Virus record (IMG/VR): IMGVR_UViG_3300027973_000075
Location: 1-49,162 of that record
From: a virus
Length of the DNA: 49,162 nt
Direction: 5' to 3' (one strand)
Positions 1-49,162 of the stretch are shown one piece after another. Made by a program: the position numbers and the translations under genes. A model generated the notes under the pieces. That model ran no database searches. It was given only the letters and a program-made list of their open reading frames with translations, and was not told the DNA's origin. Each line of letters begins with the position of its first letter. The stretch's first letter is position 1.

Positions 1-70
1 GGGGGTGGAGGCACTGGGGGTGGCGGTACGGGTGGAGGCACTGGGGGTGGAGGCACTGGGGGTGGAGGCA
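1..70 (+). repeat. Gly-rich coding tandem repeat
   Basis: Tandem copies of a GGTGGAGGCACTGGG-like unit encode Gly-Gly-Gly-Thr-Gly. The array runs off the left edge of the window. Confidence 0.8.
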
Positions 71-582
71 CGGGGCACTGGGAGTATGAAGGCGATGGTG
101 TAGTATGGGTTGAGGATACCCCAACAACTAACCCAACGCCTACGCCTACGCCTACGCCAACACCAACGCCAACGCCTACGCCTACGCCTACGCCTACGCC
201 AACGCCTACGCCTACACCTACGCCAACGCCTACGCCTACGCCTACGCCAACAATTGTAAGACCAACGCCTACTATTAACCCAACGGTTGTAAGACCAACG
301 CCAACGGTTGTAAGACCGACAACAAGACCACCGCTATCATCTGAGCAAATGCTCAGTTTATTGATGCTTCAACTAGGAAATAACCAACAACCTAATGTAG
401 AATCTAAGCCGGACGACCCAAGAAATATTGACTATTATTACGATATAGCGGGACCAAGTATATTTGCTAACAAAGAACAAGAAAAAAAGTACGTTAGCCC
501 TTATAACTATGAACGTTATCCGGAAGCGCAAACGGGGGGGTCAGTAGACGACCTGTTAAATATTATGAAAGGGAACAAATAA
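1..582 (+). CDS. C-terminal part of a Gly-rich / Thr-Pro-repeat virion protein (5' end outside window)
   Basis: The frame is open from base 1 and stops at 580-582. It begins with a Gly/Thr run (GGGGTGGGGTG-like), then a short [15 protein letters not shown] stretch, then about 50 residues of alternating Thr-Pro with some Val-Arg, and finally a Tyr/Asn-rich tail ending MKGNK. An internal ATG at 349 exists, but the repeats upstream are in the same frame, so the gene is more likely truncated by the window edge. Gly-rich and Thr-Pro linkers are typical of extended virion fibres or tail-tip proteins, and the following genes also look structural. The exact function is unknown. Confidence 0.6.
128..255 (+). 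repeat. CCTACG / CCAACG hexamer array (Thr-Pro repeat)
   Basis: Roughly twenty tandem hexamers alternate between CCTACG, CCAACG and CCAACA. They encode Pro-Thr dipeptides in the first gene. The synonymous third-base variation suggests expansion followed by drift or selection on the protein. Confidence 0.85.
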
Positions 583-1583
583 TGGGCGACGAATCTGATT
601 ACGAATTTGATTTTGGTGACTACTTAGGAAGCAACGATTACGAATATGATTTTGGACTCCCGTCCGATTATTTCCAAGATACACCGACTTATGATTTTTC
701 GTCGCTAGATAATTTTAATTATGACGAAGCAGATTTATGGTCGGGGGTTACTGACTATGTAACAGAAATCCCTAACACCGCAACAGTAGGACAGCCGGGG
801 TATGGTTGGAAGTATTATTCAGACGGTACGGCAACTTCCCCCGATGGACAGTATTATAAAGAAGGCAAACTGTTGTATGACCCAGTAGGTAAAAAAGGAA
901 ACTTAGTTACACGTCTTGGGGATAAGGCGGTTGATTACTTATCAAAGACGTTTACTAAACCCAATGGTGATGTAGATTATCGTAAAGTATTAGCCGCAGG
1001 TGCAGGGTTGTATGGAGCCGTGAAAGCAGGTACTGGGGGACTTAATAGTTTAATAAACGGGACTCCAGAAAAAACTGGATACCAAGGTAAAATACCTACC
1101 TACGAAGCCATTCGGCAATATGTTCCAACTAGTCATACCAGCGCGGGGCCGGGAACGCCGGGGCAACGGTACTTTACCAATACTTATTATGCGTCACCAG
1201 ATAAAGTAGCCGCAGCTAAAACCCGAACAGATACAGAAGCCGCAGGGTTAGCTAGGTTAAATAAAGACATACAAGATGCTAACGCGATGCCTACCACAGC
1301 TTATGCTACTGGGGGTATTGCTAAACTAAACACCGGTAAATATTTGCGAGGCGCTACCGATGGTATGGCAGATAAACTACCCGCAACAATTGACAAACAC
1401 CAACCCGCAGCGTTAAGTCACGGTGAATTTGTTATTCCTGCGGATGTTGTTAGTCATTTAGGTAACGGTAACTCTGACGCTGGGGCACAACGTTTATACA
1501 CTATGATGGATCGAGTACGTAAAGCCCGCACAGGTAGTACCAAGCAAGGCCGTAAAATAAACCCCGATAAATACCTCGCGTGA
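582..1583 (+). CDS. Virion-associated protein with conserved GEFVIPADVVSHLG C-terminal module
   Basis: 333 residues; the start overlaps the previous stop as TAATG. The N-terminal third is acidic and Tyr/Asp-rich. A Gly/Ala hydrophobic stretch (VLAAGAGLYGAVKAG) lies near residue 140. The C-terminus has TGGIAKLNTGKYLRG, DGMADKLPATIDKHQ, a GEFVIPADVVSHLG motif, and a basic DRVRKAR tail. From memory, this C-terminal module recurs in environmental podovirus-like genomes beside tail or ejection proteins. Its role is not established. Being in a run of virion genes suggests a particle component. Confidence 0.6.
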   Translation: MGDESDYEFDFGDYLGSNDYEYDFGLPSDYFQDTPTYDFSSLDNFNYDEADLWSGVTDYVTEIPNTATVGQPGYGWKYYSDGTATSPDGQYYKEGKLLYDPVGKKGNLVTRLGDKAVDYLSKTFTKPNGDVDYRKVLAAGAGLYGAVKAGTGGLNSLINGTPEKTGYQGKIPTYEAIRQYVPTSHTSAGPGTPGQRYFTNTYYASPDKVAAAKTRTDTEAAGLARLNKDIQDANAMPTTAYATGGIAKLNTGKYLRGATDGMADKLPATIDKHQPAALSHGEFVIPADVVSHLGNGNSDAGAQRLYTMMDRVRKARTGSTKQGRKINPDKYLA

Positions 1584-1590
1584 GATAACT

Positions 1591-2502
1591 ATGCCTGATA
1601 CTACTAATAACTCAATTACTGCCCCAGCCGACCCATTAGTGGGTAAACAAACTGGTACAGAATCTTCCTTATCGAACTGGGCTGGCCCGTATGTAACTGA
1701 TCTATTGGGTAAAGCACAGGCTCTATCTACACAACCCTATCAATCATATTTTGGCCCTTTGTCGGCGGGGCAATCAACCCTACAAGGCAACGCGTTTACT
1801 GGGTTGGCAGGGCTTTCAGTACCGACTTCGCAGATGGGGGCATTGACTCCTGAGCGGGCAACAACGCTAATGAACCCGTATATTCAGTCTGTACTTGACC
1901 CACAGATTGCAGAGCTTACTCGGCAAAATCAAATTCAAAGATTAAACGATGCGTCGCAATTTACTAAAGCAGGAGCCTACGGTGGGTCACGCCAAGCGGT
2001 TGCAGAGGCAGAACGCGATAGAAGTTTAAACCAAAATATTGCAGGTATTACCGGTAACGCGTACAAAAGTGCCTATGACGCCGCGGTCGCGCAGCAAAAT
2101 CAAATTAACGATTACGGTCTAAGTGCATTGCAAAAACAAGCCGACCTAGGTGCGGTACAACGAGGTATTACTGCGGATGATGTAGCCGCACGAATGAAGC
2201 AGTTCCAAGAAGAGCGCGACTATCCGTTCAAGACATTGCAGTTCCAACAGTCAATGTTGCAAGGTTTGCCACTAGAAGCTAAAACTAATACGTATCAACA
2301 GCCAAGTACTTTATCCAATGTCGCTGGTATCGCTGGGTTAGTTAATCAGTTGTACGATATTTTCTACCCAAGTGGCGGAACTACAGGTGGAACTACAGGC
2401 GGAACTACAGGCGGAACTACAGGCGGAACTACAACCGCACCAGCACCTACACCTACGCCAGCACCGGTGGTTGATAGTCCCCCTGTATATGGTAACGACT
2501 AA
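1591..2502 (+). CDS. Probable internal or tail virion protein with coiled-coil core
   Basis: 303 residues. The core, about residues 85-210, is helical and Gln/Ala-rich (PYIQSVLDPQIAELTRQNQIQ, AYGGSRQAVAEAE). The C-terminus is a GGTTGGTT repeat followed by a Pro/Thr tail. From memory, the conserved PYIQ...GGSRQ region is frequent in environmental phages next to large internal proteins. The gene sits 7 bases after the previous stop and 11 bases before the next start, consistent with one virion operon. No enzymatic motif is visible. Confidence 0.55.
   Translation: MPDTTNNSITAPADPLVGKQTGTESSLSNWAGPYVTDLLGKAQALSTQPYQSYFGPLSAGQSTLQGNAFTGLAGLSVPTSQMGALTPERATTLMNPYIQSVLDPQIAELTRQNQIQRLNDASQFTKAGAYGGSRQAVAEAERDRSLNQNIAGITGNAYKSAYDAAVAQQNQINDYGLSALQKQADLGAVQRGITADDVAARMKQFQEERDYPFKTLQFQQSMLQGLPLEAKTNTYQQPSTLSNVAGIAGLVNQLYDIFYPSGGTTGGTTGGTTGGTTGGTTTAPAPTPTPAPVVDSPPVYGND
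2374..2434 (+). repeat. 12-base tandem repeat encoding Gly-Gly-Thr-Thr
   Basis: About five copies of GGNGGAACTACA near the 3' end of the 303-residue gene, nearly identical at base level. This indicates recent expansion. Confidence 0.85.
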
Positions 2503-2513
2503 AAGGATTAATT

Positions 2514-4118
2514 ATGTCGATCTTTAATAAAATCGAAAACCGGGTCGATGCGTATAAGCAAAACCCTCAAGCGTTGCAAAGCCAATACGCACAAAGCGTA
2601 CAACAAGGACAGCCTGACATTTTTGATTTGATTGCGTTAAATGAAATTAAATCGGAAATGGAAGCCAAAAAACGCGAAATGTTGTTGAAACAAGCCGCAC
2701 AAGGCAAACAGCCTACAGTCGCTAACCAACTTGCCCAACAGGTAATGGGCATGACCAAAGATGACTTGATGCAACAGCAAGTTGGTAAGATGAAACAAAT
2801 GGCGCAGCAACAAGCCCAAGCACAAGCGGCCTCGGCACAACAAGCAGCTCCTGAAACTAATACTGATGCAGGGATTCCTTCTTTACCGGCTCCAGATATG
2901 ATGCCCCCACAAGCTATGGCCTCGGGCGGTATTGTTGCGTTTGGCAAAGGTGGTTCGACTTCTGAAGAAGAACGCCAAAAATTACTAACTGAAATTAGAA
3001 CACGGTACCAACCTACTCCGGGCGAAGACAACCCACAACTGCAAGACCTTATATCTCGTGCGGGTAGTATGTCTACTAGTCAGCTACGCCAAGTACTTAG
3101 TAAAATGCCTCCCCCTAAAACACCGGTATCCCCACCGCCGCCACCACCGCAGCAACAAATACCAATGCAAGCGCAACAACCAATAATGCAAGCGCCACCT
3201 CAAACAGGTATTGCTTCGGTACTTCCTCCTAGCTTTAATGATGCAACAACAGCCGCTGTCCAGAAAGCAATGACTGCCGACCCAACTGTATTAGCTACTA
3301 GTGAACAAGCGTTAGCAAATGCGGCATATGCTCGTGCGCCAGAAGAAGTTGACCTTGAGAAAAAACAAATAGCTGCTCTTATGGCAGCAGATCAAGCAGC
3401 AAGAAATCCAGAACGTCGCAAAAGCGAAGCATTAACTCGTATGTTGTTAGGTGCGGCTGGTAGGTCTGGTTTAGGTTCAATGGCACAAGGCGCAGGATAT
3501 GCGGGCTTAAACTACATGGCGGAAGAAGAAGCTAAAGACATACAGCGTATGAAAGAACTGCAAGAACGCCAAATGTCACCGTTCAAAACAGACCGTGATA
3601 TTCGTGGTAAAGCTTTTGGTGCGCGGGAAAAACCGCTAGAATCGGCAATGGCAATGCAACGTCAAGGTATAGCTTCCGCTGCATCTATGACTACAAGTGC
3701 ACTTGACCGCCAAAATAATGCTCTTATCCATCAGTTAGACCGCGATTCTCAAGCTCGTATTCACCAAATGGACCGAGAGTCTTCCGAACGAATTGCAAAA
3801 GCACAAATTGCTGTACAAGCAGAATCAAACAGAATTGCAAATGCCGCCCGCCGTGACCAATTTGTTGAAACTATGCGGGAACGTACCAAGAAAGATACTA
3901 ACGCTCCTTACTATAAACAACTTGAAAACTATATTGCCCAACAAGCTACAGGGGTTGAATTAAAACCTGCCCAATTAACTGAGATGAAAATTTTGCAAAA
4001 CACTATAGCTTCAAACATAGAAGAAATTGATAAGCGATTTGATACTATGGCAGCAAATAGTGGTGGGTTTAAAGTAGATTCAAAAAAGTTTAAAGTAACT
4101 GAAGTCCCGAAAAAATAA
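2514..4118 (+). CDS. Gln/Ala-rich internal virion protein candidate
   Basis: 534 residues. It contains long Gln/Ala/Met-rich helices (about residues 60-115), an ASGGIVAFGKGGSTSEEE motif near residue 137, a Pro/Gln-rich linker (about 200-225), and a charged C-terminal half predicted to be coiled coil (RQNNALIHQLDRDSQARIHQ and onward). The GGIVAF motif echoes the GGIAKL motif two genes upstream. It lies directly before the 2095-residue polyvalent protein. This arrangement suggests proteins packaged inside the head or ejected with DNA. That is inference from context; no catalytic motif is seen. Confidence 0.5.
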   Translation: MSIFNKIENRVDAYKQNPQALQSQYAQSVQQGQPDIFDLIALNEIKSEMEAKKREMLLKQAAQGKQPTVANQLAQQVMGMTKDDLMQQQVGKMKQMAQQQAQAQAASAQQAAPETNTDAGIPSLPAPDMMPPQAMASGGIVAFGKGGSTSEEERQKLLTEIRTRYQPTPGEDNPQLQDLISRAGSMSTSQLRQVLSKMPPPKTPVSPPPPPPQQQIPMQAQQPIMQAPPQTGIASVLPPSFNDATTAAVQKAMTADPTVLATSEQALANAAYARAPEEVDLEKKQIAALMAADQAARNPERRKSEALTRMLLGAAGRSGLGSMAQGAGYAGLNYMAEEEAKDIQRMKELQERQMSPFKTDRDIRGKAFGAREKPLESAMAMQRQGIASAASMTTSALDRQNNALIHQLDRDSQARIHQMDRESSERIAKAQIAVQAESNRIANAARRDQFVETMRERTKKDTNAPYYKQLENYIAQQATGVELKPAQLTEMKILQNTIASNIEEIDKRFDTMAANSGGFKVDSKKFKVTEVPKK

Positions 4119-4131
4119 TTAAAGGATTGGT

Positions 4132-7100
4132 ATGGCACGGTACCGCGTAGAAGCCCCCAATGGTAAAACCTATGAGGTAGAAGGCCCTGCTGGTGCAAGC
4201 AAGGACGAGGTTATCCAAGCTGTACAAGTACAAATCCAGCAACAGGAACGAGCTAGGTACAAACAAGAACGCGAAGATTTTGCTGCTCGTACTCGTGCGG
4301 CTATTCCTCCTGAACCAGTTAAAACCACCTTTCTCGGCAATGTAGCTGAATTAGGTAAAGGTGTTATCCCGGGCGCTGTGGGGCTTGGAGAAACTGCTGC
4401 CGCAGGTTTGGCTGCGCTCTTACCAGAAGAACAGGAGAAAGCAGTACGCGGTAAAGCCGCCGAAATATCCAAGTCTGTTAGGGATACGTTTGCTCCTGCT
4501 GCTGGGTACGAAGATTCTGTTGGGCGAAAGCTGGGCGAAGGTCTGGGTTCTACTTTACCGTTCTTTGCGCTTGGACCATTGGGTCTTGCGGGGCGTGTTG
4601 CTGCCGGAGGACTTGGAGCCGCTGCCGGTGCGGGTGAAGCTAGACAATCTGCGGAAGCTAAAGGAGCCACGGGATCAGAACGTCGGTTAGCCACCATTCT
4701 CGGCACTCCGGTAGGTTTGTTGGATATGCTTGCCCCCGAAGCTAAAGCATTAGAAAGTATTATTCTTACTGCCCTTAAACGTGGTGGTATCGAAGGTGCT
4801 ACTGAGGCGGCACAAAAAGTTGCACAGAACCTTATTGCCAAAGGTGTGTACGATCCGAATCAACCTATCTTTGCCGGGTCTGGTGAAGAAGGCGCGTATG
4901 GTGCAGGTGTCGGTGCACTGTCTAGTTTGTTACTGGATATGGCACTACCTAAACGCTTCCGGGGTCGTGGTACAACAAAAGAAGAAACTAATAAGACTCC
5001 ACCAGAAACTACGGGAGTACCAGAAACTGCTTCGCAAGGCGAGTTGTTTACACAAGAAGAAGCACCCGTACCTGCACAACCCGCACCTGCACAAGGTGAG
5101 TTATTTACAAAAGAAGAAGCACCCGTACCTGAACAACAAGCACCTGCACAAGCAGAAGCACAACCGGGTCAAGGAGATTTATTTAATCAACCCGCAGCCG
5201 AACCTGCTCCACAAACGCAGTTAGAGCTACCACTAGAAACCCCCGCGCAACCTGCACAACCTGCACCTGAACAACCTGCACAACCTGCGCCTGAACAACC
5301 TGCGCCTGAACAACCTGCGCCTGAACAACCTGCGCCTGAACAACCTGCGCCTGAACAACCTGCACCTGAACAACCTGCGCCTGAACAACAAGCACCTGCA
5401 CAACCACAAAAACCAGAGGCCGAGCAGCGTAAAGAAATACTTGATCAGATTGTACAAAACCCAGAAGTTAAAAATATTACTTCGGCATTTACTAAGGCGT
5501 TAAAGGAAAACAACCTTACTCCTATGTTTACGCCGAAAGAAGTGTCAGTAATCGTTAAAGCACAGGATTCCCGTTCTAAACAAGCTAAAAAGAAACCTGC
5601 ACAACCTGCACCCGCGCCAGAACAACAAGCCCCTGCACAACCTGCACCTGAACAACAAGCACCTGAACAACAAGCACCTGAACAACAAGCACCTGCACAA
5701 CCTGCACCTGCACCAGAACAACCTGCACCTGAACAACAAGCACCTGAACAACAAGCACCTGAACAACCTACGCAACAAGGTATAACCCCCGAACAGATGG
5801 ATACTATAGGCATTCCCAAAACCGCGCCGATCCGTAACCGTATAGTAAATAAAGACCTTTCGATACCGGAAGACCTTGCCTATGTACAGAAACAATTAGC
5901 GACTTTTGCTACTAATACTAAAGTTGCAGCCGATACCCGCGCACGGGTTAATAGTTTCTTGGATACATTTAAAGGAGCCACTGATGTTTCAGCTACCGAA
6001 TCTGGACCTACCACAACTGGAGTTAGCCCTAGCAGTACTGGGACAGGGGCAGGGGCAGGGGATATACAAAGTACCGGAAGAACTACAGCACCTACAAACA
6101 CAGGAGTGGGTAGCAATAGGGATGTTGCTGGAAGGACTGATGAAAGAAAAACTGAACAGCCAACTGCACTGAAAGCAGAGAAAAAAGAAGTTAAGAAGGA
6201 AACCAAACTTACCGATAAGCCGATTAACGAGCTTACCTACGATGATTGGACTTCTTTAACCGGAAGTATTCAAGGCCCTGCACGGCCTAACGCCGCTAAC
6301 GAAGATATTTCCGTAGACGATGTAACTATGCTCAGAAAGATGGTTATTAAGATCGTCAAAGACGGAGTGGCTGCTAACAAAACAAGCAAACAAATTGTTG
6401 ACCAAGTAGAAGCTTTAACTAAAGGCGGTCTGCGGCAAAACGCTATTGATAATATTTACAAGCTTGTAGAGTCGCAGAAGAAAGAATCTAAACCTTCCAA
6501 ACCTAAAGAAGCCAAGCCGACAGAGAAGAAGGAAGAGAAGCCAAAGGCGGCTAAGAGTCCTATACAGGAACAAGCCATTAAAAACTACATGACAGCGGCT
6601 AAGAACGACAAAGCCAAAGCTATCGACTATCTTGCTGCCGATATGTACAACGCTTCGTACCCAGAGAAGAACGAGTACAAAGAACTACGCCGCATATCAA
6701 GTGATCTATTGGCTGGCAAAATGCCTAGTGGTATGAAGTTTGGTAAAGAGAACAGCCACGCCACCGGTACAGGCGGTAAGTTTGGTAAAGCATTCTATGA
6801 GTCGTTAAGTGAAGCTGACCAAGCGGCGTTAATCAAACGTCTTGAGCACTACTTTGTTACTACAGAATCTAAAGCTAAGAGTACGCTCGAACAAATAAAC
6901 GCGCAACAAAGATTAGCCCGCGCAAATAAAGAAGCTATTGAAGAACCAGATGAGTTTGATTTACTTGTTAGCGCAAAACTAACTCGTCCGCTACACCCCG
7001 CTGCTGTTGATGCGTTGATAGAAGGTAATGTACTCGAAGCCCTACGGATAGTTTCCAACCAGAATCTAGGTCGTGCGTCCGATGTCGCCGCTAAGTTGGC

Positions 7101-10100
7101 AGGGGTAATGGGTAATACCAAAGTCGAGTTTGTTAAGAACTTGAAGAACGAGTCTGGTCAGCCTGTTGCGGGTATGTATGACCCGAAGACAAACACAATC
7201 CGTTTGAACGAAGATACCGGACTCAATGTACACACGTTCCTACATGAGGCAGTCCACGCAGCTACATCGCACATACTTGCAAACAAGTCACATCCTGTTA
7301 CCAAGCAGTTAACTCAACTCTATAATGATGTTAAGGGTTGGTTAGACACTGCATACGGTGCAACATCTTTGGATGAGTTTGTAGCCGAGGCCATGTCGAA
7401 CCCTGAGTTCCAAGCCAAACTGCAAGCGATCAATCCTAAAGGCGACAAGATCACTGCATGGCAGCGGTTTGTAAATACTATCGGTAACTTCTTGCGCCGT
7501 ATGGTCGGCATGGATACTAAGCCATTAGGCTCGGCATTAGATACTACAGACGCTTTGGTTACTTCTATCTTAGCTCCTGCTCCTAATATGCGTAACGCAG
7601 GGGTGCTGTATTCGATGTCGGCTACAGGTAACAGTAGCCAAGTGTTTAAAAACATTGATACTTCATTCTTAAACGCACCTAGCATCCAAGAAGGTCTAGA
7701 TAACGTTCACGAAATACTAACTGGAAAACTACCAAACACAGTAAAAAATCTTGTGCGTTCGACACTTCCATTAAACATATTGGTTGAAGAAGCGCAAAGG
7801 TATGTACCAAAAGCTAAACTAGTAGACAAGCTAGTAAACCAACGTTCGGGTAGTGAGAGCTTACGTAATCAATCTATTGAACCTGTTTTGGCTAAAGTAG
7901 AAACATGGGCGGGCAAAAACCCCGGCAAACTTGATGCCTTTAATTTCCTAGTGTACGAAAGTACGCTAACGCAGGTTGACCCGACTAAGCCGAGAAAGCT
8001 GTACGAAAACAAGACAGACAAAGACGGTAACAAGCTAGATGACGCTTGGGATAATATGCAGGACAGCCTTAAAACTGTCGGCCCAGAAGGTGCGGCGCTG
8101 TATAAAACAATGCGAGACACGTACAAGAAGTTGTACGATGAAATTCTACGTATTATTAACGCTCGTATTGACGCTGTTGCAGAAGACAAAGATCGTGCAA
8201 AAGTTATTAAGACCGAAATTTATAGCCGCTTGATGGCTCGCGGTGGGCTTGACCCGTACTTCCCGTTAACTCGTGAAGGTGATAAGTGGTTGTCGTACCA
8301 TGCTAACGGGGAATTACATGTTGAAGCGTTTGAATCAGAACGCGCACGTAAGCGGGCAATGAAAGAATATGAAGCCGCGGGTGCTACTAATTTGCAGAAA
8401 TTTGCAAACGCATCTAGTATTAATTATAACAACGCACCCCCTACGTCGTTTGTCAATGGCGTACTTAAAACGTTGGAAGCCAACAAAGTAAACCCAGAAG
8501 TAACCGAAGAAATTATGCGGTTCTTCTTGACCACGCTCCCAGAAACATCGTTTGCTCAGTCCCTCCAAGCACGTAAAGGCACAGCGGGATATAAGAAAGA
8601 TGCGGTTCGTGCGTTGCGTATGAAGACCATGAGTATCTCACGTCAGATTGCCAACATGGAATACGGCGCGAAGTTATCCCAACTAAACACTGAGATAGAA
8701 GAAGACTTCAAAGCTGCGGGTAGACCTGAAGATGCCGCCCCTTATGTTGAAGAGTTAGCCGAGCGCATAAAGTTTGCTAAAAGCCCACAGATACCTAAGG
8801 GGGCAAAACTTGCTAAGTCATTCGGCTTTGTCATGACTCTCGGCTTTAACCCGTCTTCCGCACTAGTTAACATGGCGCAAGTGCCGATGGTGGTAGTACC
8901 TTTTCTTGGAGGTAGGTACGGTGCTAAAGCTACAACCCAAGCTATCGCTCACGCTACACGTATTTATACCCAGAGCGGATTTAACCGTGAAGTTAAAACA
9001 ATTGTGCCTGTTAGTGGGACAGAAAAAACTAAAGTTAATGCTGGGCTTTCTTTAGACAACTACGACTTTGATGCGGCAAGTACCCCTGATGATGTTAAGC
9101 AATTAAAAATTTTATCCGAGGTCGCCGGAGATTTAGGGCAACTTAACCGCTCACAAATTTACGACACCTTAGACGTTACTGATCCTAAAAGTGGAATACT
9201 AGATCGTATCAATGCTGCGGCTGGGTTTGCTTTTCATCATTGCGAACGTATGAACCGTCAAGTATCGATGATTGCCGCGTACAACCTTGAGTTGGACAGA
9301 ATGAAAGCCGACGGTCGCAGAATAGACAAATCGGCTATGACTGAAGCAGCGGAAACTGCCATATATTTGACCGAGATGACTAACGGCGGTACGGCAGCAG
9401 CAGGTGCGCCTCGGATTGCACAAAGTGGTTTGGGTTCCGTTATGTTCATGTTTAAACGCTACGGCGTCTCTATGAACTACTTGTTATTTAAAACTACTAG
9501 GGAAGCATTGCACGGGGCGGATGATAAAACCAGAGTAGCCGCTATGAGCCAAGTCGCAGGTATATACGGAAGCGCCGCGTTGTTAGCTGGTGCACGAGGA
9601 CTGCCTATGTTTGGCGTACTGGCTATGTTGTACAACCTGTTTAAAGATGATGACGAAGATGATTTTGAAACCGCTACCCGTAAGTTCTTGGGTGAAGGTT
9701 TGTACAGCGGAGCAATCAACGCTACTACTGGACTAGATGTTGCGTCTCGTATTGGTCTTAGTGGGTTAATTTTCCGTGATAATAAGTACTCGGACTCTAC
9801 TTCAGTTATGGCGTCGTTGGTGGAGACGATGGGTGGCCCGGTGTTTGGCGTATGGAGTCGCGTAGAAAGAGGGTTAAAACTTATTTCTGAAGGTAATACT
9901 GAGCGTGGGCTAGAAGCAATATTACCTTCAGCAGCGGCTAACCTACTTAAATCCTATCGCTATGCCACCGAAGGTACTACTACATTGCGGGGTGACCCTA
10001 TCACTGGGGATATAAGCTCGTGGAACGTATTTGCTCAGGCATTTGGTTTTGCTCCTGCCGAATACACTCAGCAACTTGAAATTAACGCAATTAAAAAAGG

Positions 10101-10419
10101 CATAGATAAAGCAACTATTGAAAAGAAAACTAAACTGCTACGACGGTTTTATGTGGAAACACGTTTTAGTGATACCAACGCAGCCCGAGAAACCATGCAA
10201 GAGTTAATAAAACTACAGCAGAAACACCCCGGACTAGGTATATCTGCGAAAACTATTATCGCCTCAATGAAACAACACATGCGTACTTCAGCAACTATGT
10301 ACCACGGTATTACGTTAAGTAAAGGTATGCGAAACGAGTTGTTACGGGACGTTCGTGAGTTTGATGAAGGCTATGGTGGGATTGACAATCCGTTTGACGA
10401 TGACGATGACGAAGAGTAA
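4132..10419 (+). CDS. Giant polyvalent virion protein with zincin-like metallopeptidase domain
   Basis: 2095 residues, preceded by AAAGGA. Domain order: N-terminal cap (1-65); Ala/Gly-rich amphipathic stretch (about 75-190); Pro-Ala-Glu-Gln repeats (about 290-545); Lys/Glu linker; and a zincin-like site with HEAVH at 1038-1042 and the candidate third ligand E1086 in DEFVAEAM. Then come a long helical region with DPYFPLTREG at 1374-1383, a conserved-looking MTLGFNPSSALVNMAQ segment (about 1570), and an Asp/Glu-only C-terminus. This matches the concept of phage polyvalent proteins described by Iyer, Aravind and colleagues, which are packaged and delivered with DNA. The PLTREG motif resembles the PLxRFG signature of such proteins. 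Peptidase activity and injection are inferred. Confidence 0.75.
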   Translation: MARYRVEAPNGKTYEVEGPAGASKDEVIQAVQVQIQQQERARYKQEREDFAARTRAAIPPEPVKTTFLGNVAELGKGVIPGAVGLGETAAAGLAALLPEEQEKAVRGKAAEISKSVRDTFAPAAGYEDSVGRKLGEGLGSTLPFFALGPLGLAGRVAAGGLGAAAGAGEARQSAEAKGATGSERRLATILGTPVGLLDMLAPEAKALESIILTALKRGGIEGATEAAQKVAQNLIAKGVYDPNQPIFAGSGEEGAYGAGVGALSSLLLDMALPKRFRGRGTTKEETNKTPPETTGVPETASQGELFTQEEAPVPAQPAPAQGELFTKEEAPVPEQQAPAQAEAQPGQGDLFNQPAAEPAPQTQLELPLETPAQPAQPAPEQPAQPAPEQPAPEQPAPEQPAPEQPAPEQPAPEQPAPEQQAPAQPQKPEAEQRKEILDQIVQNPEVKNITSAFTKALKENNLTPMFTPKEVSVIVKAQDSRSKQAKKKPAQPAPAPEQQAPAQPAPEQQAPEQQAPEQQAPAQPAPAPEQPAPEQQAPEQQAPEQPTQQGITPEQMDTIGIPKTAPIRNRIVNKDLSIPEDLAYVQKQLATFATNTKVAADTRARVNSFLDTFKGATDVSATESGPTTTGVSPSSTGTGAGAGDIQSTGRTTAPTNTGVGSNRDVAGRTDERKTEQPTALKAEKKEVKKETKLTDKPINELTYDDWTSLTGSIQGPARPNAANEDISVDDVTMLRKMVIKIVKDGVAANKTSKQIVDQVEALTKGGLRQNAIDNIYKLVESQKKESKPSKPKEAKPTEKKEEKPKAAKSPIQEQAIKNYMTAAKNDKAKAIDYLAADMYNASYPEKNEYKELRRISSDLLAGKMPSGMKFGKENSHATGTGGKFGKAFYESLSEADQAALIKRLEHYFVTTESKAKSTLEQINAQQRLARANKEAIEEPDEFDLLVSAKLTRPLHPAAVDALIEGNVLEALRIVSNQNLGRASDVAAKLAGVMGNTKVEFVKNLKNESGQPVAGMYDPKTNTIRLNEDTGLNVHTFLHEAVHAATSHILANKSHPVTKQLTQLYNDVKGWLDTAYGATSLDEFVAEAMSNPEFQAKLQAINPKGDKITAWQRFVNTIGNFLRRMVGMDTKPLGSALDTTDALVTSILAPAPNMRNAGVLYSMSATGNSSQVFKNIDTSFLNAPSIQEGLDNVHEILTGKLPNTVKNLVRSTLPLNILVEEAQRYVPKAKLVDKLVNQRSGSESLRNQSIEPVLAKVETWAGKNPGKLDAFNFLVYESTLTQVDPTKPRKLYENKTDKDGNKLDDAWDNMQDSLKTVGPEGAALYKTMRDTYKKLYDEILRIINARIDAVAEDKDRAKVIKTEIYSRLMARGGLDPYFPLTREGDKWLSYHANGELHVEAFESERARKRAMKEYEAAGATNLQKFANASSINYNNAPPTSFVNGVLKTLEANKVNPEVTEEIMRFFLTTLPETSFAQSLQARKGTAGYKKDAVRALRMKTMSISRQIANMEYGAKLSQLNTEIEEDFKAAGRPEDAAPYVEELAERIKFAKSPQIPKGAKLAKSFGFVMTLGFNPSSALVNMAQVPMVVVPFLGGRYGAKATTQAIAHATRIYTQSGFNREVKTIVPVSGTEKTKVNAGLSLDNYDFDAASTPDDVKQLKILSEVAGDLGQLNRSQIYDTLDVTDPKSGILDRINAAAGFAFHHCERMNRQVSMIAAYNLELDRMKADGRRIDKSAMTEAAETAIYLTEMTNGGTAAAGAPRIAQSGLGSVMFMFKRYGVSMNYLLFKTTREALHGADDKTRVAAMSQVAGIYGSAALLAGARGLPMFGVLAMLYNLFKDDDEDDFETATRKFLGEGLYSGAINATTGLDVASRIGLSGLIFRDNKYSDSTSVMASLVETMGGPVFGVWSRVERGLKLISEGNTERGLEAILPSAAANLLKSYRYATEGTTTLRGDPITGDISSWNVFAQAFGFAPAEYTQQLEINAIKKGIDKATIEKKTKLLRRFYVETRFSDTNAARETMQELIKLQQKHPGLGISAKTIIASMKQHMRTSATMYHGITLSKGMRNELLRDVREFDEGYGGIDNPFDDDDDEE
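5240..5405 (+). repeat. 15-base repeat encoding Pro-Ala-Pro-Glu-Gln (block 1)
   Basis: Near-identical tandem copies of CAACCTGCGCCTGAA. The variation is almost all C[AG] third-position change. The repeat creates long spurious open frames on the minus strand. Confidence 0.9.
5597..5775 (+). repeat. 15-base repeat encoding Pro-Ala-Pro-Glu-Gln (block 2)
   Basis: A second block of the same unit, with more CAACAAGCACCTGAA variants. It is separated from block 1 by about 190 bases of non-repetitive coding sequence. Confidence 0.88.
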
Positions 10420-10443
10420 AAAAACCCCGGCGTTAAGCCGGGG
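10418..10443 (-). terminator. Intrinsic terminator between convergent operons
   Basis: CCCCGGC (10425-10431), loop GTTAA, GCCGGGG (10437-10443). On the minus strand the stem is followed by seven T's, so it ends the leftward replication transcript. On the plus strand there is no U-tract after the stem, but the hairpin lies just past the 2095-residue gene's stop and may also act there. Confidence 0.85.
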
Positions 10444-10451
10444 AAAGTCCT

Positions 10452-10491
10452 CGGAGAGAGGAGAAAGAGAAGATTGATGGAGTTACCCATC
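10452..10491 (-). other. Hairpin plus pyrimidine tract, third copy of a recurrent element
   Basis: Minus strand: GATGG, six-base loop, CCATC (10491-10476), followed by a tract reading TCTTCTCTTTCTCC. It lies just after the last leftward gene. The same order, hairpin then C/T tract, occurs at 13541-13590 and 16748-16794, where a gene start follows. Confidence 0.4.
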
Positions 10492-10503
10492 GGTTTAATC
10501 GTA

Positions 10504-10728
10504 TCACAAAACCCGCCAGAACCGCATCCCCAATTTACCTGATTCAATTCGTTCCCAACCCACAACAATAAAACCACGCCGCTCGGCTTCTTTTGTCACT
10601 TGCTTACGCAGCTTGGTCAGGTTTACTGCGGGAACAAAAACGGATGCCCCTATGACGAGATCATGCCACGCCACAAAAATAGGAATCCCGTCAGGTTGGA
10701 TCGGAGACAATGATTGGTAACTCGTCAT
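10504..10728 (-). CDS. Small hypothetical protein at end of replication operon
   Basis: 74 residues from ATG at 10728 (MTSYQSLSPIQPDG). A further in-frame ATG at 10761 would add 11 residues but lies deeper inside the upstream gene. The start overlaps the 3' end of the primase-helicase gene by 38 bases. The sequence is a mixed alpha/beta pattern (PIFVAWHDLVIGASVFVPAVN then a basic helix). It resembles small phage proteins of unknown function. No motif allows a role to be named. Confidence 0.55.
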   Translation of the reverse strand: MTSYQSLSPIQPDGIPIFVAWHDLVIGASVFVPAVNLTKLRKQVTKEAERRGFIVVGWERIESGKLGMRFWRVL

Positions 10729-13540
10729 CACTAAACTCAGTACAATCAAGCACCCAGACATCTGCGGAAGGTAGGTTCATGTTAGTACCTTTACCCATAC
10801 GTATCTTCTTAGACACGGTTCGGGTCTTACCTTCCTTCAAACCATTAATCAATGCCGAATAGTTATGCTGATTACGGACACACCACTGTCTCAACGGTTT
10901 CGGCAATAAGTACATCTTCTTAACGTCGTACTCGTACCGTGCGACTAGCGACATTCTCGGCGTTGCATCTGGCACAATAAGATGTTCTAGTGCATCATTG
11001 TTACCCCGGGCGTCGTCGGTACTACGAATACGCAATACGTTGTTGTAGTTCTCGGACAGATAGCTGGCTAAAAGGTCTTCAACTGTACCACTCATAGTGG
11101 CTAACTCTGCTTTCGCCGTGATCAGTACATCAATAATCCACGCCACAATCGCTTGAATATCAAAATCAATTAAGCCAACTCGTTTGGCTATGGTCAACCC
11201 TGTAATGCTCGATGCTGCCTGAACTGACCAGAACCGATGCGGCTGAGACAAACCCGCTGCTAAATCAATACGTCTTTGGGTATCTTTAAATAGCTCATTA
11301 ACTTCTGCTAGGTTTTGGATTACATACTGCATGTACGGTATACACGCATGACCATAGTGCTGAGTAATTGCAACACTCAAATCATCTGTTTCGGCTTTGT
11401 TATCAAACTTATGTGGCTCAACTCGGTATTCAAGTACGCGACCCGCTTCCGCTTTTGGTACAGCTTTATACAAGCTAACCCGCTCTAACAAACTAGTGTT
11501 ACCTGTACTGACTCCATTAGTGTGCCACGGTGCTCCACGGAATCTTTCTTCGTTGCCTTTACCGGACATACGGTTCTTCTGCAAACCGCCAGTAATCTGG
11601 TACATCATATCGCTTGCGTCTTTAGGTTCAATATTGGTTAACTCGTCGAACACAGCAAAGACGTTCTTCAACATCTCCAGCCGGTTCATCTTTGAGTTCG
11701 GTGTATCTTGTTCCTGCATGATTAGCTGATCAGGATTACCCCAAATACCCAACGCTGCTTTCGATGCTGTAGTTTTACCCACGCCTGTATCTTTACTATA
11801 CATATGAAACAGACTAGCATTGATCGGCGTAAACGCCACAAGCGGAGAACCAAAGCTCAACCCAATGACGTATTGATGAAGCTCCATCTTAGGTCGGTTG
11901 TAGAACCCCATGATGGTACGCCAACCTTCAATAGTTCCTTTGCTTTGGAACGCCGAAAACAATGTGGAAGTAGATTTTGATGGCGGGTTTATATCTACAC
12001 GGTCACCACGAATATCTTTCTCACCAACAATAAACGCTATCTTACGGTCATCCGACCAACCAAATTGACGATGGGCTAAATCGGCGGCAGTTGTAGCTTG
12101 CAGCTTGTTCACCCATGAATTTGTATACGACATAAGTTCTCCCATATCTAACACCGCAACCCCTTTTGGGGCGACACTTTTTCTAAACTCATCCTTAGAC
12201 AACAAGTTAACCAGAGGTACAGTAAACTCTCTTACCCCGTCTTTCGGTAGATGCAAACGCATAACAACTGACTCACCTACGTCTGGGTCGTTCAAGCGCC
12301 GTGTGATGTACATATCATTGTGGTACACCGCTACTTCAATAGGGTCGCCTTCTTTGTCTTTGGCTTTCTTAAACACTCCCCCTGCCTTACCGCGAAAGTA
12401 TGGGGCTGGGTACTGCGGAATTACGTACGTCTGTAGTGGTATCTCAATATCTATTTCTGGGCGGTCTTGAACAATATTATCCTCGCCACTCGCCTCTTGA
12501 ACTTCACGCCCAAGCACAATCGGACTACCAAACTTACCTTTGAATGGACAATCGCCACACACTCCGGGGTTATACTCATCGAACGTTGTGCACCGGTACG
12601 GCCCTTTGATTGATGCTACACGTTTCTCAGTTGTTGTTGGGTTGTAGTCAGGATGCCCCGACGATAACTTATGTATTGCCTTCTCACCATCCGTACAAAA
12701 CTTAGCCACCGACAACGCGGCGATCCATAACGAGTACCCAATACTGGCTCTATTAGTGAACGCATAGCCTAGCTGTGCACATCCCTTACCTGCTACCGTC
12801 TTCTGCATAATCAGCTTGAACGAATTACTATAGCTACCTGCTAACGCATTAGTAACGTCATCCATTACATTCGGCACAAACCTACTGCTGCTAACAGTAA
12901 CGTCTTCAAAGCATTCTGCAAATCTTTCTAGCAATACTGAAGGCGCAAGCTCTCCTACAATACCTACATTTGACGGTGGGGCATCTTTAAAGTTAAGCGT
13001 CTCAGGTACTCGTAAGATACGTGCTGCATCCGCCGGAACCGAGGGGTCAATTATTAAACCGTTTTGTTTACATGCTTCTTTAAGTTTTTCTGCTACTGGA
13101 TACCAATCGTCTACCGATATAGCTTCAGTCAAAGGCCAGTACGCATGAATACCTCTACCGGAATTAACCAGTGTAGGTTTAGGTAAGGACATTAACTTAC
13201 AGAACTTACGTAACTCGGCAAGCCCGGTTGCTTGATCTATGTACCCTTCAATAACACCTTTGTCGTTGGGCACTGCCTTAGTCGGGCCGCAATCAATATC
13301 TAAGTAGAATGCTTTCTTGTGTTTTACATTTGCAGCCTTACTCGATTTATCAGTTTCAAACGTAGCCGTAGAAAAGTACGCATCGAACCCTTCCAACGGA
13401 ATATTCTTTGCACGTTCATACGCTTCCTCAATCGAGGAGTGTAACTTCCGCACTGTTACTTCAGTAGCTATATCTATACTGATAGTGCAGTAGTAACCTT
13501 CATCGCTCAGGACTGACTTTAAAAATTCTATTGTTTGCAT
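10691..13540 (-). CDS. Primase-helicase fusion protein
   Basis: 949 residues. The N-terminal domain fits an archaeo-eukaryotic-type primase: DID at 81-83, SGRGIHAYW at 127-135, and DAARILRVPxTxNFK around 171-185. A Cys cluster (C...YNPGVCGDC) near residues 315-330 may bind zinc. The C-terminal half holds a P-loop ATPase: Walker A KDTGVGKTTAS near 580 and Walker B FAVFDELT near 630, which would form the replicative helicase motor. It is expected to prime and unwind DNA at the phage fork. It has no Shine-Dalgarno sequence and starts ATGCAAACAATAGAA behind a perfect hairpin, as does the SNF2-like gene upstream. Confidence 0.85.
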   Translation of the reverse strand: MQTIEFLKSVLSDEGYYCTISIDIATEVTVRKLHSSIEEAYERAKNIPLEGFDAYFSTATFETDKSSKAANVKHKKAFYLDIDCGPTKAVPNDKGVIEGYIDQATGLAELRKFCKLMSLPKPTLVNSGRGIHAYWPLTEAISVDDWYPVAEKLKEACKQNGLIIDPSVPADAARILRVPETLNFKDAPPSNVGIVGELAPSVLLERFAECFEDVTVSSSRFVPNVMDDVTNALAGSYSNSFKLIMQKTVAGKGCAQLGYAFTNRASIGYSLWIAALSVAKFCTDGEKAIHKLSSGHPDYNPTTTEKRVASIKGPYRCTTFDEYNPGVCGDCPFKGKFGSPIVLGREVQEASGEDNIVQDRPEIDIEIPLQTYVIPQYPAPYFRGKAGGVFKKAKDKEGDPIEVAVYHNDMYITRRLNDPDVGESVVMRLHLPKDGVREFTVPLVNLLSKDEFRKSVAPKGVAVLDMGELMSYTNSWVNKLQATTAADLAHRQFGWSDDRKIAFIVGEKDIRGDRVDINPPSKSTSTLFSAFQSKGTIEGWRTIMGFYNRPKMELHQYVIGLSFGSPLVAFTPINASLFHMYSKDTGVGKTTASKAALGIWGNPDQLIMQEQDTPNSKMNRLEMLKNVFAVFDELTNIEPKDASDMMYQITGGLQKNRMSGKGNEERFRGAPWHTNGVSTGNTSLLERVSLYKAVPKAEAGRVLEYRVEPHKFDNKAETDDLSVAITQHYGHACIPYMQYVIQNLAEVNELFKDTQRRIDLAAGLSQPHRFWSVQAASSITGLTIAKRVGLIDFDIQAIVAWIIDVLITAKAELATMSGTVEDLLASYLSENYNNVLRIRSTDDARGNNDALEHLIVPDATPRMSLVARYEYDVKKMYLLPKPLRQWCVRNQHNYSALINGLKEGKTRTVSKKIRMGKGTNMNLPSADVWVLDCTEFSDDELPIIVSDPT

Positions 13541-13590
13541 GTCCGTCCAGAGAAAGAAAAGGTGAGGAACTATGTTGGTAACATAGTTCC
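13541..13590 (-). promoter_or_regulatory. Hairpin-pyrimidine leader of the primase-helicase gene
   Basis: Perfect 11-bp stem, GGAACTATGTT (13566-13576) with AACATAGTTCC (13580-13590) and a 3-base loop. On the minus strand it is followed by CACCTTTTCTTTCTCT and then the start codon. No Shine-Dalgarno sequence is present. It could be a weak terminator of the upstream gene, a processing site, or a translation element. Confidence 0.55.
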
Positions 13591-13599
13591 CCCGAAAGA

Positions 13600-14487
13600 T
13601 TAATCGTCCCAGTTATCTACCAGATTCGCCAACTCAGGTGCTGGCTCTGATGACTTCTTTGACGCGGCTTTCTTTGGCTCTTCTACTTTCTCTGCTTCGA
13701 CTTTCGGTGCTTTCGGTGCTTTCGGCGCGGGGGCAAACTCTTCCTCGCTACCTTCTTCCTTAGCTTTCGGTGGAGTAACAATAAACTCTACCGCTTTCTT
13801 GGCATCAGCAGAATCCTTCACCGCCTTGACTGCTTCAAACTCGTCTTCAGTAATAGGACGTACTGGCTTGAAGAACAGCTTAGGTGTTGGGCTGTTAATA
13901 TCAAAACGCATCTCAGTAACTACGCCGACTACTGGGGTGTTGTGTGCTTTCAAGTGGCGACCATAGGCTTGCAGAGGCAACTTACCCTTCTCACCTTCAC
14001 CAAACACCGACGTAGCGGGCAGAATAACTTGTGCAACTTTATGCAGATCAGTCTCACCTTCTACCAACACGGCAATACGTTGTTGATAGCGACAGGCTCG
14101 CCCTTCACCTTGACCAGAACCTTTGATGTTCTGTTTGCAGTCCATACAACGTGCAGATTGTTTTTGATCCGCAGGTACAGTATCAGCAGGAGTTTGGCTA
14201 TCTAGCGACCAACAAGTAGGTGATGCATTTTGCCCTTCAACATACATGCCTGAGTAAAACGAACGATAAACATTCGGTGCGGCTTTGACAATGATGACAT
14301 TCATCGCACGTTCTTCACTAACACGTACTTCTTTGTTGCCCATCATCTCGCGGAACGCGCCGCCTTTAATAGAAATACGGTACTGCCCAAGATCACCGCT
14401 ACCACCTGCAATAGAGTTAGTTGCATCGTCTTGTAGTTCTTTCAAATAGGCGGGAACGCCGCCTTTAAACAGAGTCATATCACTCAT
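13600..14487 (-). CDS. Probable single-stranded DNA-binding protein
   Basis: 295 residues with good AGGAGA before the ATG. The first 200 residues are a mixed, beta-rich domain with a Cys pattern (PTCW, then RCMDC...GRACRY, about 95-133) that could bind zinc. The C-terminal third is Lys/Ala/Pro/Glu-rich and disordered, ending in an acidic aromatic tip, LVDNWDD. An acidic tail with a hydrophobic tip is a hallmark of phage and bacterial SSBs, used to recruit replication partners. Location between the HTH gene and the primase-helicase supports this. The fold assignment is inference. Confidence 0.6.
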   Translation of the reverse strand: MSDMTLFKGGVPAYLKELQDDATNSIAGGSGDLGQYRISIKGGAFREMMGNKEVRVSEERAMNVIIVKAAPNVYRSFYSGMYVEGQNASPTCWSLDSQTPADTVPADQKQSARCMDCKQNIKGSGQGEGRACRYQQRIAVLVEGETDLHKVAQVILPATSVFGEGEKGKLPLQAYGRHLKAHNTPVVGVVTEMRFDINSPTPKLFFKPVRPITEDEFEAVKAVKDSADAKKAVEFIVTPPKAKEEGSEEEFAPAPKAPKAPKVEAEKVEEPKKAASKKSSEPAPELANLVDNWDD

Positions 14488-14498
14488 GTTATCTTCTC

Positions 14499-14753
14499 CT
14501 AAATATCTTCATCGGGGTTAAAATCCAACTCTAATTGGTTGGGGTTGGGGGTTACTACTTTTGGTTCAACTTCTTGCGGCGTATCGTTACGCAACACAGC
14601 CTCAACCTCAGGAAGTCTGAAGCGGTACGTGCTACCCAACTTTAGGTATGTGCTAGGCGGGATACTCTCGCTTCTGATCCAACCACGTACGGTCGATACA
14701 GACACATTAAAATATTTTGCTACCTCAATGATTGTTACGTAATGTGGTTCCAT
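14499..14753 (-). CDS. Excisionase / MerR-type HTH DNA-binding protein
   Basis: 84 residues. Residues 5-55 fit a winged-helix excisionase-like domain: TIIEVAKYFNVSVSTVRGWI is the helix-turn-helix, followed by a Tyr-Arg-Phe wing (TYRFRLPEVEAVL). The rest is an acidic tail (QLELDFNPDEDI). The start overlaps the previous stop as TAATG. In phages such proteins act as small regulators or recombination directionality factors. No integrase is visible here, so a regulatory or replication-accessory role is more likely. It is one candidate for recognising the dispersed palindromes. Confidence 0.7.
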   Translation of the reverse strand: MEPHYVTIIEVAKYFNVSVSTVRGWIRSESIPPSTYLKLGSTYRFRLPEVEAVLRNDTPQEVEPKVVTPNPNQLELDFNPDEDI

Positions 14754-15157
14754 TAGTTTTTCCTTACTGTAATAACGTATTCACTATCGACGTTTAGTCC
14801 GGGGGGCAACTTGTCCGGATTCTGGTCTAAAAATTCTTGTATGTTCCCTTGATGTAGTCGCTTCTCGTACACTTCAGGTATGTTGTTCTCAACTACAAAC
14901 CTACCCATAGACTCCCAATCGTTTGTCCAATAGCGGCGTTTGATAGTGCGATAAAACAAACCAGATTCAGTACGAACACTCTCTACATTTTTAGTCTTGC
15001 AGTGATCAGCTAAAGCGCGTTTAACCTGCTCCATCTGATTCTCTATGCTACTTAATTTTTCATTGTATTCGGCGTTAATTGCGTCTCGTGCTTTACGCAT
15101 CTTTATGTATACACGAACTAATTTATCCACCGGAATTTCGGGGCTTTCGTTTTCCAT
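14753..15157 (-). CDS. Conserved phage protein of unknown function, replication cluster
   Basis: 134 residues preceded by a strong GGGAGAAGAGAAG. An N-terminal coiled coil (about 15-55, KMRKARDAINAEYNEKLSSI) is followed by a compact domain containing SGLFYRTIKRRYWTNDWESM and ending with LPPGLNVDSEYVITVRK. I recall similar sequences in many phages beside helicase and SSB genes but no assigned activity. The coiled-coil start vaguely recalls host-nuclease inhibitors of the Gam type, which I cannot support further. Confidence 0.6.
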   Translation of the reverse strand: MENESPEIPVDKLVRVYIKMRKARDAINAEYNEKLSSIENQMEQVKRALADHCKTKNVESVRTESGLFYRTIKRRYWTNDWESMGRFVVENNIPEVYEKRLHQGNIQEFLDQNPDKLPPGLNVDSEYVITVRKN

Positions 15158-15208
15158 CTTCTCTTCTCCCTATTTGTTGGGGTTTGTAATTTAATGCTAC
15201 TTATTGCC

Positions 15209-16747
15209 TTAGTCAAGCAATTCTTTGTAAAGGTCTACAATTTTTGTGTGTATATCAATTTTGCTGTCTAGTATTTTATAAACATGTTTTTCTGCATTAG
15301 AACCTTGTAGGTGAATAACTACTGAAGGGTGTCGTTGACCCGGCCTATGCACACGTGCATTAGCTTGTGCGTATGTCTCTAATGAACTTGTCGGCCCCCA
15401 CCACACAACAGTGTCAGCAGCAGTCAACGTAACTCCATGTGCAGCAGACTGTGGTTGTATTACAAGGACTCGCGGCTCAGGTGTTTCTTGAAATCGTTTA
15501 AAGATGTCGGTACGTTTTGCTGCGGATACATCACCACGAATTATCTCTGCGCTAAAACCGTCTTCGATTAGCTTGGCAGTAACTAAATCAATCGCATGTT
15601 TGAACGGTACGAATACAAGGACTTTGTTGTTCGCTTCTTCGATGACTTCTTTCAACACAGCGTAACGATTTTTAATATCGAATTCAATAGTTTCTTTGTT
15701 GTCTGCGTATACTGCACCGCAAGATATTTGCAATAGTTTATTAAGATTGACCGCGGCATTCACAGCAGTTATTTCTTCCCCCGCTGCTTCCATGACCATA
15801 CGGTTCTTCATCATCGTATAATATTTTTGTTGTTGACTAGTAAGCTGTACTTCCCGGTTAACGTAGGTCATCTCAGGTAAGTCAAGACACTCCTCTTTAG
15901 TAAACCTGATGGCGGGTTGTAGTGCATCGAATACAGTTTGCAGCGCAGTCGGCTTTGGAATCCATCTAAACTGACCCACCTTGTACATCACCATGTCTTT
16001 AAACGCCGTAGCAAAACGTGGCACACCAGTAGGATTTACTAACTTAGCCAACCCATACGCATCTACTGGCGATTGCGCCGCAGGTGTACCTGTTAACATC
16101 CACAACCACGTATCCGGCTTGATCAAACGATTCAAAGTCTTCCACCGTACCGTCTGCGCGTTCTTGTATGCGTTAGCCTCGTCTACAACAATAAGATCGA
16201 ACCCACCGCTTTCAATCACGTCCGATACAATCTCAACACCGTCGTAGTTAATAATGACAAACTCGGCAGTGCTTTGTATTATTTCTCTGCGTTTATCCGC
16301 CGCGCCGTATGCAATATCTACAGAGCGGTGCATCGCAAACTTAAACAAGTCAGCCCGCCACGCCGAATCCATAATCGACAACGGACAAATTACTAAGACA
16401 CGTCTAACTTTCTTTTGCTTCATCAAATAATCCGCAGCCCATATAACGCTGCCTGTCTTACCTGTACCCTGCTCATTTAAACAGAACGCCCTCTTGTGTA
16501 GCGTTAAGAACGATGCGGTTGTTTTCTGGTGATCGAATGGTTTATAAAGGCCGGGCCAGTTGTATTGCGAAAGTATAGGGCTTGGTACATTCCTAATCTT
16601 TAAATTCTTGAGTACCTGAGCTTCGTCTAATCCCCAATGCACTAAGACTTTGTTGTCTCCAAGCGACTTACTCTTCGGTATGATTGCTGTGACTTTTTCG
16701 GGGTCACGTAGCTGTAGTAGTAAGGCTTTGTTTTCTATTATTTGCAT
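15209..16747 (-). CDS. SNF2/DEAD-like superfamily 2 helicase
   Basis: 512 residues. Motifs in order: Q-like FDHQ at 71-74; Walker A NEQGTGKTGS at 91-100; motif II VVDEAN at 187-192 (DEAN rather than DEAH); motif III LTGTP at 218-222; and in the second RecA lobe LVIQPQSAAHGVTL and motif VI QANARVHRPGQ near 463-473. It has the size and spacing of phage SNF2-type ATPases, which probably remodel or unwind DNA in replication or repair. The gene starts ATGCAAATAATAGAA with no Shine-Dalgarno sequence, behind a hairpin and pyrimidine tract. Confidence 0.85.
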   Translation of the reverse strand: MQIIENKALLLQLRDPEKVTAIIPKSKSLGDNKVLVHWGLDEAQVLKNLKIRNVPSPILSQYNWPGLYKPFDHQKTTASFLTLHKRAFCLNEQGTGKTGSVIWAADYLMKQKKVRRVLVICPLSIMDSAWRADLFKFAMHRSVDIAYGAADKRREIIQSTAEFVIINYDGVEIVSDVIESGGFDLIVVDEANAYKNAQTVRWKTLNRLIKPDTWLWMLTGTPAAQSPVDAYGLAKLVNPTGVPRFATAFKDMVMYKVGQFRWIPKPTALQTVFDALQPAIRFTKEECLDLPEMTYVNREVQLTSQQQKYYTMMKNRMVMEAAGEEITAVNAAVNLNKLLQISCGAVYADNKETIEFDIKNRYAVLKEVIEEANNKVLVFVPFKHAIDLVTAKLIEDGFSAEIIRGDVSAAKRTDIFKRFQETPEPRVLVIQPQSAAHGVTLTAADTVVWWGPTSSLETYAQANARVHRPGQRHPSVVIHLQGSNAEKHVYKILDSKIDIHTKIVDLYKELLD

Positions 16748-16794
16748 AAATTTAAAGAAAGAGAAATAGGCAGAACTAGGTGTCTAGTTCTGCC
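16748..16794 (-). promoter_or_regulatory. Hairpin-pyrimidine leader of the SNF2-like gene
   Basis: Perfect 11-bp stem GGCAGAACTAG (16769-16779) and CTAGTTCTGCC (16784-16794) with a GTGT loop. On the minus strand it is followed by TATTTCTCTTTCTTT and then ATG. The same arrangement precedes the primase-helicase gene. Confidence 0.55.
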
Positions 16795-16994
16795 CAAGTA
16801 CAACAGTAAAGTCCCAACATGTGTTGATTCCCGCGTAGGTGTCGCGTGTCAACTGGTACGGTTATAGGGTTTCAAAATATCTAAACGCCCCCGACTACCC
16901 ACTCGTACCTTACGATAGTCGTATTAGTTTGCAAGGAGCATCGAAACTACCAAGCAATTTCTAATTTAATCTTAATTCAAACCTACGTCAACAA
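16795..16994 (-). other. Structured non-coding leader region
   Basis: No credible gene. It contains a two-step hairpin, GTTGA (16823-16827) with TCAAC (16849-16853) enclosing CGCG/CGCG, and CGACTA/TAGTCG arms around 16902-16921. It probably forms the long 5' leader of the SNF2 transcript. Confidence 0.4.
16963..16991 (-). promoter_or_regulatory. Candidate sigma70 promoter for the replication genes
   Basis: Minus strand -35 TTGACG (16991-16986), 17-base spacer, -10 TAAATT (16968-16963). The -35 is strong and the -10 weak (4 of 6). The transcript would start about 215 bases before the SNF2 gene. Confidence 0.4.
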
Positions 16995-17243
16995 CTATTT
17001 TGCTTTTTTGTGTCCGTTACGCGCACGATTTTTTGTCGGCGATTCTAAGTAGTACCCATCTTTATTACTGCCGCCCTTTGCTAGTGCTTTGACGTGGGAC
17101 ACGTCCTTGCCTGTGCGGTCTACACCCTTCTTGTCTAACGCTCTACGCGCACGTTGGCGCTCCATGCGATCAGGTGTCTCACCACGCTTTTGCTGCATTT
17201 CGTATTCATGTTTGTACGGTCTTGGACTTTTTGTATAAGGCAT
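16995..17243 (-). CDS. Small HNH-type nuclease-like protein
   Basis: 82 residues from ATG at 17243, overlapping the previous stop as TAATG with GGGAGAG upstream. A longer frame to 17282 lacks such support. A basic N-terminus (YTKSPRPYKHEYEMQQKR) is followed by RRALDKKGVDRTGKDVSHVKAL, then KGGSNKDGYYLESPTKNRARNG. The D-x-S-H...GG-x-N...N pattern fits the HNH treble-clef core of small phage proteins, although the residue before His is Ser. It may nick or cleave DNA in replication or packaging. Activity is not certain. Confidence 0.6.
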   Translation of the reverse strand: MPYTKSPRPYKHEYEMQQKRGETPDRMERQRARRALDKKGVDRTGKDVSHVKALAKGGSNKDGYYLESPTKNRARNGHKKAK

Positions 17244-17911
17244 TATGCTCTCCCATTGTGGGAACAACTTGTCACCGAACAATGCTTCTTACACAGCCCG
17301 CTCGGCTTTGGGTTCCACACGTCGTTATCGTATGCAATCTTAATTCTACTATGCGACTTAACCCATTTAGACCACAGCATGTCTTGGTTCGTTGCGTCGT
17401 AGCTACCCTTGATAAAGGCATTACACACCACAAACAACAATCCCCCCTTGACTTTCTTAATTTCCGGGAAATGTTTGAACACACATAATGCCATAAGTTC
17501 TAATTGGTCAGGGTCTGCGTACTTGGCAGACTTACCTGTTTTATAATCTATAACCCGCGCTTCGCCCTTCTCTCTGTCTAGTATCAACAAGTCAGCGATC
17601 CCCCTAAACCAAACGTTCTCGGCATCAAAGGCGCACGGCTGCAAGTCTTCCGTAATACCCATCTCGTACTCACATAGCTTCTCGCCGTTAATCTGCTTCA
17701 GATTGTCAAGCACTGGTTTCGCAAAAGCAAATGCGGGAATCAACGGAACATCGCTCTTTATGTAATTTTCCGCAGACTCATGGAATCTCGTGCCGTACAG
17801 CATGGCTTCAGTCTCAGGCTCAACAATATCCTTTAATACCCTAAGGTGAAAGTATTTACGAGGGCACTGCTCAAACAACTTGATGCCGCTGTACGACCAC
17901 TTGATTGTCAA
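17243..17911 (-). CDS. Cas4/AddB-like PD-(D/E)XK exonuclease with Fe-S cysteines
   Basis: 222 residues. YSGIKLFEQCPRKY at 7-20 gives the first Cys (C16). H44 in TRFHE, D107 in GIADLL, and D122-x-K124 in VIDYKTGK form a RecB-type nuclease site. Three more Cys near the C-terminus (C207, C211, C216) complete the split four-cysteine pattern that holds a 4Fe-4S cluster in Cas4, AddB and Dna2 nucleases. It likely processes DNA ends during phage recombination. It overlaps the upstream nuclease gene by ATGA, so the two are probably co-translated. Confidence 0.8.
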   Translation of the reverse strand: MTIKWSYSGIKLFEQCPRKYFHLRVLKDIVEPETEAMLYGTRFHESAENYIKSDVPLIPAFAFAKPVLDNLKQINGEKLCEYEMGITEDLQPCAFDAENVWFRGIADLLILDREKGEARVIDYKTGKSAKYADPDQLELMALCVFKHFPEIKKVKGGLLFVVCNAFIKGSYDATNQDMLWSKWVKSHSRIKIAYDNDVWNPKPSGLCKKHCSVTSCSHNGRA

Positions 17912-18585
17912 CGCGCTCTCCCTAATAATGACCTAGCTCCAGATTGCCCATGCTCAAACCTAGCGGATCGGGCTGCTGCGTAGGCATCATATACTTTCTG
18001 ATAGTACTTGTGAGTATGTACCTGCCGTGCTTCTATGCGCCAAAGATTAGGCTCTGTGTCCGCACAGTAATCGGGATATATACTTAGTAACTCCGCAAGT
18101 ACATCTTGCTTCGCCACATTTATATACTCAGGGGTAAACATAGCCCACGATCTAACCAATCCTTTGCGGTGTTGGATCAGCGGGTGTAAGTACACTTTAC
18201 TTTGTGAGGCTTCAGGAATATCCCCTAGCAACAACAGCCCTCTGACAGGATGCGAGTCAAATGAATCCGCAAAGTTTGGCAACACACCACCATAGTCATG
18301 TAACCGTACTTGCCAATCAAAATCCTTTACCAAACCATCCGGATCACCTTTGATCTCAACGTATACATCCCCTTGCTCACCACCGTCCGCAGTCCAACGC
18401 CGACCTCCGTATCCGGTCAGCACAAAGTCGGGTAAGTATCTGTCCCCATAGGATGTCTCGTACCCTTCAGATTCGTACTTCCATTGAATACCTAACGTAT
18501 CAAAGAACACCGCCCACCTAGCTTCTAGGCGTGAACGAAAGTGATACCCTTTGTACTCCGTCTCTATCGCTTGTATCCGGCTCAT
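17908..18585 (-). CDS. PD-(D/E)XK family nuclease
   Basis: 225 residues from ATG at 18585, which forms TAATG with the polymerase stop. A TTG at 18591 is also in frame. The N-terminal half has YHFRSRLEARWAVFFD (catalytic Glu), then YLPDF, then YVEIKG (E-x-K), the order seen in phage endonuclease-like PD-(D/E)XK proteins that begin with YRSRLEARWA. The C-terminal half has no recognised motif. It sits between PolA and a second nuclease and probably acts in DNA processing. Substrate unknown. Confidence 0.7.
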   Translation of the reverse strand: MSRIQAIETEYKGYHFRSRLEARWAVFFDTLGIQWKYESEGYETSYGDRYLPDFVLTGYGGRRWTADGGEQGDVYVEIKGDPDGLVKDFDWQVRLHDYGGVLPNFADSFDSHPVRGLLLLGDIPEASQSKVYLHPLIQHRKGLVRSWAMFTPEYINVAKQDVLAELLSIYPDYCADTEPNLWRIEARQVHTHKYYQKVYDAYAAARSARFEHGQSGARSLLGRAR

Positions 18586-20420
18586 TAGCAAGCTCCGTAG
18601 CTTTTACCCGCTCCGCTTTCACAGTTAACAGGTAACCCCGCAGCCCAATCGGGCGTCCAACGCATACAGTCTTCAACATACTGACGCGCCTCGTCTAACT
18701 CCTTGTCCAACACCACACATGCTATCGCATCATGTACCGTCAACACAACCTTATATTTCTTAGAGATACGTAGCATCTGCTCACCAATGATGCACCGTGC
18801 AATGCCTTGACACACATTCTCTATGGTTTTTCCGCCGTAAATACGTGTTCTTCCCCTGCGCGTTTTATACGTGAACTCTACGCCGTTTTCCCCGGCTTCT
18901 GGTTTAAGGTCATCATACCTTAACAACAAACCACTTGGCATCATAATTCCACATTCTTTAGGAATTACTTTAAGTACCCCACCACGACCTATTACTGCGG
19001 GTTCGCCCCTAGACAGGTGGGTGATTGCTTGTTGGGCTTGCTTCCACAGCATAGTAATTTTTGGGTATGTTCTACGGTAAACATCAACGATCCTACGGGC
19101 CTCCTCAAGTGATATAGTTACCCCAAACGTTTTAAGCTGCGCTTGGAACTTGACCGCCCCCATGCCGTACCCCGCGCCGAGAATGGTGGTCTTACCCACA
19201 AACCGCTCGTCTTTAGTAATATCCTCGACCTTCTTGCCGTAAATCGCACTAGCCATTATCCGGTACACATCTTCACCTTTGGCAAACGCCGCAACCAAAT
19301 CATCTTGACCCGCCAACCACGCCAACACCCGCGCCTCAATTTGAGAGGAATCGGCATCGATCATCGTGTACCCCGCAGGGGCTTTAATCGCCATCTTTAA
19401 TCTACCCGCGTTGTCCCCTCGGCTCGGCAAGTTTTGTAGGTTGATCTTGTCATCCCCGCCCCACCGTCCGGTATGTGCGGCATAGTATTTAACAGGAACC
19501 GGCAACGTTCCACGTGAAGCAATACCTATAAATCTATCTGTACGTGTTTCCTCTAGGGTACTCTTGACCCCCAACCTCGCCGCTACTAGGGCTTGTACTT
19601 CGTCGTTCGGGTGCTCTGCCAACGCCTTAAATTCTTCGTCATTCTTTGCCAACGCGAGTGTTTCCTTTCCAGTTGTTGCGCTGATTTTTACTGGTGGCTC
19701 AATTCCTAACTTAGATAGAGCTTCTGCGAACTTGTTATTAGATAGCAATACTTCTTGTGCCTCATGCCGTGGAATCTTTAACTTGTCGTACAAGGCTTCT
19801 TTCTTATTAAAGATGTCGGCTTTATGCTGATGCAATAGGGGTATGTCCAAACGCAATACTGGCTCGGTGAACATCCTAAGTGTTAGGTTAATAAGGTGTA
19901 ACTCTTTCTTCGGAAACCCGGGTAGCATCTTGTTGAACAAGCTATAAGTTAGCTCCACGTCATTGATACAGTAGTCTCCGTAGTCCGATAGCTGTTGATC
20001 AGTAAAGTCCCACTGACGTAAACCCATCGCCCACTTAGTAGCGTCACCCTTTTGACCCAGACCATACCGTTCAGCTAACACGCCAAGCGACCCGCCAACC
20101 TCGACCCCATGAATGGCTCGACCCATACACAAGGTATCCATCCAGAACTTAGGCTTGATGTCAAAGTGCCAGTTAAGTATCGCCCCATCAAACATAGCGT
20201 TATGTGCTAATGCGACAGAGTTCTCCCAATCGAATTTGTCTAGCCACTTCTTTAGTTGTTGTGGCGTACCCGATGCCCACTCAGCAGGTTCAGTACCATC
20301 CTTAACCGCTACACCGATAACGTGAAACTCTGGATCACGTATGTACTCTTCTGTTGTTTGCTTTGCAAAACCTACGTCCTTACTAAAGTAAGTTTCAAAG
20401 TCAATAGTTATTAGTTTCAA
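18585..20420 (-). CDS. DNA polymerase I (family A)
   Basis: 611 residues, starting at TTG 20420 behind AGGAGAAGAACGC. The N-terminal 3'-5' exonuclease begins TIDFETY. The polymerase domain shows motif A DADSSQIEAR (about 352-361), motif B RFVGKTTILGAGYG (about 404-417), and motif C LTVHDAIACVV (about 560). The position equivalent to E. coli Phe762 is Leu, and motif C reads HDA instead of HDE. It is the phage replicase, acting with the primase-helicase and SSB candidate. The upstream small genes overlap or abut, so it lies in one long leftward operon. Confidence 0.92.
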   Translation of the reverse strand: MKLITIDFETYFSKDVGFAKQTTEEYIRDPEFHVIGVAVKDGTEPAEWASGTPQQLKKWLDKFDWENSVALAHNAMFDGAILNWHFDIKPKFWMDTLCMGRAIHGVEVGGSLGVLAERYGLGQKGDATKWAMGLRQWDFTDQQLSDYGDYCINDVELTYSLFNKMLPGFPKKELHLINLTLRMFTEPVLRLDIPLLHQHKADIFNKKEALYDKLKIPRHEAQEVLLSNNKFAEALSKLGIEPPVKISATTGKETLALAKNDEEFKALAEHPNDEVQALVAARLGVKSTLEETRTDRFIGIASRGTLPVPVKYYAAHTGRWGGDDKINLQNLPSRGDNAGRLKMAIKAPAGYTMIDADSSQIEARVLAWLAGQDDLVAAFAKGEDVYRIMASAIYGKKVEDITKDERFVGKTTILGAGYGMGAVKFQAQLKTFGVTISLEEARRIVDVYRRTYPKITMLWKQAQQAITHLSRGEPAVIGRGGVLKVIPKECGIMMPSGLLLRYDDLKPEAGENGVEFTYKTRRGRTRIYGGKTIENVCQGIARCIIGEQMLRISKKYKVVLTVHDAIACVVLDKELDEARQYVEDCMRWTPDWAAGLPVNCESGAGKSYGAC

Positions 20421-20431
20421 GCGTTCTTCTC

Positions 20432-20653
20432 CTATCGTATTATTTCTACTTCGCTTTCGGTTTCAATCCACACCCTAGCCCCGCATGACAACGGCTTATC
20501 AGGTGAGTACACAATCTTGCTGTCGCCTTTAACAAATACTTCATGCGCGTAGTCGTTGGACTTGTAGGTCTTCACTGTTAGCACAGGTTCTTTCTGCTCA
20601 CTGTTTATGTTCGAGCGTATCTTATGTTGGTTGACATGAATTATTGTTTTCAT
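20432..20653 (-). CDS. Conserved phage protein, MKTIIHVNQH family
   Basis: 73 residues. The ATG at 20653 overlaps the upstream stop (ATGA); an upstream in-frame start at 20722 lies inside that gene and is not favoured. The sequence MKTIIHVNQHKIRSN ... LTVKTYK ... SPDKPLSCGARVWIETE is one I recall from many phages of proteobacteria. It is beta-rich with one Cys. It occurs in early regions, and its function is unknown. Confidence 0.7.
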   Translation of the reverse strand: MKTIIHVNQHKIRSNINSEQKEPVLTVKTYKSNDYAHEVFVKGDSKIVYSPDKPLSCGARVWIETESEVEIIR

Positions 20654-20886
20654 GATGTATCTTTCAAGTAATTCATAAGTTCTGCATTTAGTTTTGCTTG
20701 TGCCCATTTCTGCGGGCCACATAACTGCATCAACGCTAAAGAGAATTGCACAAAATTCTGTAACTTCTCTAACTCTTGCTCGTCCACTTCACCCTTGCGT
20801 ATGCTCTCTATTACTTGATGCACACCAATCCGGTTACCATTAATCACCGCCTCCCAATCAAAGTCAATCTTCTTTTGTTTCGGCAT
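20650..20886 (-). CDS. Small hypothetical protein
   Basis: 78 residues, largely helical (VDEQELEKLQNFVQFSLALMQL). The N-terminus is basic (MPKQKK). It overlaps both neighbours. No motif is recognised. Confidence 0.55.
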   Translation of the reverse strand: MPKQKKIDFDWEAVINGNRIGVHQVIESIRKGEVDEQELEKLQNFVQFSLALMQLCGPQKWAQAKLNAELMNYLKDTS

Positions 20887-21022
20887 TCTTTTCTTCCGCT
20901 TCTAATACACGCAAATCATTAGCAACATCAGACACACCATGCCAATCACCTCTAGTTATCATTACCTGTAAGTATGCAATTAAAATTTTACGTTGTGTTT
21001 CGTAGTTAGTGTAGTCAGTCAT
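20864..21022 (-). CDS. Small hypothetical protein (52 residues)
   Basis: Encodes MTDYTNYETQRKILIAYLQ ... GDWHGVSDVANDLRVLEAEEK. A strong AAAGGAGAAGA lies 5-6 bases upstream, the start overlaps the previous gene's stop (ATGA), and the end overlaps the next gene's start. The DWHGVSDVANDLR segment is reminiscent of a short phage family often found near DNA polymerase. Helical, soluble, role unknown. Confidence 0.65.
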   Translation of the reverse strand: MTDYTNYETQRKILIAYLQVMITRGDWHGVSDVANDLRVLEAEEKNAETKED

Positions 21023-21480
21023 GTGTTCTTCTCCTTTAGTAGAGCTTGTACCATACGACCTAGGCTGTATTTAAAACCTTCATGAGGTTGCGCGTAAATC
21101 ATTAACATTTCATCATCCGTAAGATCAACCCACGCTCGTGCGGATTCTGCTTCTTTTGTGTCCGATATTTGTATATTCTTTTCGGACGTGTGGATTTCTT
21201 CAGGCTGCGTATAGTTCGGCTTGCCACCTGAATACGTCTTTACCGCTTGACCTTCAAACAATTTATCTCTTAACTCATCTCGTTGCGCTTTAATGCAAGC
21301 GGGTCGGTCGCAGTAGTATCCGCAGCTATGTATGTCTGTGTCACTCATTTGCACCCCTCCAATAAAGCCAACTGCGACTAGGTTGGCAAAGCGTTTAAGC
21401 TCATTAACAGTTTTGTCCCAACCTTCTGGACTCCAACCGTTAGCTTTTTCGTACATGCGGATAATGTCTTCTTCATTCAT
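21019..21480 (-). CDS. Hypothetical protein with His/Cys-rich HSCGYYCDRPAC motif
   Basis: 153 residues. Helical ends surround a central HSCGYYCDRPACIKAQRDELRDKL (about 52-75), whose His and three Cys could bind a metal. I recall this motif from small proteins in betaproteobacterial phages and prophages. The start overlaps the preceding stop in the string of early genes. Confidence 0.55.
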   Translation of the reverse strand: MNEEDIIRMYEKANGWSPEGWDKTVNELKRFANLVAVGFIGGVQMSDTDIHSCGYYCDRPACIKAQRDELRDKLFEGQAVKTYSGGKPNYTQPEEIHTSEKNIQISDTKEAESARAWVDLTDDEMLMIYAQPHEGFKYSLGRMVQALLKEKNT

Positions 21481-21725
21481 CCCCGCCCCCGCAACTCTTC
21501 ATCTACTTTGAACTCTTTTGTTGTTTGTGTGTCAGGTACTTTCCTAGCTTTCATCATGGAATCTGCAAGTGCGTATGCAAATTCAGCTAAGTCTTGGTTA
21601 TGTAAAGCACCACCACCGCTCTCAGCAAGCATTCCTTGCATAGCCTTCGCCGCAAAGTAATCACGTAACTCCATACCTTCACTTCTAAAATTTGGAAATG
21701 CTCTCATCATATCCTCCGTTGACAA
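21477..21725 (-). CDS. Small hypothetical protein, GMELRDYFAAKAMQG family
   Basis: 82 residues. The motif GMELRDYFAAKAMQGML followed by LAEFAYALADSMMKAR is common in phage and prophage hypothetical proteins, from memory. Helical and soluble. Overlaps both neighbours by 4-19 bases. Function unknown. Confidence 0.6.
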   Translation of the reverse strand: MSTEDMMRAFPNFRSEGMELRDYFAAKAMQGMLAESGGGALHNQDLAEFAYALADSMMKARKVPDTQTTKEFKVDEELRGRG

Positions 21726-21907
21726 ACAAACGCCTCGTGATTTACACGAAAGGCTCCTGAGTATTTACAGTCACCAACTACCTTACCTTCGACCTGCACC
21801 TGTCCTATGTATATACCAACAAAGAACATAATCACCGCCGCCAACGACTTCGCCCACACGTTGTTAATCCATGTGAGTATTTGTTTGTAATCAAAAGTTT
21901 CTACCAT
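21707..21907 (-). CDS. Small membrane protein, one transmembrane segment
   Basis: 66 residues. A hydrophobic helix (about 22-37, LAAVIMFFVGIYIG) follows a short polar N-terminus. The C-terminal region has two Cys (GDCKYS, FVCQRR). Possibly inner-membrane. No family is recognised. Confidence 0.55.
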   Translation of the reverse strand: MVETFDYKQILTWINNVWAKSLAAVIMFFVGIYIGQVQVEGKVVGDCKYSGAFRVNHEAFVCQRRI

Positions 21908-21914
21908 TAAGTTG

Positions 21915-22013
21915 TCATCCTAAGAAATACATAAGCGCTCCCACCAGCGCGACACAGAATCCCACACCACATAGGAACCCACCAATAAAACAAAACGCAG
22001 TAAAAGTTTCCAT
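21915..22013 (-). CDS. Membrane microprotein (32 residues)
   Basis: Encodes METFTAFCFIGGFLCGVG and continues to a YFLG end, almost entirely hydrophobic, so one membrane span. The start overlaps the stop of the upstream gene as TGATG, which supports translation by coupling. Confidence 0.5.
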   Translation of the reverse strand: METFTAFCFIGGFLCGVGFCVALVGALMYFLG

Positions 22014-22264
22014 CACCTACCCCTTCGTTCGTACGCTCGCATCTTTTTCTCTGTGGCGTCACGCCCTACACGTTTCCATAAGTGCGCTTGTTTCGGCACT
22101 GCACCTGCGGCTAACAACGTAGTAGCATAATAAGTGGTGATATTCCAGTGACCGTACCCGGGGCCGACGTAATGAAAAGAATCACTATAATGTGGTAGGT
22201 AAGTAACCCCATCTAATTCGTACACCGTGTAATTCTCTTTTTCTGCTAAATCGTACGATGCCAT
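22013..22264 (-). CDS. Small hypothetical protein
   Basis: 83 residues. Tyr/His-rich N-terminal half (VTYLPHYSDSFHYVGPGYGHW) and basic C-terminus (KKMRAYERRGR). The start overlaps the upstream stop in the TAATG manner used throughout this array. No family is recognised. Confidence 0.55.
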   Translation of the reverse strand: MASYDLAEKENYTVYELDGVTYLPHYSDSFHYVGPGYGHWNITTYYATTLLAAGAVPKQAHLWKRVGRDATEKKMRAYERRGR

Positions 22265-22488
22265 TAGAATCCTTTAAACGCTATAAAAAACGAATTAACA
22301 ATAATGAAGCACACCATTACCCAAAGGATCACTTCGCTAATATGAGTTTCTGTACGTTCATAATCACCTAGCAACAACATCTGGGTATACTGCTCTTCCT
22401 CGGTAAAATCTCTGTTATGTATATTAGGTTGGTAATGTGCGCCTATCTTGGGCGGCTCTTCTCGAATGAACTGACCATCACGTAACAT
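22264..22488 (-). CDS. Small tail-anchored membrane protein
   Basis: 74 residues: polar N-terminal 50 residues and a C-terminal hydrophobic helix (VILWVMVCFIIVNSFFIAF). Predicted tail-anchored in the inner membrane. The second of at least three membrane microproteins between 21.7 and 22.5 kb. Confidence 0.55.
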   Translation of the reverse strand: MLRDGQFIREEPPKIGAHYQPNIHNRDFTEEEQYTQMLLLGDYERTETHISEVILWVMVCFIIVNSFFIAFKGF

Positions 22489-22600
22489 CTTTGCTCCTTT
22501 CCTCTTTGGCTTGTTTTATATCCTCCGCGCTGCGTCTTGCCTCAACAACTTTTGCTGTCAAGTATCTGCGTATGCGCTGCGCTTGCTCTTGGGTGTACAT
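22478..22600 (-). CDS. Small basic helical protein
   Basis: 40 residues from ATG 22600 (MYTQEQAQRIRRYLTAKV...). This start is just 4 bases after the preceding stop and has GAGAGAGAAG upstream. An in-frame ATG at 22654 would give 58 residues and also has a possible site (AGGA). The IRRYLTAKVVEARRSAE stretch resembles VRQYLAETVKEKRDAK in the protein two genes upstream, so the two may be paralogues. Confidence 0.45.
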   Translation of the reverse strand: MYTQEQAQRIRRYLTAKVVEARRSAEDIKQAKEERSKDVT

Positions 22601-22604
22601 CTTG

Positions 22605-22778
22605 CTACTTCTCTCTCGCTTGCCTACCGATACTTTTACTATGTTCTTTCTCATTTCTTGCTATCCTAACTTTTGCTATTGCGCGTAGTCGTTTGTGATC
22701 TGCTTGTGCTTTATCGTACATACGGTTATGCCGACCATATATCTCTTCAAGTCGTTCCTTGGGTGTTAGCTTTTGCAT
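22605..22778 (-). CDS. Small basic helical protein (57 residues)
   Basis: MQKLTPKERLEEIYGRHN then a Lys/Arg/Ala-rich helix. Strong AAGGAG at the proper distance before ATG 22778. Highly charged and probably nucleic-acid or protein binding. Not recognised. Confidence 0.55.
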   Translation of the reverse strand: MQKLTPKERLEEIYGRHNRMYDKAQADHKRLRAIAKVRIARNEKEHSKSIGRQAREK

Positions 22779-22932
22779 CCCGCTTCTCCTTAACTGTTTC
22801 GGCTAAGTATTGGCGTACCCTATTGGCTTCTTGTTTAGCGTAACCTCTAAGATGTTCTATTATGGAATCATTCATACCGCCTTCTATTATCGTAGGTAAG
22901 TCTCTGATTATTAATCTACGTACGTCAAGCAT
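22747..22932 (-). CDS. Small helical protein
   Basis: 61 residues from ATG 22932, which has a perfect AGGAGG six bases upstream. A GTG at 22947 is in frame but overlaps that site. The core RGYAKQEANRVRQYLAETVKEKRDA is amphipathic. Overlaps both neighbours. Function unknown. Confidence 0.55.
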   Translation of the reverse strand: MLDVRRLIIRDLPTIIEGGMNDSIIEHLRGYAKQEANRVRQYLAETVKEKRDAKANTQGTT

Positions 22933-23128
22933 ATCTATCCTCCTCACTCAACTCCTCCGTTAACCTTCTCGTTCTAAGCCTATCCAATAACATTTCACGC
23001 CTCCTCTTTGCTGTCTCGGCAGGTGTCTCGTATGATCTTTGAAACTCCTCGTTTAATATACTCAAGGCTTCCGTTATCATTTGTGAGCTAGAAAGTAACT
23101 TAGTAGGCATCTTCACTTGGCTAACCAT
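22925..23128 (-). CDS. Small charged hypothetical protein
   Basis: 67 residues, mostly helical with an Arg/Glu-rich second half (ETAKRRREMLLDRLRTRRL). The end overlaps the next start, and the start overlaps the HTH/AT-hook gene. No family is recognised. Confidence 0.5.
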   Translation of the reverse strand: MVSQVKMPTKLLSSSQMITEALSILNEEFQRSYETPAETAKRRREMLLDRLRTRRLTEELSEEDRYA

Positions 23129-23535
23129 CTACGTACCCTCGCCACTAATGTATTCCACAAACCGATAGGTGGTGTTTCTTCAATGCCGAATGGTCTCTGC
23201 GGCTTCGGTGGTATTTGTACAGGTTGCTCTCGGGAAGGTATGTACATTAGTGGCGTAGGTAGTGGCTGCATGACGGTATATTTCGGTGGGCGACCGCGCC
23301 GCTTCTCGCTGCTCGTAGGCACTGGTTTCGCTAAAGGGTCGGAAGGTGGCGACGTGCGGAGGTGAGGAGACAAACCATCTTGCTTCATCTGCCCTCTAAC
23401 TACATACACGTAGTTTATTGACACGCCTAACTTTCGAGCGATCTCTGCTGGTGTAAGTGTGCTTTGCTTAGTTAACTTCTTAATCTGTGTTGCCTTAGAT
23501 TTCTTGTGCGTCTTACGTTTATGCATGGTAACCAT
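23113..23535 (-). CDS. HTH protein with AT-hook-like RGRPPK motif
   Basis: 140 residues. A Lys-rich start is followed by a helix-turn-helix (about 27-50: LTPAEIARKLGVSINYVYVV). A linker rich in Ser/Pro leads to KRRGRPPKY (78-86), which matches the AT-hook core that inserts into the minor groove of AT-rich DNA. The C-terminal half is Pro-rich, ending with a short basic helix. The gene is preceded by operator-like palindrome copy 1 (24 bases before the ATG), so it could be an autoregulated regulator of the early block. That link is inference. Confidence 0.65.
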   Translation of the reverse strand: MVTMHKRKTHKKSKATQIKKLTKQSTLTPAEIARKLGVSINYVYVVRGQMKQDGLSPHLRTSPPSDPLAKPVPTSSEKRRGRPPKYTVMQPLPTPLMYIPSREQPVQIPPKPQRPFGIEETPPIGLWNTLVARVRRWLAK

Positions 23536-23552
23536 GTTGTCTTCTCTCTTAA

Positions 23553-23852
23553 TTAATTTCTTATACCGAGGTATAAGGTTTCTGATAAATCATCCACGTT
23601 GGTTTCGTCTATTACTAGACTACGTCCACCTGCTCTCTCTATATCTCGTAGGTTCTTCTCTTGTAGTGGGGTCGGCTTACCGCCATTAGCTTTGCACTCG
23701 ATACCAATAAACCGACCGTCCAAACAAACGAGAAAGTCAGGCGCACCTGAGTTCCCATACCCGCTCGTGACAGGCATAGAATAGTATGCGCCCAACTCGT
23801 CTAAGCACTTACGTACTTTGATCTTTACTTTCTTTTCCGGTGTTGCTGCCAT
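23553..23852 (-). CDS. VRR-NUC domain nuclease
   Basis: 99 residues. The pattern GYGNSGAPDFLVCLDGRFIG followed by IECKANGGKPTPLQ is the VRR-NUC fold (PD...E-x-K with a following T-x-x-Q) of stand-alone phage nucleases, thought to act on structured DNA in repair or recombination. Length is typical of the family. Its last codons (Thr-Leu-Tyr-Leu-Gly-Ile-Arg) are formed by palindrome copy 1, so coding sequence and the putative operator overlap. Confidence 0.8.
   Translation of the reverse strand: MAATPEKKVKIKVRKCLDELGAYYSMPVTSGYGNSGAPDFLVCLDGRFIGIECKANGGKPTPLQEKNLRDIERAGGRSLVIDETNVDDLSETLYLGIRN
23560..23577. promoter_or_regulatory. Operator-like palindrome, copy 1
   Basis: CTTATACCGAGGTATAAG: 8-bp arms around a 2-base centre. 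It lies in the last codons of the VRR-NUC gene, 24 bases before the HTH/AT-hook gene start. Confidence 0.75.
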
Positions 23853-24333
23853 CGTCTAGGTATATCCAAAAGATAGATTCACTGATACGCCTACCAATAC
23901 CTTCTACTTCTTTCTTGTTAGGCTCATCCGCATCAAGCAACATCAACGCCGCAAGTTTTAACTGCATCCAATCGGGTAACTCATCAGCGTTTTCGTATGT
24001 GTCTTTGATAGTTATAACCATACCAGATTGAACAGGCCACATCATTGTATTTATTGATCGATCTTGGTTTATCGATAGTCTTACTGTTGGTGTATCTATT
24101 GCCATATGTATCTGTTCTTCCATTTCCTCCAACGGTGTGCGGATGACTATAAGATCATCTAAAAACAAATCATTAGTTATAATGATCTCGGCTGAACTGA
24201 GTACTTCTATTGGCTTACCTAGTTTTGGGTCATTCATATATATCCTCGATGCGTTAATCTTTCTGTTTGCTAAATAGGCTTCGCGTTTGTGCATTGCGTA
24301 CAGTCTTACGTTGTCATCCCACCTTGTACTCAT
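23809..24333 (-). CDS. Hypothetical protein sharing a C-terminal module with its neighbour
   Basis: 174 residues. N-terminal half mixed, with IIITNDLFLDDLIVIRTPLEE. The C-terminal part, ELPDWMQLKLAALMLLD ... VEGIGRRISESIFWIYLD, matches the C-terminus of the 310-residue protein encoded just upstream. The genes overlap by ATGA. The shared part may be an interaction domain. Function unknown. Confidence 0.55.
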   Translation of the reverse strand: MSTRWDDNVRLYAMHKREAYLANRKINASRIYMNDPKLGKPIEVLSSAEIIITNDLFLDDLIVIRTPLEEMEEQIHMAIDTPTVRLSINQDRSINTMMWPVQSGMVITIKDTYENADELPDWMQLKLAALMLLDADEPNKKEVEGIGRRISESIFWIYLDDGSNTGKESKDQST

Positions 24334-25262
24334 CGCTCCACCCAGAACGAACGCTCAGTCGCACGTTGACCTACACCCTCGATGTATTGGTGCGTATCAA
24401 CCAACATCAACGCAGCGACCTTCGCCTTAATATCATCTGGCAAGTCATCAACATTCATTACCTTGAATGTATCTTCAAAGAAATCATCATGCATTGGGTT
24501 CTTACCTTTAGGGTCTTTACACGTAGCAACGTCTGCCATTTGCATGTTACCCACCGTACGTATAGTGATGAAGTACGAACGTGTTTGCTTTTGCGTTAGC
24601 TCCTTCATGCGTTGGAACTTAGTCACAATATCCTTCGCATGTAGTTGGAAATGCACCGTACTAAATTCCACACCTTTGTTCACAAGGTTTTCTAACTCGC
24701 TTGCTAATGCGTGGTAACCTCTTATTGGGTCTATCTCTCGCTCAAAATCCCGGTTAGCAACGTAGCGTTTACTATCCAACGCCTCCTTGAATGTAGGGAA
24801 CGCAGCAACCACCAACTCAGCAGGTGAGTACGGTAACAAGTAACGCAGCGCATTCTTCAATGCTTTGTCGATGTCTCTCGTGAACACACGATGATACTGA
24901 TCACGATACTCACCATACTTTTCATTCATAATCTTGCGGCTCTCGACCATGAACTCTGGTACGTCGTTGTTGGAATTAGAATTCATGCCATAGTAGCCAT
25001 GACCTATACGTCCTAACACGTAATCACAATCATCAACGTAGACCAACACATCCGTCACCAACAAGTCTTGCCTGTTTACATTGTTGTAGCTTGCGTTGCA
25101 ATGGAACTTCACCTTCGGAAACTTAGCACGTAACTTAGTACACAAATCGTACAGTTGTGTTTTCATTGGTATGCCATCGAGGATAGCTGTACCTGCATCT
25201 ACCGTACTTGGTACTTCGAGTTTACCCATTGCTGCTACTGATATGTGAGAATACCTTGCCAT
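24330..25262 (-). CDS. Hypothetical protein of the early operon (310 residues)
   Basis: Starts at ATG 25262 with TAGGTGA upstream (a GTG 9 bases earlier is in frame). It begins ARYSHISVAAMGKLEVP and has a long helical middle. The C-terminal module DLPDDIKAKVAALMLVD ... IEGVGQRATERSFWVE is shared with the next gene. No catalytic signature is visible. It lies between a membrane microprotein and the 174-residue protein, downstream of the MoxR/VWA genes. It is probably an early cytoplasmic protein, possibly virion-independent. Confidence 0.55.
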   Translation of the reverse strand: MARYSHISVAAMGKLEVPSTVDAGTAILDGIPMKTQLYDLCTKLRAKFPKVKFHCNASYNNVNRQDLLVTDVLVYVDDCDYVLGRIGHGYYGMNSNSNNDVPEFMVESRKIMNEKYGEYRDQYHRVFTRDIDKALKNALRYLLPYSPAELVVAAFPTFKEALDSKRYVANRDFEREIDPIRGYHALASELENLVNKGVEFSTVHFQLHAKDIVTKFQRMKELTQKQTRSYFITIRTVGNMQMADVATCKDPKGKNPMHDDFFEDTFKVMNVDDLPDDIKAKVAALMLVDTHQYIEGVGQRATERSFWVER

Positions 25263-25285
25263 AATAATCACCTATAAAAATTAAA

Positions 25286-25357
25286 TTAAACACCAATAAT
25301 AAAAAGTACCGCGATACAACCAAAACAGAATAGCATTACGTAATCATCAATGTCCAT
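25286..25357 (-). CDS. Membrane microprotein (23 residues)
   Basis: MDIDDYVMLFCFGCIAVL plus a short hydrophobic end: an acidic N-terminus and one membrane helix. GGGAGGGGAAGGGGG lies just upstream. The start lies inside the end of the previous small frame. Plausible but small. Confidence 0.35.
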   Translation of the reverse strand: MDIDDYVMLFCFGCIAVLFIIGV

Positions 25358-25457
25358 GCTTGACCCCCTTCCCCTCCCTCATCAACTTCATTTGTCGTAA
25401 CAGCTTTGCGTATATACTACGATGCGCTACATCGTACTTGCGGTATCGGGGGATCAT
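25347..25457 (-). CDS. Small basic protein (36 residues)
   Basis: MIPRYRKYDVAHRSIYAKL followed by Arg/Lys/Met-rich residues. The ATG overlaps the upstream gene's stop (ATGA) and AAGGAGAAATT precedes it. Very basic. Unknown. Confidence 0.4.
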   Translation of the reverse strand: MIPRYRKYDVAHRSIYAKLLRQMKLMREGKGVKHGH

Positions 25458-25669
25458 TGTAATTTCTCCTTGTTTGCTAACATGTCATACATCTGATCCG
25501 CCACCTCAATAAACCTACCAATAGCTTCTTCCTTACTCACACCATCGGCGTAGCATCCAGTAACAAACAGCCGCGCTAGTACATACATCATCTGGTGCGG
25601 GTTCAACTCTGTCTTACGTAAGTTAAACATAATTTCCAACGCCGCTTCCTGCATCACATCTTTATTCAT
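25454..25669 (-). CDS. Small helical hypothetical protein
   Basis: 71 residues. NKDVMQEAALEIMFNLRK ... VLARLFVTGCYADGVSKEEA, all helical. TTAGGAGAATGAG precedes the ATG, and palindrome copy 2 lies 16 bases before the start, between this gene and the end of the VWA gene. Function unknown. Confidence 0.55.
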   Translation of the reverse strand: MNKDVMQEAALEIMFNLRKTELNPHQMMYVLARLFVTGCYADGVSKEEAIGRFIEVADQMYDMLANKEKLQ

Positions 25670-25685
25670 CTCATTCTCCTAAGTT

Positions 25686-25703
25686 CTTATACCGTGGTAT
25701 AAG
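25686..25703. promoter_or_regulatory. Operator-like palindrome, copy 2
   Basis: CTTATACCGTGGTATAAG, between the VWA gene and the 71-residue gene, 16 bases before the latter's start. Confidence 0.75.
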
Positions 25704-25710
25704 GTTTTGA

Positions 25711-26901
25711 TTAGTCAATCTCTACGTGTACGGTATGTCCGAACGGTGCAGTCGTGTTCGGGTTACCAACGATTACCCACAGGGTAGGCACAGACCACTC
25801 ACCCCAATCACCACCAAGGTAGCCATCGGTTATGATGATCACACCCTGCGGTGTTATAGCTTTCTCACGCAGGTAGTCAGACACACAATTAACGTATGTC
25901 CCACCACCACCTTTAGGTTTAGTAGACTGCAACATGTTCTGGTAATCACCCTGCTCGTAGTACTCATCCCCGCACACCTCGGTGTCCCAGTACAGCAGAC
26001 GAATCCCCGCCGGATTAACGGAATCGGCAATGTTTGCCACCTCGCCTAGTATCTGCGCGATCTCGTTAGCGCCAATAGACCCTGACATATCGTTAGCAAT
26101 AACAAGTTCACCTACTACATCCGATATACCACTAGGCATGACCATGTTGTATCCCAAGTACCTACGGTTAGGCTTAGACCACGTAGAGTAATCACTACCT
26201 GCACACGTATCACATACCCACTCACGCAAGGCAGCTTTGTAGTCCACCTTACTAGCAAGTATGTCCTCGATCAGACGCGCACCACCTGACCCATTCTTAC
26301 CTGCAAGTAACGCACCTTGACGTAGTGCTTGGTCGATAGCTTGTTCGAGTTCTTTCTTCTCGGCCTCGTCCATCTCCTCCGCACCATCCCAATCATGATC
26401 ATCCATAGACCCTTGACCTTGACCCTGACCATTCTCATCACTACTGGGTAACAACTTAAACACAGCATCGGCATCCATACCTTTGTACTTGGCATCGTAC
26501 AAACCCATACTAGGCATAGTGATGAACCCCTTACCTGCATCGTAGTCGATCAACATACCGTTGATAACATAGTCACACGCTCGGTTACACCTATCCGCGT
26601 CCAGCTTGTTCAAGTAGTCATACGTGGTTAGATGTTTCAACAAGATATGAAACACCTCGTGCAGTACAAGGAAGCGTAGCTCTGCATCGTTAAGCGTAGC
26701 CACAAAGTCGTCCAGATACCACGTATGTTTACCGTTAGTCGCAGCAGTACGTATACGCTTCGGGTTATCCTTAGTGACCACCGTATGATCACCAATCATT
26801 AACAACCCATTGATACCATCGTAATCGGTGTTGCCCATAACAGCAGCCACAGCTTTCAGTACACGATCACGTGGCGCGATCTCTTTACCAATCATTAACA
26901 T
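25711..26901 (-). CDS. VWA-like protein with N-terminal metallopeptidase domain
   Basis: 396 residues. The N-terminal domain has HEVFHILLKH (81-90), an HExxH zinc site, followed by DADRCNRACDYVIN. A Gly/Gln-rich acidic linker (about 152-190) joins it to a VWA domain with the MIDAS motif DMSGS (271-275) and later IIIITDG. This two-domain order fits the family I know as DUF2201 (putative metallopeptidase plus VWA-like). It follows the MoxR-type ATPase gene on the same strand. VWA proteins are the usual partners of MoxR ATPases. Palindrome copy 3 lies 17 bases before its start. Confidence 0.85.
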   Translation of the reverse strand: MLMIGKEIAPRDRVLKAVAAVMGNTDYDGINGLLMIGDHTVVTKDNPKRIRTAATNGKHTWYLDDFVATLNDAELRFLVLHEVFHILLKHLTTYDYLNKLDADRCNRACDYVINGMLIDYDAGKGFITMPSMGLYDAKYKGMDADAVFKLLPSSDENGQGQGQGSMDDHDWDGAEEMDEAEKKELEQAIDQALRQGALLAGKNGSGGARLIEDILASKVDYKAALREWVCDTCAGSDYSTWSKPNRRYLGYNMVMPSGISDVVGELVIANDMSGSIGANEIAQILGEVANIADSVNPAGIRLLYWDTEVCGDEYYEQGDYQNMLQSTKPKGGGGTYVNCVSDYLREKAITPQGVIIITDGYLGGDWGEWSVPTLWVIVGNPNTTAPFGHTVHVEID

Positions 26902-26918
26902 AAGTCACCTATTAAAAA

Positions 26919-26936
26919 GTTATACTGCGGTATAAG
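26919..26936. promoter_or_regulatory. Operator-like palindrome, copy 3
   Basis: GTTATACTGCGGTATAAG (most diverged, outer base changed), between the MoxR gene and the VWA gene start. Confidence 0.7.
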
Positions 26937-26944
26937 TTTATTTC

Positions 26945-28057
26945 TTACTTCTTGTCCGTCACAGCGATGAAGTTATTATCCAAGCACCACTTAGTAAACT
27001 TGGCGTTACTCATTACCTCGTCACGCTTGGCGTAGTTGTTCTTACGTACCTGCATAGCGAACATAACCTGTAACTCACGTGGCAGACGCGCAAGGTAGTC
27101 CATCCATGAGTCCATCCAGTTACGCTCGATACATGACAACGTGCGATAGACGACCATACTACAAGCGACCGGTGCAGTCGGCACATCAGCAGTAAGCGGT
27201 GACTTCTTAATAGAATCTAAGCTAGGTAACTGATCCCCAACTGCAACGAACGCAGCCAATTCAGCAGCAGCCTTGTTACCGATAGTACCGATCAATGCAG
27301 ATGTCAACTCATGCGTAGACAACTCACTACGTACCTTCAACCAATCACTTGCTGCATGACATGAACGCCATGTAAAGAACGCCTCACGACCCTTGTCTTT
27401 CGGGTGATAGATGTACTCGTTTGTTTTAGGATCATCTACCTCGTCGAACTTAGCAGCCAAGTCCTTCTTGTAACGATCATCCAATACGAACGCAATCATT
27501 ACTGGATCAATACCCTGCGGTATAGCAAAGTTCTCGACCCACTCTTCGGTTGTGCTGTTACGCATACGGAATATAGTCATACGATTACGCGCATGTGGTG
27601 GCAACAGATCACCCACACCCTCTGCACCTAGATTAGTAGTGGCAAAGATTATGCTGTCAGGATGTAGCTTGTAACCTGCGAACTCACGCTCTAACATGAA
27701 GCGCAACAGTGCATTCTTTACTGAGTTGTTAGCCTTACCGAACTCGTCGATCATTACGATCACAGGCTTACCCAAGTGAATACCCAACTCCTCATGTGGT
27801 ATGAAGCGCACACACCCATCACGATCAACGTGCTGTAACACAGGCAACGCCATGTCACCCAAGTCCTTAGTTGTGCAGTCAAAGTACACAGTAGTATGTG
27901 TAGGTAGGCGTTCGCCCAACATCTTTAGGATCGATGACTTACCTGACCCCATGTGACCCTGCACTAGGGTAGTACGACCACGATTAGCCAACATCAGGTT
28001 GACGCATTGGTTGATTGATACTTCGTAAAGTTTTGATACGTTTGATCCGTTTGACAT
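26945..28057 (-). CDS. MoxR-type AAA+ ATPase
   Basis: 370 residues from ATG 28057, which has TATAGGTGA upstream (the GTG at 28066 is in frame but is part of that site). Walker A GHMGSGKSS at 34-42, Walker B VIMIDEFGKA at 99-108, sensor 1 IIFATTNL near 140, and a probable Arg finger in PPHARNR. These fit the MoxR/dynein-related AAA+ clade. Such ATPases form rings that pair with VWA proteins to remodel targets. The VWA/metallopeptidase gene follows 43 bases downstream. Palindrome copy 4 lies 92 bases before the start. Confidence 0.85.
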   Translation of the reverse strand: MSNGSNVSKLYEVSINQCVNLMLANRGRTTLVQGHMGSGKSSILKMLGERLPTHTTVYFDCTTKDLGDMALPVLQHVDRDGCVRFIPHEELGIHLGKPVIVMIDEFGKANNSVKNALLRFMLEREFAGYKLHPDSIIFATTNLGAEGVGDLLPPHARNRMTIFRMRNSTTEEWVENFAIPQGIDPVMIAFVLDDRYKKDLAAKFDEVDDPKTNEYIYHPKDKGREAFFTWRSCHAASDWLKVRSELSTHELTSALIGTIGNKAAAELAAFVAVGDQLPSLDSIKKSPLTADVPTAPVACSMVVYRTLSCIERNWMDSWMDYLARLPRELQVMFAMQVRKNNYAKRDEVMSNAKFTKWCLDNNFIAVTDKK

Positions 28058-28109
28058 TTTATTCACCTATAAAGTTGTTAAGATTAAATTTACTACGAGT
28101 CTACATATA

Positions 28110-28196
28110 GTGGTACTACAGGACACGAACCCATGTTGTTTATAAACATCTTATACCGTGGTATAAGTCCGGCGAGTTCGAATCCCGTTTTACCAC
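28110..28196 (+). other. tRNA-like segment (degenerate or novel)
   Basis: Plus strand, 87 bases. GTGGTA (28110-28115) pairs with TACCAC (28191-28196). ATGTT/AACAT (28133-28149) is an anticodon-like arm with a 7-base loop GTTTATA, giving anticodon position TTA. Palindrome copy 4 would be a variable arm. GCGAG-TTCGAAT-CCCGT (28072+100 to 28188, i.e. 28172-28188) is a T-arm with one mismatch. The D-arm lacks the usual conserved bases, and no CCA is encoded directly after. Possibly a tRNA remnant or chance resemblance. Confidence 0.3.
28150..28167. promoter_or_regulatory. Operator-like palindrome, copy 4
   Basis: CTTATACCGTGGTATAAG, between the 304-residue gene and MoxR, inside the tRNA-like segment. 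Confidence 0.75.
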
Positions 28197-28204
28197 ACAC
28201 CTAC

Positions 28205-29119
28205 CTACCACTTCATATTGGACAATACCGCATCGACTTTACGCTTAGTCTCGGCGCGGAAATCATCGTCCTCACGCAACGCCTCAGGAGACACGCCGTA
28301 CATAGCATCCTCCAACGCGACCCGCATGTTGTCCATCTTTACATCGTTGGTTATGTTGAACTTGATAAGCAGACCCATCATGTCCTTGACGTTATCAACT
28401 AGGCTGTCCCTGAATATCTTACGTGTTGCCTTGTCTTCCTTATCTGGGTAGTCTAGCTTCTCGCTCATGTGACGTAATGAATCATACGTACGTTGCCACA
28501 CGTCATTCATCGCGTTTGTTAGCTGTTGCGTGTAGTGCTGTTGGTACTGCGACTGCAAGTACTGGGCTGCGTCCTGTCCGATATTCAACCTAAAGTCCCC
28601 CGCATCTGGGATGATCTGGTACGCATACCTGAACTTGAACTTACCTGCCAGTACATCTGCAAGCGGATAGTCATCAGTGCTAAACAAGTTACCTAGCTTT
28701 AGCTGCGCCTCACCCTGCGCCCATTGGTACGCTGTCAGAAAGTCGTTCGTTAGCTTGTGGAACTCTTGTTCGAGACGTGTTATCTCGTTGTGGTAGTCCA
28801 TGTATGCAGACGTTGGCAGCAAGCGCATCCCCATATCCGACCAAGGCATAGTGCTGTGGTAGTGGAATGTACGTACGTTGCCTGCAAACTTGTGAAGCGC
28901 ATCCAATTCGGCGCAGTCACCCAATAGCTTCTTGTGGAATGACCCTGCTCTGTCATCAGCGCCGTTGGCTTGTGTTGTTTCCTTCGTTGCCCGCTTGTCT
29001 AGCTTGCGACCTGTCCATGTACTGATTGATAGCTCCACGAACATTGCGCTACTAGCGATTGAAGGTACGGACTGCACCTCTGGTGTTGCGAGAGTCATTT
29101 GCATTAATGTGTTTTGCAT
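28205..29119 (-). CDS. Conserved protein upstream of the MoxR/VWA pair
   Basis: 304 residues from ATG 29119 with TATAGGTGAACAAA upstream. N-terminal VELSISTWTGRKLDKRATKE, then KKLLGDCAELDALHKF, PWSDMGMRLLP, and a long helical middle. From memory it resembles the DUF3150-type proteins that often lie beside MoxR and VWA genes in phages; I cannot verify this. It heads the unit carrying the ATPase and VWA genes and has promoter P1 and palindrome copy 5 in its leader. Probable partner or substrate adaptor of the MoxR complex (inference). Confidence 0.6.
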   Translation of the reverse strand: MQNTLMQMTLATPEVQSVPSIASSAMFVELSISTWTGRKLDKRATKETTQANGADDRAGSFHKKLLGDCAELDALHKFAGNVRTFHYHSTMPWSDMGMRLLPTSAYMDYHNEITRLEQEFHKLTNDFLTAYQWAQGEAQLKLGNLFSTDDYPLADVLAGKFKFRYAYQIIPDAGDFRLNIGQDAAQYLQSQYQQHYTQQLTNAMNDVWQRTYDSLRHMSEKLDYPDKEDKATRKIFRDSLVDNVKDMMGLLIKFNITNDVKMDNMRVALEDAMYGVSPEALREDDDFRAETKRKVDAVLSNMKW

Positions 29120-29155
29120 TTTGTTCACCTATAAGTTGTACTGCTGTTGGATTTT

Positions 29156-29173
29156 CTTATACCGTGGTATAAG
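29156..29173. promoter_or_regulatory. Operator-like palindrome, copy 5
   Basis: CTTATACCGTGGTATAAG, in the transcribed leader between promoter P1 and the 304-residue gene. Confidence 0.78.
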
Positions 29174-29219
29174 GTTTGGTTACTGCACCTGCTCACTACG
29201 CTTTACTACTATAAGACAT

Positions 29220-29248
29220 ATTATAACACGATCTGCTATCAAAGTCAA
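29220..29248 (-). promoter_or_regulatory. Promoter P1 (sigma70, extended -10)
   Basis: Minus strand -35 TTGACT (29248-29243), 17-base spacer, -10 TATAAT (29225-29220), preceded by TGT, an extended -10. It drives the 304-residue, MoxR and VWA genes. The sequence around the -35 is identical to that of P2 over 18 bases. Confidence 0.8.
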
Positions 29249-29272
29249 GTATTTGGTAGTTTGTTATTCATT

Positions 29273-29473
29273 TCATGCCTCCTTCAATTTAACTTCGGGG
29301 TGCGTGACAGTATTGAATTCACGCTCCATTAATACGTCGCCCTCGTCATTGAATACGGTGATCTGTATCCACCCTTGTTTTGTGTTCTCGATCATGACGT
29401 AACCACCATCGTCACCTACGTTTATGATCACACCATCGTGTGTCCAATGCTTCTCTACTGTTAATAAGCTCAT
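29273..29473 (-). CDS. Small hypothetical protein
   Basis: 66 residues, beta-rich (HDGVIINVGDDGGYVMIEN ... ITVFNDEGDVLMEREF). The end lies just before promoter P1; the start overlaps the zinc-ribbon gene (ATGA). Unrecognised. Confidence 0.5.
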   Translation of the reverse strand: MSLLTVEKHWTHDGVIINVGDDGGYVMIENTKQGWIQITVFNDEGDVLMEREFNTVTHPEVKLKEA

Positions 29474-29703
29474 GTTGTCCTCTTTGGGTTTGTGCCGATT
29501 AAATCGGCGGGGTTATAAATGTACTGATACGCACCTTTGCTGTACGGAATCTGTACCATTGACGCTTTACGCTTACTCTCTTTCTTTGCCCGTACCTCGC
29601 CGCATTGCAAACACGTGATACGTTGTTGTTCTTTGACGCACCACTTCGCCCGTGCTGCTGGTACTTGCTCCCACAAGCAATCAACACATATATATTTAGC
29701 CAT
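29470..29703 (-). CDS. Small zinc-ribbon protein
   Basis: 77 residues. CVDC near 6-9 and CLQC near 31-34 give two CxxC knuckles about 21 residues apart. The C-terminal part is basic, with a Tyr-rich end. It likely binds zinc and perhaps nucleic acid or protein. It overlaps the upstream 48-residue gene as TAATG. Confidence 0.65.
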   Translation of the reverse strand: MAKYICVDCLWEQVPAARAKWCVKEQQRITCLQCGEVRAKKESKRKASMVQIPYSKGAYQYIYNPADLIGTNPKRTT

Positions 29704-29849
29704 TACTCACCTCGGTACTTCGCTGCTGCTACGTTTACTTCCGCTTGCTTGGCTTCGATGCTTTGAAGTTCTTGCCACGCCCACATGTACTCTTCACGTG
29801 TGGTGTTCGGGTTGTTGATAATGCGCTTTAAGTATGCTGCGTAGTTCAT
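29703..29849 (-). CDS. Small hypothetical protein (48 residues)
   Basis: MNYAAYLKRIINNPNTTREE then WAWQELQSIEAKQAEVN, helical. TAAGGAGCGGAAATT upstream is a strong ribosome site. The stop overlaps the zinc-ribbon start. Confidence 0.6.
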   Translation of the reverse strand: MNYAAYLKRIINNPNTTREEYMWAWQELQSIEAKQAEVNVAAAKYRGE

Positions 29850-29861
29850 AATTTCCGCTCC

Positions 29862-30038
29862 TTAGTAACGAAGTCCAGTATTCACATCAATCAATCCAGT
29901 TAAGTCTGTGTTGTGCAAGGGTTTTGCTGCATCGCTTACGGCATTGGCAAACTCTAAGTCTGTGATAATCCCGCTACCATGCTGTGCTACTAAGTTGGCA
30001 ATGGTTTCGTGTAGTTGCTGCATTCTTTCTTGGTTCAT
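29862..30038 (-). CDS. Small hypothetical protein (58 residues)
   Basis: MNQERMQQLHETIANLVAQH then a Leu/Asp-rich tail ending GLRY. CGAGGTGACTT precedes the ATG. First gene of the unit driven by P2; palindrome copy 6 lies 27 bases before the start. Confidence 0.6.
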   Translation of the reverse strand: MNQERMQQLHETIANLVAQHGSGIITDLEFANAVSDAAKPLHNTDLTGLIDVNTGLRY

Positions 30039-30065
30039 AAGTCACCTCGTTAGTTATGTGATTTA

Positions 30066-30083
30066 CTTATACTAGAGTATAAG
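30066..30083. promoter_or_regulatory. Operator-like palindrome, copy 6
   Basis: CTTATACTAGAGTATAAG, in the leader between promoter P2 and the 58-residue gene. Confidence 0.78.
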
Positions 30084-30135
30084 TGAAATATAATGCAGTT
30101 GCTTTATTGCTACGCTTTCCCACGTAACAGTATAT

Positions 30136-30164
30136 ATTATAACACAATATGACGTCAAAGTCAA
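30136..30164 (-). promoter_or_regulatory. Promoter P2, near-duplicate of P1
   Basis: Minus strand -35 TTGACT (30164-30159), 17-base spacer, -10 TATAAT (30141-30136) preceded by GTGT. Shares CCAAATACTTGACTTTGA around the -35 with P1. A palindrome copy lies about 50 bases downstream in both. Confidence 0.8.
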
Positions 30165-30197
30165 GTATTTGGCATCGCTTGTTACCGTATGATAATG

Positions 30198-30228
30198 TTC
30201 GTAAAGTTCTTTTTTTGATTTAAATTTT
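30198..30228 (+). repeat. 31-base direct repeat, copy 1
   Basis: Begins GTTCGTAAAGTTCTTTTTTT and continues GATTTAAATTT. The second copy is at 30647-30677. Confidence 0.8.
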
Positions 30229-30350
30229 CAACGTGTTTGTCACGTGTTGAATGTTCTTAAAGTTATTTAGTGTTCGGTTTGTAAAAGTGATGTAAGTCTT
30301 TGAATATAAAGGTAAGATCGTAAAGTTCTTAAAGTTCGGTTCGAAAAAAG

Positions 30351-30409
30351 GGTTGGCGAGCCGATTTAGCTAAGTTGAGGTACAACTCCGCGAGGAGGTC
30401 AGAAAAGAC
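30351..30409. other. Cluster of short hairpins, possible structured RNA
   Basis: Within 60 bases: GGC-GA-GCC (30355-30362), TTAGCTAA (30366-30373), AGTTG/CAACT (30373-30387), CTCC-GCGA-GGAG with a GNRA tetraloop (30386-30397), and GTC/GAC (30398-30409). It is GC-richer than its surroundings. This could be a small RNA or protein-binding RNA. Confidence 0.35.
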
Positions 30410-30564
30410 AGGGAAATTTAGATTCTGGACACAACTATGTAAAAAAGACCGAACTTTCGAACATTATGATTTTTGTGAAGGTTTGATACATTTTGATAGG
30501 CAAGAAAGAGCGTTAGATACCAATAGATAACGTCAGATACAACGCATTACCACGCATTGATAAT

Positions 30565-30592
30565 GTTCGGTTTTTTTTAGGCAAAACCGAAC
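30565..30592. repeat. 10-bp perfect inverted repeat
   Basis: GTTCGGTTTT (30565-30574), 8-base loop, AAAACCGAAC (30583-30592), flanked by the recurrent GAACTTTACGAAC-type motif. Confidence 0.75.
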
Positions 30593-30646
30593 TTTTAAGA
30601 ACTTTACGAACAAACAACATTCCATATCGACAACCTTTGTTATTTG

Positions 30647-30677
30647 TTCGTAAAGTTCTTTTTTTGATTTAAATTTT
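30647..30677 (+). repeat. 31-base direct repeat, copy 2
   Basis: Same sequence as 30198-30228. It overlaps the left arm of the 27-bp inverted repeat. Confidence 0.8.
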
Positions 30678-30683
30678 AAACTA

Positions 30684-30701
30684 CTTATACTGTGGTATAA
30701 G
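30684..30701. promoter_or_regulatory. Operator-like palindrome, copy 7
   Basis: CTTATACTGTGGTATAAG, inside the spacer of the 27-bp inverted repeat. Confidence 0.72.
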
Positions 30702-30760
30702 AAAACAAAAAGATATCATTGTTGAAATAAAAAAAAGAACTTTACGAACAAATAACGTTC

Positions 30761-30794
30761 TACGCCACGCTGCTTTGGTTACTGGCATCAAGAG
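30761..30794 (+). repeat. 34-base direct repeat, copy A
   Basis: Begins TACGCCACGCTGCTTTGG. Identical to 30913-30946; a diverged third copy lies at 30823-30854. Confidence 0.85.
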
Positions 30795-30822
30795 ATATGC
30801 GTTTCAGTTATATCATGGGCTG

Positions 30823-30854
30823 TGCGCCACGCTGCTTGAGTTACTGGTATCGGG
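30823..30854 (+). repeat. 34-base repeat, diverged copy B
   Basis: TGCGCCACGCTGCTTGAG and onward; differs from copies A and C at several positions. It is directly followed by palindrome copy 8. Confidence 0.7.
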
Positions 30855-30855
30855 A

Positions 30856-30873
30856 CTTATACTGCGGTATAAG
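30856..30873. promoter_or_regulatory. Operator-like palindrome, copy 8
   Basis: CTTATACTGCGGTATAAG, directly after diverged 34-base repeat copy B. Confidence 0.72.
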
Positions 30874-30912
30874 AAAATAAAGAGAGGTTATATTGAGCCA
30901 CGCATTACGCTG

Positions 30913-30946
30913 TACGCCACGCTGCTTTGGTTACTGGCATCAAGAG
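30913..30946 (+). repeat. 34-base direct repeat, copy C
   Basis: Exact copy of 30761-30794, ending just before the terminator at 30951-30980. Confidence 0.85.
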
Positions 30947-30950
30947 GGCG

Positions 30951-30980
30951 AAAAAAAACCCCGCTTTCGCAGGGTTTTTA
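30951..30980 (-). terminator. Intrinsic terminator after the 33-residue membrane gene
   Basis: Minus strand: A-tract, CCCTGC, GAAA loop, GCGGGG, then eight T's. A clear terminator that isolates the upstream unit from the repeat region. Confidence 0.8.
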
Positions 30981-38956: not shown

Positions 38957-39398
38957 AAATAAATTACCCCGCGAAGCACAAACCCGTGAAACCCAAGTTC
39001 GCACCCGTTCATGGAAACGTCCAGAAACATTGCCGGTACCAAATCCTGAACCGGGTTTTAAATTTCACTGGGTACGTATAAGTACGCGTGGTGAGATGGA
39101 TGCCACAAACGTTACTTCGAAATTTAGAGAAGGATGGGAACCTGTTAAAGCCTCAGATCACCCAGAAATCCACGTGTTCCACGCCGAGAATGATCGGTTT
39201 AAGGACAATATTGTGATTGGCGGACTGATGCTTTGTAAATCCCCAGAAGAATTTGTTGAAGAGCGTAATGCGTATTTCCGCCAACAAGCGGACGCGCAGA
39301 TGAACTCGGTAGACAACAACCTTATGCGCGAAAACGACCCACGTATGCCTCTATTTACGGAGCGCAAAACCCGGGTATCTTTCGGCTCTAGTTCTTAA
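38949..39398 (+). CDS. Hypothetical head-associated protein
   Basis: 149 residues, start overlapping the scaffold end. PNPEPGFKFHWVRISTRG, WEPVKASDHPEIHVF, NIVIGGLMLCKSPEEFVEERN. I have seen similar proteins between scaffold and capsid genes in environmental phages. Possibly a minor virion or assembly protein. Confidence 0.6.
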   Translation: MAENKLPREAQTRETQVRTRSWKRPETLPVPNPEPGFKFHWVRISTRGEMDATNVTSKFREGWEPVKASDHPEIHVFHAENDRFKDNIVIGGLMLCKSPEEFVEERNAYFRQQADAQMNSVDNNLMRENDPRMPLFTERKTRVSFGSSS

Positions 39399-39414
39399 TT
39401 ATTAGGAGTTTTTT

Positions 39415-39996
39415 ATGGCTTACCCTACTGTAAGTAGTCCTTACGGTTTCCAGCCGATCAATCGTATCGGTGGTGTTCCGTACGCGGGTTCTACCCGTCT
39501 AATCCCAGTTGTTGCTTCAAGCGCTGTTTATGACGGCGATCTGTTGGAGTTGACCTCTGCTGGTCTGTGCCAAGTAGTTGCAAGTGGTTCCGCAGCTTCC
39601 CAAGCAGTCGGCGTATGCGTTGGTGTTCAGTACACTAATTCACTGGGTCAAACTGTACAAGCACAATACGCTCCATCATCGGGTGTAACTAACGTGTTTG
39701 CTTATGTTGTTGACGATCCAACCATGTTGTTTAAAGTCGCAATGGTATCTTCGGGTACTACAATTGCTGGCCTTGGTCGTACCGCGGTTGGTCAAAATAG
39801 CTCGGTAATCTTGAACTCTGGTAATGCTAACACCGGCGATTCAAAACAAGCTATTTCCAGCACCACCAATACGACTAACACATTGCCGATTCGTATCATT
39901 GATGTAATCTCTGAAACGGCAACTGGTTCGGATACGTATGTTGAATTTGTCGTTAAAATCAACACGCATTCGTATAACAACACCACCGGTGTATAA
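39415..39996 (+). CDS. Capsid decoration-like protein
   Basis: 193 residues behind TTAGGAG. PYGFQPINRIGGVPYAG N-terminus, then a beta-rich, Ser/Thr/Ala-rich body and an NTTGV end. Position right before the capsid gene suggests a head decoration or stabilising protein; the fold is not proven. Confidence 0.6.
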   Translation: MAYPTVSSPYGFQPINRIGGVPYAGSTRLIPVVASSAVYDGDLLELTSAGLCQVVASGSAASQAVGVCVGVQYTNSLGQTVQAQYAPSSGVTNVFAYVVDDPTMLFKVAMVSSGTTIAGLGRTAVGQNSSVILNSGNANTGDSKQAISSTTNTTNTLPIRIIDVISETATGSDTYVEFVVKINTHSYNNTTGV

Positions 39997-40008
39997 GGAG
40001 TTTAACAA

Positions 40009-40917
40009 ATGGCTATTTCACGCGCACAACTACTAAAAGAACTCCTGCCGGGTCTTAACGCCCTGTTTGGTATGGAGTACAAACGCTACGGCGAAGAACA
40101 CAAGGAGATTTACGAAACTGAAACCTCCGAGCGTTCTTTCGAAGAAGAAACGAAACTTTCAGGTTTCAGCGCCGCACCTGTCAAGAACGAAGGTAGTGCA
40201 ATTCGTTATGACAACGGTCAAGAAGCTTGGACTGCTCGTTACAACCACGAAACAATCGCTATGGGCTTTTCGTTGACCGAAGAGGCAATGGAAGATAACC
40301 TGTACGACTCACTGTCACAGCGTTACACCAAAGCTCTCGCTCGCGCTATGGCGTACACCAAGCAAGTTAAAGCCGCTGCAATTTTGAACAACGGTTTTTC
40401 TGGTGGCCCAACTTACGGCGACGGTCAAGTTTTGTTCTCGACTGCTCACCCTCTGGTGTCTGGCGGTACTAACAGCAACACTTTCACTGTTCAAGCCGAT
40501 TTGAATGAAACTTCTTTGGAAGCTGCTGTTATTCAGATCGCTGGTTGGACAGACGAACGTGGTCTGTTGATTGCTGCTAAACCTCGTAAATTGATTGTTC
40601 CACCTGCTCTGATGTTCGTTGCTACACGTCTGCTCGAAACTGAACTGCGTGTTGGTACAAACGACAACGACATCAACGCAATCAAGAACAACGGTGCGAT
40701 CCCAGAAGGTTACACTGTCAACCACTACTTGACAGATACTAACGCTTGGTTCTTGACCACTGACGTTCCAAACGGCTTGAAGCACTTTGTCCGTACTCCT
40801 TTGTCTCAGTCGATGGACGCAGACTTTGATACTGGCAACAGCCGCTATAAAGCACGTGAGCGTTATTCGTTCGGTGTATCTGATCCACTAGGCGCTTTCG
40901 CTTCACAAGGCGCTTAA
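40009..40917 (+). CDS. Major capsid protein (Mu gpT-like)
   Basis: 302 residues behind AAGGAG. AISRAQLLKELLPGLNALFG N-terminus, an E-loop-like acidic stretch (YETETSERSFEEETKLSGF), FSLTEEAMEDNLYD, AAILNNGFSGG, LFSTAHPLVSGGTNSN, and PRKLIVPPALMFVATRLLETEL. This pattern is that of Mu-type major head subunit gpT-family capsid proteins with the HK97 fold. It is the last gene before a strong terminator, consistent with high expression. Confidence 0.85.
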   Translation: MAISRAQLLKELLPGLNALFGMEYKRYGEEHKEIYETETSERSFEEETKLSGFSAAPVKNEGSAIRYDNGQEAWTARYNHETIAMGFSLTEEAMEDNLYDSLSQRYTKALARAMAYTKQVKAAAILNNGFSGGPTYGDGQVLFSTAHPLVSGGTNSNTFTVQADLNETSLEAAVIQIAGWTDERGLLIAAKPRKLIVPPALMFVATRLLETELRVGTNDNDINAIKNNGAIPEGYTVNHYLTDTNAWFLTTDVPNGLKHFVRTPLSQSMDADFDTGNSRYKARERYSFGVSDPLGAFASQGA

Positions 40918-40944
40918 TTCCCAATCGGGTTTAATCAGGTATTT

Positions 40945-40969
40945 AAACGGGGCTTCGGCCCCGTTTTTT
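40945..40969 (+). terminator. Strong intrinsic terminator after the capsid gene
   Basis: ACGGGGC-TTCG-GCCCCGT stem with a UUCG tetraloop and six T's. Confidence 0.92.
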
Positions 40970-41004
40970 ACCGCTCGGTAAATTTTTACAAAAGGTCGGT
41001 ACTT

Positions 41005-41208
41005 ATGGATAACTTTATACAAAAACAAATTGAAGCGTCAGAGCGTTTGTACAACATAATGCTGGCAGACCACAAAGCAAGGTTTGAAAAAATTGCAGAA
41101 GTTTATGATTTAAGCGCAAGTTTGCAGAAAAAACTAAACGAACGCGACGAAGAAATACGTAAACTAAAACGCCAATTGCTCGCTTATGAGTCAATAGAGC
41201 GCATGTGA
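41005..41208 (+). CDS. Small coiled-coil protein
   Basis: 67 residues: DNFIQKQIEASERLYNIML, then a long Lys/Glu helix, LQKKLNERDEEIRKLKRQLL. Probably dimeric. AAAGGTCGG is 7 bases before the ATG. Unknown role in the virion module. Confidence 0.6.
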   Translation: MDNFIQKQIEASERLYNIMLADHKARFEKIAEVYDLSASLQKKLNERDEEIRKLKRQLLAYESIERM

Positions 41209-41236
41209 TTCGTTAATAGCCCAAATTCAGCCGTTT

Positions 41237-41265
41237 TTGATTTTGTCATAATCATGGTGTAGGAT
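41237..41265 (+). promoter_or_regulatory. Candidate promoter for the acidic protein gene
   Basis: TTGATT (41237-41242), 17-base spacer, TAGGAT (41260-41265). With the following terminator it would make this a one-gene unit. Confidence 0.4.
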
Positions 41266-41312
41266 AGTTTTTGCGGCCTGTGGAGGTTGCTAATTTGACT
41301 ACGGAGCTTATC

Positions 41313-41618
41313 ATGATTGCATCTATTACTTTGTTGGTTAATGTTGAAGATTTGTTGGACGCGCTGGACTTGGAAGTTGTTGAAGAGTTGGACGAAGAGT
41401 ATGACGTTGAGTTCGATGTTGACGAAGACGGTACTGTTTGGTTCTACGATGAAGAAATCGATGCTTCGTTCTACTTTGACGAAGACTTAGAAGATTGGGC
41501 TGAAGTTGACGAAGACGGCATCGTTTGGTACGTTGATGCAGAAGAAAACGTCTATGTGTACGACGACTTTATCGAGCACGACTGGGTTTTGTACCAAGAC
41601 GACGAAGTAGAGTATTAA
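41313..41618 (+). CDS. Highly acidic small protein
   Basis: 101 residues from ATG 41313 (GGAG upstream); an earlier ATG-like start at 41271 is less likely. More than a third Asp/Glu with aromatic spacing (DEDGTVWFYDEEIDASFYFDE, VDEDGIVWYVD, NVYVYDDF). It looks like three short beta repeats. The pattern resembles DNA-mimic or charge-neutralising proteins, but no function is known. It is framed by its own promoter candidate and a terminator. Confidence 0.65.
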   Translation: MIASITLLVNVEDLLDALDLEVVEELDEEYDVEFDVDEDGTVWFYDEEIDASFYFDEDLEDWAEVDEDGIVWYVDAEENVYVYDDFIEHDWVLYQDDEVEY

Positions 41619-41977
41619 TTAGAAGGGGCTTCGGCCCCTTTTTTCTTTTCTAGGTGTTCATTATGGTGGTGTATTCGGTGACAATTTGCACACAATACTA
41701 AACACTTTTTTATTTCTTCCGCCGCCCGTTTGTAAGCTTTATTAGTTAATAATTTATGAACCTTGCGGTTATCTGGGTGCTTTTCAATATGGTGGAAATC
41801 TAGGGTAGCTGGGTGGTTTTGTCCACACTGTACACACGATAGCGTACTTTTAAACTCCTTCCACCTTTCTTTTGCCGCTAATTTACTTTCCCGCGCTTTC
41901 TTTTGCCGCTCCTCTTTATTACGCGCATACCCTGCACGGTTGGAGGCGTTTTGTTCTTTTTTGTTTTTGTAGGGCAT
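41615..41977 (-). CDS. HNH endonuclease, antisense in the virion module
   Basis: 120 residues from ATG 41977 (MPYKNKKEQN). The open frame continues to 42097, but that part overlaps the leader and promoter of the plus gene. Basic N-terminal half, then CVQCGQNHPATLDFHHIEK and, after 20 residues, KKCLVLCANCHRIHHHNEH. This is an HNH nuclease with two Cys pairs (zinc finger type), the classic free-standing homing endonuclease or GP-like form. Its orientation against all neighbours marks it as a mobile insertion. Its ribosome site is weak. Confidence 0.8.
   Translation of the reverse strand: MPYKNKKEQNASNRAGYARNKEERQKKARESKLAAKERWKEFKSTLSCVQCGQNHPATLDFHHIEKHPDNRKVHKLLTNKAYKRAAEEIKKCLVLCANCHRIHHHNEHLEKKKGAEAPSN
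41621..41648 (+). terminator. Intrinsic terminator after the acidic protein
   Basis: AAGGGGC-TTCG-GCCCCTT with T-rich tail TTTTCTTTT. It closely matches the terminator at 40945. Confidence 0.88.
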
Positions 41978-41993
41978 AGTACGCAGATTGTAC

Positions 41994-42021
41994 TTGCTTT
42001 CTAAAATAAATGTGTTATAAA
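41994..42021 (+). promoter_or_regulatory. Promoter of the second virion operon
   Basis: TTGCTT (41994-41999), 16-base spacer, TATAAA (42016-42021) preceded by TGTGT. Its GTGTTATAA matches P1 and P2 on the minus strand, indicating a shared promoter class. Confidence 0.6.
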
Positions 42022-42030
42022 GGGAACATT

Positions 42031-42088
42031 CCGGGAGCACCCGGTGTGGCAGACAGTCCCGGCTGACTTCATGCAGACTGCCAACACC
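42031..42088 (+). promoter_or_regulatory. Structured mRNA leader
   Basis: CCGGG-AGCA-CCCGG hairpin (42031-42044), and GGTGTGGCAG (42043-42052) pairing with CTGCCAACACC (42078-42088, one bulge) around an inner AGTC/GACT hairpin. It overlaps neither the start codon nor the ribosome site (ATGAGGAAAAA). Possibly stabilises the transcript of a strongly expressed gene. Confidence 0.5.
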
Positions 42089-42112
42089 TAACCGCATGAG
42101 GAAAAATTTATT

Positions 42113-42607
42113 ATGGCACTATCTACCACCCAAAGTATTTGGCGTTCGGGCGGCGGCGATAACACCCGCACCGCGTATTGTGGCACCGGCGTTATGGTTG
42201 CTGAGTTTTACTTTTTGGCAACTCAAGCTTCAGGCAACGCTAAAGTCTCTTCCGCTGCTAACGCAGCAAACGTTATTCTCCCCGCTAACGCAGTTATTTT
42301 GCAAATCAACGTTAACGCCGCAGGTACTGGCGGCACTACTCCAACGTTCGATATGGGTTTTACGCTTTACACCACCGGTACTGCTTCGCCACAAGCCCTA
42401 CTGAATGAGTCGGATGCTGATGCTGGTAAGCAAGTCCTAGATTGGGCTTCGGCTACTGCGGGCACTTCGCTTAACGCTGTTATGTCGGCAACTGAGCTAG
42501 TGTATATCACTGGTCGTGCAGGGGCTTCGGCAGCTACTGGCGGTAATATTAGCGGTGAAATCATATACTACGTTACCGACCCGTTGCTAGGCCAGCAGAA
42601 CGACTAA
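42113..42607 (+). CDS. Virion structural protein candidate
   Basis: 164 residues. Ala/Thr/Gly-rich beta pattern (SSAANAANVILPANAVILQI, DMGFTLYTTGT) like phage decoration or fibre domains. First gene of the operon behind the strong promoter and structured leader, so probably abundant. Confidence 0.6.
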   Translation: MALSTTQSIWRSGGGDNTRTAYCGTGVMVAEFYFLATQASGNAKVSSAANAANVILPANAVILQINVNAAGTGGTTPTFDMGFTLYTTGTASPQALLNESDADAGKQVLDWASATAGTSLNAVMSATELVYITGRAGASAATGGNISGEIIYYVTDPLLGQQND

Positions 42608-42621
42608 TTGAGGAGTCTGTT

Positions 42622-43410
42622 ATGGCAAATATTGGAACTTGGCGTTCTATAACCCAAGTGGGTACATACGAGCCGTTTGACTTGCAAGTATCTCGTGGGC
42701 AGATACAAGGGCATTCAATCGTTACGGTTTCTGGGTATAACTCGGATGTTGATACTGCATGGGAGATGATTACCCCTGTGGGGGACTTGTCTTATCCTGC
42801 TGCTGCGTTGCAGATGACTGTGAGTTCATCTAGCGCAAACGATACGTCGGCAGGTACTGGCGCAAGAACGGTGTTAATTACTGGTCTGGATGCAGACTAC
42901 AATGTGATTAGCGAGAGTGTAACTCTCAACGGTCAAACCGCAGTAACCACCACAAATTCATTTTTACGCATTAACAATATGTTGGTGACAACCGCAGGTA
43001 CTGGATTGGCAAATGCGGGCATCATTTATATTGGAAGTGGTACCGTGACTTCTGGTGTTCCGGCAACTATTTATAATGTGATTTCTGTCGGCTACAACAA
43101 CGCAACATCAAGTCAATACACCATCCCTGCTGGCTATACTGGGTATTTGGTTACTGCACGAATTGGTTTAGCGCAAGATACTGGAACTAGTTTAATTACC
43201 GCAAGGACTCGTTTTGTTGGAACCAACGGAATTGCTCTCACCGGGCCGTTGATTGTTACCAACAACAACATTTCAACCCAACCGTTTCCTTACCCTATTG
43301 CAATTGCCGAAAAGACTCGCGTTCAAGGTGAAGCAATTGGTGGTGCGGCAAATAACGAGGCAGCGGGGTTTTTTGAGATTGTTCTAATCAAAAACTTTAT
43401 AACGAGCTAA
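42622..43410 (+). CDS. Virion structural protein candidate
   Basis: 262 residues, TGAGGAG upstream. Beta-rich, Thr/Ser/Asn-rich, with TAWEMITPVGDLSYPAAA, TVLITGLDADYNVISESVTLNG, and FFEIVLIKNF. Such proteins occur with capsid and adaptor genes in environmental podoviruses and may decorate the particle. No catalytic motif. Confidence 0.6.
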   Translation: MANIGTWRSITQVGTYEPFDLQVSRGQIQGHSIVTVSGYNSDVDTAWEMITPVGDLSYPAAALQMTVSSSSANDTSAGTGARTVLITGLDADYNVISESVTLNGQTAVTTTNSFLRINNMLVTTAGTGLANAGIIYIGSGTVTSGVPATIYNVISVGYNNATSSQYTIPAGYTGYLVTARIGLAQDTGTSLITARTRFVGTNGIALTGPLIVTNNNISTQPFPYPIAIAEKTRVQGEAIGGAANNEAAGFFEIVLIKNFITS

Positions 43411-43411
43411 C

Positions 43412-43666
43412 ATGGCTAAGAAAAACCCCTCCCTCGCAGTTGGTCGTGGCGAAAAGCTTCCGGTTTCTAAAGGGGCGGGGCTTACTGCCAAAGGTCGTGC
43501 CAAGTACAATAAAGCAACTGGGTCTAACCTAAAGGCTCCACAGCCCGAAGGTGGCCCACGTAAGAAATCATTTTGTGCTCGTATGTCTGGTATGCCCGGC
43601 CCCATGAAAGACGAGAACGGTAAACCTACACGCAAAGCGGCATCTTTAAAACGATGGAAGTGCTAA
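43412..43666 (+). CDS. Small conserved protein, GLTAKGRAKYN family
   Basis: 84 residues. GAGLTAKGRAKYNKATGSNL, KAPQPEGGPRKKSFCARMSGM, ending KRWKC. Very basic with two Cys. I recall this as a widespread phage/environmental domain of unknown function (DUF6321 from memory). Its location among virion genes suggests a packaged or assembly-linked protein. Confidence 0.7.
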   Translation: MAKKNPSLAVGRGEKLPVSKGAGLTAKGRAKYNKATGSNLKAPQPEGGPRKKSFCARMSGMPGPMKDENGKPTRKAASLKRWKC

Positions 43667-43667
43667 C

Positions 43668-43862
43668 ATGAATGAGAATACACAAGCTGTGAAATATACG
43701 ATTGATACCATATCGGTCTTTACAGTTATTGGCACTTTGATGGACATATTGCCGCCAGTAGCGGCTTTGCTGACTATTGTTTGGACGTGTATAAATATTT
43801 ATGAATCTAGTACCTTCCAAAAGTTTTTAGGAAGATTTAAAAAAGTAAAGGACGAGTCATGA
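43668..43862 (+). CDS. Holin-like small membrane protein
   Basis: 64 residues. Polar start, two hydrophobic segments (ISVFTVIGTLMDIL, PVAALLTIVWTCINIYE), then a basic tail (KFLGRFKKVKDES). The layout fits a small two-segment holin, which would form the lysis pore. No endolysin gene is seen in this window, so this is tentative. Confidence 0.55.
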   Translation: MNENTQAVKYTIDTISVFTVIGTLMDILPPVAALLTIVWTCINIYESSTFQKFLGRFKKVKDES

Positions 43863-44635
43863 ACCGTAAAGCTAAACGTTACGCCGTAGGCGGTATGACG
43901 GATGAAGAAGGAAAAAAAGAAATTGTTACTAGGTTCGGTAAAACCCCGGGCGGTGAAGATACATTTGAGCGCGACCGCGAAGTTAAACGCGACGAGTCAG
44001 AGTCTGAGTCAAAATCAGAATCCTCACCAGCGCCAAAAAAAGCAAATGTTACTAAAGAACAGCTTGAGAAATCTGGTCTTAGCCTACGCGACTATTTAAA
44101 CAAACAGCGCGGCCTTACTCGTCGTGGTGGCGAAGCACCTAAACCTAAAACCGAAACCAAAACTGAAACCAAAACCGAAACTAAAGTAGCGCCAACACAA
44201 TCTTCTGGGATGGGGCCAAAGAATACGTTCCTAACTAAAGAGCGTTCTGATGCCGCGCAAAAGTCGATGGGTAAAGGTTTTAGCATGGGCTTGTTTGAGC
44301 GTGGTGATCTAGGTATTGGCAACAAGAAAAAAGAAGAAGAGAAGCCCGCTAATATAGGTAATCAAAGTTTTGTAACACCGAAAGAAGGACGTGGTCTAAT
44401 TCCTTATGAAAAAACCAAGTCAATTGAAGAGCGGGCGCGTATGCTTGGTAGAGATGAAAAAACAATTAAGCAAGATGAAGAAAAATTAGCAGATACTCGT
44501 CGCCGTGCAGCAGGTAAATTCCAGAAAACCAATGAATCTGTGTACGGAATGAAAAAAGGCGGTTCGGTTTCTTCCGCTTCTAAACGCGCAGATGGCATTG
44601 CCCAAAAGGGTAAAACAAAAGGCAAAATGTGCTAA
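43859..44635 (+). CDS. Basic low-complexity protein with C-terminal ADGxAxKGKTKG tag
   Basis: 258 residues, start overlapping the holin-like gene. Charged, Lys/Glu/Ser-rich with a KTETKTETKTET repeat near 95-110. It ends GMKKGGSVSSASKRADGIAQ followed by KGKTKGKMC, an end shared with the next genes. Probably disordered. It may be a virion-internal or DNA-binding protein, but nothing specific can be assigned. Confidence 0.55.
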   Translation: MNRKAKRYAVGGMTDEEGKKEIVTRFGKTPGGEDTFERDREVKRDESESESKSESSPAPKKANVTKEQLEKSGLSLRDYLNKQRGLTRRGGEAPKPKTETKTETKTETKVAPTQSSGMGPKNTFLTKERSDAAQKSMGKGFSMGLFERGDLGIGNKKKEEEKPANIGNQSFVTPKEGRGLIPYEKTKSIEERARMLGRDEKTIKQDEEKLADTRRRAAGKFQKTNESVYGMKKGGSVSSASKRADGIAQKGKTKGKMC

Positions 44636-44656
44636 TGTTTTAAAAGGACAAGGTTT

Positions 44657-45136
44657 ATGGTAACCCCTAAAGAAATGGCAGCCAGAAAAGAAGCTGCGGC
44701 GTTGAAAAAAGCGCAGGAAGTAGCTGCAAAACAAGCGGCAGCAGCACGTGCGTTGGAAGCAAAAAAGCAAGCGGCAATGGCGGCGGCAGCGGCAAAGGCA
44801 GCGGCGGCAAAAAAACCTCCAGTACCACCTAAACCTCCTGTGCAGCCAAAACCTCCAGTACCACCCAAACCTGTGCCTATACCACCCACACCCCCTGTGC
44901 AGCCACCCACACCTCCAGTGACGCCCAAACCGCCACCTGAACCGGTTTACGAGGGGCCGGGATTTAACCCCCCAACAACACGCAAAACGCCAGCAATTGG
45001 GTTAGAAGAACAAAATCGTCTTATGGGGGTGCTTGCAAAACCGCAGGGCATGAAAAAAGGTGGTAAAGTTTCTTCCGCTTCTAGCCGTGGTGATGGTTGT
45101 GCTCAACGCGGTAAAACAAAAGGTAGGATGTACTAA
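44657..45136 (+). CDS. Ala/Pro-rich protein with the same C-terminal tag
   Basis: 159 residues. Ala/Lys/Gln-rich helix (about 5-50), then a KPPVPPKPPVQPKPPV Pro-rich linker, and an end reading GMKKGGKVSSASSRGDGCA followed by QRGKTKGRMY. Looks like a spacer or rod with a basic tag. It begins 21 bases after the previous stop, with AAAAGGAC upstream. Confidence 0.55.
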   Translation: MVTPKEMAARKEAAALKKAQEVAAKQAAAARALEAKKQAAMAAAAAKAAAAKKPPVPPKPPVQPKPPVPPKPVPIPPTPPVQPPTPPVTPKPPPEPVYEGPGFNPPTTRKTPAIGLEEQNRLMGVLAKPQGMKKGGKVSSASSRGDGCAQRGKTKGRMY

Positions 45137-45498
45137 TGCCAGCCGTTAGTAAAAAGCAAGAAAAGTTTATGCAAGCGGTTGCTCACAACCCGAAGTTTGC
45201 CAAAGCAGCAGGAGTTCCACAATCCGTGGGTAAAGAGTTCACTAAATCTGGAGGCGGTATGGCTGAGTCAAAGAAGATGGTTAAGAAAGAAGTTGCATTC
45301 ATGCAGAAAAAAGGCGCACCAAAGTCCATGATCAAGCATGAGATGGCGGAAGCTGGCATGAAAAAAAGCGGTATGGGTAAGACAAAAAAGATGCGTTCTG
45401 GTGGTCTAGCCGCGGGACATAAGTCTGCCGATGGTATCGCTCGTAAAGGTAAGACTAAAGGTAAAGACGTTAAGATGACAAAAGGCGGGTATTGCTAA
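45136..45498 (+). CDS. Basic protein, SKKQEKFM...KGKTKG family
   Basis: 120 residues. SKKQEKFMQAVAHNPKFAK start, KKEVAFMQKKGAPKSMIKHE middle, and a GLAAGHKSADGIARKGKTKG tag followed by 12 residues. Very basic. I recall similar short proteins in many phages beside adaptor genes. Overlaps the previous stop as TAATG. Confidence 0.6.
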   Translation: MPAVSKKQEKFMQAVAHNPKFAKAAGVPQSVGKEFTKSGGGMAESKKMVKKEVAFMQKKGAPKSMIKHEMAEAGMKKSGMGKTKKMRSGGLAAGHKSADGIARKGKTKGKDVKMTKGGYC

Positions 45499-45770
45499 TG
45501 CGAGCCTCACGCGGGATGGGGGATATAAACCCCAAGAAAATGCCTAAGACCACGGTAAAACGTGATGGCAACGAACCCGTTAAGCTGTACAAAAAGGGCG
45601 GCGGGGTTAATGCCGCTGGTAACTACACCAAACCCGGGATGCGTAAAGCTATGTTTGAAAGCATTAAAGCCCGCGCAGTTCAGGGTACAGGTGCAGGTCA
45701 GTGGTCAGCGCGTAAAGCTCAGTTGCTTGCAAAGAACTATAAGGCCAAGGGCGGTGGGTATAAAAATTGA
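45498..45770 (+). CDS. Basic conserved protein, YTKPGMRK...GQWSARKAQLLAK family
   Basis: 90 residues from ATG 45498 (TAATG overlap). GNYTKPGMRKAMFESIKARA and GQWSARKAQLLAKNYKAKGG are familiar from phage and virus proteins (linked in memory to DUF5872-like sequences). Strongly basic. Probably nucleic-acid binding. Confidence 0.65.
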   Translation: MRASRGMGDINPKKMPKTTVKRDGNEPVKLYKKGGGVNAAGNYTKPGMRKAMFESIKARAVQGTGAGQWSARKAQLLAKNYKAKGGGYKN

Positions 45771-46003
45771 AAGCCCCACAACAGTCGCTTAAAAATTGGG
45801 GAGACCAGAAATGGCGAACCAAAAGTGGGAAGCCCTCGTCAAAAACGGGGGAGCGTTACCTTCCGGAAAAAGCAATTAAGGCATTAAGCTCCGCCGAGTA
45901 TGCCGCTACAACAAAGGCAAAACGCGCAGGAAAAGCAGCAGGTAAGCAGTTTGTAGCACAACCCAAAGGCATCGCAAAGAAAACGGCGGGATTTAGAAAA
46001 TGA
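45767..46003 (+). CDS. Basic conserved protein, QKWRTKSGKPSSKTGERYLP family
   Basis: 78 residues, starting at TTG 45767, which overlaps the previous stop (TTGA). KWRTKSGKPSSKTGERYLPE, KALSSAEYAATTKAK. In other genomes this segment and the preceding one can occur together in one polypeptide, as far as I recall, so the pair may be a split or two-gene version. Basic, unknown role. Confidence 0.65.
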   Translation: MKAPQQSLKNWGDQKWRTKSGKPSSKTGERYLPEKAIKALSSAEYAATTKAKRAGKAAGKQFVAQPKGIAKKTAGFRK

Positions 46004-46926
46004 CAACTACGGGCGCAACAGCATTTAATCTCGAATTTACTGAGATAGCTGAAGAAGCATTTGAACGTGCTGGGCGCGAGATGCGCTCTGGGTACGACTT
46101 ACGTACTGCCCGTCGTAGTATGAACTTGATGACTATCGAATGGCAAAATCGTGGCATTAACATGTGGACGATTGAGCAAGGTACTATTAATTTGATACCG
46201 GGGGTTGTTACCTATGCCCTCCCACTCGATACAGTAGATTTGCTTGACCATGTGATTCGCACTGGACAAAATAACATTTCTACCCAAGCCGATTTGACCA
46301 TTTCGCGCATCTCGGTGTCTACATACGCTACGATACCTAACAAACTAAATACTGCGCGTCCTATTCAAGTATGGGTACAGCGTATGTCGGGGCAACAAAC
46401 TCCCGCTAATATTGCTACCACCGCGGCGATAAATGCTTCGGTTACATCTATTCCGGTTACTTCTGTAGTAAACCTTGCATCTTCTGGCTTTATCCAGCTA
46501 GATAACGAGATTATTTATTATAATAATTTAGACGTTGCTACTAATACTTTACAGGCTTGCCAACGCGGACAAGCAAACACTACTGCGGCGACCCATACGA
46601 TAGGTACCACGGTATATATTCCTAACCCACCATGTATAACATTGTGGCCTGTACCTGATAATTCGACTCCGTATCAGTTTATTTACTGGCGTATGCGCCG
46701 CATTAAAGACGCTGGGGACGGTATTGAAACTCCAGATATGAACTTCCGTTTTCTGCCTTGTGTCACGGCGGGGCTGGCGTACCATATTGCAATGAAAATC
46801 CCAGAGGGGTTGGAGCGTTTGGATATGTTGAAAGCGGCCTACGAAGAACAGTTTAATTTATCCGCAGGGGAAGACCGAGAAAAGGCTACAGTTCGGTTTG
46901 TACCTCGTATGCTTAGAGCGCGGTAA
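46000..46926 (+). CDS. Tail adaptor / head-completion protein (gp4-like)
   Basis: 308 residues. The N-terminus FNLEFTEIAEEAFERAGREM, RTARRSMNLMTIEWQNRG and IEQGTINLIPGVVTYALP, and the C-terminus PVPDNSTPYQFIYWRMRRIKDA with ...CVTAGLAYHIAMKIPE fit podovirus adaptor (P22 gp4-like) proteins that attach below the portal. A Ser/Thr/Asn-rich beta insert in the middle (about 150-205) is typical of the environmental group. Confidence 0.7.
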   Translation: MTTTGATAFNLEFTEIAEEAFERAGREMRSGYDLRTARRSMNLMTIEWQNRGINMWTIEQGTINLIPGVVTYALPLDTVDLLDHVIRTGQNNISTQADLTISRISVSTYATIPNKLNTARPIQVWVQRMSGQQTPANIATTAAINASVTSIPVTSVVNLASSGFIQLDNEIIYYNNLDVATNTLQACQRGQANTTAATHTIGTTVYIPNPPCITLWPVPDNSTPYQFIYWRMRRIKDAGDGIETPDMNFRFLPCVTAGLAYHIAMKIPEGLERLDMLKAAYEEQFNLSAGEDREKATVRFVPRMLRAR

Positions 46927-47291
46927 TGGGTAATAGGTTTGCGTCAGGCTATAAAAGTATCGCGGAATGCGATAGATGTGGGTTCCGTTATAAGCTGCGG
47001 GAACTGCGAAAGTTAGTCGTTAAAAACATCGTTCAGAACACCAAGGTATGCCCGCGGTGTTGGGACCCTGACCACCCACAATTAAAACTGGGTATGTACC
47101 CGGTGGACGACCCTCAAGCAGTACGGGAACCGCGTCGGGATTTGAGTTTAAACGAGTTGAATATTGGTTCAAGGGATATTCAGTGGGGCTGGAATCCGGT
47201 AGGATTTGGTAATGGTGGAGATAACCAATTAGCGATTAACAACTTGGTCGCTGTAACACAAACCGGAACTGTAACCGTGGTGGTTGGATAA
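46926..47291 (+). CDS. Zinc-ribbon virion protein
   Basis: 121 residues. CDRCGFRYKLRELRKLVVKN ... CPRCWDPDHPQLKLG forms two CxxC knuckles (about 15-45), followed by DDPQAVREPRRD and a beta-rich C-terminus. A familiar short family in adaptor regions of environmental phages. Overlaps the preceding stop as TAATG. Confidence 0.7.
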   Translation: MGNRFASGYKSIAECDRCGFRYKLRELRKLVVKNIVQNTKVCPRCWDPDHPQLKLGMYPVDDPQAVREPRRDLSLNELNIGSRDIQWGWNPVGFGNGGDNQLAINNLVAVTQTGTVTVVVG

Positions 47292-47309
47292 ATTAACTTA
47301 GGAGTAGAC

Positions 47310-47474
47310 ATGGACAAGAAACAAGTTAAGGCGATAGCCGACAAAGAAGTTAAAGTGCATGAGAAGAAAATGCACAAGATGGCTAAAGGCGGCGTAACAG
47401 GTGAAGCTATGCGTAAAGTTGGTCGCAATATGGCTCGTGCTATGAACCAAAAATCTACTGGCAGGGGTCGATAA
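47310..47474 (+). CDS. Small basic protein (54 residues)
   Basis: MDKKQVKAIADKEVKVHEKK, then KMAKGGVTGEAMRKVGRNMA and an STGRGR end. TTAGGAG is 7 bases before ATG 47310; its stop overlaps the next start (TAATG). Strongly basic. Confidence 0.65.
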   Translation: MDKKQVKAIADKEVKVHEKKMHKMAKGGVTGEAMRKVGRNMARAMNQKSTGRGR

Positions 47475-47731
47475 TGGCTAAGTTTTCTAAAAAGATGATG
47501 GGTAAAGAAGTTGGTGACGCCGCCGTGTACGCTGCTCCTCATACCGAAGTCCCCGCAACCGATAAGTCTGATCCACAAAACAAGAGTGCTAAACAGCTTG
47601 GCCCTCGTACAGGTGTACAGCGTGTAAGCGCGGGTGACCCCGGTGCAAATGATGTCAAAACAACCGGCATTAAGATTCGTGGTGGGGGTGCAGCAACTAA
47701 AGGTACGATGGCTCGTGGCCCTATGGCTTAA
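47474..47731 (+). CDS. Small Gly/Lys-rich conserved protein
   Basis: 85 residues. AKFSKKMMGKEVGDAAVYAA, LGPRTGVQRVSAGDPGANDV, IKIRGGGAATKGTMARGPMA. I recall this from environmental phages. No domain. Role unknown. Confidence 0.6.
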   Translation: MAKFSKKMMGKEVGDAAVYAAPHTEVPATDKSDPQNKSAKQLGPRTGVQRVSAGDPGANDVKTTGIKIRGGGAATKGTMARGPMA

Positions 47732-47740
47732 AGGTAATGT

Positions 47741-48370
47741 ATGAACTACGCTGATCTGTGCACAAACATAGAAAGTATCTGTGAAAACAATTTCACAACG
47801 GCAGAACTCGCCATGTTTACTGAACAGGCCGAGCAAAAGATTTATAACTCTGTACAGATTCCGGCGCTACGTAAAAATGTTACTGGAACCCTGACCGTTA
47901 ATAACAAGTACCTTAGTATCCCTGAAGACTATTTGTACACGTACTCGCTGGCGGTTATTGACTCCGTAGGTAAGTATAACTATCTGTTAAATAAAGACGT
48001 TAACTTTATCCGCGAAGCTTACCCAATCCCTACATCATCTGGGATACCAAAGTGCTACGCCAACTTTGATCAAAATACACTCATTCTTGGCCCTACGCCG
48101 AATCTAGCGTATTCGGTGGAATTGCACTATGGGTACTACCCCGAGTCTATTGTTACTGCGGGCACTACATGGTTAGGTAACGAGTTCGATACTATTCTTC
48201 TAAACGGTGCGTTAGTTGAAGCAATCCGGTTTATGAAGGGCGAAGCGGATATGGTGGACTTGTATCAAAAGCTGTACTTGCAAGCACTTACACTGTACAA
48301 AACAATGGGCGACGGCAAACTGCGTCAAGATGCGTATCGTTCTGGTCAGGTACGTGTCCCAGTTACCTAA
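47741..48370 (+). CDS. Phage adaptor protein
   Basis: 209 residues. MNYADLCTNIESICENNFTT start, FTEQAEQKIYNSVQIPALRK, LSIPEDYLYTYSLAVID, CYANFDQNTLILGPTPN, and a helical C-terminus. It matches the SU10-type podovirus adaptor family that sits at the portal-tail joint, from memory. TAAAGGTAAT precedes the ATG. Confidence 0.7.
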   Translation: MNYADLCTNIESICENNFTTAELAMFTEQAEQKIYNSVQIPALRKNVTGTLTVNNKYLSIPEDYLYTYSLAVIDSVGKYNYLLNKDVNFIREAYPIPTSSGIPKCYANFDQNTLILGPTPNLAYSVELHYGYYPESIVTAGTTWLGNEFDTILLNGALVEAIRFMKGEADMVDLYQKLYLQALTLYKTMGDGKLRQDAYRSGQVRVPVT

Positions 48371-48378
48371 GGAAATTT

Positions 48379-48666
48379 ATGTTTACTACTCCTGTTATTC
48401 CTGAAGTTGGTAGCGTCATTGTGGAAACTACGCAACATCGTGGGTTCACTCCTGAAGAGTTGTTACCACAAGCGATGGACAAGATTATTTACGTAGGGGA
48501 CAACGCGCACCCAATTATCCGTGATCAAGCAAATGTATTTAAAATGCATGTAGGCCATATAGTGTTGCACTATATGCATGAGGCTGTTCGTCAAGACCGC
48601 GCTACATTAGCTGAAAAACTACGGGCGCTAGGACACCCGGAATTAGTAACCCTTTTGGAGATTTAA
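48379..48666 (+). CDS. Small conserved virion-region protein
   Basis: 95 residues. Short beta start then FTPEELLPQAMDKIIYVGDN, VFKMHVGHIVLHYMHEAVRQ, helical. I recall it as a common short gene near tail genes. Unknown role. Confidence 0.6.
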   Translation: MFTTPVIPEVGSVIVETTQHRGFTPEELLPQAMDKIIYVGDNAHPIIRDQANVFKMHVGHIVLHYMHEAVRQDRATLAEKLRALGHPELVTLLEI

Positions 48667-48667
48667 C

Positions 48668-49105
48668 ATGGCATTTTCTGGCAATTATATGTGCACCTCT
48701 TTTAAGAAAGAGTTGATGCAAGCAGTACACAACTTTAACAGCGCGGGCGGCAATACGTTTAAGCTGGCTCTGTACGATAACTCGGCGTCATTTACAGCGG
48801 CTACAACTGCGTATACATCAACCAATGAAGTAGCGGCGTCGGGTTCTTATAGTGCGGGTGGTGGTGCGTTGACGAATGTTACCCCTACAAGCTCGGGTAC
48901 TACGGCGTTGACCTCGTTTAGCAACCTGTCGTTTACTTCGGCAACAATCACGGCGTTTGGCGCACTAATCTACAACAGCAGTGCCGCAGGTAACCCGTCT
49001 GTTATAGTGCTGGACTTTGGTGGCGCAAAGACTTCGACCTCGGGTACGTTTACGATTATTTTCCCGACTGCCGACGCAAGCAACGCGATTATTCGTATCG
49101 CTTAA
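48668..49105 (+). CDS. Virion structural protein candidate
   Basis: 145 residues. AFSGNYMCTSFKKELMQAVH, FKLALYDNSASFTAATTAY, SFSNLSFTSATITAFGALI, ending ADASNAIIRIA. This is a widespread short beta-rich phage protein, possibly a tail fibre base or decoration subunit. The next gene starts 9 bases later. Confidence 0.65.
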   Translation: MAFSGNYMCTSFKKELMQAVHNFNSAGGNTFKLALYDNSASFTAATTAYTSTNEVAASGSYSAGGGALTNVTPTSSGTTALTSFSNLSFTSATITAFGALIYNSSAAGNPSVIVLDFGGAKTSTSGTFTIIFPTADASNAIIRIA

Positions 49106-49114
49106 AGGAGCATC

Positions 49115-49162
49115 ATGGCTGATGCCGTTGTAGCATTTGAAGGGTGGAATGCTTCTGGCATT
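49115..49162 (+). CDS. N-terminus of a further virion gene (3' end outside window)
   Basis: ATG 49115 behind AAAGGAG, reading MADAVVAFEGWNASGI before the window ends. Probably another tail or fibre protein. Confidence 0.5.
   Translation, partial: MADAVVAFEGWNASGI

Follow-up and report, generated by a model that had tools for sequence, protein, structure and literature searches.

A widespread aquatic phage group carries a putative three-gene protein-remodelling machine under one promoter, and short palindromes whose sequence differs from lineage to lineage lie at the starts of its genes. We describe it here from the window, meaning the whole stretch of 49,162 nt that was analysed (IMG/VR record IMGVR_UViG_3300027973_000075), and from related phage loci. 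Three consecutive ORFs on the minus strand of the window, at 25711–29128, encode a DUF3150-like protein, a MoxR-like AAA+ protein, and a protein with a DUF2201 zincin and a VWA domain. The gene set is of an already known type, being kin to the core pair gp24/gp25 of phage N4 and present on plasmids as well; its unusual part is the control elements. Our best explanation, held with moderate confidence, is that the palindromes are start-associated DNA operators acting after initiation, in roadblock or stoperator-like fashion, on an operon for an ATP-driven remodelling machine.

The first gene of the triad (28205–29119, minus strand, 304 aa; 307 aa from an alternative start at 29128) encodes the DUF3150-like protein. 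Its match to Pfam DUF3150 (E=0.0027, 17.5 bits) falls below the gathering score of 24.9; five of eight aligned relatives match the family (best E 1.6e-6), and the relative in phage MinM2 carries the DUF3150 annotation. AlphaFold2 models the protein with a pLDDT of 85. Foldseek and VIA searches returned no convincing structural match (best E 0.67), the best Z of 9.8 being to de novo helical bundles and covering residues 203–304 only.

The second gene (26945–28057, minus strand, 370 aa; 373 aa from an alternative start at 28066) encodes a MoxR/midasin-like AAA+ ATPase. It matches PHROG 1297 (ATPase) with E=3e-44, and the best solved relatives of its profile are midasin AAA domains (E=1.8e-18); scores against AAA_5 (16.4 bits, cut-off 22) and bpMoxR (12 bits, cut-off 27) are below threshold. 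The AAA+ core is invariant in alignment A2 (Walker A G34..GK40, Walker B D104-E105, sensor 1 N142), and Walker A is present in frames of 68 of the 77 relatives.

The third gene (25711–26901, minus strand, 396 aa) joins a DUF2201_N zincin domain (Pfam E=8.7e-25, 88.3 bits, cut-off 23.2) to a DUF2201 VWA domain (E=5e-16, 59.4 bits, cut-off 26.4). The initial annotation had placed both an HExxH site and a MIDAS motif on this protein, and both are confirmed: the 8-row alignment A3 shows no variation in HExxH (H81-E82-H85, then H90) or in the full MIDAS (D271-S273-S275, T335, D359), and HExxHx4H, DxSxS and TDG are kept in all 80 relatives. The conserved HExxHx4H makes it a putative zinc peptidase. 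The PHROG label ‘HNH endonuclease’ for this family looks wrong, because Pfam detects zincin and VWA domains.

These three genes form one operon, transcribed from the sigma70-like promoter P1 (29220–29248, minus strand), which reads TTGACT-17-TATAAT, carries a TG extension and agrees with the consensus at 11 of 12 bases. Their order is DUF3150-MoxR-VWA in 65 of 66 loci, that is, MoxR neighbours a MIDAS VWA gene. In 39 of 59 relatives a P1-like promoter, defined by at least 10 of the 12 consensus bases, is found no more than 200 bp upstream of DUF3150, where chance would give 2.6; this bears out the proposal that the triad is one unit with its own strong promoter; none was found before MoxR (0/66) or VWA (0/77). 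The conserved unit reaches past the triad, on the same strand, to three further genes. The first (24330–25271) encodes a protein of ∼310 aa that follows the triad in relatives. The second (23809–24333) encodes a 174-aa protein that is similar to the first in its C-terminal part; the same relatives were matched in both searches, and members of this joint cluster, relatives of one or the other, occur in 16 of 17 contigs. The third (23553–23852) is a VRR-NUC-like small nuclease gene (PHROG 93 endonuclease, E=5e-17), likewise found in 16 of 17 contigs.

The window holds nine copies of the palindrome CTTATACnnnnGTATAAG at 23.5–31.8 kb, against 0.2 expected. A search with the half-site CTTATAC, a spacer of 4 and up to two mismatches gives these 9 sites, while shuffled half-sites gave 0.21 on average and never more than 1. 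As had been reported, one copy precedes each triad gene: CTTATACCGTGGTATAAG at 29156–29173, 28–36 nt before the DUF3150 start; 28150–28167, about 84–92 nt before the MoxR start; and 26919–26936, which has one mismatch and ends 18 nt ahead of the VWA start. Three more precede a gene for a 71-aa product (site 25686–25703, gene 25454–25669), the HTH-like gene 23113–23535 (site 23560–23577) and the gene 29862–30038 (site 30066–30083, downstream of a second strong promoter at 30164–30136). Two lie in a noncoding leader, at 30684–30701 and at 30856–30873, the latter followed by a GATACCAGT repeat, and the last (31793–31810) lies where the leftward and rightward units diverge. The palindromes are not special to the cassette, because further genes of the operon carry them. 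The idea of an operator-controlled cassette is right in essence, except that the sites mark gene starts beyond the promoter rather than the promoter itself: the one before DUF3150 lies downstream of P1, at about +40, without overlapping it. In the window, the centres of the palindromes all point the same way with respect to transcription, although a symmetric site would not need this.

Across 80 related phage loci, 69 have a palindrome family of at least three copies at the same places, and 11 have fewer than three copies; such families occur in 3 of 30 control chunks, and none of 29 late-gene chunks from the same phages has one. Copies are alike within a phage and different between phages, with more than 20 different half-site sequences among the related loci, and this possession by each lineage of its own palindrome sequence suggests a diversified control system. 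A palindrome lies within −100 to +40 of the start of DUF3150 in 43 of 54 loci (4.7 expected), of MoxR in 42 of 60 (5.1 expected) and of VWA in 25 of 68 (5.9 expected), an enrichment of about 4 to 9 times chance in counts that are not independent events, since related loci share ancestry. VWA and the 310-aa gene bear sites less often than DUF3150 and MoxR. When the deposited gene calls of MinM2 are used, a start follows within 60 bp for 14 of the 15 sites in the early operon, whereas 2.0 would be expected.

The dispersal of these repeats could be that of selfish short sequences without regulatory function, with many copies per genome and a lineage-specific sequence. This we find scarcely credible, given that the repeats stay at orthologous gene starts even as their sequence changes, that flanking DNA is not copied along and that late genes have none. 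It is very unlikely that the palindromes are iteron-like replication or partition sites whose gene-start positions merely result from intergenic space. Several copies do lie in the noncoding leader at the cumulative GC skew minimum, where a second repeat, GATnCCAGT, conserved between phages, adjoins them; but most copies are spread one per gene over 5–20 kb of operon, near start codons, and many are within coding sequence just past the start.

About half of the DUF3150 sites fall inside the first codons, and a role as phage promoter or activator sites therefore does not fit. As sigma70 −10 elements the palindromes were also rejected: TATAAG/TATAAC variants fit, but the CCTGAC, GTAGTG and GGTTCAG types do not. 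Since P1-like promoters stand before DUF3150 only, the MoxR and VWA sites have no promoter to overlap, and the palindromes therefore lie downstream of the promoter.

Control could instead be at the RNA level, with the palindromes acting as mRNA hairpins at start codons, recognised by a translational repressor of the phage or cleaved by a nuclease. The sites would be well placed for this, 11–45 nt upstream of start codons or within the first codons and close to the Shine-Dalgarno sequence; they can form a hairpin, the sense strand at 28105–28202 folding better than shuffles (z −4.3), and the constant orientation of the centre within the window would also suit an RNA. We nevertheless judge it unlikely. 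Core mismatches in 464 sites comprise 8 G-U, 6 A-C and 47 others, so that G-U is not in excess over A-C and there is no RNA-pairing preference. Several phages have variable triplet spacers instead of a conserved loop, the symmetry can run into the loop region (GGGAnnTCCC in G003), and some sites are in the noncoding leader, far from any start.

Under the DNA-operator explanation, the palindromes would be sites for a dimeric or symmetric, sequence-specific phage factor. Bound downstream of the promoter, this factor would most likely block elongation, after initiation, so that in its presence expression of the operon would drop gene by gene; half-sites would be lineage-specific because factor and sites changed together. 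Protein binding and roadblock repression are thus what we infer from site position and sequence. The machine controlled in this way would have a MoxR/midasin-like AAA+ protein as its motor and, as adaptor, a VWA/MIDAS domain joined to a putative zinc peptidase, with a helical DUF3150-like protein as partner; its genes are read from the one sigma70-like promoter before the partner gene.

Two known systems resemble these sites. The ESAS of Cluster K mycobacteriophages are inverted repeats upstream of non-structural gene starts, for which the authors favour DNA-binding proteins (PMC3203893). There too the same genes keep lineage-specific inverted repeats at their starts, the ESAS consensus differing by subcluster (PMC3203893). 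ESAS are 17-bp imperfect repeats with 4–13 bp spacers, beside a 13-bp Shine-Dalgarno element (PMC3203893), whereas the sites here have mostly perfect arms of 6–9 bp, spacers of 0–5 bp and a far wider sequence range; no start-associated element of the ESAS 13-bp type was found beside them. Cluster A stoperators are 13-bp asymmetric sites with a known repressor, in temperate phages (PMC6550527, PMC9283540). They share with the sites here the many non-promoter positions along an operon and the lineage-specific consensus, but an elongation block shown for them is only proposed here, and our sites are symmetric, in a phage in which no integrase was found.

As to the genes, N4 gp24/gp25 (PHROG 1297/PHROG 1314) and other schitovirus pairs likewise set an AAA+ ATPase beside a DUF2201-type VWA protein. 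AAA+/VWA is a conserved core pair of N4-like phages, and their VWA proteins are related to that of the window over the full length, at 28–33% identity. Unlike in the window phage, a DUF3150 relative was not detected in isolated N4-like phages, nor a palindrome family in the N4-like loci examined, and the replication and virion gene sets differ. The MoxR/DUF3150/VWA-like families occur together in Planktothrix/Synechococcus phage MinM2 and in Burkholderiales plasmids, in the order MoxR-DUF3150-VWA rather than the order prevailing here. MinM2 has start-associated palindromes too (GGTTCAGnCTGAACC), and Planktothrix phage Pag-Yong1 is another isolate with the system; no palindrome family was seen in either of the two plasmid loci examined.

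A different role, as virion-assembly chaperone/protease, has been suggested by Iyer et al. for the MoxR plus metallopeptidase-vWA pair of group 2.2 jumbo phages (PMC7824862), and a MoxR-vWA pair of an archaeal virus works in tail assembly (cited in PMC7824862). For the cassette here we regard that role as quite improbable. The triad is on the leftward replication/early strand, away from virion genes, and has its own promoter, and N4 gp24/gp25 transcripts are middle, not late (PMC4193335). HTVC027P, HTVC023P, psg01 and CRP-901 share terminase, portal and capsid relatives but lack the triad, no DUF3150 relative having been found in them. Because such virion-related phages are without a DUF3150 relative, and because the triad occurs on plasmids, a virion-only role is unlikely; in the phage, the probable target of the machine is a host or replication protein rather than the virion.

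The leading candidate for a reader of the palindromes is ORF1 (31127–31666, minus strand), a hypervariable gene that opens the leftward operon. Its syntenic relatives in 38 aligned loci have a mean column identity of 19%, and it was not found in control phages. AlphaFold2 predicts an all-helical protein (pLDDT 93), with no recognised DNA-binding fold in Foldseek and VIA searches (Foldseek best E 1.7; best Z 5.6 over 47 residues). The operator-versus-protein correlation speaks against singling out ORF1, as it holds for terminase too: ORF1 gave a partial r of 0.195 (p 0.01) and terminase one of 0.283 (p 0.018). Two other candidates were set aside: the HTH_17 protein at 14499–14753 has a clear HTH (E 7e-11), but in its recognition region it hardly varies even where the phages' palindromes differ, and the HTH-like protein at 23113–23535 occurs only in the closest relative. 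Anti-phage defence models gave no convincing match. With low confidence, we picture a large aquatic, apparently virulent phage family whose early operon is under roadblock operators of more than 20 palindrome specificities, read by, and perhaps co-evolving with, a hypervariable all-helical ORF1 of no known DNA-binding family. If this is true, palindrome reading by ORF1 would be an immunity-type specificity system outside temperate phages.

The MoxR-VWA pair, a core pair of N4-like phages, is now tied to a defined promoter and a control element and has gained a third partner, and its timing and target are therefore testable. In dozens of phages the start-site palindromes occupy orthologous positions and so offer a set of natural operator variants. 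If one factor reads them, factor-site pairs would reveal how a phage regulator shifts its specificity, and would tell whether integrase-free phages also have immunity-like specificity groups.

The window, a virus record of 49,162 bases, has rightward-reading terminase, portal and capsid genes that begin at about 31.9 kb. A leftward block, which starts near 31.7 kb and reaches 10.5 kb, encodes a polymerase, a helicase, a primase-helicase and small proteins. The leftward block contains both the triad, three consecutive minus-strand genes (DUF3150-like, 28205-29119; MoxR-like AAA+, 26945-28057; zincin plus VWA, 25711-26901), and the palindromes, short symmetric repeats at gene starts. The three ORFs, their motifs and the palindromes are present as the initial annotation described them. 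Within a 2095-aa ORF (4132-10419), a long array of 15-bp repeats (5223-5823) is rich in Pro, Ala, Glu and Gln.

Nine window sites share the half-site CTTATAC with a spacer of 4, all between 23.5 and 31.8 kb; shuffled half-sites averaged 0.21. At 40-92% protein identity, relatives carry families of different sequence (GTTATAC, TTTAGGG, GTTAGTG, GTTATAA, TTTCCTA), and a set of 80 related phage loci adds GTAGTG, GTTAGGC, GTTAGTC, TAGTAA, CCTGAC, CTGTAA, TAGCCA, GTTATCA and others. Families of at least three copies are present in 69 of these 80 loci and in none of 29 late-gene chunks of the same phages; of 30 control chunks taken from phages and plasmids beyond the lineage, 3 have one. No family was found in roughly 50 kb each of HTVC027P, HTVC023P, psg01, DSL-LC04 and CRP-901, which have related virion genes without the triad, nor in N4-like loci and two plasmid loci. 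Among the long contigs, G014 gave no clear family with the half-site method; G015 was missed by the half-site pattern, and another scan found six perfect TAGTCG-type palindromes there.

Sites cluster at start codons. Within -100 to +40 of the start they are found at 43 of 54 loci for DUF3150 (4.7 expected), 42 of 60 for MoxR (5.1 expected) and 25 of 68 for VWA (5.9 expected), about half of the DUF3150 sites falling inside the first codons. In the early operon of MinM2, a Synechococcus/Planktothrix phage with a related gene set, 14 of 15 sites precede a start codon of the deposited gene calls by at most 60 bp (2.0 expected), mostly by 18-29 bp. Of 59 loci, 39 have a promoter with at least 10 consensus bases ahead of DUF3150 (2.6 expected); no such promoter precedes MoxR or VWA in any locus, so that the triad is one transcription unit with its own promoter, as initially proposed. 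The sites therefore lie downstream of that promoter or between triad genes, an arrangement that argues against most of them acting by ordinary promoter occlusion and would fit a block after initiation. In this the system would operate in the manner of Cluster A mycobacteriophage stoperators (PMC6550527) and Cluster K extended start-associated sequences (PMC3203893); the present sites differ in being symmetric, short-armed and without an attached 13-bp Shine-Dalgarno element, and the system thus falls under neither definition.

Such sites could act in DNA or in RNA. Among 464 sites, the 61 core mismatches (8 G-U, 6 A-C, 47 other; about 10, 10 and 41 expected by chance) give no sign of RNA pairing being kept. 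Copies within one phage have sequence in common beyond shape alone, and in one contig (G003) the symmetric bases run on into the would-be loop. These three observations favour a DNA site; we consider an RNA element improbable, and the whole model with palindromes as DNA sites about evenly balanced.

Three possible readers were considered. An HTH_17 protein (14499-14753) is conserved but was rejected, its recognition region being near-constant between phages with different palindromes; an HTH-like protein (23113-23535) was found in the closest relative only. ORF1 (31127-31666, minus strand), which opens the leftward operon, occupies an equivalent position in 38 aligned loci, where mean column identity is as low as 19%. 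Its predicted structure is confidently all-helical (pLDDT 93), and structural comparison gave no convincing relative. ORF1 was not detected in control phages or in MinM2, which has palindromes. In Mantel tests over 35 phages, operator and ORF1 distances correlated (r 0.35), also once MoxR, VWA, TerL and DUF3150 distances were taken out (partial r 0.195, p 0.01), and TerL, from a neighbouring gene, retained a partial r of 0.283 (p 0.018), these p values being uncorrected for the seven proteins tested. ORF1 is thus a candidate reader, a lead and not proof. It may form a separate short transcript ahead of the remaining leftward unit; a terminator-like GCCCCCCGAAAGGGGGGC lies downstream of it (31102-31119), and the rest of the unit has a promoter-like site at 30164-30136.

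Two further elements were observed nearby. About 0.9 kb of minus strand (30164-31102) lacks convincing genes, carries three GATnCCAGTAACnnAAGCAGCGTGGCG copies and includes the cumulative GC skew minimum; it is a candidate origin or noncoding RNA. In several relatives, similar GAnnCCAGT motifs, oriented with the operon, come after leader palindromes. A tRNA-like inverted element (28105-28202) surrounds the MoxR palindrome, with T-arm-like sequences on both strands, GTGGTA/TACCAC ends, a minus-strand RNA fold z of -4.3 and a weak tRNA-Sec match (14.8 bits); among the loci fetched it is confined to the nearest relatives.

The three genes keep together in environmental phages: all are present in 17 of 17 long contigs examined, and the order DUF3150-MoxR-VWA is kept in 65 of 66 loci. 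The triad is usually followed by 24330-25271/23809-24333 and a VRR-NUC-like gene (each 16 of 17 contigs). A 77-aa protein with a CxxC...CxxC pattern (29470-29703), a probable zinc ribbon, is kept before DUF3150 in 15 of 17. Of 50,697 phage records, 728 encode a VWA relative; the N4 gp25 lineage is among them, and its gp24 and gp25 are core genes without an assigned function (PMC4193335; PMC2784036). The DUF3150-partnered version, common in environmental phages, is rarer among isolated ones (three records, all from a Planktothrix/Synechococcus phage). DUF3150 relatives also occur on 44 plasmids. Two of these were examined, and both have a VWA-like gene directly behind the DUF3150 gene and an ATP-binding gene upstream. 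The phage MoxR gave no tblastn match to this ATPase, whose homology is therefore suggested by position. On a Burkholderia plasmid (L118, 1-2075), PRTRC system and type IV secretion genes flank the set.

For jumbo phages a virion role has been proposed for a MoxR plus metallopeptidase-vWA pair (PMC7824862). In the present lineage this is less likely, since the set is missing from phages whose capsids are related and is present on plasmids. A search of 20 records, many of them fragments, turned up no integrase; a virulent life style is therefore likely, though not proved.

The first triad protein is a weak match to Pfam DUF3150 (E 0.0027); in its alignment the family is matched by five of eight members (best 1.6e-6), and the MinM2 homologue is annotated as DUF3150. 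The middle protein is an AAA+ ATPase, with midasin nearest to its profile among solved structures. The last has DUF2201 zincin and VWA domains, both well over Pfam thresholds, and its HExxHx4H and MIDAS motifs are kept in 80 of 80 relatives, a conservation implying that both sites are used. Characterised MoxR-VWA pairs include NorQD, CbbQO and RavA-ViaA. By analogy, the AAA+ ring with its VWA adaptor would remodel a protein substrate, presumably with a peptidase step and a part played by the DUF3150-like protein.
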